This document shows, piece by piece, positions 1-64,000 of a stretch of DNA of 64,000 nt. Each line of letters begins with the position of its first letter. The stretch's first letter is position 1. The notes under the pieces are model-generated. The model was not told the DNA's origin, did not search any database, and worked only from the letters and a program-made list of their open reading frames with translations. The position numbers were made by a program, and so were the translations under genes. The DNA is from Solirubrobacter pauli. Its GTDB lineage: Bacteria; Actinomycetota; Thermoleophilia; Solirubrobacterales; Solirubrobacteraceae. The stretch spans positions 357,426-421,425 of the forward strand of contig NZ_RBIL01000001.1 in assembly GCF_003633755.1 (NCBI RefSeq). Direction: 5' to 3'.

Positions 1-18
1 CTACCCGGAGCACCGGCG

Positions 19-315
19 ATGAGCTCGCCCACGCTGGCGCAACGCGCCGCCACGCGCGCCCTGGCCGCCGAGTTCGGCCCCGCTCTGATCTGGTCGCTCG
101 AGCACAACGACGCCGGCACCCAGCTCATCTGGACCGACACCACGCCGACGCTCGCGATGCTCGTCGACCTCGACGGCGCGATCAGCAGCCCGCTCGGCGG
201 CGACCCCGAACGCTGGAACCGCGAAGCGGACCACTTTGATCGCGCCCGCGTCACCAACGCGGCGCGACGGACCCTCGAAGCCGTCGAACGCGCCGTGCCC
301 GTCACGTACATCTGA
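19..315 (+). CDS. Hypothetical protein, 98 aa
   Basis: A short forward gene with strong third-position G/C bias that begins with MSSPTLAQRAATRALAAEF. I do not recognise a family. The sequence is acidic, has no signal peptide or membrane segment, and ends VPVTYI. Its start follows an ACCCGGAG stretch at the window edge, so a ribosome binding site is plausible. It is probably the last gene of the block that begins outside the window, because a structured non-coding leader follows it. Confidence 0.6.
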   Translation: MSSPTLAQRAATRALAAEFGPALIWSLEHNDAGTQLIWTDTTPTLAMLVDLDGAISSPLGGDPERWNREADHFDRARVTNAARRTLEAVERAVPVTYI

Positions 316-395
316 GCGGACGCTTCGCGCCTCGAGCCCTCCCGGGCTCGACCACTGCCGAACGTCTGCCCCGGCTACCGCCGCAAGGCCTGGCC

Positions 396-484
396 CGCCC
401 AGGTTTGCACGCACGCGTGCTGAGGGCTTGGGCATCAGTCCCCGCAGCGGGTGGGGCCTCCGACTCTTCAAGGGAACCAACTGC
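396..484 (+). promoter_or_regulatory. Structured leader motif, copy L1
   Basis: Non-coding stretch between the genes at 19 and 485. It carries CGCCCAGGTTTGCACGC followed by a GCACGC/GCGTGC hairpin (408-420), then a second CCCCGC-type hairpin (440-456), then CTCTTCAAGGGAACC before the ATG at 485. The same order of elements occurs at 3367, 7192 and 8390, each just upstream of a new gene block. I read it as a shared cis-regulatory leader or a terminator-promoter unit; its function is unknown. Confidence 0.5.
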
Positions 485-682
485 ATGTTTCTCGTGCCTG
501 TCTTGCTGAAGATCGACGCGGTCAGTGCGCTCGCCGCCGAGCAGACCGCTCACGCCATCACGGTCGACCACCTGGTCACGGTCGGCGGTGCCCGCCAGAT
601 GGACGAGCGGCGCGCTGCGCGAACCACGTTCGACCTGGTCGTGCTGGCCGACAACGTCGAGCTGCCGGCCGAAAACCTCTGA
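485..682 (+). CDS. Hypothetical protein, 65 aa
   Basis: Small forward gene starting at ATG 485 with AAGGGA about eight bases upstream. The product starts MFLVPVLLKIDAVSALAAEQ and ends AENL; no family recognised. Its stop TGA shares four bases (ATGA) with the start of the next gene, so the two are likely translated together. The reading frame is open further upstream, but the start at 485 is chosen because the upstream part overlaps the leader motif and lacks a ribosome site. Confidence 0.55.
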   Translation: MFLVPVLLKIDAVSALAAEQTAHAITVDHLVTVGGARQMDERRAARTTFDLVVLADNVELPAENL

Positions 683-1377
683 TGAAGCTCGCGCCGTTCA
701 CCTGGCGAGTCGGCGTGGACAACTGCTTCGGCTACGTGATCGCAGCCGACGGCTCCAGCCGCGAGCTGGTCGAGACGCACCTGTTCCACGCCAACTACGG
801 CGTGGTGGTCCGCCTCACGGACGGCGCTCGCCTGCGCGTGCCCGTCGATCGCGGCTGGCTCTTTGAGCAGCTGACCGCAGAATCGGCGTGCGCGATCGCG
901 GGCATCCCCGCCCCCGAGGTGGACGGCGCGGCCGAGCTTGAGCGGCGCATCGACCCGTTCCACGTCGAACGGCACCGCAGCGCCCTGTGGTGCGCGCTGA
1001 TCGAGCTGATCCGCTCGCGCTCCCTGCCCTGCGGGTACAGCTTGCGCGCCCAGCTGGATGGGCGCTGGGACGGCCACTACCGGGCCGCCAGCGACGAGGA
1101 CCCCGAGGCGTTCGCCGCCGCGGTCAACGAACGCGTCAGCAACACGCCCGAGCTTGACCCGATCACGGCGTGCCTGCGCGAGCTGGCCGCCGACGCCGGC
1201 GGCCGCGACCGCGCCGCGGCCGCGCAGCTGCTGCGCACCGGCTGGACCGACGCGCTGCGCGCACTGCCCGACACGCTCGAGGCGGCCGCGGCCGCACTCG
1301 CGCGCCACACGCCGCTGACGACTCCCGTCAGCGACCACACCACCGACGACGCCGCGCCGCAACTGGCGCTGCTCTGA
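682..1377 (+). CDS. Hypothetical protein, 231 aa
   Basis: Starts in the ATGA overlap with the preceding 65-aa gene. The N-terminal half is beta-rich (FTWRVGVDNCFGYVIAADG), the middle has a predicted helical stretch (RSALWCALIELIRSRSL), and the C-terminal 40 residues are an Ala-rich helix. No family recognised, and no signal peptide or membrane segment. Thirty-two bases downstream the cytosine methyltransferase begins, so it sits in a methyltransferase operon of the element. Confidence 0.6.
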   Translation: MKLAPFTWRVGVDNCFGYVIAADGSSRELVETHLFHANYGVVVRLTDGARLRVPVDRGWLFEQLTAESACAIAGIPAPEVDGAAELERRIDPFHVERHRSALWCALIELIRSRSLPCGYSLRAQLDGRWDGHYRAASDEDPEAFAAAVNERVSNTPELDPITACLRELAADAGGRDRAAAAQLLRTGWTDALRALPDTLEAAAAALARHTPLTTPVSDHTTDDAAPQLALL

Positions 1378-1409
1378 CACCCCTCAACCACGAAAGGACT
1401 CCTGGTCTC

Positions 1410-3287
1410 GTGCTCACTCCCGGCGGCGCCCTGAGCGTCTTCGACCCCGCACGTGTTCCGAGCGGACGCGGCGAATCCATGCACCTGTTCAGCGGCGCCG
1501 GCGGTGACCTGCAGGCCTCCGAGATGGCCGGTCTGCGCCCTCGCTTTGCGGCCAACCACTGGACCCGCGCGATCGACACCAGCTCACGCAACTTCAACGA
1601 CGTCGACCACGCCATCGGCGACCTATCGGTCATCGACTCCAAGCGGTTCCCGCGTGGGTTCGCGAACATCCTGTTCGCCTCGCCCGAGTGCGACGGGCAC
1701 AGCTCGGCGCGCAACTACCGCGAGGCGCTCAGCGAGCTCGGCCCCTACTACGGGCCCGGGCACAAGAAGAACGGCATCGAGCGCTCGCGCTGCACGATGT
1801 GGTGCCCGCAGCGCTGGGCCGACTACCACCGCTTCGACTTCGTCGTCATGGAGAACGTCGTCGACGTCGTCCGCTGGGGCGCGTTCGAGTCGTGGGTCGC
1901 CGAGTGGAAAAAGCTCGGTTACAACCTCAAAGCGGTCTTCGCCAACTCGGCGTTCTTCGGCGCTCCGCAGTCGCGCGACCGCGTCTACTTCGTCGCCTAT
2001 CGGCACGGCATCCCCGAGCCCGATCTCGACTTTCGGCCGCTCGCCTACTGCTGGCGCTGCGAGCAGTCCGTGCACGCCGTGCAGACCTGGAAGCCGGTGG
2101 CGCTCAAGAAGGCCGGTCCCGTCGGCCCGTCCGGCAAGTACGGGCCGCGCAACCAGTACCTCTACACGTGCCCCAACGGCGGGTGCGGGCAGGTCTGCTC
2201 GCCGTACATCACCCCGGCGTGGACCGCGATCGACTGGACGCTCCCGGCCGTCGCGCTGCGCGAGCGCGAAGCCGCCGGCCTGGCGCCGCTGCAGCCCAAC
2301 ACCGTCGCGCGGATCGCGCGCGGGCTGCACAAGTTCGGCTACACCGTCACCGGCCCGATGGGGCAGCTGATCCCGCTCGACCGGCTCGGCTACGACAAGA
2401 ACACGCGGCCGGTCTGGCTGCCCGCCAGCACGATGACCGGCCGCCAAGACGTCGGCCTGATGGTCCCTCCCGGCTTTCAGCTCGCGGTGCGCGGCACCAA
2501 CCAGGCGCGCGCGTTCGCCGAGCCGTTCGACACGGTCGCCGCCAGCGGCAACCACCTGGGCGTCGTGCAGCCCGAGATGCTGCTGCAGGTCGGTGGCAAC
2601 ACGTTCGAGCGCGAGGGCTACACGCGCGCCTGGCACCTGGACCACCCGGCCCCGGCCGTGACCGCCGACCCCGTGCATGGCGTCGTCGGACGCCCGCTGC
2701 TCGAAGGCGAAGGGTTCGCCGTGGCCAACTACGGCGGCGCGACCGAAGGGCACGTGCGCGACACCACGCTCGAGCCGCTCGGCACGCTCACCGCCGGCGG
2801 CTCGATCGGCCTCACCCAGCAGGCGATCATGCGCGTCCCGCGCGACGCCGTGCTCTCCAGCTACTACGGCACCGGCGCGGTCAACCGGCACATCTCAGAG
2901 CCCGCCGGGACGCTCACCGGCATCGACCGCCACGGGCTCGTCGAGCCCCCGGCCGGGTTCCTCGCCCGCTCAGGCGGCACCCGACAAAGCGACGTCGTCG
3001 ACACCCGCATCGACCCGACGCCCACACGCGTGCCGACCGAAAACTACGGCGTCGTCCGCCCTGCCGTGAACGTCCAGGACTGCACGTTCCGGATGCTCGC
3101 CCCCTCCGAGTGCCAGAGCGTGATGGGGCTCAACTACCGCTACCGCCGCCACGCGGGCGGCATCACGCGCGAGGCGTACGAGTTCACCGGCACCAACCGC
3201 GACCAAGTGCGCCTCTCGGGGAACGGGATCACCCCGACCGTCGAGGCGTGGATCGCGGATCGCGCGCTGACGGCGACCGGCGTCTAG
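1410..3287 (+). CDS. DNA cytosine-5 methyltransferase, 625 aa
   Basis: Transfers methyl from S-adenosylmethionine to cytosine C5 in DNA. Motif I is HLFSGAGGD near residue 26; motif IV is FASPECDGHS with the catalytic Cys (PEC in place of PCQ); motif VI is MENV; motif VIII is QSRDRVYFVAYR; motif X is GNGITPTVE near the C-terminus. A Cys pair region (CWRC and later CPNGGCGQVC) could bind zinc. Between motifs VIII and IX there are about five repeats of the form P-x-x-T-hydrophobic-T, usually followed by HG-x-V, as in other mobile-element methyltransferases. The start is GTG 1410, with AAAGGA 11 bases upstream; the frame is open further upstream but overlaps the previous gene. No cognate restriction enzyme is adjacent, so self-protection of the element is the likely role. 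Confidence 0.9.
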   Translation: MLTPGGALSVFDPARVPSGRGESMHLFSGAGGDLQASEMAGLRPRFAANHWTRAIDTSSRNFNDVDHAIGDLSVIDSKRFPRGFANILFASPECDGHSSARNYREALSELGPYYGPGHKKNGIERSRCTMWCPQRWADYHRFDFVVMENVVDVVRWGAFESWVAEWKKLGYNLKAVFANSAFFGAPQSRDRVYFVAYRHGIPEPDLDFRPLAYCWRCEQSVHAVQTWKPVALKKAGPVGPSGKYGPRNQYLYTCPNGGCGQVCSPYITPAWTAIDWTLPAVALREREAAGLAPLQPNTVARIARGLHKFGYTVTGPMGQLIPLDRLGYDKNTRPVWLPASTMTGRQDVGLMVPPGFQLAVRGTNQARAFAEPFDTVAASGNHLGVVQPEMLLQVGGNTFEREGYTRAWHLDHPAPAVTADPVHGVVGRPLLEGEGFAVANYGGATEGHVRDTTLEPLGTLTAGGSIGLTQQAIMRVPRDAVLSSYYGTGAVNRHISEPAGTLTGIDRHGLVEPPAGFLARSGGTRQSDVVDTRIDPTPTRVPTENYGVVRPAVNVQDCTFRMLAPSECQSVMGLNYRYRRHAGGITREAYEFTGTNRDQVRLSGNGITPTVEAWIADRALTATGV

Positions 3288-3366
3288 GAGCGCCACCACC
3301 GCGGCGGACTGGGGCCGCCGCGACGACTCAAGACGAGGTCCGCCCGGATGACGGACCTGACCCCGC

Positions 3367-3432
3367 CTGATTTTGCACGCTGCGCGTGCGTGGGGCTGGG
3401 GCACAGGCTCCGCACCGAGCGGGGCCGGAATC
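3367..3432 (+). promoter_or_regulatory. Structured leader motif, copy L2
   Basis: Lies between the cytosine methyltransferase and the helicase fusion. TTTTGCACGC, then GCGTGCG, forms the first hairpin (3372-3390); CTCCGC-ACC-GAGCGGGG forms the second (3408-3425). A ribosome site GGAGG follows at 3442. This matches the arrangement of copies L1, L3 and L4. Upstream, 3299-3340 holds a further G/C-rich inverted stretch that may end the methyltransferase transcript. Confidence 0.5.
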
Positions 3433-3458
3433 GACCTGCATGGAGGCAGCAACCGGCG

Positions 3459-6400
3459 ATGACCGCACTCCCACTTGAACCGCGTTCCGCTCAGGGCGGC
3501 AAGGGCTCGCGCCTGTTTGGCGGCGCATTGACGGCTGAGGTGTTGGCTTCCAGCCCGGACGTGCTGCGCAACGCCGGCGACCGTCACGCCAAGGGCTTGC
3601 AGCAGCACTACAGCCCGCCTGAGGCGGCTCGGCTGGTCGCCGCGGTGCTGGGCACCCACAACCGCAACGTGCTCGACCTCACCGCCGGTGACGGGTCGCT
3701 GATCACCGGCTGGCCCAAGGGCCGCCGGTACGGCATCGAGATCGACTCAGACCAGGTCGAGTCCGGGGACTACTACGCGATCCACGGCGACCTGCAGCGC
3801 GTGTATCCGCTGCTGCGCCTGTCGCGGCTCACGTTCCCGGCTGTGGCGCTGAACCCGCCGTTCGGTCTGGACTGGACCGACCCGTCGGGCAAGAAGGTCA
3901 ACAGCACGCTGCAGGCGCTGCGCTTCGGCCTCGGCGTCATGGAGGCCGACGGGCTGGGCGTGCTGATCGCCGGCCAGGGCCGCTATGACCGGCAGATCGC
4001 CGGGGCACCGGAGGCGCGCGGCGTCTACGCGGTCATCGAGTGCGACGACCTCTTTGACGGCGTCGTGCTGCCGTGCGTGATGGCGTTCTTCGTCCAGCCG
4101 CATCAGCTCAAGGACGATGCGCCTGCCCCGGCGCGCCGCAAGGTCACGCGCGCCGAGCTCACCGACCTGCACACGTGGGTCGTCGACGCGCGGCAGGAGC
4201 GCTGCAGCCCGCGCGTGACCACGTACACGTACCTCACGCCGCCCGATCACGCGGCGGCGTGGGCGACGATCAACGCCGAGCACGACAAGCGCCGCAAGGC
4301 GCTCGAGGCCGGCCAGCAGGCCAGCCACGACATCACCATCAAGGCCAACAAGCTGCGCGTGCGGCTCTCGCCGTTCGCGCAGCTCGCGATGGCCAAGTCC
4401 GGGCAGCTGCAGCAGCTGCGGCGCTTGAACGGCCAGTCGCCGTCCTACTTCGCCTACAACGCGCGCGAGTGGCGGGCGATCGAGGTTGCCGCCCGCGACG
4501 AGCTCGTGACCGTCGATCCCGTCGTCGCCGCGCGGGTCGAGTCGATCATCGGCGACGCCAAGCGGCTGCTGGTCCCCAACTACCCGATCCGCCCGCAGCA
4601 GCGGCTCGGCTACCTGGACGATCTGGACTCGATCGTTTGTACGCGTACGGACGCCGAGCGCGGCTACCTGGCCGGTGAGCGCTACGACCTCGCGGTCCGC
4701 TCGAAGGAGTCGGTGACCAACGGCGAGCGCGTGCACACCAACCGCGACGGCGAGCAGTCCGTGCGCGCCTTCAAGCAGACGCGCAAGCTGCTGGAGATCA
4801 CGATCGGCCCGCACTCGTTCGACGAGGAGCCCGATCAGATCAAGTACCTGCTAGAGCACTTCGAGCTGCCCGACCCGGGCGACCTGGCCAGCCTCTATCC
4901 GCTCGAAGTGGACGCGATGCGCGACGTGCTGCGCGCGATCGCCGCGCGCTTCGGACTGCACGGGCACGAAGGCCCGCTGGCCGAGGGGCGCATCCGCTGG
5001 AACTTCAAGGACTTCCAGGTCGAGGACCTGGCGCGGATGCTGGTCAAGCGCTCCGGGCTGCTCGCCTGGGAACAGGGCCTGGGCAAGTCGCTGGGCCTGA
5101 TGGCGCTCGCGATCGCGCTGGATTGGCTCGGCGTCCAGCCGGCCGCGCTGTTCGTGGTCCCGCAGGACCTGATCCCGCAGTGGCAGGACGAGGCCAAGCG
5201 GTTCTTCGGGCGCGAGTTCACCATCGTCGAAGGTCCCGCGCACGCGCACCAAGTCGCCCAGCACGTCGCAGGCGGCGGCTCGGGCTGGTTCATGGTCCAC
5301 ATGGAGGGCCTGTCGCTCACCGGCCGCCGGGACGACTCGCTCAACCTCCCCACCTGGTCGCGCCGCAAGAGCGACGCGCACACCACGTACGTGGTGCACC
5401 CGCGCGAGTTCTACCGGCTCCCGGCCGAGATGCGCGCGCACGCCATCAAGCACACCGGCGTCCCGCTGCGCCCCGCCCGCGAAGACGGCAAGCTGGACCT
5501 GCTGGGGCTGCTGACCACCGATGAGGTCTGCCCCAACTGCCTGCAGACCGCCGGCGCGGCCGACGGCGAGCCGATCCTGTGGGACGGCAAGGTCTGCAAG
5601 AGTTGCAGCTACGTGCACAAGCGCCTGCGCGTGCACACCGCCGGTCACGAGCTGAGCATCGCGTTCCGCCGCGGCGCGATCATGGTCGACGAGATCACCA
5701 ACGCCTCCGGGGACTCGCTGCGCGCCGACGCCGTCTGCGCGCTGCGCTCCGATCACCGCTTCGGCGGCACCGGCACCCCGATCAAGAACTACGTCAACGA
5801 CGCGTTCAAGCTGCTCTGGTGGTGCCTCGGAAACGCGACCGAGCGCTTCCCCTACGACTTCACCACCGGGCGCGGCAAGTTCGAGAACGACTTCTGCGTC
5901 ATCGAGACGCTCTACGGCGGCGGCAAGGACTCCAAGAACGCGGCGCGCAAGGTGCTGCCGCGCGTGACCAACCTCTCGATGCTCTGGCGGCTGCTGTGCG
6001 GCGGCATGATCCGCCGGCGCAAGGAAGACACCGGCGAGCCGCTGGTCCCGTGCACCATCCACCCGATCTGGGTGCCCGCCGGTCGCGCGCAGGCCGCGAT
6101 GAACAAGCAGTGGGCCAAGCAGTTCGTCGCCTTCTTCGCCCACAAGAACCCGTACCACCCGCTCGTCGAAGCAGGCGTGGTGGAGCGCTTTGAGGCCGCG
6201 CTCGGGCTGCTGTGGAAGATGGAGTACGCCTCCACCCTCCCCGCTGCGGATCCCGACCTTGACTGGCTGGTCGCCAACACCGCCGACGAGACGACGCGCG
6301 AGCTGCTTGAGGGCGTGTCCAACTGGACCCCAGCCAACCTCAAGTCGCTGGAGATCGTGCTCGAGCACGCCCGCGCCGGCGAGAAGGTCGTCGTCTTCTC

Positions 6401-7130
6401 AGACCTCATCGAGACCGGCCGCTGGTTCTGCGGCCAGCTGCTCGACCGCGGCGTGCGCGCGGCGCACATCGTCGAAGAACGCGACGGCAAGGCCGCCACC
6501 AAGAACCCCAGAAAGCGGGCGGCCGCCATGCGCGGGTTCCGCTTCGGCGACACGCAAGTGCTCTGCGTCGGCATCAAGGCCGTCAAGCAGGGCCACAACC
6601 TCGACACCGCCAGCGTGGCGGTGTTCGTCGGCCAAGAGTGGAGCCACGAGGCCAAGGCGCAGGCGATGGCGCGCGTGCACCGGCTCTCCTCGGTCAAGCC
6701 GGTGAACATCTACGTGCCCATGCCCAAAGGCCAGTTCATGGCCGCGCGCAAGCACGACCTGCTCAACGCCAAGGGCGCCAGCTCAGACCTCGCCCTCGAC
6801 GGACAGCTCATCGAGCAGGACGAGCGCGAGATTGGCTGGCAGCAGGTCGTCGAGCAGATGAAGCGCCAAGGCTTCGCGCTCTCCGGTGACGAGATCGACG
6901 AGCGCGAGATCAAAGCGCGCTGGGACCGCGCCGAAGGCCCCTTCGCGCACCTTGCGCCGCCCCCGCCGGTCGAGACGATGCTCGACCAGGTCCCGACGCT
7001 GCTCACCGCTGCGCCGACCCGGCCCAACGCGGGCGTGCTCGACCAAGACCGCGTCGACCGGCTGCTCGCCGGCACGCCTGACCTACCGGTCATCGAAGCC
7101 GACCACGGGCAGCTCGCGCTCGCGTTCTGA
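3459..7130 (+). CDS. Adenine methyltransferase-helicase fusion, 1223 aa
   Basis: The N-terminal 250 residues look like an N6-adenine methyltransferase: LDLTAGDGSLI (SAM motif) and ALNPPFGLDW (the catalytic NPPF). From about residue 500 it is an SF2/SNF2-type helicase: Walker A GLGKS, PQDLIPQWQDE, a DEIT box, GTGTPIKN as motif III, and a C-terminal half with FSDLIETG and QAMARVHRLSS. Between the ATPase motifs sits a four-cysteine zinc knuckle (CPNC, then CKSC). The architecture resembles DarB-type anti-restriction proteins and the helicases of DISARM-like loci; neither assignment is proven. The start is ATG 3459, with GGAGG at 3442; an ATG at 3348 lies before the leader hairpins. Expected to be cytoplasmic and DNA-bound. 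Confidence 0.85.
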   Translation: MTALPLEPRSAQGGKGSRLFGGALTAEVLASSPDVLRNAGDRHAKGLQQHYSPPEAARLVAAVLGTHNRNVLDLTAGDGSLITGWPKGRRYGIEIDSDQVESGDYYAIHGDLQRVYPLLRLSRLTFPAVALNPPFGLDWTDPSGKKVNSTLQALRFGLGVMEADGLGVLIAGQGRYDRQIAGAPEARGVYAVIECDDLFDGVVLPCVMAFFVQPHQLKDDAPAPARRKVTRAELTDLHTWVVDARQERCSPRVTTYTYLTPPDHAAAWATINAEHDKRRKALEAGQQASHDITIKANKLRVRLSPFAQLAMAKSGQLQQLRRLNGQSPSYFAYNAREWRAIEVAARDELVTVDPVVAARVESIIGDAKRLLVPNYPIRPQQRLGYLDDLDSIVCTRTDAERGYLAGERYDLAVRSKESVTNGERVHTNRDGEQSVRAFKQTRKLLEITIGPHSFDEEPDQIKYLLEHFELPDPGDLASLYPLEVDAMRDVLRAIAARFGLHGHEGPLAEGRIRWNFKDFQVEDLARMLVKRSGLLAWEQGLGKSLGLMALAIALDWLGVQPAALFVVPQDLIPQWQDEAKRFFGREFTIVEGPAHAHQVAQHVAGGGSGWFMVHMEGLSLTGRRDDSLNLPTWSRRKSDAHTTYVVHPREFYRLPAEMRAHAIKHTGVPLRPAREDGKLDLLGLLTTDEVCPNCLQTAGAADGEPILWDGKVCKSCSYVHKRLRVHTAGHELSIAFRRGAIMVDEITNASGDSLRADAVCALRSDHRFGGTGTPIKNYVNDAFKLLWWCLGNATERFPYDFTTGRGKFENDFCVIETLYGGGKDSKNAARKVLPRVTNLSMLWRLLCGGMIRRRKEDTGEPLVPCTIHPIWVPAGRAQAAMNKQWAKQFVAFFAHKNPYHPLVEAGVVERFEAALGLLWKMEYASTLPAADPDLDWLVANTADETTRELLEGVSNWTPANLKSLEIVLEHARAGEKVVVFSDLIETGRWFCGQLLDRGVRAAHIVEERDGKAATKNPRKRAAAMRGFRFGDTQVLCVGIKAVKQGHNLDTASVAVFVGQEWSHEAKAQAMARVHRLSSVKPVNIYVPMPKGQFMAARKHDLLNAKGASSDLALDGQLIEQDEREIGWQQVVEQMKRQGFALSGDEIDEREIKARWDRAEGPFAHLAPPPPVETMLDQVPTLLTAAPTRPNAGVLDQDRVDRLLAGTPDLPVIEADHGQLALAF

Positions 7131-7144
7131 CCGCGCGCGGGCCC

Positions 7145-7260
7145 CGCAACGGCCCGCGCACCACCACCGCCCGCCAGGGGCGGGGCCCGGTCTCGCCCAG
7201 GTTCGCACGCAAGGCGTGCGCAGGCGAGCCGAAACGGGCCCCCACCCCGGTGGGCCGCCT
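7145..7260 (+). promoter_or_regulatory. Structured leader motif, copy L3
   Basis: The 157-base gap after the helicase gene holds GGGGCGGGGCCCGG, then TCGCCCAGGTTCGCACGC with the GCACGC/GCGTGC hairpin at 7204-7220, then GGGCCC-CACC-CCGGTGGGCC as the second hairpin (7237-7255), and CTGACCCTCAA before the GGAGG at 7278. The pattern is the same as copies L1, L2 and L4. Confidence 0.5.
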
Positions 7261-7287
7261 GACCCTCAACACCCCCCGGAGGCGCGC

Positions 7288-7758
7288 ATGACCACCCAGA
7301 CACCACTGCAAGTCGCCCTCGACCAGCGCATTCCGCCGATCGTCGAGCAGATCGAACGCCTGCGCCGCGACTGCGGCCTGCAGTACCTCGCCGACGTGTG
7401 CACCGAGCACGCCAACGCGCTCGCCGAGCTCGCGCAGCGCGCCGAAGGCAACGACGTCGGCGGCACCAACTGCATCCCGCACTTCCTCGCCTCCCTCGGA
7501 GCGCTCGACCGTGACATGGTCCGCGTCGAAGTCGCCAGCACCGGCCTGGCCAACATCCTCGCCCTCACGCTCAAGGAGATGCGCGAGGAGGCCAAGCGCG
7601 ACAACCCCGGCCATGACGACGACAACGACGAGCTTTCCGTGATCGACACGCTGTCGATGACCTTCGGCACGCGTCTGGCGACCCGCTACCCGCACTTTGA
7701 CGCCGTCGCCTTCTTGCGCTCGGCCGGCGTGAACATCGACCACCACGGCGACGCCTGA
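7288..7758 (+). CDS. Hypothetical protein, 156 aa
   Basis: Starts at ATG 7288 after a clear GGAGG. Mostly alpha-helical, with an acidic low-complexity segment (HDDDNDE) near residue 113 and a C-terminus ending VNIDHHGDA. No family recognised. It is the first gene of a run of three joined by single-base or four-base overlaps (7288, 7758, 8087), so it is probably co-translated with the YraN-like gene. Confidence 0.65.
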   Translation: MTTQTPLQVALDQRIPPIVEQIERLRRDCGLQYLADVCTEHANALAELAQRAEGNDVGGTNCIPHFLASLGALDRDMVRVEVASTGLANILALTLKEMREEAKRDNPGHDDDNDELSVIDTLSMTFGTRLATRYPHFDAVAFLRSAGVNIDHHGDA

Positions 7759-8087
7759 TGGACGCCTCCAGCACCTACGCCGCCGAGCACTTTCAGCGTC
7801 TCGGCTTCCGCATTCTCGATCACGACCGCCAGACGCGCTTCGGTCTCCTCTCGCTGGTCGCCTACGACGGGTCGGTCCTGGTGTTCGCGCAGCTGACCAC
7901 CGGCGAAGTCGACCGCACCGAGCCCTCGCTGCGCGAGCGGACCCTGATGCGCCGGCGCGCCGCCGTCTGGATCACCGACACGCCCGCCAGCCCCATCGGC
8001 GCGGACCTGCGCTTTGACGCGATCCACGTAAGACTCGACGAGGGCGGCGCGCTGCGCACGCTCGACCACAGTGAAGGCGCGTTCTGA
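7758..8087 (+). CDS. YraN/UPF0102-like protein lacking catalytic residues, 109 aa
   Basis: Follows the UPF0102 pattern almost end to end: AAEHFQRLGFRILDHDRQ, a central strand pair, an R/K-rich helix with AAVWI, and RFDAIHV near the C-terminus. Members of this family have a nuclease-like core with GEIDLI and VEVKTR. Here those become GLLSLV and AQLTTG, so the acidic and basic residues of the presumed active site are gone. It is likely a non-catalytic DNA-binding or regulatory derivative. The ATG start overlaps the stop of the preceding gene, and its own stop overlaps the next start. Confidence 0.7.
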   Translation: MDASSTYAAEHFQRLGFRILDHDRQTRFGLLSLVAYDGSVLVFAQLTTGEVDRTEPSLRERTLMRRRAAVWITDTPASPIGADLRFDAIHVRLDEGGALRTLDHSEGAF

Positions 8088-8359
8088 TGAGCGCGCTGCG
8101 TCTGCCCACGCACCCCGACGGGACCATCAGCCGCTACCGCGACGTGCTCGAGCGCGAGCAGACCGCGGTCGACGGGCCCAAAGGCCACGTCCTGATCACC
8201 CGCAACGGCAACTTCAAGCCCTACGCGGTCTGGCACTCCGACCAGATCACGACCATCGTCAGCACCGACGATCACGCCCACGCGATCCGCAGCGCCTGCG
8301 TCGCCGTCGGCCTGGACGTGCAGCGCCTGGACTTCTCGGCGCTCGACGCCGACCACTAA
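8087..8359 (+). CDS. Hypothetical protein, 90 aa
   Basis: Starts in an ATGA overlap with the YraN-like gene. A small beta-rich protein (GHVLITRNGNFKPYAVW) with no recognised family, ending LDADH. It closes the block that starts at 7288; the structured leader L4 follows. Confidence 0.55.
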   Translation: MSALRLPTHPDGTISRYRDVLEREQTAVDGPKGHVLITRNGNFKPYAVWHSDQITTIVSTDDHAHAIRSACVAVGLDVQRLDFSALDADH

Positions 8360-8375
8360 CCGCGATCGCCGCCGG

Positions 8376-8456
8376 AGGCGGGCCCCGGGCTCGCCCAAAT
8401 GTCGCACGCACGCGTGCGTTGAGGCGGCCGCAGGGCCCCGCACCGGCGGGGCGGTC
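8376..8456 (+). promoter_or_regulatory. Structured leader motif, copy L4
   Basis: GGGCCCCGGGCTCGCCCA, then GTCGCACGCA/CGCGTGCG (hairpin 8402-8418), then GGGCCCCGCACCGGCGGGGC (hairpin 8433-8452) and GGTCTTGAACCC. This is the cleanest of the four copies. It precedes a strong AGGAGG (8476-8481) and a 16-codon reading frame. Confidence 0.5.
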
Positions 8457-8488
8457 TTGAACCCTTCACGGGCCCAGGAGGTCCCTAC

Positions 8489-8539
8489 ATGCTCACCACC
8501 AACACCCCGCGAGGACGGGCCACATGGCACGCGCACTGA
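8489..8539 (+). CDS. Possible leader peptide, 16 aa
   Basis: ATG 8489 has an AGGAGG eight bases upstream, the best ribosome site in this block. It opens a 16-codon frame (MLTTNTPRGRATWHAH) that ends inside the next gene, whose ATG (8524) lies 13 bases before the leader stop. The overlap suggests translational coupling or attenuation of the 88-aa gene. It may instead be only a relic start. Confidence 0.35.
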   Translation: MLTTNTPRGRATWHAH

Positions 8540-8790
8540 CCGGGCCGCGGATGCAGGCCCGCCTGATCAGCACGCTCGGCTCACGCCCGGGCACGTGGAC
8601 CAACCCCCAGCTGTGCAAGGCGCTGGGCCTTGACACCGTCGCCGAGCTCGCGCAGCTCGCCGACGCTACCCGCGCGGTCTGCCAGGAGCACGGCCGCCCC
8701 TACCCGTCCAACGTGTGGGGCATCGGCTACCAGATCAGCGACACGCTCGCCGCCCAAGAAGCCCTCGCCGACGAGGAAGAGACCGTCTGA
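8524..8790 (+). CDS. Hypothetical small helical protein, 88 aa
   Basis: The first 45 residues (ISTLGSRPGTWTNPQLCKAL) look like a helix-turn-helix fold, as in small DNA-binding proteins, followed by a C-terminal acidic tail. The family is not recognised. Its stop overlaps the start of the DUF3560 gene by one base. The start at 8524 has GAGGA upstream and overlaps the 16-aa leader frame. Confidence 0.55.
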   Translation: MARALTGPRMQARLISTLGSRPGTWTNPQLCKALGLDTVAELAQLADATRAVCQEHGRPYPSNVWGIGYQISDTLAAQEALADEEETV

Positions 8791-9692
8791 TGCTGACGAT
8801 CGCTCACACCCCAAGCGACGGGACCACCGTCGACGGCACCAGCAAGGGCGACGGCTCCGGTGAGATCGTCAAGCAGCATGGGTTCCGCTGGGGCCGCACG
8901 CAGGGCGTGTGGTTCCTGCGCAACACGCGTGGCGCGACCGCCCGCCAACACACGATCGACGCGCTCGCCAGTGACCGCCGCGCCGCCGGGTTCGACGTCC
9001 AGATCGAGGTCGACAACGGAACCGCAGAGCAACGCGAAGCGGCCTACGTCGCCGCTCGCTCCCACCGCGCCGAGTCCCTTGCCGGACGCAGCGAACACCT
9101 CGCCGAGCGCGCACGCACCGAGCACGCCCAGTCAAACGCGATCGTCGAGCACATCCCGCTCGGCCAGCCCGTCCTGGTCGGTCACCACTCCCAACGCCGG
9201 CACGAGCGCGACCTTGATCGCTCACGCGCGGCGATGACGCGCTCGGTGCAAGCCAGCAACGCCAGCCAGGCCGCCGCGCACGTGGCCCGCAGCGCACAGG
9301 CGGACGTTGCCCGCCGCGAGGACCCCGCGTTCATCGGCCGCCGTATCGCCGACCGCGAGCGCGAGATTCGCGAGCTGCAGCGCAACCTCGACAGCTCCCA
9401 GGACAACACCAAGCCGCAGGTGCTCGCGTGGCGCGAAGGCCTGACGGCACGACTTGCCCAGGCGCGCGACGAACTCGCGCTCTGGCAGCGCAAGCTCGAA
9501 GAGACCGGCGCGCGCATCTACACCCGCGAGGACATCAAGGCCGGCGACTACGTCCGCATCCGCCACGGGTGGTGCGAAGTCGCCCGAGCGAACCCCAAGA
9601 CCGTCTCGTGCCACGTGGGGATGCCGCGACCGCTCACCTACGCCTACACCGAGATCAAGGATCACCGCCCCAAGCAGTCGGCCGCGACCTGA
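8790..9692 (+). CDS. DUF3560 domain protein, 300 aa
   Basis: Contains the hallmark of DUF3560 proteins: GQPVLVGHHSQRRHERDLDR near residue 125, followed by a long charged helix with heptad-like spacing (residues 180-240). The N-terminal 50 residues (KQHGFRWGRTQGVWFLRNT) match a motif often found with it. The family is common on actinobacterial plasmids and phages; its biochemical role is unknown. The ATG start overlaps the preceding stop (TGATG). Confidence 0.75.
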   Translation: MLTIAHTPSDGTTVDGTSKGDGSGEIVKQHGFRWGRTQGVWFLRNTRGATARQHTIDALASDRRAAGFDVQIEVDNGTAEQREAAYVAARSHRAESLAGRSEHLAERARTEHAQSNAIVEHIPLGQPVLVGHHSQRRHERDLDRSRAAMTRSVQASNASQAAAHVARSAQADVARREDPAFIGRRIADREREIRELQRNLDSSQDNTKPQVLAWREGLTARLAQARDELALWQRKLEETGARIYTREDIKAGDYVRIRHGWCEVARANPKTVSCHVGMPRPLTYAYTEIKDHRPKQSAAT

Positions 9693-9732
9693 CCACTGCA
9701 CCGGCAGGCGGCCAGCCGCCCGACCTTCCACC

Positions 9733-9752
9733 GGGCGCGCACCTGCGCGCCC
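9733..9752 (+). terminator. G/C-rich hairpin after the DUF3560 gene
   Basis: GGGCGCGC, loop ACCT, GCGCGCCC: an eight-base-pair perfect stem 40 bases after the DUF3560 stop, with no U-run. It may be a terminator or another leader element. It occupies the place where copies L1-L4 have their second hairpin, but the conserved first hairpin is missing. Confidence 0.35.
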
Positions 9753-9819
9753 GCTCACTCTCGACTCCATCCAGCAACCAGGCGCGGCCACCGGCCGGCC
9801 AGACCACCGCGAGGACCAG

Positions 9820-10533
9820 ATGACCGCGACGCTGTTCGACACCGACACGCCCACCCCCGCCGCCGCGCAGGCGCCCGAGAGCGCCGCGCCGACGATCGAG
9901 CACCGCCTCGACCGCCGCACCATCACCGCCACCTGGACGCTCGGCGAGCCGTTCCCGGCCGAGGGCATAAGCGACGAGACCCACCAGCGCGTGGTCGTGC
10001 TCACCTGCGACCACGACTCCAACCGCAACGGCTTCACCGCAACGCTGCGCGTCCAGCACGACATCTACCGCCACGGCCGCCACTTCGCCACCACGTTCGC
10101 GCTGTTTCAGGACCCGATGCAGCGCCTCGCCGGCGAGCCGATCGTCCGGTACAACGCCAAGCGCCTGCACGCGTTCTTCGACACGACGCTCGAGCGCGTC
10201 AACGCCGCGCGCACGCGGCGACTACGCCGAGCTGTTCACGGCACCGACCACGTCGGCGTAGCGCCTCCCCCAGGCGATACCGCAGATAGGGGATGGCCGC
10301 GGCCGCCCGCGCGTGAAACGCTCGCCGTCGTGGACTGGATCGAGCAGATCGCCGAAGCCGCCGTGACCGTCTACCACCGCGGCGAGCTGCCCTACGACGA
10401 CGTCGAACACGCCGCCATCATCATCGAAGCCCTGGGCGTCGAAGAAGACCTCGAGCGCCGCATCGAGACCGTGGCCAACGCGCTCCGCGCGACCAGGACG
10501 ACTGCTCCCGGGCCCAAGGCCCGTCCGAGCTAA
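9820..10533 (+). CDS. Unknown protein with a probable frame break, 237 aa as read
   Basis: Starts at ATG 9820 after GAGGA. The first 130 residues are a compact domain (TLGEPFPAEGIS, VVVLTCDHDSNRNGFTATLR) with strong G/C third positions. Between about 10217 and 10314 the frame has a weak, A/T-rich third-position pattern and reads as Arg/Pro-rich filler. There the +1 frame instead has normal codon use (GDYAELFTAPTTSA) and ends at TAG 10259-10261. The end of the annotated frame (DWIEQIAEAAVTVYHRGELP onward) again looks coding. The best reading is two genes or one frameshifted gene. Family not recognised. Confidence 0.5.
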   Translation: MTATLFDTDTPTPAAAQAPESAAPTIEHRLDRRTITATWTLGEPFPAEGISDETHQRVVVLTCDHDSNRNGFTATLRVQHDIYRHGRHFATTFALFQDPMQRLAGEPIVRYNAKRLHAFFDTTLERVNAARTRRLRRAVHGTDHVGVAPPPGDTADRGWPRPPARETLAVVDWIEQIAEAAVTVYHRGELPYDDVEHAAIIIEALGVEEDLERRIETVANALRATRTTAPGPKARPS

Positions 10534-10565
10534 GCCACGGCCTCCCACTCGCACACCGGGAGAAG

Positions 10566-10708
10566 GTCCCGTGCCGCTGACGCGGGCAGCCGTGCGGGAC
10601 AGCAGCAGACATGGAACAGGCTCGGGTGTCGCCCGGTTGAACGCCCTCATCTTGCGGCCGGTCGCCGTCAGTCAAGGGAAGCAGTGCCTCCCTGCGGTCG
10701 CCCTTGAC
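10566..10708 (+). promoter_or_regulatory. Two hairpins in a 240-base leader
   Basis: The gap 10534-10773 before the next gene has GTCCCG...CGGGAC (10566-10600) and a long nested stem GTCAAGGG/CCCTTGAC (10671-10708) that encloses a GCAG/CTGC stem. The second stem is eight base pairs and is followed by no T-run, so a structured 5' leader is more likely than a terminator. No coding frame of interest is seen in this gap. Confidence 0.4.
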
Positions 10709-10773
10709 AGCCGGCTCAGTCCCGGCTCGCCCTGTTGGGGCTCAGTTCAACCCGCTTACGACACGGAGCCACC

Positions 10774-11211
10774 ATGACCGCCACCAGCACCCGCACGCAC
10801 AAGCCCGCCAGCGACAAGCAGACCAAGCTCCTCCAGGAGCTGTGCGACCGCCTCGGCGAGACCTACACCGAGCCGACGAGCTCCTTCATCGCGCACCGCG
10901 AGATCAGCCGCCTGATCGCCCTCGACAACGAGCGCCGCGCCGCCAAGGACACCGAGCCGCCCACCCCCCGACAGCTGCAGCACCTGCGCACGCTCGCGAT
11001 GCGCACCGGGCAGACCTTCGTCACCCCGACCAGCAAGCGCCAGGCGGCCGCCGAGATCGACCGCCTGCAGGGCGCCACGCCCAGCACCCGCGTCGAGCGC
11101 TACCTCGACCAGAAGGCCGTCTGGGACCGCGACACCAATCGCGCCCCCAACCTCGCGGCCATCCGCGAGGACGAAGTCACCGGCTACGGCTCCACCGCCA
11201 CCTGGCAGTAA
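10774..11211 (+). CDS. DUF3072-like repeat protein, 145 aa
   Basis: Carries two tandem copies of a motif of about 40 residues: SDKQTKLLQELCDRLGETYT...I-x-x-LI, then TPRQLQHLRTLAMRTGQTF...I-x-x-L. This KQ-x-x-x-L-x-x-L-x-x-x-x-G pattern is seen in small actinobacterial plasmid and phage proteins. The role is unknown, possibly DNA or protein binding. ATG 10774 follows ACGGAGCC. Confidence 0.6.
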   Translation: MTATSTRTHKPASDKQTKLLQELCDRLGETYTEPTSSFIAHREISRLIALDNERRAAKDTEPPTPRQLQHLRTLAMRTGQTFVTPTSKRQAAAEIDRLQGATPSTRVERYLDQKAVWDRDTNRAPNLAAIREDEVTGYGSTATWQ

Positions 11212-11323
11212 GCGTCACCACGCCTCCAGCTCTGCGCTGAACCTGAACAGACCCCATACCAGCCGGGACGCGGCGCTTGCGGTTCTCGTCCGACGCAGCA
11301 GCCAGCGGCGCGAGCTCCCGAGC

Positions 11324-11644
11324 TCAAGAGCCCGGCGCTCGCCAGCCTCGCTTGAGGCCGACTGCGAGCGTGAACGCGATAGCGCCGAGAAGAAGCGCGC
11401 CGCCGAAACCAAGGGCGATCCGACTTTCGACAGAATTGAGAATCGGAAGATCCTCTTCCTGGACGGCCTTGCTGAGCATCTCGAGAGCCCCAGGCACAGG
11501 CACAGGTGCAATAGCCAACGTAATGGCCTCGAAGAGATCGGTGATTGGCCATCCGACCCCGCGATGACGAACCGTGCGCCCAACTAGGTAGACGACAGCG
11601 ACCGTGATTCCGGCGTAGAACGCTAGTCGAAGGTCCGAAGACAA
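11324..11644 (-). CDS. Small membrane protein, 106 aa
   Basis: Minus-strand gene with two predicted membrane helices: residues 8-22 (AFYAGITVAVVYLV) and 76-95 (IALGFGGALLLGAIAFTLAV), with a soluble acidic segment between them. The start is TTG 11644, seven bases after the stop of the upstream gene. No family recognised. It probably forms a two-gene unit with 11651-11893. Confidence 0.45.
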   Translation of the reverse strand: MSSDLRLAFYAGITVAVVYLVGRTVRHRGVGWPITDLFEAITLAIAPVPVPGALEMLSKAVQEEDLPILNSVESRIALGFGGALLLGAIAFTLAVGLKRGWRAPGS

Positions 11645-11650
11645 CCGGCT

Positions 11651-11893
11651 CTACGTCGATTGCTGGCGCTGGCGGCGCCTCTCGTGCGCCGCAACGGCAC
11701 CGCTCAGGACGGCCCCTACAACGCCAGCAAGCACGGCCCCTACGGGCCCGGCGGCTACTGCGCCCGCCGTTACCGCTCCAGCGACGGCCGAGACGAGGCG
11801 CGCGCTGTCGACCAATGCTCCCGACTCTGGCAGCGTAGGAAGATCGTCATGCTCGTGATGCTGCTCAGGACCATTGACGTGGGTAGCCTCCAC
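11651..11893 (-). CDS. Gly/Ala-rich small membrane protein, 80 aa
   Basis: GTG start at 11893 with a GGAGG-like stretch nearby. The N-terminus is acidic and His-rich (GPEQHHEHDDLP). Residues 32-70 form a glycine-zipper-like hydrophobic stretch (AVTAGAVAAGPVGAVLAGVV), and the tail is basic. Such stretches insert in membranes. No family recognised. Confidence 0.45.
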   Translation of the reverse strand: MEATHVNGPEQHHEHDDLPTLPESGALVDSARLVSAVAGAVTAGAVAAGPVGAVLAGVVGAVLSGAVAAHERRRQRQQST

Positions 11894-11970
11894 GCGACAA
11901 AGGATACCTGCGCTCGGTGCTCACTTGTGCTTTCCATGCAAAGCGACAGCGCGGCGGCCCGGCGGCCGGC

Positions 11971-12001
11971 GAAGTAGCGGAATCGTGGAAAAGCGCTATT
12001 C
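11971..12001 (+). repeat. Directional inverted repeat R1
   Basis: Left arm GAAGTAGCG, centre GAATCGTGGAAAA, right arm GCGCTATTC. The arms pair with one bulged base. It sits 72 bases before the membrane-protein gene at 12073. Confidence 0.6.
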
Positions 12002-12072
12002 GCGTTCGGTTCGCTGACGCGAGGGAACAGCCACGTCTCTCAAGGTCCGCCGTGCCGGACGATCTCTTGAGC

Positions 12073-12507
12073 ATGAGTCTCATCGCTGTGCTGGCCCTCG
12101 GCGCAGTGGCGGTGGCTCCCCTCGTGATCCTCGGGCGGTGCCAGTGGGAGCGAACGGCCCTCGGCGTTGCTGCCGTCACGGTGCTGATCGGGATCGCGAC
12201 CGCCGTCGCGTTCGCGATCGTTGACGACTCGGCCACGTGCGACGACGTATGCGAAGAGCTCTATCCGCTGATGCTCGGCGCTGCGGCTGTCACGGCACTC
12301 GACATCAGCGCTTGGGCGCTCGCATTTTCGCGGCCTTGCGGCGGCGGCTGGCCCGACCGTAGCGGTCCCGAGCGAGCTGACCGAGGTAGCGGAACCGTCG
12401 AGAAGCACTACACCTCGGACATCGAGCGCGGCGGTGTAAGCCGTGATCTCCGTTGCGTCAATATCCCGGCGTGGCCGCTCAGGATCTCGCTCGACTTGCC
12501 GTTCTGA
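12073..12507 (+). CDS. Membrane protein, 144 aa
   Basis: Three predicted membrane helices: residues 2-20 (SLIAVLALGAVAVAPLVIL), 30-48 and 65-85. A Cys-containing acidic loop (CDDVCEELY) lies between the second and third. The C-terminal 50 residues read straight through repeat R2 and into the start of the next gene; this tail is probably not part of the ancestral protein, as if a stop was lost when the repeat joined. No family recognised. Confidence 0.45.
   Translation: MSLIAVLALGAVAVAPLVILGRCQWERTALGVAAVTVLIGIATAVAFAIVDDSATCDDVCEELYPLMLGAAAVTALDISAWALAFSRPCGGGWPDRSGPERADRGSGTVEKHYTSDIERGGVSRDLRCVNIPAWPLRISLDLPF
12381..12418 (+). repeat. Directional inverted repeat R2
   Basis: Outer arms CCGAGGT and ACCTCGG are perfectly complementary and differ from the arms of the other copies. 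The conserved inside keeps AGCGGAACCGTCGAGAAGC. It lies between the membrane gene and the NYN-LOTUS gene. Confidence 0.6.
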
Positions 12508-13211
12508 TCGACTCGGACAACACAACGGCACTGCTGACGGCGGAGCTGTTGGCCGAGATCGCCAAGTACGGGACCCCGACGATCAAACGCGCGTACGGGG
12601 ATTGGACCACGCAGCAGTTGGCGGGCTGGAAAGACGAGCTGCTCCGGCACGCGATCCAGCCGATCCAGCAGTTCGCGTACACCCACGGAAAGAACTCGAC
12701 AGACTCGGCGCTGATCATCGACGCGATGGACCTGCTCTACGCCGGCAACGTGGAAGGCTTCGCGCTCGTATCGAGCGACAGCGACTTCACGCGGCTGGCC
12801 ACCAGGCTCCGGGAGTCCGGGATGATCGTCTACGGGCTGGGCAGGCGAAGCACCCCCGAACCGTTCGTGGCGGCCTGCGACCGGTTCATCTACCTCGACC
12901 TGCTTACGCGCGAGTCGCAGAAGCCGACGCCGAAAGCCGCTGGCGATGAAACCCCGGCGCATCGCCGACGCGATCTCAAGCGAGTCTTGTCGTCGGCGAT
13001 CAGCAGTACCGCCAAGGACGATGGCTGGTCGAATCTTGCCGAGGTCGGGTCGTATCTGAGCAAGAGCGATGCCGCGTTCGACCCGCGCGATCACGGCCAC
13101 GGCAAACTCGGCGAGCTCGTTCGAGCTCAGGCCTACGTAGAGGTCAAAGAGGTGCCGGGCGCCGCCGGTCTGAGCCAACTGTGGGTGCGCCTGCAGCCAG
13201 CTGTCTCCTGA
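12471..13211 (+). CDS. NYN-domain protein with C-terminal LOTUS domain, 246 aa
   Basis: The N-terminal 150 residues form a NYN (PIN-like) RNase domain: LAVLIDSDN with the first metal-binding Asp residues, DSALIIDAMDLLY, and FALVSSDSDFTRLATRLRE with the conserved DSD. Residues 165-245 resemble the OST-HTH/LOTUS domain often fused to it (DDGWSNLAEVGSYL, FDPRDHGHGKLGELV). The pair is typical of LabA/MARF1-type proteins, which are thought to act on RNA. The start is GTG 12471, giving MAAQDLARLAVLIDSDN; a TTG at 12453 in the same frame is possible. It is flanked by repeats R2 and R3. Confidence 0.8.
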   Translation: MAAQDLARLAVLIDSDNTTALLTAELLAEIAKYGTPTIKRAYGDWTTQQLAGWKDELLRHAIQPIQQFAYTHGKNSTDSALIIDAMDLLYAGNVEGFALVSSDSDFTRLATRLRESGMIVYGLGRRSTPEPFVAACDRFIYLDLLTRESQKPTPKAAGDETPAHRRRDLKRVLSSAISSTAKDDGWSNLAEVGSYLSKSDAAFDPRDHGHGKLGELVRAQAYVEVKEVPGAAGLSQLWVRLQPAVS

Positions 13212-13260
13212 TCAGCGAGTCGAATCGTGGTCGGCCCCCCCGCTCGGATGCCGACCGCCT

Positions 13261-13301
13261 GTATGGCGAGTTCGTCGAAACGCGCTACTTGTGCGCCATG
13301 C
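13261..13301 (+). repeat. Directional inverted repeat R3
   Basis: Outer arms GTATGGCG and CGCCATGC pair (one G-T) around TTCGTCGAAACGCGCTACTT. The right arm contains the ATG (13298) of the SUKH-like gene, so repeat and start codon overlap. Confidence 0.6.
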
Positions 13302-13882
13302 GGTTTCCCCATCTCCACGGTAGGTTCGGTGGCGCTTTGGGCGACCACGGTCTGTCGATGCTCGATCGCCTCAGACAGCACGTCTCGCCGCCTCCGAACC
13401 CAGTGCCATCGGGCCTTGTCATCGATGCCGACGGGCGAACGCTCGCGCTTCCGTCCGACTTCACGGAGCTGATGGCGGTGTACGGACCTGGTGCGTTCGA
13501 CGATTACGTCTTTCTGCTGTCGGTCGACAACCCCCGGGGGTACTTCGACATCGTTGATCGCACTCGGGAGTCCCCAAGGAGCTAACGGGATACCGCGAGG
13601 TGCTCGCCAACGACTGGCCCCCATACCGGCTGTGGCCGGCCAAGGGCGCTCGTGAAGTGGGCGACGATCGCGAACGAGCACGACCTGTATTGGCTTACGA
13701 GAGGCGAGCCGGCCCACTGGCCAGTGGTTGTCTTGAGAGAAGACGAACAACTCCATGAGCTGGTCTTGATGACCGCGACCGAGTTTCTAGTCCGGCTGAT
13801 CGAGGGACCTGAGCCTAGTCGCCTTGTCGGAACGGCGCTCGTCGACGGCGTGGACCGGTTCAGCGCAAGCGCTGACGAGTAG
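13298..13882 (+). pseudogene. SUKH (SMI1/KNR4) family gene, broken by two frame changes
   Basis: The first frame (13298-13585) gives the SUKH core: LPSDFTELMAVYGPGAFDDY and VFLLSVDNP. It ends RESPRS at a stop. The protein continues in a second frame (LTGYREVLANDWPPYRLWPA) and then a third (ALVKWATIANEHDLYWL, GEPAHWPVVV), which is the family's usual C-terminal part. SUKH proteins often act as immunity proteins against secreted toxins. Two frame changes within 80 bases suggest a decayed gene rather than a single read error. The ATG lies inside R3. Confidence 0.7.
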
Positions 13883-13940
13883 GCGCCGACCCCAGTGCCA
13901 AGCGACAAGCTGCACCCGCGCTGAAGTCGGGTGGCTCGGC

Positions 13941-13972
13941 GAAGTAGCTAGATCGTCGAGAAGCGCTGCTTC
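13941..13972 (+). repeat. Directional inverted repeat R4
   Basis: GAAGTAGC and GCTGCTTC pair with one T-G wobble around TAGATCGTCGAGAAGC. It lies 58 bases after the SUKH pseudogene. Confidence 0.6.
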
Positions 13973-14042
13973 CCGGCACGCACGAGTCGCTTTCCTATGC
14001 CTCTTCATCGCCGCGTCATCTTCGCGGGCGTAGCTTCTGCGC

Positions 14043-14219
14043 ATGCCCCTTCATCCCCTTCGCGCGCGCCGGCTCCGGTGGAGCGCCCGACGCGGCAACC
14101 CCACCGAGACACGGGCGGAGAAGGCACAGCGCCGAGCCGCCGCTCGTGCGCACTACAAGTCGTACGACCGCGCCGCGAACGGCAGCGGTGGCGCAGGTAG
14201 CGGGGTCGGCGGCGCCTGA
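14043..14219 (+). CDS. Possible small basic protein, 58 aa
   Basis: An open frame between R4 and R5 reading MPLHPLRARRLRWSARRGN, then an Arg/Ala/Lys helix (TETRAEKAQRRAAARAHYKS) and a Gly-rich tail. It is the only reasonable frame in this interval. No clear ribosome site and no family; it could be non-coding. Confidence 0.3.
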   Translation: MPLHPLRARRLRWSARRGNPTETRAEKAQRRAAARAHYKSYDRAANGSGGAGSGVGGA

Positions 14220-14250
14220 CCTCATCTCGCGATCCCGTCCTCAGAATCAC

Positions 14251-14297
14251 GCGACGTGAGGGATCCATTCGTCGAAAAGCACCACTCTGCGCGTCGC
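14251..14297 (+). repeat. Directional inverted repeat R5
   Basis: Outer arms GCGACG and CGTCGC are perfectly complementary around a core ATTCGTCGAAAAGCACCACT. The arms again differ from other copies while remaining self-complementary. Confidence 0.55.
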
Positions 14298-14343
14298 CCA
14301 AGAACACGTGCTGGAGGTCGAGACGGCGGGTACGCGTGCTCGC

Positions 14344-14565
14344 ATGAGCGACGTGCGCGAAGCCGAGTCGGACGACGACAACGACGCCATCTCCCTATTC
14401 ATCTATCTCGTGGTCTTCCTGACGTCGAGCGGAATCTCAAGCGCGTACGGCCTCGGCCTCTGGGCGTCCCTCGCGCTCGGGCTCGCCATCAGCGCGGGAG
14501 GCGCGCTTGCTCATCGGCGGTGGGTCACTCGACGTGCGGGGCGCCGATCATTCGGCAACTCTTAA
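14344..14565 (+). CDS. Small membrane protein, 73 aa
   Basis: Acidic N-terminus (SDVREAESDDDNDA), then two membrane helices: ISLFIYLVVFLTSSGI (residues 16-31) and LWASLALGLAISAGGALA (39-56), with a basic tail. No family recognised. A GTG at 14308 would add 12 residues; the ATG is preferred because the acidic segment forms a natural N-terminus. It is flanked by R5 and R6. Confidence 0.5.
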   Translation: MSDVREAESDDDNDAISLFIYLVVFLTSSGISSAYGLGLWASLALGLAISAGGALAHRRWVTRRAGRRSFGNS

Positions 14566-14567
14566 CG

Positions 14568-14594
14568 AGCGTCTTCGTCGAAATGCGCTACTTC
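14568..14594 (+). repeat. Directional inverted repeat R6
   Basis: AGCG/CGCT arms around TCTTCGTCGAAATG, followed by ACTTC. It starts three bases after the stop of the preceding plus-strand gene and lies downstream of the 3' end of the minus-strand gene at 14637, so it cannot be the promoter of either. Confidence 0.5.
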
Positions 14595-14636
14595 GGTCCG
14601 CTTTATGTCTGGCCAAACGGCCGAGTCGCGCGCTGA

Positions 14637-15077
14637 TCACGTTCTTCCGTCGGCCCAGATGTTGACTCGCGTTTCGGCGGTCAGAAGACGACGGATACCC
14701 GGGCAGCCCCGGCCGTGGCGGTCAAGGTCCTCGACTCCGAGCACGCGCGGGTCCGTCTCTTCATCAAGAAGGACGCGATCCAGGTGATGCCCGTCGGCCT
14801 CGTCGAAGATCAACTCGCAATGGAAGGTCGTCGATTCGACTGAGTCTCCCGTCTCGTCGATATGCGCGAGGCGTCGGCGAAGGCTCACGACCACGTCGCC
14901 CACTGGCCAGGAGTCCGCCTCAAGTTGAAACGACTCGTGGTAGCGCAACAGCGGCGGTGTCACAGGCTCGCGAGCGAGATCGATGGACGCTGACCAAGCG
15001 ATCTCACCCGTCAGACCGCCCGAGGTGCGCTCTGACAGCAGAGCGCGCAGCCGGGGCTCGTACTCGTCGATGCCCAT
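14637..15077 (-). CDS. Hypothetical protein, 146 aa
   Basis: Minus-strand gene reading MGIDEYEPRLRALLSERTSG. A mainly beta protein with FQLEADSWPVGDVVVSLRRR and ESTTFHCELIFDEADGHHLD; no family recognised. The frame is open further upstream to 15191, but that part overlaps repeat R7, so the ATG at 15077 is chosen. It is the only gene between R6 and R7 and faces against the repeats. Confidence 0.55.
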   Translation of the reverse strand: MGIDEYEPRLRALLSERTSGGLTGEIAWSASIDLAREPVTPPLLRYHESFQLEADSWPVGDVVVSLRRRLAHIDETGDSVESTTFHCELIFDEADGHHLDRVLLDEETDPRVLGVEDLDRHGRGCPGIRRLLTAETRVNIWADGRT

Positions 15078-15158
15078 GTGACGCGGATACCCGTTGGCGC
15101 TGCACGCGACATGTCCGTCTGATGACGGACGTGCCTGGCCGCGCCGAAACTCGCCGCA

Positions 15159-15189
15159 ATAGGTGGAATCGTCGAGAAGGGCTACTTTC
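15159..15189 (+). repeat. Directional inverted repeat R7
   Basis: ATAGGTGGAATCGTCGAGAA followed by GGGCTACTTTC. The arms pair weakly in this copy. It ends five bases before the ATG at 15195. Confidence 0.55.
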
Positions 15190-15194
15190 ACGAG

Positions 15195-15614
15195 ATGGAG
15201 TTGGGAAGCCTCGGCGACGCCTTCAGGGAGCAGATTCAGCCGATTCTCGATGAGAGCACGGCTGCGCGAGCACTGCTCGAGACCGCACCCGAGCCCTGGC
15301 TACGGTGGTGGCGTACCAGCGGTGAGGCGGAACTGAGATGCATCCTCATGACCGGCTGGGATCCCGTCGGGGCGGTCGATGCAGGCTGGGACGAATACGA
15401 CGCCTATCTGGACGGCATCGTGAACCTTGTCCGATCGCCCGCTAATCCCGAACGCGCCGCGTCCAAGCTCGCCGACCACCTCGATCACATCGGCCGCGAC
15501 TACATGGGCACCCTCAGCGACCGTCAACGTCACAAGAACCGGTGGATCGCCGAGGCCATCGTCAGGTGGCACGAATGGACGCTAGACCGAGGCCGCATCG
15601 GCTCAACCGCCTGA
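15195..15614 (+). CDS. Hypothetical protein, DUF1871-like pattern, 139 aa
   Basis: Helical protein with a middle section (LMTGWDPVGA, WDEYDAYLDGIVNL, DHLDHIGRDYMGT) that follows the WDP-x-G / DEYD / M-G pattern of DUF1871-type small proteins; I hold this loosely. ATG 15195 lies just after repeat R7 with no ribosome site, so the message may be leaderless. Confidence 0.55.
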   Translation: MELGSLGDAFREQIQPILDESTAARALLETAPEPWLRWWRTSGEAELRCILMTGWDPVGAVDAGWDEYDAYLDGIVNLVRSPANPERAASKLADHLDHIGRDYMGTLSDRQRHKNRWIAEAIVRWHEWTLDRGRIGSTA

Positions 15615-15761
15615 TCGGTTCTGCGTGGCCGAGGGCGCCGGTCCCTGCGCCCGACTGGTCAAGGCCAGGAGCCCCTTTGGAGCGGATACCTGATCAGGCG
15701 CCTCGACTTGCGACTTGCGCCCGAAGCGTCCGTTACACACGGCAGCGGATCGCGGAGCCAA

Positions 15762-15790
15762 CGAAGCGATTCCGTCGAAGGATCACTTCG
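15762..15790 (+). repeat. Directional inverted repeat R8
   Basis: CGAAGCGAT and ATCACTTCG pair (one mismatch) around TCCGTCGAAGG. The interval 15615-15834 holds no convincing gene. Confidence 0.5.
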
Positions 15791-15834
15791 CGACGAGAGC
15801 GTGCCCGCTAGCGGCAGAGAGATGTGCTTAACGC

Positions 15835-16083
15835 TCAGTCACGCGCCGATGGCGCGGGCGTCGAGGGCGATTCGTATTCGCGGAGCTCGCGCCAGGACCG
15901 CGGCCAGTTCCAGGAGATCCCGCGGCGACGAGCACTTCGCAGGCTCGTCACGCCGCTCACGGTGACCAGCAGACCGCTGAGGGCACCAAGCCAAAGCCCA
16001 TCAACAGCGGCCAGGACCGTGAACAGGATCACGATCGGAGCCAGCACGACCAGAACACGGTATGCCGTACGGGGAGACCTCAC
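15835..16083 (-). CDS. Small membrane protein, 82 aa
   Basis: Minus-strand gene with two membrane helices: YRVLVVLAPIVILFTVLAAV (8-27) and GLWLGALSGLLVTVSGVTSL (28-48), followed by a soluble Arg/Trp-rich tail (SWNWPRSWRELREY). No family recognised. It runs the same way as the neighbouring 16172-16612 gene. Confidence 0.5.
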   Translation of the reverse strand: MRSPRTAYRVLVVLAPIVILFTVLAAVDGLWLGALSGLLVTVSGVTSLRSARRRGISWNWPRSWRELREYESPSTPAPSARD

Positions 16084-16171
16084 GAGAGCGGTGATACCCC
16101 GCCACCGCGCCTCACGCCGGTCGCCTCACGAAGGTTCCCGCACGACGAGGGGTCGCGGCGTGGCTGGCTCG

Positions 16172-16612
16172 CTAGGACGCCGCGAATCGTCGAACGATCG
16201 CGTCCCGCACGTCAGAGAAGCGTTCGGGCAGGATGTCGGCAAGCTGCAGCGCTCCGTCGGACGTCCACGCTTTTCGGGCGCGCCGGTTGCTCAGATCGAT
16301 GACGCGGGGCGTGTCATCGTCCCACCACAACATCGCAGCACGCCAACGATCGTCAGCGAGGATCGCGTGACGCAGCTTTCGGTCGTCCCAGACCTCGGCT
16401 GGCGGCTCCGTCTCGTGATTCGTCAACTGACCCAACAACTCACGCAGCAGCCGATCGTCAGCGCCTGTGAAGGTCCACTCGTCAGCCCACCCAGTGCCGT
16501 TCGACGGCGAGCGGATTTCCAGAACGCTGTGCACGACACCAGTCTCGCGAAAGCGCGCCTCGTGGACTATCTGCGCCGTGAGCAGCTCCACCGAGCGCGC
16601 TTCCGTCGGCAA
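16172..16612 (-). CDS. Hypothetical protein, 146 aa
   Basis: Soluble protein with LEIRSPSNGTGWADEW near residue 31 and WRAAMLWWDDDTPRVIDLSN near residue 89; it ends RRFAAS. No family recognised. Its first codons overlap repeat R9, which is read on the other strand. Confidence 0.55.
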   Translation of the reverse strand: MPTEARSVELLTAQIVHEARFRETGVVHSVLEIRSPSNGTGWADEWTFTGADDRLLRELLGQLTNHETEPPAEVWDDRKLRHAILADDRWRAAMLWWDDDTPRVIDLSNRRARKAWTSDGALQLADILPERFSDVRDAIVRRFAAS

Positions 16613-16623
16613 GCACTGTTTGC
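16597..16623 (+). repeat. Directional inverted repeat R9 (divergent)
   Basis: GCGCTTCCGTCGGCAAGC followed by ACTGTTTGC. It keeps CGTCG, AAGC and CT at consensus spacing, so it is a diverged copy. It overlaps the start of the minus-strand gene. Confidence 0.4.
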
Positions 16624-16689
16624 CGGCGTTGGCCGTCGCTGGAAACGCGCGGCAGTCTAAGCCCTAGCCGCCTGGTCGTGGTGGGTTGG

Positions 16690-17259
16690 CTACGGGCGGT
16701 CGGCCACCGCGAATAGCGGTCGGGCGTGTCGCGCGGCGTTGTAAAGCAGCCCCGCATCGATTGATGCTCGCGCTTCGACGATCCCGCGCGCGGCCCAATC
16801 GAGCACGAGCGTGACCGAGCCGCTTTCGGGCGCAGCAACGCGTGCGACGAGTTCGCCTTGGTAGTGCTCGTCGAGCACCCAATGGTGATAGAGCTCAAGG
16901 CGCGGCTCGTCGATGTGCATTCCGTCGTAGGAGCCGCGGACCGCAGTTCCGTCGGGGAGCTCGACGCCCATGTACACGTGCTTGCGATCCTGCTTGCCGC
17001 GGCGGCGGGGATTGTGCGCCAGCGTGTCGGTGAGCTCAAAGAGGTCATACTCGGGCTCGGAGAGCCAGATGTGCAGCACGAAGCCGAACCCGTCCGGGTA
17101 CGCGGTGAAGTGGCGGGCGCCGATCACGATGTCGTCGCGCTCGACGAGCAGCAGCTCGGCGTCTACTGCACCGCCGACATACAGGGTGCCGCGCGGGCCC
17201 CGCAGCACATCGTGGGGAAGCGCCCACACCATCTTCGCGGGCTCCGGAGCCTCGGGCAT
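16690..17259 (-). CDS. Hypothetical protein, paralog of 17286-17633, 189 aa
   Basis: Soluble protein with an internal motif set: AELLLVERDDIVIGARHFTA, FVLHIWLSEPEYD, MGVELPDGTAVRG, TLVLDWAARGIVEARASI. The same blocks occur in the divergently oriented gene that starts 26 bases away, so the two arose by duplication. Function unknown; no signal peptide. Confidence 0.6.
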   Translation of the reverse strand: MPEAPEPAKMVWALPHDVLRGPRGTLYVGGAVDAELLLVERDDIVIGARHFTAYPDGFGFVLHIWLSEPEYDLFELTDTLAHNPRRRGKQDRKHVYMGVELPDGTAVRGSYDGMHIDEPRLELYHHWVLDEHYQGELVARVAAPESGSVTLVLDWAARGIVEARASIDAGLLYNAARHARPLFAVADRP

Positions 17260-17285
17260 CGTCGCGCCACTGTAGATTGCGCGCC

Positions 17286-17633
17286 GTGGAGAAAGGACGC
17301 GCCGTCGCCGCCGAGCTACTGCTGGCCGCGACCAACGACGCCGCCGTCATCGTGCGGCGCCTGACCGCGTTCTCAGACCGTCTCGAGTTCTGGCTCGCCC
17401 TCCGGCTCGCCGAGCGCACCAGCGACATCCATGACGTCCAGCTGCGCGTCGAGCTGCCGGACGGACAATCGCACCCGCTGCGCGAGCCATACAGCGCGGG
17501 TCCTGCCGAGTACTACCTCGACGAACGCACCGTGCACGGAAGCGTCGACGGCATCGTCACGTTCATCTTGGACTGGCCTTCGCGCGGCATCGCCGACGCG
17601 CGAACGTCAATCACCGTAACAGCAAGCGCATAG
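17286..17633 (+). CDS. Hypothetical protein, paralog of 16690-17259, 115 aa
   Basis: Blocks AELLLAATNDAAVIVRRLTA, LRVELPDGQSHPL and FILDWPSRGIADARTSI align with the neighbour on the minus strand. It lacks about 25 central residues and the first 30. GTG 17286 is taken as the start; a TTG at 17277 is possible. The divergent pair shares a 26-base spacer. Confidence 0.55.
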   Translation: MEKGRAVAAELLLAATNDAAVIVRRLTAFSDRLEFWLALRLAERTSDIHDVQLRVELPDGQSHPLREPYSAGPAEYYLDERTVHGSVDGIVTFILDWPSRGIADARTSITVTASA

Positions 17634-17707
17634 ACAACTTCGCCCCCGAGCACGCCACAGACCGCGCTGCCCGCAGGATCTCTGGGCTGTGCGTCGCGCG
17701 CCAGCGC

Positions 17708-17738
17708 AATAGCGAAACCGCCGATAAGCGCTACTTTC
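17708..17738 (+). repeat. Directional inverted repeat R10
   Basis: AATAGCG and CGCTACTT arms around AAACCGCCGATAAG. It lies 75 bases after the preceding stop. Confidence 0.6.
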
Positions 17739-17833
17739 GGGGAATCGCGTCGCGTGTCATGGCGCAGCTACGCGGCCCGTGGGTAGGCGTTGCGTGGGTC
17801 CCGACTTCCACTAGTGGCGGTAGCCTCGGCGCA

Positions 17834-18232
17834 ATGCGTGTGTCTGTCACGGTGCGCGACGAGTCGACTTCTGGGAAGGCGATCGTCACGCATGTGCTGA
17901 ACGACATCCCGGCAGCGATCACGTTGTGCGATCTCATCCGCACTCGAGTGCGGGACGAGGTGGCGCGGTTCAACGCCGATCGCAGCGATCCCTTCGCGGG
18001 GCTAGTGGTGCCGGAGGGCGCGGAGCTGGCCACGGGCGGCGGATACACCGTGCCGGGCGGCAGAACGATCGATTGGGAGCGTCAGGCGGACTTGGCGATC
18101 GAGGCGTTCGGGCGCAACGGGTTCTTCGTGATCGTGGACGGCGCGCAAGTGACGGAGCTTGACGCGGCGCTGACGCTGACGGCCGACTCGGAGATCAGGT
18201 TCGTTCGGCTGATCGCGCTCGTGGGCGGATGA
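17834..18232 (+). CDS. Small partner protein of the DUF4132 gene, 132 aa
   Basis: Follows the pattern of small proteins found next to DUF4132 genes: SVTVRDESTSGKA, LCDLIRTRVRDEVARFNA, GYTVPGGRTIDWERQ, GFFVIVDGAQVTELD and a C-terminal FVRLIALVGG. Its stop overlaps the DUF4132 start (ATGA), so the two are coupled. The start is ATG 17834; the upstream part of the frame has a poor match to the family. Function unknown, likely a complex with the downstream protein. Confidence 0.65.
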   Translation: MRVSVTVRDESTSGKAIVTHVLNDIPAAITLCDLIRTRVRDEVARFNADRSDPFAGLVVPEGAELATGGGYTVPGGRTIDWERQADLAIEAFGRNGFFVIVDGAQVTELDAALTLTADSEIRFVRLIALVGG

Positions 18233-20610
18233 CGGCGCCCGTCGCCTCGGCGCTCGTCGAGGCCGCGTTGGACGCGATGCCTCGGGGCAGTTGGCTTGCG
18301 CAGCCCGAGCTGCGGAAGATCCCGGAGGTGCAGGCGATGGCCGGCGCTCCGGACGACACTCGGCTGGACTGCATCCGCGAGCTCGCGCAGCGGCTCCTCG
18401 ACACACGGGACGCGGGCTACGAGGCCGTGCAAGTCTTCGGCATCGTCGCGCGGCGCAAGCTGACGATTCCACCGGAGGACTTCGGGCACTGGCTCGAACA
18501 CAGCGCGCGGATCGGCCGGCAGGGACGTGCCGGGCAGTTCTGGCACCAGATGCTGCCGCACCTGACCCGCGAGATCTCCGCCTGGCCGCCAGACACGCGC
18601 GCGCAGATCGTCGCGCTCGCAGAGCCGCTGCGCACCCGACTCGGGCGCCATGAGGCGGCGTTCTGGGCGGTCGCGACGCCCGATAAGGCCGACCCGCTCG
18701 ACCTGTTCGAGGATCACGCGGACCAGTTCACGCAGCGGGCGCGGGCATTTCTGGCCTCGAGCGACGAGGACGTCGCCGCGCTGGTGGAGGCGATGGCCAC
18801 GTACCCGCACAGCGGCAAGCCGTCCGCCCGCTGGCTCAAGACCGCTGACGCGGCGCTCGCAGGCCTCTGCGCACCGCTCGTGCTCGTCGAAGGGCTGCTG
18901 ACCCTGCTGACTGGCCTCGATCCCACCGACCACGGCCCCATCGGATGGGAGAACGAGCGGCTTGCCGTCGCCATCCCGACGCTGGCGGGTCGTCTGGGAG
19001 ACTCAGTCCTCCTTCCGAGCCTGCGCAGAACGGCGACGTTCGCGATCGGTCGCCCGCCAGGCGAGTGGAGCGACTCGCGCAGCATCCGGCTGGCCAACGC
19101 CGCCGCGCAGGCGATGGCGGACATCGCGGCGCCGTCCTCAATCACCGAGCTGCTCGCGCTGGAACGCGCCGTCCGCCACGGCGCACTTCTCAAACAGATC
19201 CGCAAAGCGATCGACACACTCGCCAAAGCGCAAGGGCTCACCCGCGAAGAGCTGCTCGAGCGCGCGGTGGAGCGGCACGACCTAGCCGACGACGGCACCC
19301 GCGACGTACCGCTGCAGACCGGCACCGCCCGAATCGTCGTGACCGACACGACCGTCGCCCTGACGTACATCTCCCCGGAAGGCAAGCCGCGCAAGAGCGT
19401 GCCCGCCGCGCTCAAGGAAGGGCCCGACGGCGAGCTCCTCGCCGCACTGCGCACCGAGCTGCAGGCCATCCGCCGCACGATCGCGGGCGAACGCAAACGC
19501 CTCGACGACCACCTCGCACTCGACCGCCGCTGGCCACTCGCGCAGTGGGCCGAGCTCTATCTCGACCACCCGATCACGGGCGCGCTCACGCGCCGCATCA
19601 TCTGGGGCTTCCGCGCCCCGGACGGGACCACGGACGCGATCGGCCTCCCGCGCACGGCGAACGAGCTCGTCACCGCCGACGGCGCGACCGCGCCCATCCC
19701 GGACGGGGCCGAAGTCCGGCTGTGGCACCCGATCGACGCGCTCGCCAAGGACGTCGCTGCCTGGCGCCGTCACCTCCTTCAAGCTGAGCTCGTCCAGCCG
19801 GTCAAGCAAGCGTTCCGGGAGCTGTACGTGCTCACGCCCGCCGAGGCGACCACGCGCACGTACTCGAACCGGTTCGCGGCGCACATCTTCCGCCAGGTCC
19901 AGGCGCGGGCACTGATGCGCGGACGCGGCTGGACCTCCACCCCGCTCGCGTGGTGGGACGACGGCATCGACCATGGCGTCGCCAAGCGAGCGTTCGCCGA
20001 GTTCGGGATCTCCGCCCACTTCTTCTTCGACCCGATCCCGGACGTCGAGCCCAGCGGCGGAGACATGTACCCGTACGTCACAAGCGACCAAGTGCGGTTC
20101 GAGGACGCCGACGGCGAGGTGCTGCCGCTCGCCGACGTCCCACGCCGGGTCATCACCGAAGCGCTACGGGACGTCGACCTCTTCATCGGCGTCACGTCGA
20201 TCGGCGCCGACCCCGAGTGGCTCGACCACGGCGAGGCACGCCAGTTCGACACCTACTGGCAGAGCTATTCGTTCGGTGACCTCAGCGCCGCCGGCCAGGT
20301 CCGCCGGGACGTGCTCGAACGGCTCCTGCCGATGCTCACGATCCGCCACCGCTGCTCGCTCGACGCCCGCTTCCTCAGGGTCCGCGGCGACCTACGCGAG
20401 TACCGCATACACCTCGGCAGCGGCAACATCCTGATGTCGCCCGACGACACCTACCTATGCATCGTCGCCGCCCGCTCGCCCGGCGCGTCGAAGGTCTTCC
20501 TCCCATTCGACGACGACCCGGTCCTGAGCCTGGTGCTCAGCAAGGCCTTCCTGCTCGCAGCCGACCACGAGATCACCGACCGCACGATCACCGAGCAAAT
20601 CAGACGCTGA
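18229..20610 (+). CDS. DUF4132 (MolR-like) protein, 793 aa
   Basis: Large soluble, helical protein. The DUF4132 signature lies in the second half: LTREELLERAVERHDL, LALDRRWPLAQWAELYLDHP, LTRRIIWGFR, and KQAFRELYVLTPAEATTRTY with the conserved R-x-F-A-x-H-I that follows. It resembles E. coli MolR/YehI-type proteins, whose role is not established. Translationally coupled to the 132-aa partner, with R10 before and R11 after, so the pair would make one cassette. Confidence 0.75.
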   Translation: MTAPVASALVEAALDAMPRGSWLAQPELRKIPEVQAMAGAPDDTRLDCIRELAQRLLDTRDAGYEAVQVFGIVARRKLTIPPEDFGHWLEHSARIGRQGRAGQFWHQMLPHLTREISAWPPDTRAQIVALAEPLRTRLGRHEAAFWAVATPDKADPLDLFEDHADQFTQRARAFLASSDEDVAALVEAMATYPHSGKPSARWLKTADAALAGLCAPLVLVEGLLTLLTGLDPTDHGPIGWENERLAVAIPTLAGRLGDSVLLPSLRRTATFAIGRPPGEWSDSRSIRLANAAAQAMADIAAPSSITELLALERAVRHGALLKQIRKAIDTLAKAQGLTREELLERAVERHDLADDGTRDVPLQTGTARIVVTDTTVALTYISPEGKPRKSVPAALKEGPDGELLAALRTELQAIRRTIAGERKRLDDHLALDRRWPLAQWAELYLDHPITGALTRRIIWGFRAPDGTTDAIGLPRTANELVTADGATAPIPDGAEVRLWHPIDALAKDVAAWRRHLLQAELVQPVKQAFRELYVLTPAEATTRTYSNRFAAHIFRQVQARALMRGRGWTSTPLAWWDDGIDHGVAKRAFAEFGISAHFFFDPIPDVEPSGGDMYPYVTSDQVRFEDADGEVLPLADVPRRVITEALRDVDLFIGVTSIGADPEWLDHGEARQFDTYWQSYSFGDLSAAGQVRRDVLERLLPMLTIRHRCSLDARFLRVRGDLREYRIHLGSGNILMSPDDTYLCIVAARSPGASKVFLPFDDDPVLSLVLSKAFLLAADHEITDRTITEQIRR

Positions 20611-20708
20611 CGCGCACCCGTCCAGGCGGCACCGAAGCAGTCGACGAGGATCCCCGAGGCCGGGGAGCCGCGCCGAAGTGGCCAGCGACGATCGACGACG
20701 CCGGCCCC

Positions 20709-20738
20709 AAGTAGCGCAATCGTCGATACGCGTTCCTT
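20709..20738 (+). repeat. Directional inverted repeat R11
   Basis: AAGTAGCGCAATCGTCGATA, then CGCGTTCCTT. The left arm is canonical and the right arm diverged. It is the last copy seen; none was found from 20.8 to 23.7 kb. Confidence 0.55.
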
Positions 20739-20850
20739 CTCGCCACGCCGACAGTCGAGTCCGAGCGCACCGCAGCTCCGCGACCGGGTCATACTGCGGT
20801 CGAGAAGCCCCCGGTTCGCGTCGCTTAGATGCCGAGAACGGGGTAGCGTA

Positions 20851-21705
20851 GTGACGGTGTCGTCGAAAGCAAGCGCAGATCCGACCGACGGAATCGACGT
20901 CTCGATCGTCGTCGCTCATCCGCGTTGGACGCCCGAGATGCTCGCGAACTTCAAGGACCACACGGTCCAAACGTTATTCGGGCCTGAGCTTCAGCGGCGG
21001 ATCGCGGCCGGTGCCTGGGCGGAGGACGAACCGGTGCGTGCCGCACAAGCTCTATTGCGGCCCGGTCAGAAACCAGAGATCCGGTTCAACGACGAAGTTC
21101 GCATCCAACTCGGCGTCACCCAAGAGCAGCGGCAACGCAACGGCGAGACGGTTGAGGAACTAGTCAACATCGAGTGGTTCGAGCTGCCGGCGGACGAGCA
21201 GGCATACGCCCACATGACGCTCCTCTCCGTCGGCGGTAGGGATTTTGGCGGCTTCGATGCGCGCTATCACCTGCCAACGGTGCGTGAGCATCTCGTAGCC
21301 GCAGCCGAGTTTCTCGATACGGCGCGGGATGCACTCGAGGCTGGACGGCTGCGCGCCTTCGCGGAGAACTTGTTCGCTGCAGTGGAGCTCGCTGGACGCG
21401 CCTTCTTCGTCCAAGCGGGAGACGCGCGCTTCCTCAGACGTGGAACTCACGGCCTCACCCAAGCCGAGTTCAACCGAGCACGAAAAGCCGGCAATGTCGA
21501 TCCAGCGCACGCGGACCTACTGAACACACTTGCGAGGTTCCGCCCAGGAGCCCGCTATCTCAATCGCTCTTGGGAACTCGACGCTGCCGCTGCCCGCGAC
21601 ATGCTGGACAGGGCGAGCGAGCTGCACGCTCGAATGGCGGCGGAAAGCGCGCCGGCACGGGAGCAGCGAGGCCCAGTTCTTAGACGCGGTCGTCTCGACG
21701 CGTAG
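20851..21705 (+). CDS. Hypothetical protein, HEPN-like C-terminus, 284 aa
   Basis: GTG 20851 start. The N-terminal half is beta-rich (FNDEVRIQLGVTQEQRQRNG). Residues 140-260 are four long helices with LRAFAENLFAAVELAGRAFF and ARKAGNVDPAHADLLNTLARFRP; this resembles HEPN-type helical bundles, but I do not see a clear R-x4-6-H catalytic motif. No family assigned with confidence. Confidence 0.55.
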   Translation: MTVSSKASADPTDGIDVSIVVAHPRWTPEMLANFKDHTVQTLFGPELQRRIAAGAWAEDEPVRAAQALLRPGQKPEIRFNDEVRIQLGVTQEQRQRNGETVEELVNIEWFELPADEQAYAHMTLLSVGGRDFGGFDARYHLPTVREHLVAAAEFLDTARDALEAGRLRAFAENLFAAVELAGRAFFVQAGDARFLRRGTHGLTQAEFNRARKAGNVDPAHADLLNTLARFRPGARYLNRSWELDAAAARDMLDRASELHARMAAESAPAREQRGPVLRRGRLDA

Positions 21706-21926
21706 GCGGATTCGCGAAGTCGCGGGTGTCGGGCGTCTAGAGCGTCGTTCGTCGTTGCGTGCCTCCCAGGAGACGACGCATGCCTGCTCCACAGGCTTGT
21801 CATGCCGCGGAACGAGGGACGCCGACCCGGTTGCCAGCGTCTGCTCGGGTTCAATCGGCGTGCGCGGCTCGTCGACCGCGTAGAGCAATCGCGCCGTGTC
21901 TGCCCGCCATAGTGGCGAGTCCGTCG

Positions 21927-22547
21927 TCATTCAGCCGGAGGCCCAGCGACCGCCGCACGATGCTCTAGCTCGTTGCGTGCGAGGTCGACGAACGCCCGCC
22001 AGGCCGCCATCGGGTCCTTGGAGAGCGCCTGTGGCTCGTCGTTGAAGTCGATGGCACTTTGTCGTGCCGTAGGAAGGATCTCGCCGTCCAGAACGACCTG
22101 CAAGGTGTTGGCCCACTGCTCGAGCAGGAGCACCGCGCTCCATAGCGCTTCGAACACCGGCGTATCGACGCTCATCCGAAAGCCGAAGCGGCGGATGGCG
22201 ATGCCCAACTCCCCATACGCCTCGTTGACGGCCATGAAAGCGTGGACCTTGTCTTCGGCACTGCACACGGGCGACTGGACGGCGACGTCGAGTTGATGGA
22301 TCGCATCTGCGTAGCCCTCAAACCGACCAGCCACCTCGTCGAAGAAATCCCGCAAGTGCTCAAGCTCTCTCAAGTCGCGGTCGTGGGCAAGCTGCTCACG
22401 GTGCCGCAAAAGGTCGTGGTCGAGCTGCTGCCGTTGTCGTGAGTTCGCCGTTCGTGCGGTGACCCCAGCCGCAATGACGATCGCGAGAAACCCGAATACG
22501 GGGGCCACCAGAGCTTTGACCCATTCGAACGTCGAGGCTGCGAGCAC
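21927..22547 (-). CDS. Membrane-anchored coiled-coil protein, 206 aa
   Basis: One N-terminal membrane helix (ALVAPVFGFLAIVIAAGV, residues 12-29) is followed by a charged coiled coil (RQRQQLDHDLLRHREQLAHD) and a helical soluble domain. No family recognised. GTG start at 22547. The flanking 21706-21926 stretch holds no convincing gene. Confidence 0.55.
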   Translation of the reverse strand: MLAASTFEWVKALVAPVFGFLAIVIAAGVTARTANSRQRQQLDHDLLRHREQLAHDRDLRELEHLRDFFDEVAGRFEGYADAIHQLDVAVQSPVCSAEDKVHAFMAVNEAYGELGIAIRRFGFRMSVDTPVFEALWSAVLLLEQWANTLQVVLDGEILPTARQSAIDFNDEPQALSKDPMAAWRAFVDLARNELEHRAAVAGPPAE

Positions 22548-22775
22548 CTATGCATTCTTCCTCGACGTCCGGACGCCGCTCCCGTCCAGTACGAGCCTCC
22601 TTGCGATCGGGTGCCTTCGCATGGGTTGCGATCGCATGTGCGGGGGCACGTTTGCTTCGAGAGCGATCGAAATTCTCGAAACTGTGGATTTGCGCGCCTT
22701 TCGATGGCGATCGAATTACGCCGTCGCCGTCGCCGTCTCGCTCGCCACTTCAACGATGACGCTGAGTGATCGTGC

Positions 22776-22931
22776 CTAGCGGCGCTCAGGCGCAGGAGCC
22801 GGCGGGACGCCACGCTTCTGCGAGATGAAAATCGACTGCGGGCTAAGCCGCGGACGTGGCTTGCGCGGCATGTCCAACGCGGCTTGGACAGCCTTTGAGC
22901 GGGAGAACGCGTCTTCGGAAGCGATGGCCAT
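22776..22931 (-). CDS. Possible small protein, 51 aa
   Basis: A minus-strand frame in an otherwise empty stretch: MAIASEDAFSRSKAVQAALD, then a proline/arginine-rich part (RKPRPRLSPQSIF) ending APERR. The ribosome site is weak (GGCGGTAG). The rest of 22548-23112 shows no gene; 22660-22720 is locally A/T-richer than its surroundings. Confidence 0.35.
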   Translation of the reverse strand: MAIASEDAFSRSKAVQAALDMPRKPRPRLSPQSIFISQKRGVPPAPAPERR

Positions 22932-23112
22932 CAGGCTACCGCCGCAGCCACGCCGAAGCCCACTGCTACCTCAACGCGCGTCCTCTCTATCGCGACGTCA
23001 CTAGCCCCATGGACCGTCCCCACCCGCAGGGGTCGTGGGAGCGGTGGGTGCCACGTCGTACAGGCGGCGAGCAGCCCCGGGCCGGTCATCCACAACGCTG
23101 GTGTCAGTGCTT

Positions 23113-23637
23113 TCAGCCCTTGACGGCAGGCCTACAGATGGTTCCGCCCTTCTCGCTGAAGAAGATCGGCTGCGTAAGGCTTGGCGGAAGCGAACGCGGC
23201 GACAGAAGCTGCAGTTCGACCGTGGCTTCAGCCGCAACTTCGGCGAGAGCGTTTCGCAGCATCTCGAGATGCTCGCCAACGCATGCTGGTCGGTCGTCCG
23301 CGAAGATCGGAACCTCGCTGGTCGCACAGACGCGCCGCTCGATGCGGGCTCCTCCCGGCGTCTGCACCAGATGCAGGATCTCTGTCTCGAGCTCGCGCGC
23401 CCCGACGTACGTCGACGTCAGCGTGATTGGTGCTCGCGGACTGGCGATCGCTGTGGTCACGACCACCACGTGGGCTCCTACCGCCGCGAGGCGCGTCGCA
23501 CTCTCAACGGGCCAACCATCCACCGTGATGGCGACTCCGATTCGCTTTCCGTCCTGGATCATGACGCCACAATCGCGGCTGGTCCGGACAGCTCGCCAGC
23601 CGGATCGTTGAGCGTCGGTCAGACGGACGACGGCCAC
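23113..23637 (-). CDS. Hypothetical protein, 174 aa
   Basis: Last gene before the tRNAs. Soluble, with an N-terminal beta/alpha part (GKRIGVAITVDGWPVESA, AHVVVVTTAIASP) and a C-terminal helix-rich part. No family recognised. GTG 23637 gives the longest form; ATG 23562 is an alternative. Its upstream region carries three GGTAC repeats. Confidence 0.5.
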   Translation of the reverse strand: MAVVRLTDAQRSGWRAVRTSRDCGVMIQDGKRIGVAITVDGWPVESATRLAAVGAHVVVVTTAIASPRAPITLTSTYVGARELETEILHLVQTPGGARIERRVCATSEVPIFADDRPACVGEHLEMLRNALAEVAAEATVELQLLSPRSLPPSLTQPIFFSEKGGTICRPAVKG

Positions 23638-23663
23638 GGCGCGGGGCGCTCAACGGGACAAAC

Positions 23664-23698
23664 GGTACTCAATTGGTACTCGACGACCCCGGTACCAT
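23664..23698. repeat. GGTAC direct repeats near the tRNA-Pro 3' end
   Basis: GGTACTC (23664-23670), GGTACTC (23675-23681) and GGTACCA (23692-23698) lie 50-80 bases from the 3' end of tRNA-Pro. Short direct repeats next to an attachment site are typical of integrase arm-type or excisionase binding sites; they could also be an operator for the 23113-23637 gene. Confidence 0.35.
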
Positions 23699-23718
23699 TC
23701 GTCCTCTTCGACAAGAAA

Positions 23719-23736
23719 GGCCCGCATTTGCGGGCC
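23719..23736 (-). terminator. Terminator after tRNA-Pro
   Basis: GGCCCGC, loop ATTT, GCGGGCC: a seven-base-pair stem. Read on the minus strand it follows tRNA-Pro and is followed by TTTCTTG, as in an intrinsic terminator. Confidence 0.6.
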
Positions 23737-23746
23737 CTTCTCTTAG

Positions 23747-23820
23747 TCGGGGAGACAGGATTTGAACCTGCGACCGCCCGGCCCCCAGCCGGGTGCGCTA
23801 CCAGACTGCGCCACTCCCCG
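23747..23820 (-). tRNA. tRNA-Pro (GGG)
   Basis: The cloverleaf folds completely: acceptor CGGGGAG/CTCCCCG, D arm GCGC/GCGC, anticodon stem CCCGG/CCGGG with loop CTGGGGG (anticodon GGG), T arm GCAGG-TTCAAAT-CCTGT, discriminator A. No CCA is encoded. Its 3' end borders the accessory region. Confidence 0.95.
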
Positions 23821-23842
23821 TTGTTCGCGTCGACCCTAGCGA

Positions 23843-23913
23843 AGCGGGCGACGGGAATCGAACCCGCCCTAAGAGCTTGGAAGGCTCCTGTGCAACCACA
23901 ACACTTCGCCCGC
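23843..23913 (-). tRNA. tRNA-Gly (TCC)
   Basis: Acceptor GCGGGCG/CGCCCGC, anticodon loop CTTCCAA (anticodon TCC), T arm GCGGG-TTCGATT-CCCGT, discriminator T. It is 22 bases upstream of tRNA-Pro on the same strand, so the two are likely co-transcribed. Confidence 0.95.
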
Positions 23914-23984
23914 GGGTCGACTCGGGGCGCCATGATATCGCCGCGACGGGTTGGCTGGGGTCGGATTCGGGGAATCATCAGGTC

Positions 23985-24122
23985 ATGCAGATCCCTGGCG
24001 TCCACATCGAGACCCTGCATAACCCCGTCCGGTACACGTACGGACAGATCGAGAAGGCGTGCGCGATCGCGCAGATGCTGAATCGGGGGAAGCTGGTTCT
24101 CGTCGAGCCGCCGCAGCGCTGA
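23985..24122 (+). CDS. Small conserved-looking protein, 45 aa
   Basis: A short frame with almost only G/C third positions: MQIPGVHIETLHNPVRYTYG, then EKACAIAQMLNRGKLVLVEP. The codon pattern argues for a real gene. Family not recognised; compact, soluble and single-domain. A strong hairpin follows the stop. Confidence 0.6.
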   Translation: MQIPGVHIETLHNPVRYTYGQIEKACAIAQMLNRGKLVLVEPPQR

Positions 24123-24130
24123 GCGGACGC

Positions 24131-24164
24131 CGTCGTCGCCCTCCGTGGGAGGAGGGGGACGACG
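24131..24164 (+). terminator. Hairpin between convergent genes
   Basis: CGTCGTC...GACGACG outer arms with a CCTCC/GGAGG inner stem form a long hairpin right after the 45-aa gene, before the convergent gene at 24218. No U-run. Confidence 0.45.
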
Positions 24165-24217
24165 TTCGGTGAGTCCGAGCAGGGGTTGCGGGAGGCCTCA
24201 CACCACCATCACGCGGG

Positions 24218-26281
24218 TCACCCCAGCCGCGCCGCCGTGGCCGCTGCGTCCTGCTCGTCCTTGACGGGCGCGATGCGCACGGTCAGCGCGGCGCGGTTGA
24301 AGCGCTTGGCGCGGGCGATCTGGATCGCGCCGGTCTTGCCCGGGCGCGGGTTGGACGACTGGCCGGAGGCGCGCATGGCGTGGACGCCGGCGCCCGCAGG
24401 ACGGGTGCCGACCGGCACGACGACGTAGCCCGAGCGCTCGCTCTGCACCCACAGGTACTTCACGGAGGCGAGGGAGATCAGGCGCGTGCCGACGACGACG
24501 CTGGAGCCGTCGCGCAGGACGGCCACGATCCGGCCGGCCTTCCCGCCGTAGCTCGGGAACAGCACGTCGGCGGTCAGCCGCGCGTCGCCGCTGCGGCGAG
24601 TCGCGGTCCAGGAGGTCTGGATCCAGTCGCGCGTGAAGCGGTGGGTCACCCGCATCAAGAGCCCGCGGGCGGAGACGGCGCCGGTCACGCGCAGGTCGCT
24701 GAAGGCGCCGGCGTAGGCTCGGCCGACCGACGCGGACGAGATCGCGCCCGCACCGCGCGGGGCCTTCAGCAACGTCAGCGGACGTACGCCGGGAACGACC
24801 TTCGGCCGACCGACCTGCGACGCGGTCACGCGGCGCCCCGCGACGTCGCGGACCATCAGGCCGAACGAGGCGGGCGGGCGGCCGCCGACGTTCGCCGCGA
24901 CCTCCTGCTCACCGTCGAACAGGCGGGCGAGGTCGAGACCGCCGTAGGGGAAGGCATTCTGGTTGACGGCGACGATCGCGGTGTTGTACTTGGGCGTGGT
25001 CACGGCGAGGCGGCCGATGTCCGGGTCGAACGCGTACAGGGCAGGCGGCTCGGTGCCCTTCATCGAGCCCATGCCGGCGTCGACCGCGCGCGCGGCGTTG
25101 GCCATGACGCGCGCAACGGCGAGGCGGGCCGAGCCGGGGCCCTGCGGCACCGTGTTCACGTCGAAGAACAGCGGGTCGGGCACGCCGTCCTTGGCACGGT
25201 CGGCCTGGCGGGCGTAGAAGTCGAAGCCGCGGTCGAGCATGTACTTCGAGTACCGCGCCCACTCGGCGCCCGGGAGCAGCGACTGCGCACCGGTCGCGAC
25301 GCCGATCAGCGCCTCCTGCGTGAGCCCGAGCTTCTTGCCCTGGTGCCAGCGGTCGAAGCCGAGGCCGGAGTCCCAGTTCATGTAGCCGCTGTGCGTCCAG
25401 TAGCCGCTGATCACGCGCTTGATCCACTCCTGCGCGAGACGTCGCGAGCCCGCGGGAAGCGCCGGCATGCCGGCGCGGCGCGCCTGGTCATAGAAGCGCG
25501 TGAAGGTGAGGACGATGTTCGCGTACTCGGCGCTGTCGACGTTCTTGTCGACGTTCAGCGGCAGGTGCGGGAGGTAGTGGAAGCGCATGCCGGGGCCGAA
25601 GTTGCCGATCCGGCCGCCGCCGGCGCGCGCCTGGTCGAAGAAGCGGCGCAGCTGCAGGGCCATGTCGCGCTTGAGCAGCGCGGGGCTGCCGGTCACCGTC
25701 GCGTCCGCGGCGTACATCAGCGAGTACCAGTTCACCTGGTTCAGCCGGATGGTCGGGTAGCGCCAGAACGTCCCGCGCGCGGTGCTCGAGATCGCCTCGC
25801 GGATGGCGTTGACGGTCGAGTCGGGCAGGTCCAGCGCTGCACGCGCGCGGTACGCGTAGACGAGGCCGTCGACCACTTCGGCGTCGAACACGAGGTGCTG
25901 CGAGCCGCGGCCGTTCATCGCGTTCACCCAGCCGGGCGCGTGGAGCTGGCCGACGGCCGGTCTCGTGACGAACGGGCCGCCGCGCTTGACCAGACGAGCG
26001 GCGAGCGCGCGGGCGCGGGCGTCGTTGCGCGCCGGTCCGACGTGGCCCTTCATCGCGGCGACCGCGTGGGTGAGCAGGAGCATCGAGTTCGCCATCGGCT
26101 CGACACCGCCGCCGCCGAGCTTGTAGTAGCCGGCGTCGGCGTCCCAGCGGGAGTCGAGCGTCTGCTCCATGCGGTCCGCAAGCCGGAAGTACGCGGCGTC
26201 GTCGTAGTCGGCGGCGGAGGCCGCGTTGGGCATGGCGAGGGTGAGGGCCGCGGCGGCCGCGGCCAGGAGGGAGCGCTTCAC
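24218..26281 (-). CDS. Secreted protein of unknown function, 687 aa
   Basis: GTG 26281 start with AAAGG twelve bases upstream; the product begins MKRSLLAAAAAALTLAMPNA, a classical signal peptide cleaved near residue 23 (ASA). The mature part looks like an alpha/alpha-toroid (WYSLMYAADATVTG, GYWTHSGYMNWDSGLGFDRW), a fold of polysaccharide lyases and glycosidases, followed by a beta-rich C-terminal region. I cannot name the family or catalytic residues. Probably an exported carbohydrate-active or cell-wall enzyme. Confidence 0.6.
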   Translation of the reverse strand: MKRSLLAAAAAALTLAMPNAASAADYDDAAYFRLADRMEQTLDSRWDADAGYYKLGGGGVEPMANSMLLLTHAVAAMKGHVGPARNDARARALAARLVKRGGPFVTRPAVGQLHAPGWVNAMNGRGSQHLVFDAEVVDGLVYAYRARAALDLPDSTVNAIREAISSTARGTFWRYPTIRLNQVNWYSLMYAADATVTGSPALLKRDMALQLRRFFDQARAGGGRIGNFGPGMRFHYLPHLPLNVDKNVDSAEYANIVLTFTRFYDQARRAGMPALPAGSRRLAQEWIKRVISGYWTHSGYMNWDSGLGFDRWHQGKKLGLTQEALIGVATGAQSLLPGAEWARYSKYMLDRGFDFYARQADRAKDGVPDPLFFDVNTVPQGPGSARLAVARVMANAARAVDAGMGSMKGTEPPALYAFDPDIGRLAVTTPKYNTAIVAVNQNAFPYGGLDLARLFDGEQEVAANVGGRPPASFGLMVRDVAGRRVTASQVGRPKVVPGVRPLTLLKAPRGAGAISSASVGRAYAGAFSDLRVTGAVSARGLLMRVTHRFTRDWIQTSWTATRRSGDARLTADVLFPSYGGKAGRIVAVLRDGSSVVVGTRLISLASVKYLWVQSERSGYVVVPVGTRPAGAGVHAMRASGQSSNPRPGKTGAIQIARAKRFNRAALTVRIAPVKDEQDAAATAARLG

Positions 26282-26435
26282 TTCGGGGCCTTTCGTGGGG
26301 AGTGGCCCAGACGATCCCGGAGCGGCGGGGTGTCGCCTACGCGCCAAGGGTGGAAGCGGCCACCCCCGAGGTGGACCTCGTTCCCACCCCTTGGTGGCCC
26401 ACCTTCGCGTGGCGTCGCGGGTTACGCTCCGTCCC

Positions 26436-27099
26436 GTGCCCGATTCGCCGCTCGACGCCCACGTCGCCACCCCGCAGGACCTGAAGGAGCGGATCGCCGC
26501 CGAGCGCCGCGGCACGCCGTTCCTCGTCTACCGGGACGCGGACGACCTGCAGGTGATCGTCGAGCTCGCGCCGGGCGCCGACCAGCTCACGATCGGCCGC
26601 CGGCCGACGAACGACGTCGTGCTCGACTGGGACAGCGAGATCTCCCGCGTGCACGCGGCGCTGGAGCGGATCGGCGACGACTGGACCGTCGTCGACGACG
26701 GCCTGTCCCACAACGGCACCTACCTCAACGGCGCGCGCGTGACGTCACGGCAGCGGCTCAAGGACGGTGACGTGCTCACGGTCGGCGGCGTCGCGCTCGC
26801 GTTCCGCGCGCCCGCCGGCGAGTCGATGTCACGGCCGACCGTCACCGCGATGGGCCCGCACGTCGGCGAGCTGCTGACGCCGGCGCAGCGACGCGTGCTG
26901 GTGGCGCTGTGCCGCCCGTTCAAGGACTCCACGTACGCGACCCCCGCGACCAACCAGCAGATCGCGGACGAGCTGGTGGTGAGCGTCGACGCGGTGAAGT
27001 CGACGCTGCGGGCGCTGTTCGAGGTCTTCGGCGTGGATGCGCTGCCGCAGAACCAGAAGCGCGCCTCGCTGGCGCTTCAGGCGCTGCGGACGGGCGTGA

Positions 27100-27119
<20 letters not shown>
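26436..27119 (+). CDS. FHA-domain protein with C-terminal winged helix, 227 aa
   Basis: Residues 50-125 are a forkhead-associated domain that binds phosphothreonine: LTIGRRPTNDVVL, SEISRVHAALE and NGTYLNG supply the conserved G-R, S-R-V-H and N-G residues. Residues 140-227 look like a winged-helix DNA-binding part (LLTPAQRRVLVALCRPF, TNQQIADELVVSVDAVKSTL). The gene converges with a Ser/Thr kinase gene, whose stop lies 20 bases inside it, so a kinase/effector partnership is plausible. GTG start at 26436. Confidence 0.85.
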
Positions 27120-29157
<2,038 letters not shown>

Positions 29158-29215
29158 GCTTCCTGTCGTAACGGGCAGGAAGCGTGGATGTGTCGCACTA
29201 ACGCGCGACGAAGAG

Positions 29216-29286
29216 CGGGGGACCGAGGAATCGAACCTCGAGCAAGGGTTTTGGAGACCCCTATGTTCCCGTTACACCAGTCCCCC
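29216..29286 (-). tRNA. tRNA-Trp (CCA)
   Basis: Acceptor GGGGGAC/GTCCCCC, anticodon stem GGGGT/ACCCT with loop CTCCAAA (anticodon CCA), T arm CGAGG-TTCGATT-CCTCG, discriminator G as usual for Trp. Confidence 0.95.
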
Positions 29287-29344
29287 GGGAACGTCGGCCG
29301 CTCATTGTAGTGACCGGCGCGCACGGGTCCATCCGACGCCTTCG

Positions 29345-29358
29345 CGAACATACGTTCG
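29345..29358. promoter_or_regulatory. SOS-box-like palindrome
   Basis: CGAACATACGTTCG is a perfect palindrome matching the Gram-positive LexA box (CGAAC-N4-GTTCG). It lies between tRNA-Trp and tRNA-Leu in a 279-base gap without a convincing gene. A GTG-started frame abuts it but runs into tRNA-Leu. Confidence 0.4.
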
Positions 29359-29565
29359 TGTCATGGGAGCCATCGGATCCGCAGGCCTACCGGCGAGCAC
29401 TGCGTCGATCGTGCGAGGTGGATCTGACGCAGCGTGGCTACGTGAGCCGGGGGGCCGACCCCACCTGGGGTCAGCGAGTACGGACAGATCTCGCACCGCG
29501 CGAGCGTCGCCCTGCTCGACGAGCACGTGGGGCCGAAGGCATGACGCGTACCATGGGCGGCCCCT

Positions 29566-29647
29566 GCGGGCGTGGTGGAATTGGTAGACACGCCGGCTTT
29601 AGGTGCCGGTGCCGCAAGGTGTGGGGGTTCGAGTCCCTCCGCCCGCA
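29566..29647 (+). tRNA. tRNA-Leu (TAG)
   Basis: Acceptor GCGGGCG/CGCCCGC, anticodon stem CCGGC/GCCGG with loop TTTAGGT (anticodon TAG), a long variable arm, T loop TTCGAGT, discriminator A. Class II length of 82 bases. Confidence 0.95.
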
Positions 29648-29721
29648 TCGAGGTGGTTCGTGCAAATTGCGCGCTCGGGCGAGGCTCGTGTCCGGGGGCG
29701 CTTCTAAGTTGTCGCGGTCCC

Positions 29722-30633
29722 ATGCCGAACTACCTGCCGTTCAGCGAGCGCGAGCCGAGCCACGAGTACCGCGACATGTTGCGGGAGATCCGCGACCACG
29801 GCGTGCGCGTGGAGACCAAGCAGGGCGTCGAGGCGCTGGCGGTCGCGGGGCACGCGATGCGGTTCCCGATGCGCAACGGTGCCGCGGTGATCACCGAGCG
29901 GTCGATCGGGAACTTCGCGTCGAAGGCGATCGGCGAGCTGTGCGCGTTCATCAACGGGGCGCGGACGCTGGAGGAGCTCGCGGCGTTCGGGTGCGACTGG
30001 TGGGGGCCGTGGGCCACGGAGAAGAAGTCCGGGTCACGCGGGCTGCGGGCCGGGGATCTCGGGCCGGGCTCGTATGGGCACGCGTTCCACAACTTCACGA
30101 CGAACCTGGACGACGAGGCGGACGAGGGCTTCGACCAGCTGCCGCACCTGATCAAGAAGCTCCAGGACCTGCCGCTGGACCGGACCGCCGTCATGTCACC
30201 GTGGATCCCGCAGGCGAACCATCGCGAGCAGGGCGTGAAGTCGCGGAACACGATCGCGCCCTGCCACGGCTGGATCCACGCGCTGGTGTTCGGGGACAAG
30301 CTGCACCTGATCCACAACCAGCGCTCCGGGGACACGCCGATCGGCGTCCCGAGCAACATGGTCCAGTACAACGCGCTGGGGCTGATGATCGAGCAGCTCA
30401 CGGGGTTCGAGCTCGTCGAGTACGTGCACTGGATCCAGTACGCGCACATCTACGTGAACCAGCTGGACGCCGTCGAGGAGATGCTCGCGCGCGAGCCACG
30501 GCCGCTGCCGACGCTGCGGCTGACGGAGGCGGGCCGGCGGATCACGGACATCCACGACTTCCGCGGCGAGCACTTCGAGCTGGTCGACTACGAGCCGCAC
30601 CCGGCCATCCCCGGCATCCCGGTGACGACGTAG
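29722..30633 (+). CDS. thyA: Thymidylate synthase, ThyA family, 303 aa
   Basis: Makes dTMP from dUMP with methylene-tetrahydrofolate. The catalytic Cys is in APCHGWIHALVF, followed by the phosphate/substrate loop QRSGDTPIGVPSN and EYVHWIQYAHIYVNQ near the C-terminus. The Asn of GVPSN corresponds to the residue that selects dUMP over dCMP and is kept, arguing against a hydroxymethylase. The N-terminal part is divergent from E. coli ThyA. It is the first gene of a six-gene operon and is followed two bases later by folA. Confidence 0.9.
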   Translation: MPNYLPFSEREPSHEYRDMLREIRDHGVRVETKQGVEALAVAGHAMRFPMRNGAAVITERSIGNFASKAIGELCAFINGARTLEELAAFGCDWWGPWATEKKSGSRGLRAGDLGPGSYGHAFHNFTTNLDDEADEGFDQLPHLIKKLQDLPLDRTAVMSPWIPQANHREQGVKSRNTIAPCHGWIHALVFGDKLHLIHNQRSGDTPIGVPSNMVQYNALGLMIEQLTGFELVEYVHWIQYAHIYVNQLDAVEEMLAREPRPLPTLRLTEAGRRITDIHDFRGEHFELVDYEPHPAIPGIPVTT

Positions 30634-30635
30634 CC

Positions 30636-31127
30636 GTGCTGTCGCTGATCGTCGCCAAGAGCCGCAACGACGTGATCGGCAGGGACGGCCAGCTGCCGTG
30701 GCATCTGCCGACGGACCTGCGGCGGTTCAAGGAGCTGACCACCGGCCACACGGTGGTGATGGGCCGCAAGACGTTCGACTCGCTGCCGCCCAAGGTGCGG
30801 CCGCTGCCGAACCGGCACAACATCGTGCTCAGCCGGGACGCGAGCTACGCGCCGGCCGCGGGCGTGACCGTCGAGGCCTCGCTCGAGGCGGCGATCGAGG
30901 CGGCCCCACGGGACCGGGACTGCTTCGTCATCGGCGGCGCCGAGGCGTACGCGACCGCGCTCGCGATCGCCGACCGCCTGTACATCACCGAGGTGGACTC
31001 CGACGTCGACGGCGACGTGCACTTCCCGCCGGTCCCCCAGGACGAGTGGGAGTGCGTCGAGGAAAGCGCGCCGATCGTCGAGGACGACCACGAGTACCGC
31101 TTCCGCACGTACGAGCGGCGCCGATGA
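30636..31127 (+). CDS. folA: Dihydrofolate reductase, 163 aa
   Basis: Reduces dihydrofolate, the by-product of ThyA, with NADPH. LIVAKSRNDVIGRDGQLPWH is the N-terminal signature with the LPWH loop; LRRFKELTTGHTVVMGRKT and CFVIGGAEAY (NADPH-binding IGG) follow. GTG 30636, two bases after the thyA stop, so translation is coupled. The stop overlaps the next ATG by four bases. Confidence 0.95.
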   Translation: MLSLIVAKSRNDVIGRDGQLPWHLPTDLRRFKELTTGHTVVMGRKTFDSLPPKVRPLPNRHNIVLSRDASYAPAAGVTVEASLEAAIEAAPRDRDCFVIGGAEAYATALAIADRLYITEVDSDVDGDVHFPPVPQDEWECVEESAPIVEDDHEYRFRTYERRR

Positions 31128-31573
31128 CCGCGCTCTACAACCTCGAGGCCGCGCGCACCGACGCGCAGCGCGAGAAGATGGAGCGGCTCGAGGCGGCGGG
31201 CATCTGCATCTTCTGCCGCGAGCACTTCGAGGCGCACAACAGCGAGCCGGTCGAGTTCGAGGGCGAGCACTGGTTCGTGACGCGCAACGCGTATCCGTAC
31301 GCGGGCACGGTCGCGCACTTCCTGCTCGTGCCGCAGCGGCACGTGTCGTCGTTCGACGAGCTGCCGGACGAGGCGGGCGCGGAGCTGTGGGCGCTGCGGC
31401 GCCGGTTGAAGGCTCAGTACGCACCGCTGGCGGTCGCGACGGTCGAGCGCAGCGGCGACATGCGCTACAACGGCGGCAGCATCGCGCACCTGCACGTGCA
31501 TTTCGTGGTGCTGGACGAGTCACCGGCGAAGACCGTGCGCTTCAAGGTCAGCGCGACGGCCCAGGGCGAGTAA
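31124..31573 (+). CDS. HIT-family protein, 149 aa
   Basis: Histidine-triad nucleotide hydrolase/transferase. HLHVHFVV carries the H-x-H-x-H catalytic triad; HFLLVPQRHVSSFDEL is the first conserved block. An N-terminal C-x2-C (CIFC) suggests a zinc site as in several HIT proteins. It sits in the dTMP operon with a four-base overlap to folA; the substrate is unknown. Confidence 0.9.
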   Translation: MTALYNLEAARTDAQREKMERLEAAGICIFCREHFEAHNSEPVEFEGEHWFVTRNAYPYAGTVAHFLLVPQRHVSSFDELPDEAGAELWALRRRLKAQYAPLAVATVERSGDMRYNGGSIAHLHVHFVVLDESPAKTVRFKVSATAQGE

Positions 31574-31581
31574 GGACGACG

Positions 31582-32169
31582 ATGGCGATCAGCAGCGGGA
31601 TCTTCAGCTCCGAGCCGGCCTTCGCGGACCGGCACATCGACTCGCTCGAGCACCTGGCGGAGCTGATCGTGCACCTGAAGGGCATCGGCCTGCGGATCGT
31701 GCTCACCTCCGGCTCGTTCGACCTGATCCACCTCGGGCACGTCAAGTACCTGGCCAAGGCCAAGCAACTGGGCGACGTGCTGGTGGTCGGCGTGGACAGC
31801 GACGCGAAGATCCAGGCCCGCAAAGGGCCGGACCGCCCGCTCGTCCCGGAAGGTGAGCGCCTGGAGATGCTCGCGCACCAGCGGCCGGTGGACGTCCTGT
31901 TCCTCAAGGGCCCGGACGAGGAGCGCTGGGGCCTGATCAAGGCGGTCAGCCCGGACGTGCTCGTCCTCACCGAGGACCACTCGTACACCGAGGCGGAGCT
32001 CGAGGAGCTCGGGACGATCTGCGGACGCGTCGAGGTGCTCGAGCGCCAGGCGTCGGTGACCACCAGCGAGCGCATCCGGCAGCTGTACATGCACCTCGGG
32101 GAGCGGCTCGGTCCGCAGCTCGCCAAGGTCCTGCCCAACCTCATAGACGAGACGCTCAAGCGGTCGTGA
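31582..32169 (+). CDS. Cytidylyltransferase-like nucleotidyltransferase, 195 aa
   Basis: Rossmann-type nucleotidyltransferase: LTSGSFDLIHLGHVKYL holds the H-x-G-H signature, VVGVDSDAKIQARKGPDRPL the second block, and TTSERIRQLY the T-S-x-R region. It resembles the C-terminal domain of HldE and glycerol-3-phosphate cytidylyltransferase, but without the sugar kinase. Eight bases after the HIT gene; AAGGA ribosome site. The substrate is not predictable. Confidence 0.8.
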   Translation: MAISSGIFSSEPAFADRHIDSLEHLAELIVHLKGIGLRIVLTSGSFDLIHLGHVKYLAKAKQLGDVLVVGVDSDAKIQARKGPDRPLVPEGERLEMLAHQRPVDVLFLKGPDEERWGLIKAVSPDVLVLTEDHSYTEAELEELGTICGRVEVLERQASVTTSERIRQLYMHLGERLGPQLAKVLPNLIDETLKRS

Positions 32170-33002
32170 GCACGGCGGTCGTCGCGTACGTCCCGGTCCT
32201 GCACGAGGGCTACCGGCGCTTCTTCGAGGCGCACGCGGCCCCCGGGACGGACGCGTACGTGATCGGTCCCGCGCTCTATGAGGACTACCGCCCGCTGGCG
32301 AAGGACGTCCGCGCGCTGGACGCCGACCTCGTCGCCAAGGCGGTCGCCGCGTGGGACGTCTTCGCGCACGTCGAGGTGCTCACGCCGGAACGGGCCACCG
32401 CCCTCGCCGAAGCGCGCACCAGCCTGGTGATGCCCGACGAGGACGTCAGCCACCAGGTCGCCGACCGCTACTTCGTGCAGCGCTGTGAGGTCCGCTTCGA
32501 CACGGTCTTCCTGCGCTGGGACCGCCGGCGCACGCTCCGGCTGGAGCGCCCGCAGGTCCCCACCGTGCCGATCGAGTCGGCGATCGCCGACATCCAGGGC
32601 GCCGCCGAGGCGCGAGCCGCCCAGAGCATCGACTGGTGGCGCCAGGTCGGCGCGGCGATGCGGCTCGCGGACGGTGAGATCCGCGCCGCCGCCAACGTGC
32701 ACGACCCGCATCCGCTGAGCCCGTACGTGTCCGGCGACCCGCGCAGCAACCTGTACAAGGGCGTCGGCTACGAGCTGTCGACCGCCACGCACGCCGAAGC
32801 CCGACTCATCGCCGAGGCCGCGCGCGAGGGCCGCAGCACCGAGGGCGCCGTGCTGTACGTGACCGACTTCCCCTGCCCGCCGTGCGCCCGGCTGATCGCC
32901 GCCGCCGGCGTCTCCCGCCTGTACTACCGCGACGGCTACGCGGTGCTCGACGGCGAGGCGATCCTGCGCGCCGCCGGCGTGGACATCCTGCAAGCGGCAT
33001 GA
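32166..33002 (+). CDS. dCMP/CMP-deaminase-like protein with long N-terminus, 278 aa
   Basis: The C-terminal 90 residues form a zinc-dependent deaminase: THAEARLIAEAAREG (His and catalytic Glu) and TDFPCPPCARLIAAAGV (two Cys ligands). The N-terminal 170 residues have no clear family (YVPVLHEGYRRFFEAHA) and may be a second nucleotide-binding domain. It would supply dUMP for ThyA if dCMP is the substrate. GTG 32166 in a GTGA overlap. Confidence 0.8.
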   Translation: MSTAVVAYVPVLHEGYRRFFEAHAAPGTDAYVIGPALYEDYRPLAKDVRALDADLVAKAVAAWDVFAHVEVLTPERATALAEARTSLVMPDEDVSHQVADRYFVQRCEVRFDTVFLRWDRRRTLRLERPQVPTVPIESAIADIQGAAEARAAQSIDWWRQVGAAMRLADGEIRAAANVHDPHPLSPYVSGDPRSNLYKGVGYELSTATHAEARLIAEAAREGRSTEGAVLYVTDFPCPPCARLIAAAGVSRLYYRDGYAVLDGEAILRAAGVDILQAA

Positions 33003-33670
33003 GCCCGCTGAACGGGTACATCTCGACGGCGCTGACCAACGCCGACACGCAGGCACGCCTCGCGATCGACGCGACCGTCAGCGCGATCCGCGCCGCCGCG
33101 GGCGACGCGCTCGACGTCTACTTCCCCGGCGACTTCACCGACCCGGTCCGCGACGCGCACGTCTCCCCCGCGGACGTCTTCCGGATCGACCGCGAGCGCG
33201 TCAAGGGCGCCGACGTGATCTTCCTGCTCGCGCACACGCCCAGCATCGGCGTCGGGCAGGAGCTGACGATGGCGCTCGAGTCGCTGACGCCGATCGTGCT
33301 GATCGCGCCGCGCGGCACGCGCGTGAGCCGAATGGCCCTCGGCGTGCCGACCGACCTGGTCGAGGTGCGCTACGACGGCGACGAGGACCTGCGGGCGCAG
33401 CTGCGCGCCGCGATCGCCGCGCTCCGCCCGCGGCTGGAAGAGCGCCGCGCCGCGCTCGCGGCCCTGGACGCGAACGTGACCGGCGCGAAGATCCGCGCGC
33501 ACCGTGAGCAGCGGCAGCTCACCCGCGCGGAGCTCGCGGACCGAATCGGCCTGACCGAGGTCGGGGTCGCGCACCTCGAGGAGGCCTCGGACCGCCAGGG
33601 CGATCCGAGCCTCACGCAACTGCGGCGGATCGCCGCGGTGCTCGGGGTGCGCGCCGCCGATCTCGTTTAG
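32999..33670 (+). CDS. Deoxyribosyltransferase-like protein fused to an HTH, 223 aa
   Basis: Residues 1-135 resemble nucleoside 2-deoxyribosyltransferases: [10 protein letters not shown], a strand, and [20 protein letters not shown] with the Glu of the active site. Residues 160-223 are a Cro/C1-type helix-turn-helix ([20 protein letters not shown]). Such a fusion could sense a nucleotide and regulate its own operon. ATGA overlap with the deaminase; its stop overlaps the convergent phosphodiesterase stop. Confidence 0.75.
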
Positions 33671-35952
33671 CGCGCGCGCACCGTCACGGCCTTCGAGCGG
33701 GTCCCGCTCTTGAGCGTCAGGACGACCTTCGGCGCCTTCTTGAGGCGCTTCGCGGACTTCAGGCGGAACGTGGCCTTGCCCGTGCCGGCGACCCGCTTGG
33801 CGGCCTTGGTGCCCTGCAGGCGGGCGCTGCCCTTGAAGGTCGAGGTCGGGACGACGGTCTTGATCGTGCAGACGATCGACTTGCCGTCGTTGGACAGGTC
33901 GCAGGTGACCTTCACGTCGAGCGTGTCGCCCTTCTCGCCCTTGGGGCCCTGCGGGCCGGCGGGGCCGACCGGACCGAGCGGGCCGGCAGCACCGACCGGG
34001 CCGACGGGACCGGGCGCACCGTCGTTGCCCGCGGGACCGGCGGGACCCGCCGGACCGGCCGGGCCCTGGATCGGCGCGCCCGGCACGCTCGGGCCGTCGC
34101 CCTCGGCGGCCCGCAGCGCGGTCGCGTCCTCGACCAGGCGCTCAGCGACGGCCTCACCCAGCTCGGACTCGTGCGCGCGCACGGCGTCCAGCAGCCGCTT
34201 CCAGGAGTGCGACAACGCCATCTCGAGCAGCAGCACGCGCTGGGCGTTCGGGATCCCGCGCTTGGTGGCGACGAGCGAGGCGACGCCGGTGACGGTCGGC
34301 GCGACCGTGAACGTCGCCGTCGCCGCGGCCGTCTCGCCCGCGGACGAGCGCGCGGAGAGCTCGACCGTGTGCGTGCCGAGCGCCAGGTCGTCGGCGCGGA
34401 CGACCGCGCCCTCGGCGACGGGCTTGCCGTCCAGCGTCGCCGTCGCGACCGAGTCGGACGTGTCGAACGCGAGCGTCAGCACGTCCCCGCGCGTGAGCAC
34501 CGCGCCGTCGACCGGGGCCGCGATCACCGCGCGCGGCGGGTTCGGCACGCCGCCCTGGCGGTAGCGCGCGTTCCAGCCATCGAGCGTGCCGGGCTTGTTG
34601 GTGATGATGCCGTCGACGCCGGCGTCGCGCATCTGCAGCCACGTGTCCGGGCTGTCGACCGTGTACGGCATGACCGCGATGCCGGCGGCGTTGAGGTCGG
34701 CCACCACCGAGCGGCGCGCGGAGAGCGCGTTCCAGTCCGGGTTGTAGGCGATCGCGTGCAGGCCGCGTGCGACCGCGACGGGGTCGGCGTCGATCGACCC
34801 GCGCAGCAGGCCGAGGCGCAGCTGCGGCTCGATCGCGTAGGCGTCGCGCAGCACCTGCTCGTCGAAGCTCTGCAGCAGGACGCGGCCGAGCATCCCGCGC
34901 GCCTTGATCATGCCGATGATCGTCTCCACCTGCGCGCGGGTCTCGGGACCCTTGATCTCGAGCAGCAGGTCGGCGGCCTGGCGCTGGACCTGATCGAGCG
35001 CGGCGGAGAGGCGCGGCAGCGGCTCGCCCTTGTGGACCGGCGAGAACCACTCGCCCGCCTCGAGCGTGTCCAGCACGGACGAGGTGAGCGTGTTGAGCGC
35101 GCCCGTGCCGGCGGTCGTGCGGTCGACGGTGTCGTCGTGCAGGACGTACGGGATGCCGTCGGCGCTGGTGGACACGTCGATCTCGACCCAGTCGGCGCCC
35201 GCGCGCGACCCGGCGTCCATGGCCACGAGCGTGTTCTCGGGCGTGATCGCCGAGTAGCCGCGGTGGGCGATGATCGCGGGCGTCGTCGTGCGGTCGTCCG
35301 GGCGGACGAGCGGCTCGGCGTCCAGCGGCGTGACGACCACGTCGTCGAACGAGACGACCGAGCCGTTGACGACGAAGCCCAGGCGGCCGTCGGCGGAGCG
35401 CTGGAGCACCTTCGCCTCCTGCACCAGCACGCCGTTGAAGAACCAGCGCGCCTTGGCGCCGAAGACCTCGAGCTTCACGCGCACGTCCTTGCCGGTGCCG
35501 GCGGCCGTCGGCGCGGGCGCGGTGGCGGGCACGTTCCAGGCGTTGGCGGTCGTGCGCTGGGCGAGCTCGGTGCCGTTGGCGGCGGTGGTGTTGGAGCGCA
35601 TCGCGGCGTGCCACCACGGCGTCGAGCCGTCCAGCGGCATGTCCAGGCCGAGCGCGGTCCAGCGCGTGCCGTCGTTGTTGACCAGCGACTCGAAGCGGAC
35701 GGTCGCCTCGAAGCGGTAGTTCTCCAGGCGCGGGCCGAACGTCAGCCGGGAGATCTGCGCGGACGACGTCGACCGGCCGACGAGCCGCCCGTCGGTGACC
35801 GACCACGTGCCTTCACGCGCAGTCCAGCCGGCGGGCAGGGCGCCGCCGTCGAAGTGCTCGTCGATGACCGGGTCGGCGGCGAGTGCGGAGGAGGGCAGCG
35901 TCATGGCGCAGGCCAGCGCGGCGAGGAGCGCGCGAGATGATCGTTTCGACAC
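33667..35952 (-). CDS. Secreted glycerophosphodiester phosphodiesterase with collagen-like repeat, 761 aa
   Basis: Signal peptide [20 protein letters not shown]; a laminin-G-like sandwich at residues 30-200; a GDPD TIM barrel at 230-480 with [13 protein letters not shown] (His, Arg, Glu of the site), [10 protein letters not shown] and HDDTVDRTT; an Ig-like strand region; a G-x-y run near 645-690 ([20 protein letters not shown]); and a basic C-terminal domain. It hydrolyses glycerophosphodiesters outside the cell. GTG start at 35952. Confidence 0.85.
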
Positions 35953-36072
35953 GGCGGGCGAAGCTATTCCCGCCGCGGCGCCGACTCGTGAAGAGGTTGT
36001 GAGTCGTACGAGTGTCCATCCCGGCTCAGAAGCACCGGTTTCTTGCCGACAACTCAGCTCAACAGGGTTGAC

Positions 36073-36148
36073 AAAGGCAAACCCGCCGTGAGGCGGGGAC
36101 GCAAAGCTTGAGGTCTCCACGGAGGGAGATAGCTCGGCCGCCGACTTT
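36073..36148 (+). promoter_or_regulatory. Cyclic-di-GMP-I (GEMM) riboswitch
   Basis: GCAAACC (36077-36083), then CGCC-GTGA-GGCG, then GGGACGCAAAGC (36096-36107) match the GEMM-I aptamer's conserved core and first hairpin. The second part, GAGGTCTCC...AGCTCGGCC, fits the receptor helix. It lies 40 bases upstream of the RBS hairpin of the subtilase. The direction of the switch cannot be told from sequence alone. Confidence 0.85.
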
Positions 36149-36167
36149 CAGGACCGGATTTGAAAGT

Positions 36168-36183
36168 GGCACAAGGAGGTGCC
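36168..36183 (+). promoter_or_regulatory. Hairpin presenting the ribosome site of the 36188 protease
   Basis: GGCAC / GTGCC pair around AAGGAG, so the ribosome binding site sits in the loop, five bases before ATG 36188. The other protease has the same hairpin at 53602-53617. Confidence 0.6.
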
Positions 36184-36187
36184 CTGC

Positions 36188-37951
36188 ATGTCCCATGAAA
36201 CGAAGCAGCGCTGGCGTGGCCGGCTGGCTGTGGCGGCGTTCGCCACGGTCGTGCCGTTCGCGGTGGTCAGCACCGCGGCGCACGCGGCCCCGACGGCGCA
36301 GGCGCGCCTCGCGACGGCTGCGGCGAAGACGCCGAACCGCACCGTCACGGCGATCGTCCAGTTCAAGCCGACGCTCAGCGAGAAGGCGGCGACGAAGCTC
36401 GTCCGCGCCCACGGCGGCAAGGTCACGAGCAAGGTCCCGTTCATCCACGGCCTGGCCGTCAAGCTGCCGGCCAAGCAGGCGAAGGTCCTCGCGAAGGACG
36501 CCAAGGTCCTCGGCCTCACGCTCAACGCGCGCGTGCACAGCACGGGCCTGGACGCCAACCAGCTCGCGACGAGCTACCCGAAGACCACGCGCGCCGACAA
36601 GCTCTGGCAGCGCGGGATCACGGGCGCCGGCATCGGCGTCGGCGTGATCGACACGGGCATCGCGGGCGACCAGCCCGACTTCAAGGACGCGGCGGGCGGC
36701 TCCCGCATCGTCGCCAACGTGATCACCTCGCCGGGCGCCAAGACGCCGGGCGACGGCTTCGGCCACGGCACGCACGTCGCGGGCATCATCGCCGGCGACT
36801 CGAACCATCGCCCGGCGGGCGACCCGTTCAAGGGCAAGTACGTCGGCATGGCGCCGGGCGCGAACCTGATCGCGATCAAGGCCTCCGACGACGCCGGCAA
36901 CTCGACCGTGCTCGACGTGATCAACGGCATCGCCTTCGCCGTCGACCACAAGGACCGCTTCAACCTGCGCGTCCTGAACCTGTCGCTGGCCGCCGACACG
37001 CCGCAGTCCTACAAGACCGACCCGCTCGACGCGGCCGTCGAGCACGCGTGGCAGAAGGGCATCGTCGTCGTGGTCGCCTCGGGCAACCGCGGCAGCGCGG
37101 CCGACGCCGTCCAGTACGCGCCCGCCAACGACCCGTTCGTGATCTCGGTCGGCGGCGTCGACGAGAGCGCCAACAGCGGCCGCGGCGGCCGCGCCGACTG
37201 GTCCAGCAACGGCGTCACGCAGGACGGCCTCTCCAAGCCCGACGTCGTCGCGCCCGGCGCGCACATGGTGTCCGTGCTCGCCCCGAGCAGCGCGTTCCAG
37301 ATCATGTGCCCGAACTGCGCGCTCGGCGGCCAGTACTTCAAGGCCGGTGGCACGTCGATGGCCGCCCCGGTCGTCGCCGGCGCCGCCGCGCTGCTCCTGC
37401 AGGCCCGCCCGACCCTGACCCCGAACCAGGTCAAGGCGCTGCTGATGGGCACCGACAAGCCGGTCGCCGGCAACAAGGTGGGCACCGGCATGATCGACGT
37501 CGAGCGCGCGCTCTACACGCCGACGCAAGGCGTCCCGGCCGTCAACCTCAACGTCGTCCCGAATCTGCTGTTCGCGCTCGCCACCCGCGCGGGCAACGAC
37601 CTCAGCACCTGGACCCGCTCGACCTGGAGCGCGGCGCCGAGCCAGCTCAGCGCCTCGTGGGCCAAGTCGACCTGGTCGTGCGGCACCTGCCTCGCGGCGG
37701 GCGGCGCGATCGACCCGCAGCGCTCCACCTGGAGCCGCTCCACGTGGTCGAGCGCCGGCGAGGACGCCAGCGCCGAGGCCGCGCAGTACGCCGAGCAGGC
37801 CGAGGAGGCCGAGGACACCGGGTCGCTCGCGCCGATCCCCGCCGACGCCGTGGTCCCGACCGACGAGGCGCCCGCGCCCGAGCCGGCCGCCGCCGCGCCG
37901 CCGGCCCCCGAGACGGCCGCCGCCACGCCGACGCCGGAGGCGGTCCGATGA
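36188..37951 (+). CDS. Secreted subtilase (S8) with tryptophan-repeat tail, 587 aa
   Basis: Signal peptide to about residue 35; an I9-type propeptide (RTVTAIVQFKPTLSEKAATK); the S8 domain with Asp near 155 (GVIDTGIAGD), His near 193 (GHGTHVAGI) and Ser near 390 (GGTSMAAP). The tail (residues 472-522) repeats S/R-S-T-W (STWTRSTWSA, AKSTWS, RSTWSRSTWSS) with a C-x2-C pair (CGTC), followed by an acidic Pro/Ala-rich end. ATG 36188 follows AAGGAGG in a hairpin loop. It is probably controlled by the cyclic-di-GMP riboswitch upstream, and its stop overlaps a 27-aa frame. Confidence 0.9.
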   Translation: MSHETKQRWRGRLAVAAFATVVPFAVVSTAAHAAPTAQARLATAAAKTPNRTVTAIVQFKPTLSEKAATKLVRAHGGKVTSKVPFIHGLAVKLPAKQAKVLAKDAKVLGLTLNARVHSTGLDANQLATSYPKTTRADKLWQRGITGAGIGVGVIDTGIAGDQPDFKDAAGGSRIVANVITSPGAKTPGDGFGHGTHVAGIIAGDSNHRPAGDPFKGKYVGMAPGANLIAIKASDDAGNSTVLDVINGIAFAVDHKDRFNLRVLNLSLAADTPQSYKTDPLDAAVEHAWQKGIVVVVASGNRGSAADAVQYAPANDPFVISVGGVDESANSGRGGRADWSSNGVTQDGLSKPDVVAPGAHMVSVLAPSSAFQIMCPNCALGGQYFKAGGTSMAAPVVAGAAALLLQARPTLTPNQVKALLMGTDKPVAGNKVGTGMIDVERALYTPTQGVPAVNLNVVPNLLFALATRAGNDLSTWTRSTWSAAPSQLSASWAKSTWSCGTCLAAGGAIDPQRSTWSRSTWSSAGEDASAEAAQYAEQAEEAEDTGSLAPIPADAVVPTDEAPAPEPAAAAPPAPETAAATPTPEAVR

Positions 37952-38031
37952 GCCGCACCATGAACCGAGCGAGCTGGCAGGCCTGCAACCGCGCCAGCTG
38001 GGGACGCAAGCAGCGCCCGAACGAGAGATGA
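37948..38031 (+). CDS. Micropeptide with two NRASW repeats, 27 aa
   Basis: The ATG overlaps the protease stop (ATGA). The peptide has two N-R-A-S-W blocks flanking QAC and ends WGRKQRPNER. The same R-[AS]-[ST]-W motif fills the protease tail, and the other protease has an equivalent overlapping micropeptide, so the frame is likely real. Function unknown: a precursor peptide, an adaptor, or a tail made by re-initiation. Confidence 0.55.
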   Translation: MSRTMNRASWQACNRASWGRKQRPNER

Positions 38032-38040
38032 ACCGCCTGA

Positions 38041-38068
38041 GGGGCGGGCGGCGCAGGCCGCCCGCCCC
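38041..38068 (+). terminator. Strong G/C hairpin after the protease unit
   Basis: GGGGCGGGCGGC, loop GCAG, GCCGCCCGCCCC: a twelve-base-pair perfect stem ten bases after the micropeptide stop. It has no T-run, as is common in actinobacteria. Confidence 0.65.
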
Positions 38069-38090
38069 TCGCGCTATCGTCGCGCCCGTC

Positions 38091-38558
38091 ATGGCCGACG
38101 AAGACCGCGTGGTCATCGAGCACCCCAACCGCCGCAAGGCGTCGTCGCAGCTCGCCCGCCTCGTGGTCATCGTGCTGCTGCTGGCCTCGGCCGCGGTGGT
38201 GCTGATCGTGTCGCTCGGCGGCTGGGACACGATCGAGGGCGCGAAGCCCCTGCAGGTGGCGTACATCGTGCTGTACGTCGTGTTCGCGCTGTTCGTGGCG
38301 CGCTGGAGCCGCGGCGTGCTGCCGATGATCGCGGCGCTCGCGGTCATCCTCGCCATCTTCGGCGCGGTCGCCGCGCCCGCCTGGTTCGACCGCGCGAAGG
38401 ACGGCTTCACCGACCCGGCGATCGCCTCGGACGTCCTCGGCCTGCTGTGCGCCGTGCTCGTCGCACTGCAGGTGGCGCTGCTGCTGAGCGCGCTGATCGG
38501 GTTCCGCCAGCGGTGGAACGTCGAGGTCGAGCGCCGGCGTGAAGCCGCGCCCGCCTGA
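38091..38558 (+). CDS. Membrane protein, 155 aa
   Basis: Four predicted membrane helices: LVVIVLLLASAAVVLIVSLG (23-42), VAYIVLYVVFALFVARW (55-71), MIAALAVILAIFGAVAAPAW (78-97) and LGLLCAVLVALQVALLLSAL (116-135). No family recognised. ATG 38091 follows the hairpin. Overlaps the AraC gene start by 20 bases. Confidence 0.7.
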   Translation: MADEDRVVIEHPNRRKASSQLARLVVIVLLLASAAVVLIVSLGGWDTIEGAKPLQVAYIVLYVVFALFVARWSRGVLPMIAALAVILAIFGAVAAPAWFDRAKDGFTDPAIASDVLGLLCAVLVALQVALLLSALIGFRQRWNVEVERRREAAPA

Positions 38559-39387
38559 GCTCGAGCTCGATCCGCTCGGCCCGGCGGCGCTGGAGGTCGC
38601 GCGCTTCGACGATCACAGCGTCACCGCCCCGCGCCACCCGCACCGGCACGACTTCCACGAGCTGTTCTGGACCGCGGCCGGCGTCGGGCATCACCTGATC
38701 GACGGGGAGCCGTTCCCGGTCGCGCCGCACACGGTCACGATCGTCGGCCGTGGGCAGGTGCACGTGTTCGAGCGCGCGGAGGGCTTCTTCGGCGCGGTCG
38801 TGCGCTTCGGGGACGAGCTGCTGGGCGCCGGGCCGGCGGCGCGCGCCGATCCGGGCTGGCTGCTGGCCCGCCGCGGCGCGCGCACGATCGCCGTGCCGGC
38901 GGACGCGAGCGGTGCGGTCGAGGCCGTCGTCACCGCGCTCGACGCGGAGACGCGCCGTCCGCCCGACCCGCGCCGGGACGAGATCGCCCGCCACCTGCTG
39001 CTCACGCTGCTGCTCTGGGTGGAGCGCTGGCACGACGCGGACGCCGAGGAGCGCGACGACGCCGACACGCAGCTGTTCCGGCGCTTCTCGACCGTGCTCG
39101 AGCGCGACTTCGCGCGCCATCACGACGCCGCCCACTACGCCGACGCGCTCGCCGTGCCCCAGCGCGCGCTCACCCGCGCGCTGCGGGCGGTGACCGGCAA
39201 GGGGACGAAGGAGCTCGTGCGCGAGCGGGTCCTGCTGGAGGCCGCGCGGCTGCTCCGGTTCAGCGATCTCGAGGTCGGCGAGGTCGCGTTCCGCACGGGG
39301 TTCGACGACCGGCTGTACTTCTCGCGCGCCCTCCGCCGGGCGTACGGCACGGCGCCGTCGGCGTACCGCGCGCAGCAGCGCGGTTGA
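38539..39387 (+). CDS. AraC-family transcription regulator, 282 aa
   Basis: N-terminal cupin-type sensor (HPHRHDFHELFWTAAGVGHH) and C-terminal double helix-turn-helix with the AraC signature DLEVGEVAFRTGFDDRLYFS, ending APSAYRA. It probably regulates the adjacent transporter gene. GTG 38539 lies within the preceding gene. Confidence 0.9.
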   Translation: MKPRPPELELDPLGPAALEVARFDDHSVTAPRHPHRHDFHELFWTAAGVGHHLIDGEPFPVAPHTVTIVGRGQVHVFERAEGFFGAVVRFGDELLGAGPAARADPGWLLARRGARTIAVPADASGAVEAVVTALDAETRRPPDPRRDEIARHLLLTLLLWVERWHDADAEERDDADTQLFRRFSTVLERDFARHHDAAHYADALAVPQRALTRALRAVTGKGTKELVRERVLLEAARLLRFSDLEVGEVAFRTGFDDRLYFSRALRRAYGTAPSAYRAQQRG

Positions 39388-39452
39388 AAAGTCCATACAT
39401 CGGTCCGGGCGCGCCATACGCAAACGGCGGGCGACCCTCGATAGTGAGCGCG

Positions 39453-40625
39453 ATGGCCACGGTCGCTCCCGCCCGCGCTCGCTCGGCGCTCACCCTCGCC
39501 CTGCTGCTCGGCGGGCTGTCCGCGGTCGGCCCGCTGTCGCTCGACATGTACCTGCCGGGGCTGCCGGAGCTCGGGCGGGACCTGGGCGCGTCCGCCTCCG
39601 CGACCCAGCTGTCGCTCACCGCCTGCCTCGCCGGGCTCGCGCTCGGGCAGCTCGTGGCGGGCCCGATCAGCGACCGCGTCGGCCGGCGCGCGCCCGTGCT
39701 CGCCGGCGCCGCGCTGTTCGCGGCGGCCTCGCTGGCGTGCGTGTTCGCGCCGACGATCGGCGTGCTGGTCGCCCTCCGGTTCCTGCAGGGCTTCGGCGGC
39801 GCGGCCGGGATCGTGATCGGCCGCGCGGTCGTGCGCGACCTCTACAGCGGCGACGCGGCCGCGAAGCTGTTCTCGTCCCTGATGCTCGTCGGCGGTGTGG
39901 CGCCGATCCTCGCCCCGGTCCTGGGCGCGCAGGTGCTCGCGTTCACCACCTGGCAGGGCGTGTTCGCGGTGCTGACGGTGGTCGGAGTGGCGCTGCTGCT
40001 CGCGGCGGCGCTGCTGCTGCCGGAGTCGCTCACGCCCGGCCCGCGCGCGGACGCCGACCTGCGCGGGCTGCTGCGCGACCGGCGCTTCGCCGCGCTCGCG
40101 CTGTGCAGCGGGCTGATGATGGCCGCGATGTTCGCCTACATCGCGGGCTCGCCGTTCGTGCTGCAGACGATCCACGGGCTGAGCGAGCAGGCGTACTCGC
40201 TCGTGTTCGCGGCCAACGGGCTCGGCATCCTCGCCGCGTCGTTCGCGTCGCGCCGGCTGGTCGGGCGCGTGCGGCCGGCGCAGCTGCTCGCCGCGGGCGT
40301 GGCCATGGGCGCCGCCGGCGCCGTGCTGCTGCTCGGCGCCGTGCTCGCGGACGCGCCCGTCGGCGTCGTGCTGTGCGCGCTGTTCCTCGTCGTGGCGAGC
40401 ATCGGGCTCGTGAGCCCGAACGCCACCGCGCTCGCGCTCGCCGACCATCCGCGCACCGCGGGCGCGGCCTCGGCGCTGCTCGGGACGAGCCAGTTCCTGC
40501 TCGGCGCGGCGGCCGCGCCGCTCGTCGGGTTGGCCGGAGAGCGCGACGCGCTGCCGATGGCGCTCACGATCGTCACGTGCGTGGCGCTGGCCGCGATTTG
40601 CACGATCGTGGCGCGACGCGCCTAA
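39453..40625 (+). CDS. Bcr/CflA-type MFS drug transporter, 390 aa
   Basis: Twelve membrane helices. PLSLDMYLPGLPELGRDLGA is the family's first-helix signature, and GPISDRVGRR the loop-2 motif of major-facilitator carriers. Such proteins export drugs by proton antiport. Start at ATG 39453; GTG 39444 in the same frame is possible. The AraC gene upstream is the likely regulator. Confidence 0.9.
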   Translation: MATVAPARARSALTLALLLGGLSAVGPLSLDMYLPGLPELGRDLGASASATQLSLTACLAGLALGQLVAGPISDRVGRRAPVLAGAALFAAASLACVFAPTIGVLVALRFLQGFGGAAGIVIGRAVVRDLYSGDAAAKLFSSLMLVGGVAPILAPVLGAQVLAFTTWQGVFAVLTVVGVALLLAAALLLPESLTPGPRADADLRGLLRDRRFAALALCSGLMMAAMFAYIAGSPFVLQTIHGLSEQAYSLVFAANGLGILAASFASRRLVGRVRPAQLLAAGVAMGAAGAVLLLGAVLADAPVGVVLCALFLVVASIGLVSPNATALALADHPRTAGAASALLGTSQFLLGAAAAPLVGLAGERDALPMALTIVTCVALAAICTIVARRA

Positions 40626-40641
40626 GATAAGCGCCGCTGTC

Positions 40642-40724
40642 GCCCAGGTGGCGGAATGGTAGACGTGGAGGTCTCAAAAACCTCTGTCCGAAAGGGCGTG
40701 CGGGTTCGAGTCCCGCCCTGGGCA
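40642..40724 (+). tRNA. tRNA-Leu (CAA)
   Basis: Acceptor GCCCAGG/CCTGGGC, anticodon stem GAGGT/ACCTC with loop CTCAAAA (anticodon CAA), a long variable arm, T loop TTCGAGT, discriminator A. Confidence 0.95.
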
Positions 40725-40730
40725 CTGCGG

Positions 40731-40754
40731 GGCGCGCGCGGTTAGGCGCGCGCC
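40731..40754 (+). terminator. Terminator after tRNA-Leu
   Basis: GGCGCGCGC / GCGCGCGCC stem followed by CTGTTCTCT. It serves tRNA-Leu and possibly the convergent gene at 40767. Confidence 0.6.
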
Positions 40755-40766
40755 CTGTTCTCTGTC

Positions 40767-41009
40767 CTAGAACGGCATCTTCCCGCGGCCCTTGCGGCCC
40801 GCGGCGCCGGACTTGCCGACGGCCTTGCTCGAGGAGTTGAACGGCTTGGCGAACCAGCGGCCGAGCGGACCAGGGGCCTTGCTCGCGCCGCGGCTCCCCA
40901 TCCCGAAGACCTTCTGAGACCCGCGCTGAGGGTGCTGCGACAGCCTCGGAGCCAGGAATGCCAGGATCAGGATGACGATGCAGAGTGCGATGACACCGGC
41001 GATGAGCAT
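40767..41009 (-). CDS. Small single-helix membrane protein (DUF6411-like), 80 aa
   Basis: One N-terminal membrane helix (LIAGVIALCIVILILAFLAP), then a basic, flexible cytoplasmic tail (LSQHPQRGSQKVF, AVGKSGAAGRKGRGKMPF). The pattern matches a small actinobacterial family; I recall it as DUF6411 but hold this loosely. Function unknown. Confidence 0.6.
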   Translation of the reverse strand: MLIAGVIALCIVILILAFLAPRLSQHPQRGSQKVFGMGSRGASKAPGPLGRWFAKPFNSSSKAVGKSGAAGRKGRGKMPF

Positions 41010-41038
41010 GCCGGTGCCATACCCGCGAACCGGCTAGA

Positions 41039-41812
41039 TCAGACCAGCCACGGCGCCAGCGCGTCAACCAGCGTTGGCGGTCCGACGATGACGCCGGGGT
41101 TGCTCACGCCGATGGGATCGACGTGGCGGACCTCGAGCCCGACGCACTCGCAGATCAGCCCGCCGGCGGCGAGGTCCCACGCGTTCAGGCCGTGCTCGTA
41201 GTAGGCGTCCAGGCGCCCGCAGGCCGTCCACGCGAGGTCGATCGCGGCGGCGCCGAAGCGGCGGATGTCCCGCACCTCCGGCAGCAACTTCGCGACGACC
41301 GCGGCCTGCGCGCGGCGCACCTCGGCGTCGTAGCCGAAACCGGTGCCGACGAGCGCCGTGGCCAGGTCGGCCTTGGTGGACGGCTTGATCGCGTGCCCGT
41401 TGAGCGTCGCGGTGCCGCGCCGCTCGGCGGAGAACAGCTCGTCGCGCTCGGCGTCGTAGACGACGCCGACCAGCGCGCCGTCCGCGTCCTCGGCCGCGAT
41501 CGAGACCGCCCACTGCGGCACGCCGAAGAGGAAGTTGACGGTGCCGTCGAGCGGGTCGACGACCCAGCGGACGCCGCTCGTCCCTTCGACGTCGCCGCCC
41601 TCCTCCCCCAGCACGCCGTCGTCGGGCCGCGCCGCCGACAGCCGCTCGCGGATCAGGTGCTCGGCGGCATGGTCGGCTTCCGACACCAGGTCAGTCGGGG
41701 TTGACTTGGCGGAGACCCGCAGCTCGGGGCCGCGGAAGGCGTCACGCAGGAGCGCGCCCGCCTCGCGGGCGATCGCCTCGGCCAGCGCGCGCAGTTCGGC
41801 TGTGTTCGTCAT
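41039..41812 (-). CDS. Inositol-monophosphatase-family phosphatase, 257 aa
   Basis: Metal-dependent phosphatase: GEEGG (first metal ligands), WVVDPLDGTVNFLFG (the DPLDGT-x-N signature) and WDLAAGGLICE (second Asp). It may act on inositol phosphate, fructose-1,6-bisphosphate or histidinol phosphate. Its ATG overlaps the amidase stop, so the two are coupled. Confidence 0.9.
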   Translation of the reverse strand: MTNTAELRALAEAIAREAGALLRDAFRGPELRVSAKSTPTDLVSEADHAAEHLIRERLSAARPDDGVLGEEGGDVEGTSGVRWVVDPLDGTVNFLFGVPQWAVSIAAEDADGALVGVVYDAERDELFSAERRGTATLNGHAIKPSTKADLATALVGTGFGYDAEVRRAQAAVVAKLLPEVRDIRRFGAAAIDLAWTACGRLDAYYEHGLNAWDLAAGGLICECVGLEVRHVDPIGVSNPGVIVGPPTLVDALAPWLV

Positions 41813-43185
41813 GAGGCGAGCGCCGGGCGAGCGGCGGCCCAGTCCTGGGCGCGCTCGAGCTGGGCGGAGAGGGACACGAGCCGCGCCTCGGCGTCGGGCG
41901 GGCCGACGAGCTGCGCGGCGAGCGGGAAGCCGTCGGCGGTGAAGCCCGCCGGCACGCTCACGGCCGGCTGGCCGGTGTGGTTGAAGGCGGCGTTGTACGG
42001 GGCGAGCCGCGACATGCCGACCAGCGTGCGGACACCGCCGCGGCCGTCGAACTCGCGCACCCGCGGGGGACGGCGCGTGAACATCGGGGTGAGGACCACG
42101 TCGGCGTGCTCGTAGATGCGGTTCAGCCGCTGCGCGTCGGCGGCCGCCTGGTCGGCGGCGGAGCGGGCGACCGCGTCGGGGATCGCGGCGCCGATCCGGG
42201 CCAGCCCGCGCGCCCGGCGCGAGAGCCGGTCGCGATGGCCCGTCTCGGCCGCCATGTCGCCGATCCCGCGCACGAAGCGGGCGAGGATGCGGTTGCCCAT
42301 CGTCACGCCCCAGTCGAAGTCGCGCTCGAACACCTCGTGGCCGAGCCCGCGCAGCGCGTCCGCGGTCGCGCGGACCGCGCCGAGCTGCTCGGCGTCGGGC
42401 TTGACGCCGATCGGCGGGAGGCCCGTGGAGATCGCGATCCGCAGCCGGCCGGGGTCGGTCGCCGCGGCCTCGGTGAGCGCGGGGCCGCCGTCGGCGATCA
42501 CGTCCATGATCCGCGCCGCGTCCTGCACGCTGCGCGCGAGCGGGCCGAAGACGGCCATGCCCTGGTGCGCGTGCGTGTCCGGCGCCGACGGCACGCGACC
42601 GCGCTGCGGCTTGAGGCCGAACAACCCGGTGCACGCGGCCGGGATGCGGATCGAGCCGGCGCCGTCGGAGCCGAGCGCCGCGCTCGCGAGCCCGGCGGCC
42701 ACGGCCGTGGCGGAGCCGCCGCTGGAGCCGCCGCTCGTGCGGTGCGGGTCCCACGGGTTGCGCGTGACGCCGAACGTCGGCGACTCCGTGAAGGGCGTCG
42801 CCATCAACTCCGGCACGTGCGTCTTGCCGATCAGCACCGCGCCCGCCGCGCGCAGGCGAGTGACGACCTCCGAGTCCACGGGCTGCGGCTGCGGGTCGGC
42901 GTCACAGCCGTAGGCCGTGACCTCGCCCGCGATGTGGATGTCGTCCTTGATCGCGATCGGGACGCCGTTGAGCGGGCCTGCGCCTTCGCCGCGACGCGCG
43001 TCGGCGGCGTCCGCTTCGGCGAGCGCGCGCTCGCGCAGCACCACCCGGAAGGCGTTCAGCAACGGGTCCAGCCGCGCGATCCGGCCGAGGAAGAGCTCCG
43101 TCAGCTCCCGCGACGTGAGCTCGCCGGCGGCGATCAGCTCGGCGTGCCGGGTGAGCCCGGCGAAAGCGAGGTCGGCTGGCTCCAT
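41809..43185 (-). CDS. Amidase-signature hydrolase, 458 aa
   Basis: Serine hydrolase of the amidase family with the Ser-Ser-Lys triad: the lysine in PIAIKDDIHI, and the Gly/Ser-rich RTSGGSSGGSATAVA, then GSIRIPAACTGLFGLKPQRG. The C-terminal part has LAPYNAAFNHTGQPAVSVPA. Substrate unknown. It starts 46 bases from the divergent FMN oxidase gene. Confidence 0.9.
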   Translation of the reverse strand: MEPADLAFAGLTRHAELIAAGELTSRELTELFLGRIARLDPLLNAFRVVLRERALAEADAADARRGEGAGPLNGVPIAIKDDIHIAGEVTAYGCDADPQPQPVDSEVVTRLRAAGAVLIGKTHVPELMATPFTESPTFGVTRNPWDPHRTSGGSSGGSATAVAAGLASAALGSDGAGSIRIPAACTGLFGLKPQRGRVPSAPDTHAHQGMAVFGPLARSVQDAARIMDVIADGGPALTEAAATDPGRLRIAISTGLPPIGVKPDAEQLGAVRATADALRGLGHEVFERDFDWGVTMGNRILARFVRGIGDMAAETGHRDRLSRRARGLARIGAAIPDAVARSAADQAAADAQRLNRIYEHADVVLTPMFTRRPPRVREFDGRGGVRTLVGMSRLAPYNAAFNHTGQPAVSVPAGFTADGFPLAAQLVGPPDAEARLVSLSAQLERAQDWAAARPALAS

Positions 43186-43231
43186 GCCCGTCGCACCTTA
43201 TCCGCCGCGGTCTGGGAACATCGCCGCCCCG

Positions 43232-44269
43232 ATGCCCACGTTCGCCACCGCCGACGAAGTCGCCGACGCCGCCCGCGCCAACCTGCCGACCGAGGTCTGG
43301 GAGTACGTGAACGGCGGTGCGGCCACCGAGGTCACGCTGCGCCGCAACCGCGCGGCGCTCGACGCGCTGCTGCTGCGCGGGCGCGTGGCCCGCGACGTGT
43401 CGTCCGCGTCCGCCGCGACGACGTTCCTGGGCGTGGAGCTCGCGTCGCCGGTGCTGCTCGCGCCGATCGGGACGGTCGGGCTGTTCGACGCGGACGGCGC
43501 CGCGGCGTGCGCGCGGGCGGCGGCGCGGGCCGGCAGCGCCGCGTTCATCAGCATCCTCGCCACGCCGTCGCTGGAGGACGTCGCGGCCGCTGCACCGGGC
43601 GCGCCGCTCATCTACCAGCACTACGTCCGCGGTGACCGCGAGTGGTCGCTGGAGCTGGTGCGCCGGGCGGAGGCGGCGGGGTACCGCGCGCTGTGCCTGA
43701 CGGTCGACAGCCCGGTCGACGGGCTGCGCGAGCGCGAGCTGCGGCTGCGGTTCGACCGCGGCCGGGCGCAGGCCCAGCCGAACCTGGTCGGCGCGCGCCG
43801 GGAGCTGCAGGCGGCCGTGACCTGGAGCGACGTCGCCTGGCTGGCGGACGAGACCGCGCTCCCGCTCGTGGTCAAGGGCATCACCCACCCGGGCGACGCC
43901 ACGCTGGCGGTCGAGGCCGGTGCCGCGGCGCTCGTGGTGTCCAACCACGGCGGACGGCAGCTCGATCCGCAGCCCGGCGCGGTCGAGGTCCTGGCCGACG
44001 TGGTCGAGGCCGTCGGCGGGCGCGCGGAAGTCGCCGTGGACGGCGGCTTCGTCCGCGGGAGCGACGTGGTCAAGGCGCTCGCGCTGGGTGCCCGCGCGGT
44101 GCTGATCGGCCGTGCGATGTGCTTCGCGCTGGCGGCGGGCGGCGAGGACGCGCTGGTCGAGACGCTCGAGCGGCTGCGCGTGGAGTGCGAGCGCACGCTC
44201 GCGCTGCTGGGCGTGACCGCGCCGGACGCGGTCGGCGCCGAGCACGTGACACCCGCTCGACCGCTGTAA
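43232..44269 (+). CDS. FMN-dependent alpha-hydroxy-acid oxidase, 345 aa
   Basis: TIM-barrel flavoprotein: WEYVNGGAATEVTLRRN, the FMN-binding IGTVGLFDADG, the catalytic His in SNHGGRQLD, and VAVDGGFVRGSDVVKALALG. Members oxidise glycolate, lactate or mandelate. ATG 43232. Confidence 0.9.
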   Translation: MPTFATADEVADAARANLPTEVWEYVNGGAATEVTLRRNRAALDALLLRGRVARDVSSASAATTFLGVELASPVLLAPIGTVGLFDADGAAACARAAARAGSAAFISILATPSLEDVAAAAPGAPLIYQHYVRGDREWSLELVRRAEAAGYRALCLTVDSPVDGLRERELRLRFDRGRAQAQPNLVGARRELQAAVTWSDVAWLADETALPLVVKGITHPGDATLAVEAGAAALVVSNHGGRQLDPQPGAVEVLADVVEAVGGRAEVAVDGGFVRGSDVVKALALGARAVLIGRAMCFALAAGGEDALVETLERLRVECERTLALLGVTAPDAVGAEHVTPARPL

Positions 44270-44281
44270 GACGGCGCGGCG

Positions 44282-45172
44282 TCAGCCGCGGCGGTCGTGC
44301 TGCGGTTCCACGCGGGCCGCGAGCGGCGCTTCCCCGGCGCGGTACGGGTCGGGCTCGGGCGGGAGCGGGCGCCGTGGGCGCAGGCCCGCGCCGAGCATCA
44401 GCAGCCCGCCCGCCAGCAGGATCAGCGGCCAGATGAACAGCGTCTCGCCCCGCGCGGCGGCGACGATGAACAGGATGAGGTTGATCACCCCGAGGTAGGC
44501 GGGACCGGGCGAGCGGTCCAGCGCGCCGAAGGCGACGAGGCCGAGGCCGGCACCGAGCACGACCACCTCGAAGAAGGCGGGCAGCTCGTCCCCGGAGGCG
44601 ACCGCGAGCCAGGCGATGGCGATGCCGGCCGCGTCGATCAGCACCTCGGCGTGGCGGCGGGCCGGTAACCGCAGCGCGAGCGCCGCGAGGACGAGGGCCG
44701 CGGCGTACGCGAGCAGCAGCCAACGCGCGAACGTCTCCCCCGCGACGGCTTCGATCGCGACCCCGCCCAGCAGCGCGGCGATGAGCAAGGAGATGGCGCT
44801 GTTGCGCGCGAACGCAGGCCACAGCGCGAGCCCCGCCACCACGACCGAGACGACGACCAGCACCCACGCCGGCGGGAGCTCGTCCAGCGCACCGCCGAGC
44901 GCGACCAGCAGCCCGCCGTAGACGAGCGGCAGCCCGGTGCACAGGAGCACCGACTGGTACGCGGGCGGCTCGCCCTGCTCGTTCGGCGCCTGCGCGCCCA
45001 GCCAGAGCAGCAGCGCGCCCGGGAGCAGCAGCAAGGCCGCGTCCACGCCGATCGGCAGCGTGTCCTGGAGGCGCAGCACGGTGAGCGCCACGCCCACCGC
45101 CAGCGACACGCCGCCGGCCGCGATCACGGGCCCGCGGTGCGGCGGCGGCCGCAGCAACTCGCGCAGGCTCAT
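44282..45172 (-). CDS. Polytopic membrane protein, 296 aa
   Basis: About nine membrane helices (for example ALLLLPGALLLWLG, WVLVVVSVVVAGLALWPA, LLLAYAAALVLAALALRL), with an Arg/Pro-rich cytoplasmic tail. No family recognised. Its start is only 14 bases from the divergent enoyl-CoA hydratase start. Confidence 0.65.
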   Translation of the reverse strand: MSLRELLRPPPHRGPVIAAGGVSLAVGVALTVLRLQDTLPIGVDAALLLLPGALLLWLGAQAPNEQGEPPAYQSVLLCTGLPLVYGGLLVALGGALDELPPAWVLVVVSVVVAGLALWPAFARNSAISLLIAALLGGVAIEAVAGETFARWLLLAYAAALVLAALALRLPARRHAEVLIDAAGIAIAWLAVASGDELPAFFEVVVLGAGLGLVAFGALDRSPGPAYLGVINLILFIVAAARGETLFIWPLILLAGGLLMLGAGLRPRRPLPPEPDPYRAGEAPLAARVEPQHDRRG

Positions 45173-45186
45173 CAGAATCAGCCTAT

Positions 45187-45957
45187 ATGCCCGACCTCGT
45201 GCTCACCGAGGATCGCGACGCGGTCCGCCACGTCATCCTCAACCGCCCCGAGAAGCGCAACGCCTTCGACGAGGACCTGATCCTCGCGCTGGGTGAGGCG
45301 CTGCGCGCCGCCGACGACGATCCCGCTGTGCGGGTGGTCGTGCTGCGCGGCAACGGCCCGGTGTTCTCCGCCGGGATGGACGTCGCGACGCTGGGACGCG
45401 TAGGCGCCGAGCCCGCGCGGTTGCGCGAGCTGAGGCGCGCGTGCCTGGACGCCTGGAACCTGTGCGAGGAGATGGCGAAGCCGACGGTGTGCGTGATCCA
45501 CGGCGTCTGCCTGGGCGGCGCGCTGGAGCTCGCGCTGGCGTGCGATCTGCGCGTGATGACCGAGGACGCGTTCGTCGGCCTGCCGGAGACGCGGCTCGGC
45601 CTGGTGCCGGACGTCGGCGGTTCCTCCCGGCTGCCGCAGGTGGTCGGGGTCGGCCGGGCGAAGGAGCTGATCCTCACGTCACGCGTGATCGGGGCGGTCG
45701 ACGCCGAGCGGTACGGCCTGGTCAACCGGGTCGGCGGGATGCAGGTGGCGAGCGCGCTGGTGGATGAGCTGCTCGGGTGCGCGCCGGTGGCGGTCGGGTT
45801 GGCGAAGCGGCTGATCGACGCGAGCGCGCGGCCCGCGCTGTCGACGACGCTCGAGCTCGAGGTGCTCGCGCAGGAGCAGTGCGTGCGCACCGAGGACGTG
45901 CGCGAGGGGGTGACGGCGGCCGCCCAAAAGCGGCCGCCCGTCTGGAAGGGGCGCTAG
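45187..45957 (+). CDS. Enoyl-CoA hydratase/isomerase family protein, 256 aa
   Basis: Crotonase fold: LNRPEKRNAFDEDL, GPVFSAGMDVATLGRV (first oxyanion-hole region), CLGGALELALACDLRV (GGA-x-E-L signature) and FVGLPETRLGLVPDVGGSS. It hydrates or isomerises acyl-CoA; the exact substrate is open. Its stop overlaps the convergent secreted-protein gene. Confidence 0.9.
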   Translation: MPDLVLTEDRDAVRHVILNRPEKRNAFDEDLILALGEALRAADDDPAVRVVVLRGNGPVFSAGMDVATLGRVGAEPARLRELRRACLDAWNLCEEMAKPTVCVIHGVCLGGALELALACDLRVMTEDAFVGLPETRLGLVPDVGGSSRLPQVVGVGRAKELILTSRVIGAVDAERYGLVNRVGGMQVASALVDELLGCAPVAVGLAKRLIDASARPALSTTLELEVLAQEQCVRTEDVREGVTAAAQKRPPVWKGR

Positions 45958-47447
45958 CCGCGCTTCTTGCCCTTGCGCGCCGCGAACAGCTTCGCCTTGA
46001 CGAGGTACGCGCGGCCGGCCTTCACCTTGACCGGCCGCTTCTCGCCCTTGACGGCCAGGGAGACGCTGCCGCGGCCGACCTCGGTGAGGGTGCCGTCGCA
46101 GCGGTCGGTCGTGTTGAAGGTGGCGCTCTTGGCGGTGGCGGTGCTGGCGCCGCCGAGGGCGCGGAAGTAGCCCTTGACGACCATCGAGATCGACCGGACG
46201 ACCGTGCCCTTGGCCGACCGGCCGGTGCAGCGCGAGGCGGCGCCCGGCGGCGTCAGCAGGGACACGTCGGTGGCGATGGTGGCCGCCTTGGCCTTGGCGC
46301 GCTTCTGCTTGATGCGGAAGATCGCGGCCTTCATGCGCGCGGACTGCTGCTTGGCGCGACGGTCCGTGGAGGCGAAGCTATTCGCCGCGGCGTCGATCTC
46401 GACCTCGCCCTTGCGGGTGTCGACCTCGGAGCCGAGCGGGATCGAGGCGGCACCCTTGAGCGGGACGAACTCGCCGGCCTGGAAGGGCGCGCGGAGGCCG
46501 CTGAAGCCCAGCGGCGTGCGGGTCGGGAGCTTGACGAAGACCTCCCCGGAGAGCACCTGGACGACGCTGGTCTCCCCCGGCTTGGGCGGGATGTCGCCGC
46601 GCTCGAACACCTCGCACGCGTTGCCGACGCCGTCCTTGTCGGCGTCCGCCTGGTCGCTGTTGGCCACGTCCGGGCAGTTGTCGGCGGTGTCGGGCACGCC
46701 GTCGTTGTCGCGGTCGGGGTTCGGCGGTGGTGGCGGGGCGTCGACGACGAAGTCCGCGCGCGCCGGCGAGCGGTTGTCGGCGGCGCCGTAGACGTCCACC
46801 GCGTACACGGCCAGCGAGTGCGGGCCCGGCGGGAGGCCGCCGAACGACGACGGGTTCTTGCACGGCGCGAACTCGCCCCGGTCGATCGCGCACATGTACG
46901 ACGCGTTCCCGACCGTCGAGCCGAACGTGAACACGGGGCCGACGGCCGACACGATCGTCGTGTCCGGCTGGCGGACGGTGGAGAAGGCGACGTCGTCGAT
47001 GTCGAGCGCGTAGACCTCGCTGCCCGTGTCCGGGTTGCCGCTCACGGACACGATCGTGGCCTTTCCGTCGGGATCCGCGAGGACCACGGGGACCCAGGTG
47101 TTCGCGGGGCCCTTGACGCTCTGGCTCGCCACGCACGGCGGCTGCAGCGGACACGCCTCGAACGTCACGCCACCGCCCGCAGGCACGCGGACGAACAGCT
47201 CGACCAGCGCCTGCGGCGCCTGGAACTGGAGATACGGATAGCCGCACTTGGCCGGCATGTACGTGCCGCGGTCCGGATCGCTGCCCGTCTCGGCCGTGCC
47301 GCCGCACTCGCTGGAGATGTACGCGCCGCCCTCCTCGACGGGCGTGCTCTGCCCCGGCTTGAACTTCACGACTGTCGGCGACTGCGCGGCCGCGGGCCCG
47401 GCGAGCACGCTCACCAGCACCGCGGCCAGCAGCAGCACCCGCTTCAT
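45954..47447 (-). CDS. Secreted FecR-like protein with calcium repeat, 497 aa
   Basis: Signal peptide (MKRVLLLAAVLVSVLAGPAA); beta-rich N-terminal domains with FEACPLQPPC; a thrombospondin-type-3 calcium repeat (DRDNDGVPDTADNCPDVANS); then a FecR-like part (VQVLSGEVFVKLP, GSEVDTRKGEVEI) and a C-terminal DRCDGTLTEVGRGSV. Paralog of the next gene, with which it overlaps by four bases. Probably an extracellular or cell-surface protein. Confidence 0.7.
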   Translation of the reverse strand: MKRVLLLAAVLVSVLAGPAAAQSPTVVKFKPGQSTPVEEGGAYISSECGGTAETGSDPDRGTYMPAKCGYPYLQFQAPQALVELFVRVPAGGGVTFEACPLQPPCVASQSVKGPANTWVPVVLADPDGKATIVSVSGNPDTGSEVYALDIDDVAFSTVRQPDTTIVSAVGPVFTFGSTVGNASYMCAIDRGEFAPCKNPSSFGGLPPGPHSLAVYAVDVYGAADNRSPARADFVVDAPPPPPNPDRDNDGVPDTADNCPDVANSDQADADKDGVGNACEVFERGDIPPKPGETSVVQVLSGEVFVKLPTRTPLGFSGLRAPFQAGEFVPLKGAASIPLGSEVDTRKGEVEIDAAANSFASTDRRAKQQSARMKAAIFRIKQKRAKAKAATIATDVSLLTPPGAASRCTGRSAKGTVVRSISMVVKGYFRALGGASTATAKSATFNTTDRCDGTLTEVGRGSVSLAVKGEKRPVKVKAGRAYLVKAKLFAARKGKKRG

Positions 47448-48979
47448 CGCGCGGCCCGGGCGGCGAACAGCTGGGCCTTGACGAGGTACGAGCGCCCCGC
47501 GGGCACCCGCTTGAGCGTTCCCTCCTTGCGGTCGTAGACGGACACGCGGCCCTTGCCGACGTCGGTGCGCGTGCCGTCGCAGCGGTCGCGGGTGACCCAG
47601 GTGGCGTCCGGGGCGGTGGTGATCGCGGCGCCGCCGATCACGCGGAAGAAGCCCTTGGCCGTGGTTGCCGTGAGGCTGCGGACCGTGTTGCGGCTGCGGC
47701 CCTTGATCGGGCCGGAGCGGCTCATGCGGGCGCAGGCCGCCTCGGCACCGGGCGCCGACTGCAGGGCGAGATCGGTCGAGACCGACGCGCTCGAGCCGCG
47801 CTTGGCGCGCTTCTGGCGGATCTGGAAGATGCCGGCCGACAGCTTCGCGCTGCGCTCGGCGCCGCGGCCGTTGAGCTCGGACGCCATCGCGACCGTGCCC
47901 TTGCGCGTGTCGACGACCGAGCCGACCGGCACGGACGCCTGGCCCTTGAGCGGCACGAAGCCGGACTCGGCCTGCTTGAGCGAGCGGGTGGACGCCGGCG
48001 CGGGGAACTTGACGTACACCTCGCCGGCGATCACGTCGACGTTCACGCGCTCGCCGGCGATCGGGGCCAGCGTGCCGGGCTCGCCGACCTCGCACGCGTC
48101 GCCGACGCCGTCCTTGTCGGCGTCCGCCTGGTCCGCGTTCGCGACCGCCGGGCAGTTGTCGCTCGCGTCCGGCCGGCCGTCACGGTCGCCGTCGGGCGCG
48201 ACCGGCGCCGACTGCGGCACCGGCGGCCCCGCGATCGTCCACGAGTAGGACGCGGGCGTCAGGTCGGGCTGGCCGTAGCGATCGGTCATGGCGACCGTGA
48301 AGACGTGGTCGCCAACCGCCAGCGGGCCGGTCACGAACGGCGCGCGGCACGGCGCGGACGCGCCGTCCAGCGTGCACTCGAAGCCCCGGTCGGGCTGGTT
48401 GCCGGCGAAGTAGAAGCGGCCCTCGGAGAACGACACGATCTCGGTGTCCGGCTGGTCGACGTCGCTGTAGGCGATGTCGTCCAACGTGTACGCGGGGCAG
48501 TAGTACGGGTTCGCGCAGTCGAACGTCACGGAGCGGATGCCGGCGCCCTTGAGCGTCACGGCCTGCCCGAACGCCCCGGTCTGCGTGAACCCACCATCGG
48601 CGACGAGGGCGCCCGCGGCGTCGCGCGCCTGGATGCTCGTCGGCTCCGCGCCCTCTCCGGTGCTCCCGCCCGAGACCCACAGCGACACCACGCGCTGCGG
48701 CTGGTCGAAGGCGATCGTGAGCGACTTCGCGTTCACGTCGAGCGCCTGCGCGCTGTCGAGGCCCGGCGCCGTGACGTACGCGCACGAGACGGGCGCGGGA
48801 GCGCTCGCGAACGAGGTCAGGCACGTCGAGCGGAAGGTCACGCCGGGGTAGGCCGCGGAGTCGAGGTTGGTCTGTGGAAGCCCTTCGAACCCGAGCACCG
48901 TCGGCGGCGGGGCGAGCGCCGCCTGCGCCGGCGCCGCCACGGCGAGCGTGGCGAGGACGGCGGCGACCAGCAGCCTCAC
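47444..48979 (-). CDS. Secreted FecR-like protein with calcium repeat, 511 aa
   Basis: Signal peptide MRLLVAAVLATLAVAAPAQA; lectin-like N-terminal domain (LTIAFDQPQRVVSLWVSGG); thrombospondin-type-3 repeat (DGDRDGRPDASDNCPAVANA); FecR-like strand (GSVVDTRKGTVAM) and DRCDGTRTDVGKGRV. Same layout as the downstream paralog. GTG 48979 overlaps the upstream gene's stop. Confidence 0.7.
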   Translation of the reverse strand: MRLLVAAVLATLAVAAPAQAALAPPPTVLGFEGLPQTNLDSAAYPGVTFRSTCLTSFASAPAPVSCAYVTAPGLDSAQALDVNAKSLTIAFDQPQRVVSLWVSGGSTGEGAEPTSIQARDAAGALVADGGFTQTGAFGQAVTLKGAGIRSVTFDCANPYYCPAYTLDDIAYSDVDQPDTEIVSFSEGRFYFAGNQPDRGFECTLDGASAPCRAPFVTGPLAVGDHVFTVAMTDRYGQPDLTPASYSWTIAGPPVPQSAPVAPDGDRDGRPDASDNCPAVANADQADADKDGVGDACEVGEPGTLAPIAGERVNVDVIAGEVYVKFPAPASTRSLKQAESGFVPLKGQASVPVGSVVDTRKGTVAMASELNGRGAERSAKLSAGIFQIRQKRAKRGSSASVSTDLALQSAPGAEAACARMSRSGPIKGRSRNTVRSLTATTAKGFFRVIGGAAITTAPDATWVTRDRCDGTRTDVGKGRVSVYDRKEGTLKRVPAGRSYLVKAQLFAARAAR

Positions 48980-49923
48980 TTGCAGGACTCGAGCTTGCTG
49001 GCCGTCCCGACCGCGATGCAGCGCGACTGGCGCGCGCCGAGGCCGCTCGCCTTCACCGGCCACTTGAAGTAGCTACCGGTCGCGCCGAACTTGTAAGTGC
49101 TCTTGCCCGTCTTGCCGAGCGTCACGAGCAGCTCGATGTTGGCGCCCGCGCGCACCGTCTTGCCGGCGAGCTTGTTGAAGACGACGCGGCCCTGCTTCTT
49201 CGCGCGCACGGTCTGCGAGCCGCAGCCCTTGCACTTGACGACGAGCTTGGCGCCCTTGGGCACGCGGTCGACCGCCAGGCGGGAGATCTCGATGCCATTG
49301 CCCGCGGGGGCCCACGACAGCGCCGGGGTGACCTTCAGCTCGGGCGGGCAGCCGCCGAAGCGCTCGATGCCGGCGACCTCCGGGCACTTGTCGAGCTCGT
49401 CCAGGGAGCCGTCGTCGTCCTTGTCGAAGAAGACATCGGCCTTGAAGGCGATCGGGCCGCCGGCCGCGCCCACGCCGCCCACCTGCACGGTGTAGTTGCG
49501 CTTGCCGGCGAGGACGAGGCGCAGCGGGCCGGGGCTCGTGGTGCAGTCGACCATGCGGGTGATCTGCGACGCGTCGTTCCACTCGTAGACCGCCACGGCG
49601 ACCGGGAAGGCGGCGGTGGCGCTCAGCTCGACGCCGCCGGAGAAGCGCGGCGGCAGGTCGTACCAGACGGTCTTGCCGAAGATCGCGCCCTTGCAGGCCG
49701 TGTTCTCGCTGCTGCCACCGCCGAGCGGCAGCCCGTCACGGCTCGGGTTGAACAGGTCGGGCTGCGTCGTCGCCTCGGTCGTGTCCACCGTCGTGGTGAA
49801 CTCGGCCCGGTCGATCGGGCTGGAGGCGAGATAGGGATCGTTGGGCGGCGGGGCGGCGACGGCCGGAGCAGCGAACGCCGCCATGGACACGGCGGCGGCG
49901 AGGAGAGACTGGGCGATGCGCAT
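48976..49923 (-). CDS. Secreted protein, 315 aa
   Basis: Signal peptide (AQSLLAAAVSMAAFAAPAVA), a pre-peptidase-like beta domain (VAVAVYEWNDASQITRMV), a short acidic calcium-type motif (DKDDDGSLDELDKCPE), and a C-terminal Cys-containing strand domain (KLVVKCKGCGSQTVRAKK). First gene of a three-gene coupled unit of secreted proteins. Confidence 0.65.
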   Translation of the reverse strand: MRIAQSLLAAAVSMAAFAAPAVAAPPPNDPYLASSPIDRAEFTTTVDTTEATTQPDLFNPSRDGLPLGGGSSENTACKGAIFGKTVWYDLPPRFSGGVELSATAAFPVAVAVYEWNDASQITRMVDCTTSPGPLRLVLAGKRNYTVQVGGVGAAGGPIAFKADVFFDKDDDGSLDELDKCPEVAGIERFGGCPPELKVTPALSWAPAGNGIEISRLAVDRVPKGAKLVVKCKGCGSQTVRAKKQGRVVFNKLAGKTVRAGANIELLVTLGKTGKSTYKFGATGSYFKWPVKASGLGARQSRCIAVGTASKLESCK

Positions 49924-49960
49924 CGCCCGGCACTCGAACACACTCGGCCGCCGAGGTCAA

Positions 49961-50950
49961 TCACTCCCACGAATGACCGACAAGCACCGGTTCCGGGTGC
50001 AATGCGACGCCGAACCGCTTCTGGACGCCGTTCGCGATCTCCCGCGCCAGATCCATCAGCTCCGCGGTGGTCGCCTCGCCGCGGTTCACGAGCGCCAGCG
50101 TGTGCTTGCTGGAGATGCCCGCACGTCCGTCTCCGAACCCCTTGTGGAAGCCGGCGCGCTCGATCAGCCACGCCGCCGACGTCTTGATCCGGCCGTCAGG
50201 CTCTGGCCAACCGGGTGGGTCGCCGGGGATCCGCGCCCACTCGGCGTGGTCGAGGATCGGGTTGGTGAAGAACGAGCCGGCGCTGACCGAGTCCGGGTCG
50301 CCCTCGTCGACGACCATGCCCTTGCCGCGGCGCAGGCCCAGGACCGCCTCGCGCACGTCGGCGAGCGGGGCGCGCCCGCCGACCGGCACGTCAAGCGTCC
50401 GGCACAGCTCGGCGTACCGCAGCGGGCCGGACTCCCCGCTCTCGGGCAGCCGGAACGCGACCGCGAGCACGGTCCAGCGACGGCGGTACTTAAAGACGCT
50501 GCGGCGGTAGTCGAACTCGCACTCGGCGGCGGTCATCAGCCGTACCTCGTCGCGCTCGCGGTCGTACACGCGCACCCAGGCGACGGTCTCGCTGACGTCC
50601 TGCCCGTACGCGCCGACGTTCTGGATCGGCGTCGCGCCGGTCGAGCCGGGGATGCCGGACAGGCACTCGATCCCCTGCCGGCCCTCGGCGACGGCACGCG
50701 CGACGACCGCGTCCCACGGCTCCCCCGCCTGGACGATCATCAGCCCGTTCTCGAAGCTGATCCCGCCTGTGCGGACGAGCACGACCGTGCCGGGGAGGTC
50801 GGCGTCCGCGATGACGACGTTCGAACCGCCCGCGAGCACGAGCGTCGGGTCCTCGCGCACGGCGGCGACGAGCTCCGGCTCGGTCTCGACGGTGACGACC
50901 CGCTCGGCGGAGCCACCCAGGCGCAATGTGGTGAGAGCGGCTAACCGCAT
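49961..50950 (-). CDS. murB: UDP-N-acetylenolpyruvoylglucosamine reductase, 329 aa
   Basis: Second step of peptidoglycan precursor synthesis, FAD-dependent. LTTLRLGGSAERVV and VLAGGSNVVIADADLPG bind FAD; GIPGSTGATPIQNVGAYGQD holds the signature; SAGSFFTNPIL carries the catalytic Ser; the C-terminal part (SSKHTLALVNRGEATTAEL) marks it as MurB. ATG 50950; the divergent cofD gene starts 32 bases away. Confidence 0.95.
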   Translation of the reverse strand: MRLAALTTLRLGGSAERVVTVETEPELVAAVREDPTLVLAGGSNVVIADADLPGTVVLVRTGGISFENGLMIVQAGEPWDAVVARAVAEGRQGIECLSGIPGSTGATPIQNVGAYGQDVSETVAWVRVYDRERDEVRLMTAAECEFDYRRSVFKYRRRWTVLAVAFRLPESGESGPLRYAELCRTLDVPVGGRAPLADVREAVLGLRRGKGMVVDEGDPDSVSAGSFFTNPILDHAEWARIPGDPPGWPEPDGRIKTSAAWLIERAGFHKGFGDGRAGISSKHTLALVNRGEATTAELMDLAREIANGVQKRFGVALHPEPVLVGHSWE

Positions 50951-50964
50951 GCGCCGCCTCAGGC

Positions 50965-50970
50965 TATAAG
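50965..50970 (+). promoter_or_regulatory. -10 box of cofD (leaderless)
   Basis: TATAAG lies 11 bases before the GTG of cofD, and there is no ribosome site, so the transcript probably starts at or near the start codon. Confidence 0.45.
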
Positions 50971-50981
50971 GTGCTCCGTCA

Positions 50982-51884
50982 GTGGCATCCGTCGTCCTCC
51001 TCGCTGGGGGTACCGGAGGCGCGAAGCTGGCCCGAGGCCTGCTGGACGAGCTCGGGCCCGAACTGGTCGTCATCGCCAACACCGGCGACGACGTCGAGAT
51101 CTATGGCGCGCACGTCAGCCCCGACCCCGACCTGATCACGTTCTGGCTCGCCGACCAGATCGACGAGCGCGGCTGGGGCCTCGCCGAAGACACGTTCCAC
51201 GCGATGGACCAGCTGCGCGCGCTCGGCGAGCAGATCTGGTTCAACCTCGGCGACCGCGACCTGGCGATCGGCCTGCACCGTGCGCAACGGCTCGCGGCCG
51301 GCGGCCGGCTCACGCACAGCATCGAGGACCTGCGGCGCGCGTTCGGCGTGCCCGCCCGGGTGCTCGTGCCGACCGACGCGCCGCTGCGCACCTGGATCCG
51401 CTCGGGCGGGAACTGGCACGCCTTCCAGGAGTTCATGATCCGCGTCAAGGGCCCGCTCGAGGACGTCGAGTACCGGGCGGAGCGCCCGCCGGAGCCGACC
51501 GCGGAGGCGCTCGAGGCGATCAGCGAGGCGAGCGCGATCATCGTCGGCCCGAGCAACCCGGTGCTGTCGATCGACCCGATCCTCGCCGTGCTCGGCGACG
51601 CGATCCGCGAGGCGGCCGCGCCCGTCGTCGCGGTCTCGCCGCTCGTGCGCGGGGCGGTGCTCAAGGGCCCGACCGCCGACTGCCTCACCTGGGCCGGCCA
51701 GACGCTGGACTCGGACGGCATCGCCGACCACTACGGCGACCTGCTGTCGGGCCTCGTCGCGGACGAGCGCACCGACCTCGTCCCGACCCTGGAGACCGAC
51801 GTGGAGCTCGGCGACGCCGAGTCCCGCCGCCGCGTGGCGCGCGAGGTTCTGGAGTTCGCCTCCGCGCTGGCACACGCGGCCTGA
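50982..51884 (+). CDS. cofD: 2-phospho-L-lactate transferase (F420 synthesis), 300 aa
   Basis: Transfers a phospholactate or phosphoenolpyruvate moiety to the deazaflavin Fo. VVLLAGGTGGAKLARGL is the nucleotide-binding loop; VVIANTGDDVEIYGAHVSPD and FNLGDRDLAIGLHRAQRLA are family signatures. Actinobacterial CofD is also called FbiA. It is followed by cofC and cofE on the same strand. GTG start, probably leaderless. The next 162 bases hold G/C-rich hairpins but no gene. Confidence 0.95.
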   Translation: MASVVLLAGGTGGAKLARGLLDELGPELVVIANTGDDVEIYGAHVSPDPDLITFWLADQIDERGWGLAEDTFHAMDQLRALGEQIWFNLGDRDLAIGLHRAQRLAAGGRLTHSIEDLRRAFGVPARVLVPTDAPLRTWIRSGGNWHAFQEFMIRVKGPLEDVEYRAERPPEPTAEALEAISEASAIIVGPSNPVLSIDPILAVLGDAIREAAAPVVAVSPLVRGAVLKGPTADCLTWAGQTLDSDGIADHYGDLLSGLVADERTDLVPTLETDVELGDAESRRRVAREVLEFASALAHAA

Positions 51885-52046
51885 AGCACCACGCATTCCG
51901 GCGGGCCCCGCCCGCCGCTGCCGGGCGGCGGCCGCCGCACCCGTACCACCAGTATGCGAGCGGCGTCCGCCGCGGGCACCGACGACCGGTGCAGTCGCCG
52001 GGCGATGCGCGGCGCTTCCGGCCACGTGTACTAGCGTGACGGCCCG

Positions 52047-52766
52047 ATGCGGACCGTCGCCATCCTCCCCGTCAAGTCGTTCGGCCGGGCCAAGCAGCGC
52101 CTCGGCCACGCGTTCCCCGACCGCCCCGCGCTCGCGGCCGCGATGGTCGCCGACGTGCTCGAAGCGCTGGCGGCGGTGCCGTCGCTGGACGGCGTGATCG
52201 TCGTCACGGCCGAGCCGATCGCCGCGGAGATCGCCCGCGGCATGGGCGCGCAGGTCGTCCACGACCCGGACGAGACCGGCCAGTCCGACGCCGCCGCGCG
52301 TGGGGTGGCCGCGGCGCTGGGCCGCGACGTGGCCGGCGCGAGCGCGGGCGGCACGAACGCGGGCGCGGCCCGTGACGGCGTCGTGCTCGACCCGGCCGCG
52401 GCCCGCGCCGACCGCGTGCTGCTCGTCCCCGGCGACTGCCCCGCGCTCGATCCCGACGAGGTCGAGGCCCTGCTCGGCCGGCGGGCGCCCGTCGTGATCG
52501 TCCCCGACCGCCACGGGACCGGCACGAACGCGCTCCTGCTCTCGCCGCCCGACGTGATGGCGCCGGCCTTCGGCGAAGGCTCGTTCGAGCGCCACTCGGG
52601 CCTGGCGAGCGCGGCGGGCGCCGAGCCGGACGTCGCGGACGTCCGGACGCTCGGTTTGGACGTGGACACGCCGGACGATCTCGCCGCCCTGCGCCGCGCG
52701 TTGGAGATCCACCCGGGTGGCGCCGTCCGCACGCGCGCGCTCCTCGACCAGGCCATCGCGGCCTAG
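52047..52766 (+). CDS. cofC: Phospholactate/phosphoenolpyruvate guanylyltransferase, 239 aa
   Basis: Activates the phospholactate or phosphoenolpyruvate unit with GTP for CofD. ILPVKSFGRAKQRLGHA is the N-terminal nucleotide-binding motif; VLLVPGDCPALDP holds the metal-binding Asp; DRHGTGTNALLLSPP is the third block. Between them is a Gly/Ala insert (GASAGGTNAGAA). Actinobacterial FbiD equivalent. Five bases before cofE. Confidence 0.9.
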   Translation: MRTVAILPVKSFGRAKQRLGHAFPDRPALAAAMVADVLEALAAVPSLDGVIVVTAEPIAAEIARGMGAQVVHDPDETGQSDAAARGVAAALGRDVAGASAGGTNAGAARDGVVLDPAAARADRVLLVPGDCPALDPDEVEALLGRRAPVVIVPDRHGTGTNALLLSPPDVMAPAFGEGSFERHSGLASAAGAEPDVADVRTLGLDVDTPDDLAALRRALEIHPGGAVRTRALLDQAIAA

Positions 52767-52771
52767 GCTCG

Positions 52772-53503
52772 ATGATCGAGCTCCTCGCGCTGCCCGGCCT
52801 GCCCGAGGTCCGCCCGGGTGACGACCTCGCGCAGCTGATCCTCGCCACCGGCGTCGAGCTCACCGGCAGCGACGTCCTCGTCATCGCGCACAAGGTCGTC
52901 TCGAAGTCCGAGGGCCGGATCGTCGACCTCGCCGACGTCACGCCGGGCGCCCGTGCGCGCCAGCTCGCCGCCGACCACGGCAAGGACCCGCGGCATGTCG
53001 AAGTCGTCCTCAGCGAGGCCGCGCAGCTCGTGCGCGCCGACGGCGGACGGCTGATCTGCCGCACGCGCCACGGGTTCGTGTGCGCGAACGCGGGCGTCGA
53101 CCAGTCCAACGCGGCTGAGGCCGAGCAGCTGATCCTGCTCCCGCTCGACCCCGACGCTTCCGCGCGTGCCCTGCGCGCGCAGCTCCCCGGGCACCCCGCG
53201 GTCGTCGTCACGGACTCGTTCGGCCGCGCCTGGCGCACGGGGCAGTGCGAGGTCGCGATCGGCGTCGCCGGCCTGCGGCCGCTCGAGGACTGGCGCGGCC
53301 TGCCCGACACGGCCAGGCGCGAGCTGCACGCCACCGTGATCGCGATCGCCGACGAGGCGGCCGCGGCGGCGGACCTGGTCCGCGGGAAGGACACCCGCGA
53401 GCCCGCCGTCCGCGTGCGTGGCCTGGAGCGGCACATCACGGCGGACGACGGGCCCGGGGTTGCTCCACTCGTGCGCAAGCTCGAGGACGACCTCTTCCGC
53501 TGA
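52772..53503 (+). CDS. cofE: F420 gamma-glutamyl ligase, 243 aa
   Basis: Adds glutamate residues to F420-0. DVLVIAHKVVSKSEGRIVDL, FVCANAGVDQSNA and VVVTDSFGRAWRTGQCEVAI are CofE hallmarks. Length fits the stand-alone ligase, without the C-terminal nitroreductase domain of mycobacterial FbiB, so the final step must be encoded elsewhere. Confidence 0.95.
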   Translation: MIELLALPGLPEVRPGDDLAQLILATGVELTGSDVLVIAHKVVSKSEGRIVDLADVTPGARARQLAADHGKDPRHVEVVLSEAAQLVRADGGRLICRTRHGFVCANAGVDQSNAAEAEQLILLPLDPDASARALRAQLPGHPAVVVTDSFGRAWRTGQCEVAIGVAGLRPLEDWRGLPDTARRELHATVIAIADEAAAAADLVRGKDTREPAVRVRGLERHITADDGPGVAPLVRKLEDDLFR

Positions 53504-53601
53504 TCCCGCCACATCGGGTCCGCACCCGTCGAACACCCGTCCAACCGGACTCGACGGACCGCTTCACGGCCGATGGGGACTGGAGCAGTTCCCCGAATCA
53601 A

Positions 53602-53617
53602 GGCACACGGAGGTGCC
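53602..53617 (+). promoter_or_regulatory. Hairpin presenting the ribosome site of the 53624 protease
   Basis: GGCAC / GTGCC pair around ACGGAG, the same stem as in front of the first subtilase at 36168. No GEMM aptamer is visible upstream; a GGGGACT...AGTTCCCC stem lies at 53576-53595. Confidence 0.55.
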
Positions 53618-53623
53618 CTGACA

Positions 53624-55261
53624 GTGTTGAGATCCACGAGCCGTGCGCGACGGAGCGCAATAGCGGCGCTGATAGCCGTAGCGGTACCCCTGACCGTGGC
53701 CACGGCGGCCGACGCCGCCCCGACCGCAGCCGCGCGCCTGGCCGCCACGGCGAAGCAGTCCCCGAACCGCAGCGTCACCGCGATCGTCCAGTTCAAGGTC
53801 CCCGAGGCCAAGGCGAAGCGGATCGTCAAGGCGCACAAGGGCACGATCACCGACAAGCTCCCGGCCGTCCAGGGCTTCGCCGTCCGGCTGCCGGCCAAGC
53901 AGGCCAAGGCGCTCAAGAGCGCCAAGGGCGTCCTGAACGTCACGCTGAACGCGAAGGTCAACTCGACGAGCTTCTCGCCCGAGCTGCTGGCGACGAACTT
54001 CCCGAAGACGACCGGCGCCGACCAGGCGTGGGCCGCGGGCCTGACCGGCAAGGGCGTCGGCGTCGCGATCATCGACTCGGGCATCAACGGCGACATCGCC
54101 GACTTCAAGAACGCCGACGGCACGTCGCGCGTCACGAACGTCATCTCGAACCCCGGCGCCACGGGCGCGGGCGACCCTGTCGGCCACGGCACGCACGTCG
54201 CGGGCATCGTCGGCGGCAACTCGGCGTTCCGCACCGACGGGCTCGCCGGCAAGTACACCGGCATCGCGCCGGAGGCCGACCTCGTCGCCATCAAGACCTC
54301 CGACGACGCGGGCAACTCGACCGTCCTCGACGTGATCAACGCGCTGCAGTTCGTCGTCGACCACAAGGACGAGCTGAACATCAAGGTCGTGAACCTGTCC
54401 GTGTCCGCCGACACGCCGGGCTCCTACCGGACCGACCCGCTCAACGCCGCCGTCGAGTTCGCGTGGCACGCGGGCGTGGTGGTCGTGTCCGCCGTCGGCA
54501 ACCGCGGCGACGCGGCCGACGCCGCGCAGTACGCGCCGGGCAACGACCCGTACGTGATCTCGGTCGGCGCGACCGACGAGCGGGAGACCGCGGCTCCGGC
54601 CGACGACACGGTCGCCGACTTCTCCAGCCGCGGCCGGACCATCGACGGCTTCAACAAGCCGGACGTGTTCGCGCCGGGCGCGAAGATCGTCGCCCCGCTC
54701 GCGGCCGGCTCGGCGTTCTCGCAGCTCGCGCCCGCCACCAGCATCTTCGAGGGCGGCCAGTACATCCGCATCGGCGGCACGTCGATGGCCTCCCCCGTCG
54801 TCGCGGGCGCCGCCGCGCTGCTCCTGCAGGCCCGCCCGGACCTGAACCCGGACCAGGTCAAGGCGCTGCTGACCGCGAACGTCACGACGACCGCCGACGG
54901 CGTCGGCCAGGTCAACATCCCGGCCGCGCTCGCCGCGCAGGTCTCCACGGCCGCCAACGCCGGGCTGACTCCGAACCTGTCGGTCGCCACCGCGCTCACG
55001 CTGGCCGGCATCGACCCGACGCGCGCCACCTGGACCAAGGCGACCTGGACCAAGGCCACCTGGACGAAGGCGACCTGGACTCGCGCGACCTGGACCAAGG
55101 CCACCTGGACCGCCGGCGCCAGCGGCACGACCGCCCCGTGGGCGCGTGCCACCTGGACCTGCGCGGCCTGCGAGAGCGCGGGCGACGGCGTCGACCCGAC
55201 CAAGTCGACCTGGAGCCGCTCGACCTGGTCCCGCAGCACGTGGTCGAGCATCGAGTGGTGA
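53624..55261 (+). CDS. Secreted subtilase (S8) with tryptophan-repeat tail, 545 aa
   Basis: Paralog of the 36188 gene. Signal peptide, I9 propeptide (SVTAIVQFKVPEAKAKRIVK), S8 triad in IIDSGINGD, GHGTHVAGI and GGTSMASP. The tail is longer: six tandem [KR]-A-T-W-T units encoded by 15-bp DNA repeats (55023-55110), then RATWTCAAC and three [KR]-S-T-W-S units. GTG 53624 follows GGAGG in a hairpin loop. The stop overlaps a 12-aa frame. The GGDEF-EAL gene follows. Confidence 0.9.
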   Translation: MLRSTSRARRSAIAALIAVAVPLTVATAADAAPTAAARLAATAKQSPNRSVTAIVQFKVPEAKAKRIVKAHKGTITDKLPAVQGFAVRLPAKQAKALKSAKGVLNVTLNAKVNSTSFSPELLATNFPKTTGADQAWAAGLTGKGVGVAIIDSGINGDIADFKNADGTSRVTNVISNPGATGAGDPVGHGTHVAGIVGGNSAFRTDGLAGKYTGIAPEADLVAIKTSDDAGNSTVLDVINALQFVVDHKDELNIKVVNLSVSADTPGSYRTDPLNAAVEFAWHAGVVVVSAVGNRGDAADAAQYAPGNDPYVISVGATDERETAAPADDTVADFSSRGRTIDGFNKPDVFAPGAKIVAPLAAGSAFSQLAPATSIFEGGQYIRIGGTSMASPVVAGAAALLLQARPDLNPDQVKALLTANVTTTADGVGQVNIPAALAAQVSTAANAGLTPNLSVATALTLAGIDPTRATWTKATWTKATWTKATWTRATWTKATWTAGASGTTAPWARATWTCAACESAGDGVDPTKSTWSRSTWSRSTWSSIEW

Positions 55262-55296
55262 GCGCGGACGAGCGCGCCACCTGGGGCGGGAAGTAG
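55258..55296 (+). CDS. Micropeptide with an RATWG motif, 12 aa
   Basis: GTG overlaps the protease stop (GTGA) and opens MSADERATWGGK. It repeats the arrangement after the first protease, where the peptide ends in RASWGRK. Without that parallel a frame this short would not be called. Confidence 0.4.
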   Translation: MSADERATWGGK

Positions 55297-55308
55297 ACAC
55301 CACCGATC

Positions 55309-55332
55309 GCGGGCGGCCACACGGCCGCCCGC
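55309..55332 (+). terminator. Terminator between protease and GGDEF-EAL gene
   Basis: GCGGGCGGCC, loop ACAC, GGCCGCCCGC: a ten-base-pair perfect stem after the micropeptide stop. Confidence 0.6.
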
Positions 55333-55373
55333 GGCGCTTAACCCCTCAAATCGCTGGGTTCGCGGTCGATCAC

Positions 55374-57890
55374 ATGGACGTGGGACTGCGCGTCATCCGC
55401 AAGATCGAGCCGATCTGGGGCCTCATCTTCGCCCTCTCGGTGATCTCCGCCGTGCTCTACTTCGCGTTCGTCCGCGACTTCGAGGCGATGCAGACGCCGG
55501 AGATCGCCTGGTACGTGATCGCCGTGCTCGTGCTCGCGACCGAGCGCTTCCCCGTCGAGCTCGAGTTCCGCCGCAGCTCGCACTCGTTCTCGCTGACGGA
55601 CATCCCGCTCACCGTCGCGCTGATCTTCACCACCGGCACGCACGCCTTCTGGGCGATCGTCGGCGGCTCGCTGATCGCGCTGCTGCTGCGCCGGCTGCCG
55701 CTGATCAAGTTCTGCTTCAACGTCGCGCAGATCGCGCTCGTGGCGAACGTGATGCTCGTGCTCGTCCACCTCGCCTCCGGGATCGACGACGACTTCGGCC
55801 CGCTCGCGTGGCTGGCCGTGCTGGCCGCGACCCAGCTCGGTGGCGTGCTCACGATCGCGCAGATCATCGCCGCGATCGTGTTGACCGAGGGCAGCGTCTC
55901 CCGCGAGCAGGTCCGCCAGATGTTCGGCATGGACTTCGTGGTGACGCTCACCGGCACGGCGATGGCGCTCGTCTCGTCGATCCTCTGGATCGAGCGGCCC
56001 GCGGCCACGCCGTTGCTGGCGCTGCCGATCCTGGTGGCGTTCGGCGGCTACCGCGCCTACGTGCACGAGCGCCAGGGCCACGAGAAGGTCAAGTTCCTCT
56101 ACGAGGCCAACCGGACGCTGAGCGAGTCGCCCGAGGTGGCGATCGCGCTGGAGGGCCTGCTCGAGCGGGCCCTCGGCGCGTTCCGGGCCGAGCAGGCCGA
56201 GGTGATCCTGTTCGCCGGCGACGGCGGCGCGCCGCTGCGCACCGGGCTCGGCCCCGGCAACGCGCGCGAGGCGATGGCGCTGATGGACCATGACGCGGCG
56301 GTCGCGCTCCGCACGCTCGCGGAGGAGTCCGAGGACGCGATCGCGCTCACCGACCCCTTCCCCGCCTCGATCGCCGCGTACCTGGCGGGCCGCGGGGTCC
56401 GCCACGGCATGCTCGGCGTGCTGCGCGGCGAGGACCGCGTGATCGGCACGCTCATGCTGGCCAACCGCTACGGGCTCTCCCGCGGCTTCACGCGCGGCGA
56501 CCGCGCGCTGTTCGAGACGCTCGCCGCGAACGCGTCCGCCGCGCTCCAGTTCGACCGCCTCGAGCAGGCCGTCACCGAGCTGCGCGACCTGCAGGACCAG
56601 CTGACGCACCAGGCCCACCACGACCCGCTGACCGGGCTCGCGAACCGCTCGCTGTTCTCCCAGCGGGTGCGCGAGGCGCTCGAGTCGGGCGGGGCGGACA
56701 AGGTCGCGGTCATGTTCATCGACCTCGACGACTTCAAGGGCGTCAACGACACGCTCGGGCACGCGATCGGCGACGAGCTGCTGCGCGGCGTCGCCTCGCG
56801 GCTCGTGCGCTCGGTGCGCAAGGAGGACGTGGTCGCGCGCCTCGGCGGCGACGAGTTCGCCGTGCTGGTGCAGCGCGACGAGGACGTCGAGCAGGGCGCC
56901 GCCGAGTTGGCCGAGCGCACGCTCGCCGCGTTCCTGGCGCCGGTCCAGGCCGGCGAGAAGCCGCTGAACGTGTCGCTGTCGATCGGCATCGCCGCCTGCC
57001 AGCACAACCGCACCGCCACGGACGAGCTCCTGCGCGACGCCGACGTCGCCATGTACGAGGCCAAAGAGGGCGGCAAGCGCCGCTTCGCCGTCTTCACGCC
57101 CGCGATGCGCGACTCGATCGTGCGCCGCCACGGCCTCAAGGAGGAGCTGGCGCGCGCCCTCAAGCAGCGCGAGCTGATGGTCCAGTACCAGCCGATCGTG
57201 GACATCGGCACCGGCGAGACGATCTCGGTCGAGGCGCTCGTGCGCTGGAACCACGCCGACCGCGGCCGGATCCCGCCCGCCGAGTTCATCCCGCTGGCGG
57301 AGGACACCGGCCTGATCGTGCCGCTCGGCCGCTACGTGCTCGAGGAGGCGTGCCAGTCGGTCGTCGCCCGCTCCGACACCCTCCAGGTGCAGGTCAACCT
57401 GAGCGCGATCGAGCTCGAGCACCCGGACCTCATCCCGACGATCCAGGACGTGCTGCGGCGCACCGGCATCCCGCCGGGCCGGCTCGTGCTCGAGGTGACC
57501 GAGACGCTGCTCGTCAAGGACGCCGAGCGCGGCGCCGAGACGCTGCAGCAGCTGCGCGACCTCGGCGTGCAGCTCGCGCTCGACGACTTCGGCACGGGCT
57601 ACAGCTCGCTCTCCTACCTGCGCAACCTGCCGCTCGACACGCTCAAGATCGCGCGGGAGTTCGTCGAGGGCCTGGCCTTCAGCGACCACGACGCGGCGTT
57701 CGTGCGCCTGATCGTCGGCCTCGCCAAGACGGTCGGCCTGAAGGTCGTCGCCGAGGGCATCGAGACCCGCGAGCAGCTCGACATGCTGCGCGAGATCGGC
57801 TGCGACCTCGGCCAGGGCTACTACTTCGCCGCGCCGATGGACGTCGACGCCGACTGGCACTCCGCACCCGTCGCGGCGGCGCTCGCCTAG
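55374..57890 (+). CDS. GGDEF-EAL cyclic-di-GMP synthase/phosphodiesterase, 838 aa
   Basis: N-terminal membrane sensor with about seven helices (residues 12-230), a GAF domain (250-400), then GGDEF at 415-570 and EAL at 585-830. The synthase site RLGGDEFAVLV is intact, and RKED five residues upstream fits an inhibitory I-site. The EAL part has SVEALVRW, VQVNLSAIEL, LEVTETLL, DDFGTGYSS, DTLKIAREF and AEGIET, so all metal and catalytic positions are present. It may therefore both make and break cyclic-di-GMP. Confidence 0.95.
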   Translation: MDVGLRVIRKIEPIWGLIFALSVISAVLYFAFVRDFEAMQTPEIAWYVIAVLVLATERFPVELEFRRSSHSFSLTDIPLTVALIFTTGTHAFWAIVGGSLIALLLRRLPLIKFCFNVAQIALVANVMLVLVHLASGIDDDFGPLAWLAVLAATQLGGVLTIAQIIAAIVLTEGSVSREQVRQMFGMDFVVTLTGTAMALVSSILWIERPAATPLLALPILVAFGGYRAYVHERQGHEKVKFLYEANRTLSESPEVAIALEGLLERALGAFRAEQAEVILFAGDGGAPLRTGLGPGNAREAMALMDHDAAVALRTLAEESEDAIALTDPFPASIAAYLAGRGVRHGMLGVLRGEDRVIGTLMLANRYGLSRGFTRGDRALFETLAANASAALQFDRLEQAVTELRDLQDQLTHQAHHDPLTGLANRSLFSQRVREALESGGADKVAVMFIDLDDFKGVNDTLGHAIGDELLRGVASRLVRSVRKEDVVARLGGDEFAVLVQRDEDVEQGAAELAERTLAAFLAPVQAGEKPLNVSLSIGIAACQHNRTATDELLRDADVAMYEAKEGGKRRFAVFTPAMRDSIVRRHGLKEELARALKQRELMVQYQPIVDIGTGETISVEALVRWNHADRGRIPPAEFIPLAEDTGLIVPLGRYVLEEACQSVVARSDTLQVQVNLSAIELEHPDLIPTIQDVLRRTGIPPGRLVLEVTETLLVKDAERGAETLQQLRDLGVQLALDDFGTGYSSLSYLRNLPLDTLKIAREFVEGLAFSDHDAAFVRLIVGLAKTVGLKVVAEGIETREQLDMLREIGCDLGQGYYFAAPMDVDADWHSAPVAAALA

Positions 57891-57955
57891 AGGAGTAACG
57901 TCCGTCCGCGAAGGGGCCGGTCGGGAGAGCCAGGCCCCGCGAGAGAGGAGCGTTC

Positions 57956-58903
57956 ATGTCCAGTGAACACCGCGGGCTCGGCCGGCGCGACTTCCTGCTC
58001 GGAGCGGCGGGCGCCGCGGCGGTGCCGATGGGCCTCGGCGCGCTCGGCGCGCCGGCCCACGCGCACGGCCATCCCCACGGCGGCTGGGGCCACGGCGGGT
58101 CGATCCCGCGTGAGCAGATCAGCATCCAGCTCTACACCGTGCGCGAGCAGCTCACGGCCGACCTCGACGGCACGTTGCGCGCGCTCGCCCGGATCGGCTA
58201 CCGGACGGTCGAGCACGCGGGCTTCGCCGGTCGCACCGCGGCGGAGTTCAAGGCGGCGCTGCGGCGGGCGGGCCTGCGCGCGACGTCCGGCCACCAGGCC
58301 GTCCCGTACCCGTTCGACGCCGCCGCCTGGCGCGCGCAGCTGCAGGACGCGGTGACGATCGGGCAGCGCTACATCGTCACGCCGGTCACCCCGGCGACGT
58401 TCGGCCCGACCGGCGGCACGTCCCTGCTGACGACCGCGGCGCAGTGGAAGGACTACGCCGCCGTCTGCAACCAGGCGGGCGCGATGGCCCGCCAGTACGG
58501 GCTGCGGTTCGGCATCCACAACCACAACTGGGAGTTCGGCGCGCTCCAGGACGACACCCCGCTGGTCGGCTACGACTTCCTGATCTCCGACACCGACCCG
58601 CGGTTCGTGCACTTCGAGATCGACCTGTACTGGGCCTGGTACGCCCACCGCGACCCGGTGCAGCTGATCGCCGTCCTCGGCGACCGCGTGCGCCAGTTCC
58701 ACGTCAAGGACATGCGGTTCAACCCCGGCCACGTGGCCACGTTCGCCGACCCGGGCACGGGCGTGATCGACTTCGCGCGGATCTTCCGCGCGGCGGGCGA
58801 CCCGCGCGAGCACGAGTACATCGTCGAGCGCGACGACGCGCTCGCCGTCGCGCTCACCACGGCGCAGGTCGGCTACGACTTCCTGAGCCGGATCCGCTTC
58901 TGA
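57956..58903 (+). CDS. TAT-exported sugar isomerase/epimerase-like protein, 315 aa
   Basis: Twin-arginine signal (GLGRRDFLLGAAGAAAVPMG) followed by a His/Gly-rich linker, then an AP-endonuclease-2-type TIM barrel: ISIQLYTVREQLTADLDGTL, RFGIHNHNWEFG (metal-binding His), HFEIDLYWAWYA and RQFHVKDMRF. Similar secreted proteins are annotated as sugar phosphate isomerases/epimerases. GAGAGGAG precedes ATG 57956. Confidence 0.85.
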   Translation: MSSEHRGLGRRDFLLGAAGAAAVPMGLGALGAPAHAHGHPHGGWGHGGSIPREQISIQLYTVREQLTADLDGTLRALARIGYRTVEHAGFAGRTAAEFKAALRRAGLRATSGHQAVPYPFDAAAWRAQLQDAVTIGQRYIVTPVTPATFGPTGGTSLLTTAAQWKDYAAVCNQAGAMARQYGLRFGIHNHNWEFGALQDDTPLVGYDFLISDTDPRFVHFEIDLYWAWYAHRDPVQLIAVLGDRVRQFHVKDMRFNPGHVATFADPGTGVIDFARIFRAAGDPREHEYIVERDDALAVALTTAQVGYDFLSRIRF

Positions 58904-58958
58904 TCCGTGCGGCGGGGCCGCGTGCGCTTCGGCGCCGCGGCCTCTACCGTGCCGCGGC

Positions 58959-59600
58959 GTGGAGCGCACGAAGTACCCACGCACCTGGCACCTGCCCGAC
59001 TCACCGAACCGCGGCGCGGACGGCGATCACGCCTACGCCGACTACGCGACCTTCACCGGGCGCGAGGTGGTCGTGACCGAGAAGCTCGACGGCGAGAACA
59101 CGACGATCTACGCCGACGGGTACACGCACGCCCGCTCGGTCTCCTCGGGCTACCACGCCACCCGCACGTGGGTGCGGGCGCTGGCCGGGCGCGTGGGGTA
59201 CGAGCTGCCCGCGGGCTGGCGCATCTGCGGCGAGAACACGTACGGCCGGCACTCGATCGAGTACGACCGGCTGCCGTCCTACTTCCAGCTGTTCGCGGTC
59301 TACGACGCGGAGGACCGCTGCCTGAGCTGGGACGACACCGCGGCGTGGGCGGAGCGCCTCCAGGTGGACCTCGTGCCGCTGCTCTACCGCGGCCTGTTCG
59401 ACCGGGTTCGAGTCCTGTCGCTGCTCGCAGGCGCGTCGGCGTTCGGGCCCGAGCGCGAGGGCGTCGTGGTGCGCTGGGCGGACGCGTTCGCGGTCGCCGA
59501 GCACCAGCGCGCGGTGGGCAAGCTCGTCCGCAAGGACCACGTCAAGACCGACCAGCACTGGATGAGCGGTGCGGTCGTGCCGAACGGGCTGGCGTCGTGA
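58959..59600 (+). CDS. RNA ligase family protein, 213 aa
   Basis: Nucleotidyltransferase-type RNA ligase: EKLDGENTTIYADG is motif I with the adenylated Lys (K-x-D-G), GWRICGENTYGRHSIEYDRL motif III region, EGVVVRW motif IV and LVRKDHVKTDQHWM motif V. Compact length, similar to T4 Rnl2/DraRnl-like ligases. GTG 58959. Its stop overlaps the HD-kinase gene by four bases, so the two work together in RNA repair. Confidence 0.85.
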   Translation: MERTKYPRTWHLPDSPNRGADGDHAYADYATFTGREVVVTEKLDGENTTIYADGYTHARSVSSGYHATRTWVRALAGRVGYELPAGWRICGENTYGRHSIEYDRLPSYFQLFAVYDAEDRCLSWDDTAAWAERLQVDLVPLLYRGLFDRVRVLSLLAGASAFGPEREGVVVRWADAFAVAEHQRAVGKLVRKDHVKTDQHWMSGAVVPNGLAS

Positions 59601-60709
59601 TCGCGATCGGCGCGGAGTTGCGCGCGGAGGACGCGCCGTGGCTGGCCGCCATGGCCGAGACGCCGCAGAACCCGGAGTACCACGCCGAAGGTGATGTGCT
59701 CGCGCACACGCGGATGGTCTGCGACGCGCTCATCTCCGCCCCCGGCTGGGACGAGCTGGACGCCGTGACGCGTGAGGAGCTGTGGCTCGCGGCGGTGCTC
59801 CACGACGTCGGCAAGCCGGCGACGACCCGGTTCGAGGACGGCCGCTGGACCGCGCCGGGCCACGCGCGGCGCGGCGCGATCATCGCGCGCAGGCTGCTGT
59901 GGGAGGCGGGCGTCGAGCCGCGGGCGCGCGAGCGGATCTGCGCGCTGGTCCGCCACCACATGGCCCCGTACCACCTGATCGCGCAGCGGGACGCCGTCCG
60001 CCGGTGCGTCCAGATCTCGCTCGAGGCAGGCGTGGTCCGCCAGCACCGGCTCACCCGCGCGGACGCGCTCGGGCGGATCGGGTCGGGCGTCGACGCGCTC
60101 GTGCTCAACGTCGACCTCTTCGCCGAGTACGCGGCCGAGCTCGGCTGCCTGTACGAGCCGTACCCGTTCGCGTCCGACCACGCGCGCTTCACCTACTTCA
60201 CCCGCACCGACCGCGACCCCGCGTACGCCGCCTACGACGACACGCGCAGCCGCGTCGTCGTGCTGTCCGGGCTGCCCGGCGCGGGCAAGGACCTGTGGAT
60301 CGCGCACCATGGCGACGGCCGACCGGTGATCTCGCTCGACGACCTGCGGCGCGAGCGTGGGGTCAAGCGCGGCGACACGACCGCCGAGGGCCACCTGATC
60401 CAGGACGCGCGGGAGCAGGCGCGCGTCTACCTGCGCGCGGGCGAGCCGTTCATCTGGAACGCGACGAACCTCTCCGCGCAATTGCGCGGTCAGACGATCG
60501 CCCTCTGCGCGGACTACCACGCGCACGTCACGATCGTCGCCGTGGAGGCGGCCGCGGACGACCTCAGCCGCCGCAACCGCGATCGCGAGCACCCCGTTCC
60601 GTGGCCGTCGATCGAGCGGATGCTCGACCGCTGGGAGGCGCCGACGCCGGCCGAGTGCCACCGCCTCGAGGTGTGGTCCGACACCCTTGACGGCGTGTCA
60701 GCGCCCTGA
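59597..60709 (+). CDS. HD phosphohydrolase-polynucleotide kinase fusion, 370 aa
   Basis: Residues 25-200 are an HD domain (HTRMVCDALISAPG, AVLHDVGKPATTRF, VRHHMAPYHL). Residues 215-350 are a P-loop kinase: VVLSGLPGAGKDLWI (Walker A), PVISLDDLRRERGV, FIWNATNLS and RRNRDRE. Kinase plus HD plus the upstream ligase would heal and seal RNA ends. GTG 59597 in a GTGA overlap. Confidence 0.85.
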   Translation: MIAIGAELRAEDAPWLAAMAETPQNPEYHAEGDVLAHTRMVCDALISAPGWDELDAVTREELWLAAVLHDVGKPATTRFEDGRWTAPGHARRGAIIARRLLWEAGVEPRARERICALVRHHMAPYHLIAQRDAVRRCVQISLEAGVVRQHRLTRADALGRIGSGVDALVLNVDLFAEYAAELGCLYEPYPFASDHARFTYFTRTDRDPAYAAYDDTRSRVVVLSGLPGAGKDLWIAHHGDGRPVISLDDLRRERGVKRGDTTAEGHLIQDAREQARVYLRAGEPFIWNATNLSAQLRGQTIALCADYHAHVTIVAVEAAADDLSRRNRDREHPVPWPSIERMLDRWEAPTPAECHRLEVWSDTLDGVSAP

Positions 60710-60811
60710 CATCGAGTACGCGAGAGGGACATTCATTGCGTATGGCCTGTTGATCGGCGTACGTCCCACTGGTAGGCGTTCCGATGCTGGGACGAAACGG
60801 TGGGAGTGGCA

Positions 60812-61426
60812 GTGATCGAAGCCAGCACGGCCCGTTGGGAGCGGCCACGCGCACTCGGCTACGTGTGCGCGACGGCCGCCGACGAGATGGAGTTCACGCG
60901 TGAACGCGTCGAGATCCGGCGCTGCTGCGATGAGCGCGGGCTGGAGCTCGTGCGCGTCGTCGGCGACGTCGACCCCGAGGGGCGCGACCAGCGCCCCTCC
61001 CTGGTGTGGGCACTCGAGCAGCTCGCCGAGCACCGCGCGGAGGTGCTGGTGCTCGCCCGGCTCCACGACCTGTCCGCCAACGCCGCCAACCTCCGTCCGC
61101 TGCTGACGTGGTTCAACGACGAGCGGCGCCGGCTGATCGCACTCGACCTGGCGCTGGACACGGCCACCGAGAGCGGCAAGCTGATCGCGCTCGCCAACGC
61201 GCGCGTCCACGACCGCGGCCGCACGTCGGTCGCCGACATACCCGAGCTGCAGGAGCGGATCGCGCGCATGCGCGAGCGCGGGATGACGCTGCAGGCGATC
61301 GCCGACGCGCTCAACGCGCAAGGCGTGCCGACACTGCGGGGCGGGGCCCTGTGGCGGCCGTCGAGCGTCCAGCGCGCGACGGGCTACCGGCGCCCGTCCA
61401 CGGGCCGCGGCGTCCAGCTCGGATGA
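60812..61426 (+). CDS. Serine-recombinase-like protein lacking the catalytic serine, 204 aa
   Basis: The N-terminal fold follows the resolvase domain (RALGYVCATAADEMEFTRER, with LVLARLHDLSANAANLRPLL as the helix-E region), and the C-terminal part has a recombinase-type helix-turn-helix (RERGMTLQAIADALNAQGVP). Where active enzymes read GYVRVS, this protein reads GYVCAT, so the nucleophile is absent. It may act as a DNA-binding regulator. GTG 60812 has GGGAG upstream; GTG 60800 is an alternative. Confidence 0.75.
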   Translation: MIEASTARWERPRALGYVCATAADEMEFTRERVEIRRCCDERGLELVRVVGDVDPEGRDQRPSLVWALEQLAEHRAEVLVLARLHDLSANAANLRPLLTWFNDERRRLIALDLALDTATESGKLIALANARVHDRGRTSVADIPELQERIARMRERGMTLQAIADALNAQGVPTLRGGALWRPSSVQRATGYRRPSTGRGVQLG

Positions 61427-61437
61427 CGCCCTCCGCG

Positions 61438-61473
61438 GGCGCCGGACCTCGGGAAGGAACTCGGCCCGGCGCC
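61438..61473 (+). terminator. Possible terminator
   Basis: GGCGCCGG / CCGGCGCC eight-base-pair stem with a 20-base loop, 12 bases after the recombinase-like gene. The rest of 61474-61772 shows no gene that I can support. Confidence 0.4.
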
Positions 61474-61772
61474 AGATGAGGGAACGCGCGGAGCGCGCCG
61501 GCCCTGTCGCTCCCCAGTGACTCGGGCCGCTGCGCGGTGCGCGCCTGCCCTGGGCGCGCACGTGGTGGTCACGTCCCTTCTCTTGCCGCGTACGCGGGCG
61601 ATTACACCGCGATCGCGCCACCTCCCGCGAATGCTGACGGGAACGTGCGTATACGCAATTCGAGTGACCTGGACGACCCGTCGATGCCAAACCGAACGCG
61701 AATCGCGCAAACCTCCCAAGATGAACGGTTCTTCAGCGGTCGGCTCAACACGAGCGTCTCTGCGCCGATCAC

Positions 61773-62972
61773 ATGATCGTGTCCTTGCTTCGTCGCACTC
61801 AACCCGCTCCCGCGGTCGCCGCGCCAGACGTGGCCGCGGACGAGCTGCGCGCCCGCCTGCGCAGCTTGCACGATCACTGCCTCACCAACCTCCTCGCGGG
61901 TCTGGACGCGATGAACCAGGGCGACCTCACCGTACGCGTGGACCCGGCGACCAAGCCGATCGCCACGCGGTCGGACAACCCCGAGACGCAGGAGCTGGTC
62001 GAGCTCTTCAACTCGATGCTGGAAAAGGCTCAAGCCGCGCTCGTGGGGTACAACAGCGTGCGCGAGACCATGCGGTCCGCGCTCGGCGACCAGTCCTGCC
62101 TGGACGGTCTGCAGGACCGGCTCGACAGCCTCTCCCAGCACTGCCTGACCGGGCTCGGAGAGGGTCTCGGCGCGATGGCGCGGGGCGACCTCACCGTGGA
62201 CGTCCAGCCCGTCACGACCCCAATCGAAGCGCCGCACGGCGCGAACCTCGGCACCCTCGGCGAGACCTTCAACGTCATGCTGGGCCAGGCCCAGGGCGGG
62301 CTCGAGCTCTACAACGAGACGCGCCGCGGCGTCGCGACGATCGTGGACGGCATCGGCGAGAGCGCCGAGCGCGTCTCGGGCGCCTCGCAGGAGATGTCGG
62401 CCACGACCAGCGAGACGGGCACGGCCATCGAGGACATCGCCCGCCTCTCCTGCGGCGTCGCCGAAGGCGCCGAGCGCCAGATCAAGAGCATCGCGGACGC
62501 CGAGGCGATCAACCGCGAGGCCGTCGAGCTCGCCGCGCACGCCTCGCACCTCGCCGGTCAGGGCGTCGCCCTGACCACCCAGATCGCCGCGATCGCCGAC
62601 CAGACGAACCTGCTCGCGCTCAACGCCGCGATCGAAGCCGCCCGTGCGGGTGAGACCGGCCGCGGCTTCGCGGTGGTCGCCGACGAGGTCCGCAAGCTGG
62701 CCGAGTCCTCCAACGGGACGGTGCGTGAGACCGAGGCCGCGTTCCACGGGCTGTCGGACAGCATCACGAGCGTCTCGGCGTGCATCAACCGGATGGCGGA
62801 GGCCACGAGCGAGGTCGGGCAGATCGCGCGCGACGCCAGTGCCGCCACGAGCGACGTGTCGGCGGCCACGCAGCAGTCCTCGGCCGCCACGCAGCAGATC
62901 GCCGCGGCCAGCGCCGACCTCGCCGCGATGGCGACGTCGCTCGCCGGGCTGGTCGAGAACTTCAGGCGATAG
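61773..62972 (+). CDS. Soluble methyl-accepting chemotaxis-type receptor, 399 aa
   Basis: No membrane segment. The N-terminal 190 residues contain a duplicated unit: [20 protein letters not shown] with [13 protein letters not shown], and [20 protein letters not shown] with [13 protein letters not shown]; both look like HAMP-type modules with a Cys. The C-terminal half is the signalling coiled coil with the hairpin tip [20 protein letters not shown] and [20 protein letters not shown]. No che genes are nearby. Confidence 0.85.
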
Positions 62973-63395
62973 CTACGCCGCTCTCACGCGTGCGGCCGCG
63001 CGAGCGTCGAAGCGGTCACGCGCCTCTTCGACCCGCTTGCCGTGCGCGAGCGACCAGGAGCCGAGCGCCTTCAGCGGCGGGGCCATGGTCGCGCCGAGCG
63101 GCGACAGCGCGTACTCCACGCGCGGTGGCACCTCGGCGTGCACGCGGCGGACGAGGAGGCCGTCGCGCTCCATCGCGCGCAGCGTCTGCGTGAGCACCTT
63201 CTCCGAGATCGGAGCGAGGTCCTCGAGCAGCTCGTGGTAGCGGCGGGTGCCGTCGCCCAGCGCGAGCAGGACGTCGACGGACCACTTGGAGCTCAAGAGT
63301 CCGATCGAATCCCGGATGAGCCGGGCTGAGCGCGTGCGCTCGGCGACTCTGCGGACGCGGGCGTGGTCACCCACGGGCGGTGCGGTCGTGGTCAT
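62973..63395 (-). CDS. HxlR-family transcription regulator, 140 aa
   Basis: Winged-helix regulator: IRDSIGLLSSKWSVDVLLAL, RRYHELLEDLAPISEKVLTQ, LRAMERDGLLVRRVHAEVPP and VEYALSPLG match HxlR. ATG 63395 follows GGGGAG and overlaps the sigma factor stop. Convergent with the chemoreceptor, stops adjacent. Confidence 0.9.
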   Translation of the reverse strand: MTTTAPPVGDHARVRRVAERTRSARLIRDSIGLLSSKWSVDVLLALGDGTRRYHELLEDLAPISEKVLTQTLRAMERDGLLVRRVHAEVPPRVEYALSPLGATMAPPLKALGSWSLAHGKRVEEARDRFDARAAARVRAA

Positions 63396-63952
63396 GCCTG
63401 TGCTCCCCTCAGCTTGAGTCCCAGCGCCCTCAATGCGCGGGACACGCGCAGCCGCGCGGCGTTCTGGGTGCAGCCCAGCTCGCCCGCGACCTCCTCGTAG
63501 TCCAGTTGCTGTACGACGCGAAGCTCCAGCGCCCGCTGCTGCTCCGCCGGCAGCGCGCGGACGGCCATACGCAGCAACGGGGCCAACGACGACGCGACCA
63601 TCCGCTCGTCGACGGCCTCGTAGTCCTCGCACTCGGCCCACGCCGTCGGCATGCCCATCCGCTCGCGAGCCGCGCTCTCGATCCGGTTGTGCTTGTGGTA
63701 CTGCCGCAGCAGGTTGCGCGCGATCCCGAACAGCCACGGCGCCCCCGAGCCGTCGGCCATGTCACGAAAGCGCCGGCTGGAGTGCCAGGCCTGGGCGAAC
63801 GTCTCCGCCGTGAGATCCAACGCGGCGGAGTCGGACCCGGTCTGGCGTGAGAACCACGAGTGCACCCAGGTCGCGTACCGGTCGTAGAACTCCCGGAAGG
63901 CGGCCGGATCCTGTCTCGCATCGGCGAGGAGATCAGCATCGGTTCTGGTCAC
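63392..63952 (-). CDS. ECF RNA polymerase sigma factor, 186 aa
   Basis: Sigma region 2 at residues 17-85 (FREFYDRYATWVHSWFSRQT, APWLFGIARNLLRQYHKHNR) and region 4 at 125-180 (RALPAEQQRALELRVVQQLD, YEEVAGELGCTQNAARLRVS). GTG 63952. No anti-sigma gene follows; instead the HxlR gene is coupled to it. The last 48 bases of the window hold its upstream region. Confidence 0.9.
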   Translation of the reverse strand: MTRTDADLLADARQDPAAFREFYDRYATWVHSWFSRQTGSDSAALDLTAETFAQAWHSSRRFRDMADGSGAPWLFGIARNLLRQYHKHNRIESAARERMGMPTAWAECEDYEAVDERMVASSLAPLLRMAVRALPAEQQRALELRVVQQLDYEEVAGELGCTQNAARLRVSRALRALGLKLRGAQA

Positions 63953-64000
63953 GTGGTGCGTAGCGGCTCCCAGCGGTTCGCTACCTGATCATGACCCCAG

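What the first reader, a model, noticed from the sequence alone, without database searches (positions are those of the whole stretch)
36188..38031. Subtilase with a Ser-Thr-Trp repeat tail, coupled to a micropeptide with the same motif
The tail repeats [RK]-S-T-W, with a C-x2-C pair, and the overlapping 27-aa frame contains two N-R-A-S-W blocks. Sharing an unusual motif between a protease and a coupled tiny ORF suggests a common partner or processing event. I know of no described system of this type.
Basis: partly seen in the sequence, partly recalled or inferred. Interest (0 to 1): 0.85.

Follow-up and report, generated by a model that had tools for sequence, protein, structure and literature searches.

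The report
Subtilase with coupled tail-motif micropeptide
[quoted passage not shown] the tiny gene is kept in every species examined and in the protease's sister copies, so it is very probably real, but what it does is unknown.

Summary
The window holds a secreted S8 subtilase (36188-37951) with a Trp-repeat tail, and an ATGA-overlapping 27-codon frame (37948-38031) with two NRASW blocks. A frame in the same position carrying RA[ST]WG[RG]K follows the orthologue in all 7 Solirubrobacter genomes held, and a 58%-identical paralogue in 5 of 5 (one in this window: 55258-55296, VSADERATWGGK). A DNA pattern for this heptapeptide matches nowhere else in those 7 genomes. Core codons vary mainly at third positions, the stop codon switches between TAG, TAA and TGA, and the orthologue group keeps a Shine-Dalgarno sequence. 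The frame is therefore very probably translated, by termination-reinitiation. Two NRASW blocks are not typical; one is.

Outside the genus, seven tail-bearing subtilases in six genomes lack the frame, so it is a genus-level addition to an older tail. The wider tail family is tied to c-di-GMP: riboswitches upstream, or GGDEF-EAL genes next door.

Function is inferred only: most likely a cytosolic trans-acting copy of the tail repeat that binds the tail or its partner before export. Frameshift extension (no slippery sites) and tail-remnant readings fit worse. I found no description of such a system in the paper library searched.

The parts
36067..36146 (+). c-di-GMP-I-GGC riboswitch aptamer upstream of subtilase A
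   Evidence: Rfam RF03167, 66.7 bits against a gathering score of 59; a c-di-GMP-I class riboswitch precedes all A orthologues scanned
36188..37951 (+). Subtilase A (peptidase S8), 587 aa: signal peptide, propeptide, catalytic domain (D155, H193, S390), Trp-repeat tail, acidic/PA-rich end
   Evidence: PF00082, 5.9e-51; triad residues invariant in the alignment
37601..37753 (+). DNA of the Trp-repeat tail of subtilase A ([RK]STW units and C-x2-C)
   Evidence: read directly; tail profile A1
37936..37940 (+). GGAGG, Shine-Dalgarno-like, 7 nt before the micro-ORF start; GGAGG or GAGG kept in group A
37948..38031 (+). Micro-ORF A, 27 aa, MSRTMNRASWQACNRASWGRKQRPNER, ATGA overlap with subtilase stop
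38038..38071 (+). 15-bp GC-rich hairpin a few nt after the micro-ORF, probable transcript end
   Evidence: RNA fold; no U-run, so not scored as a terminator by the scan
53627..55261 (+). Subtilase B (paralogue, 58% identical over the aligned part), tail of [KR]ATW and [RK]STW units ending SSIEW; start codon not certain
55258..55296 (+). Micro-ORF B, VSADERATWGGK, GTGA overlap with subtilase B stop; could start one codon earlier (GTG 55255)
55371..57890 (+). GGDEF-EAL gene next to subtilase B
   Evidence: PF00990 2e-47, PF00563 3.4e-76

Best explanation
A c-di-GMP-linked secreted subtilase is translated; its ribosome terminates at NTGA and reinitiates on the overlapping start codon, making a 12-27-residue micropeptide with one or two copies of the tail's Trp-repeat unit (R-A-[ST]-W-G). 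Shown: the anatomy, the conservation across species and paralogues, and coding-type evolution of the core. Inferred from anatomy: translation by termination-reinitiation. Inferred only: because the peptide has no signal sequence but mimics the tail, it most likely acts in the cytosol in step with the protease, binding either the tail or the tail's cytosolic partner until export, as a cap or decoy. My own split: translated coupled micropeptide about 0.85; this particular role about 0.25.
For: Motif at the 3' end of 7/7 orthologues and 5/5 paralogues and nowhere else in 7 genomes. Core codon differences: group A 15 at third, 5 at first, 0 at second positions; group B 5 at third only. In group B the stop stays in place while switching among TAG, TGA and TAA; group A uses all three too. 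GGAGG/GAGG 7 nt upstream in group A. Start overlaps stop as ATGA/GTGA in all A and B loci. The peptide unit resembles the tail unit (RATW in both tail and peptide of B). Overlapping start/stop pairs are coupled and enriched for subunits of heteromeric complexes (PMC10666635).
Against: No expression data. The peptide is very short and its tail partner is exported, so a lasting complex needs an explanation. Group B lacks a good Shine-Dalgarno sequence. Tail-bearing subtilases outside the genus do without it. G001 and G006 are nearly identical, so independent sequences are 6 (A) and 4 (B). No structural support: AlphaFold models of both subtilases were poor.
Confidence: 0.45

Rival explanations
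1. Programmed -1 frameshift near the stop makes a minor longer subtilase, so the motif is a C-terminal extension of the tail in the same exported protein.
For: The frame is always -1 to the subtilase and is open for 50 or more codons upstream of the overlap; it would place all motif copies in one compartment; the third copy, C (L059), overlaps as CTGA rather than ATGA/GTGA.
Against: No X-XXY-YYZ slippery site in the last 150 nt of any A or B gene; one only in C. The last sense codons (CGA, CAG, CCG, TGG) cannot re-pair one base back. Group A keeps a well-placed Shine-Dalgarno sequence, and C has an in-frame GTG three codons upstream.
Confidence: 0.12
2. The micro-ORF acts in cis: its translation (Trp, Arg/Lys and terminal Pro codons) slows ribosomes at the transcript end and affects the hairpin, mRNA decay or subtilase release; the peptide is only a nascent-chain signal.
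For: A strong hairpin follows the micro-ORF; most A peptides end in RP-stop.
Against: Distance from stop to hairpin varies among species, B peptides end in GGK, and the shared core is tail-like.
Confidence: 0.2
3. Remnant of a formerly longer repeat tail, cut off by an old frameshift and decaying.
For: Same repeat unit as the tail; subtilases outside the genus end in or just after the repeats themselves.
Against: Retained in two paralogue groups with third-position-biased change and kept stops; outside tails end like the present tails, so no missing end is evident.
Confidence: 0.06
4. Precursor of an exported or modified signalling peptide, matured by the adjacent protease.
For: Subtilases process pro-peptides in other bacteria (own knowledge); c-di-GMP-linked regulation.
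Against: No signal sequence; no exporter or modifying enzyme dedicated to it recognised among the neighbours scanned (only a subset of genes was scanned).
Confidence: 0.1

Closest known systems
Peptidase S8 (subtilase) family, PF00082
   Same: Catalytic domain, propeptide, secretion signal
   Different: Short Trp-repeat tail with C-x1-2-C and the coupled micro-ORF are not part of the family
Mycosin, TIGR03921
   Same: Best NCBIfam hit to the catalytic domain (167.6 bits)
   Different: Below cut-off (278.75 bits); Trp-repeat tail instead
Gene pairs coupled by termination-reinitiation (PMC6728339, PMC10666635)
   Same: 4-nt ATGA/GTGA overlap, Shine-Dalgarno sequence in group A
   Different: Second frame is a 12-27 aa peptide repeating a motif of the first protein's tail
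c-di-GMP-I riboswitch-controlled genes
   Same: c-di-GMP-I-GGC aptamer upstream of subtilase A
   Different: No paper in the library searched holds the terms c-di-GMP, riboswitch, subtilase and Actinobacteria together

Membership tests
Peptidase S8 (PF00082) | Profile match above the gathering score | tested here: met
   173.9 bits against 21.8
Peptidase S8 (PF00082) | Asp-His-Ser triad in DTG, GHGTH and GTSMA contexts | tested here: met
   D155, H193, S390 invariant in five sequences
Peptidase S8 (PF00082) | Proteolytic activity | not testable with these tools
   needs the expressed enzyme
Mycosin (TIGR03921) | Score above the equivalog cut-off | tested here: not met
   167.6 bits against 278.75
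c-di-GMP-I-GGC riboswitch (RF03167) | Covariance model match above the gathering score | tested here: met
   66.7 bits against 59
c-di-GMP-I-GGC riboswitch (RF03167) | Ligand binding | not testable with these tools
   needs in-line probing or a reporter
Termination-reinitiation gene pair | Short start/stop overlap (such as ATGA or GTGA) | tested here: met
   4-nt overlap available in all A and B loci
Termination-reinitiation gene pair | Translation of the second frame depends on the first | not testable with these tools
   needs reporter fusions
-1 programmed frameshift | Slippery heptamer before the shift | tested here: not met
   none in the last 150 nt of any A or B gene

The most novel reading that the evidence does not exclude
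A genus-wide system in which a secreted, c-di-GMP-linked protease is made together with a dedicated 12-27-residue peptide that reproduces one repeat of the protease's own tail and acts in trans on the tail or its receptor.
Probability: 0.3. Interest if true: 0.8.

Novelty: new variant of a known kind. Interest (0 to 1): 0.62.

Why it matters
Very short proteins are hard to recognise and usually go unannotated. Here a 12-residue coding frame can be defended from sequence alone because it is repeated in two paralogue groups, tied to a motif of its neighbour and absent elsewhere in the genomes. If it works in trans, it would be a compact example of a protein coupled to a copy of its own repeat. 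The wider Trp-tail subtilase family appears to be a c-di-GMP-linked group of secreted proteases in Thermoleophilia that I could not find described.

Tried and rejected
Structure prediction of subtilases A and B with five-row alignments gave mean pLDDT 38-39, so no fold of the tail was obtained and no fold search was run. Slippery-site scan for frameshifting: negative in A and B. A sigma-28-like promoter motif common to subtilase A, the GGDEF-EAL gene and an MCP gene was looked for: with 14 nt spacing no signal; with 15 nt spacing it is present at those three places, but a loose genome count shows only modest excess in this genome (98 against 52) and little in most relatives, so it is left as a lead. 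Tree: places A and B apart from a clade holding C and the outside sequences, but branches are long and C's position is unsure. Literature searches for Trp-repeat subtilases, Solirubrobacter subtilisin and c-di-GMP riboswitch plus subtilase found nothing relevant.

Full report
OBSERVATION. The window carries an S8 subtilase at 36188-37951 with a Trp-repeat tail and a 27-codon frame at 37948-38031 that overlaps its stop as ATGA. The tail has four [RK]STW units, other W units and a C-x2-C pair; the tiny frame reads MSRTMNRASWQACNRASWGRKQRPNER. Pfam gives PF00082 at 5.9e-51 and nothing for the tail or the tiny frame. The best NCBIfam hit, mycosin, is below its cut-off.

CONSERVATION IN THE GENUS. 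Scanning genome contigs brought orthologues from Solirubrobacter phytolaccae, S. deserti, S. taibaiensis and S. sp. CPCC 204708. Each is followed by a -1-frame tiny ORF starting on the overlapping GTG: VSNAMNRATWRSCSRASWGRKQRP, VRNRASWGRKARP, VIRTPNRASWGRKQRP. Two more distant orthologues (71% and 62% identity) have VMRHRASWGRKQRPGT and VSLRRRASWGGKRRP. One RASWG[RG]K block is general; the double block is not.

A SECOND PAIR IN THE SAME WINDOW. A paralogous subtilase (58% identity) ends at 55261 with ...STWSRSTWSSIEW, and a GTGA-overlapping frame reads VSADERATWGGK. Its orthologues in four other genomes read VSLDERATWGGK, VTSDERATWGGK and VTSEERATWGGK (the last in two near-identical genomes). 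A third subtilase type in one genome (C, locus L059) has (VER)LTRASWGGGRREG... in the same position; a fourth type (D, locus L060), with a TASRW-repeat tail, instead overlaps a downstream gene with GGDEF-like sequence.

CHANCE. A DNA pattern for RA[ST]WG[RG]K matches 12 times in the 7 genus genomes, always at these places, with no reversed-control match. In 232 genomes of the order there is one further match (RACWGRK), no more than the reversed control gives. Of 69 coding-like ORFs ending in [AG]TGA in the DNA fetched up to that point, the 10 with a [RK][AST][ST]W tiny frame are all tail-bearing subtilases.

CODING-TYPE EVOLUTION. In the seven-codon core, pairwise differences in group A fall at third positions 15 times, first 5 (all the R/G exchange), second 0; in group B at third positions only, 5 times. 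In B the stop codon switches among TAG, TAA and TGA at an unchanged place. This argues for selection on the peptide rather than on an RNA or DNA site.

HOW IT IS MADE. Group A keeps GGAGG or GAGG 7 nt before the start; group B starts at ATGGTGA or GTGGTGA without a good Shine-Dalgarno sequence. No slippery heptamer is found in the last 150 nt of A or B genes. Termination-reinitiation is therefore favoured over frameshifting; such overlaps are known to couple translation and are enriched for subunits of complexes (PMC10666635). A 15-bp hairpin follows the micro-ORF in the window, so the micro-ORF is probably the last frame of its transcript; that is inference.

OUTSIDE THE GENUS. A profile of the tail (A1) finds it in 10 of 399 genomes of the class and 3 of 396 sampled from the phylum, all in the class. 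Seven tail-bearing subtilase loci outside the genus (G078, G033, G015, G384, G126, two in G136) have no tail-motif tiny frame. The tail is thus older than the micro-ORF. The profile search scores only a limited number of candidates per genome, so tail counts are lower bounds.

c-di-GMP CONTEXT. Subtilase A has a c-di-GMP-I-GGC riboswitch, as do three orthologues, with c-di-GMP-I in two more and before the outside loci in G126 and G136. GGDEF-EAL genes flank B (55371-57890) and the loci in G126, G136, G384, C and D (motif search only for these). With 54 GGDEF matches in this 7.1 Mb genome and 7-53 in three others counted, five of nine roughly independent units having one adjacent has a nominal probability of about 0.001. 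This supports a functional tie of the Trp-tail subtilases to c-di-GMP signalling.

FUNCTION. Nothing here tests function. The peptide has no signal sequence, is made in step with the protease, and copies one tail unit. The reading I prefer is a cytosolic trans copy that binds the tail or its partner before export. A cis effect on the ribosome or transcript end is the main rival. The structure predictions were too poor to help.

VERDICT. A real, conserved, overlapping micropeptide gene tied by motif to the tail of its neighbour, restricted to one genus as far as the held genomes show; mechanism open. The literature check covered only the open library available here.

Noticed in passing
window 55371-57890; L124, L125, L128, L131, L132: Trp-tail subtilases repeatedly lie next to GGDEF-EAL genes; several others, including A, have a c-di-GMP-I riboswitch upstream.
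   Followed up: partly
L060 (G003:C85), also L132: A subtilase with an eight-fold TASRW tail overlaps (TGATG) a downstream gene with GGDEF-like sequence.
   Followed up: partly
window 36025, 55345, 61744: Sigma-28-like motif CTCAR-N15-G[CT]CGA[TC] before the riboswitch of subtilase A, the GGDEF-EAL gene and an MCP gene; genome-wide excess is modest.
   Followed up: partly
L125 (G136:C47): Two tandem Trp-tail subtilases downstream of a GGDEF-EAL gene, with a c-di-GMP-I riboswitch before the first.
   Followed up: no
window 33667-36120: Divergent gene encoding a glycerophosphodiester phosphodiesterase with a sugar-hydrolase-like domain and collagen-like repeats.
   Followed up: no
L032 (G078): A Trp-tail subtilase whose stop overlaps (GTGA) the start of a different, longer downstream frame without the tail motif.
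   Followed up: no
window 58959-59600: RNA ligase domain gene (PF09414) close to the subtilase B and GGDEF-EAL genes.
   Followed up: no
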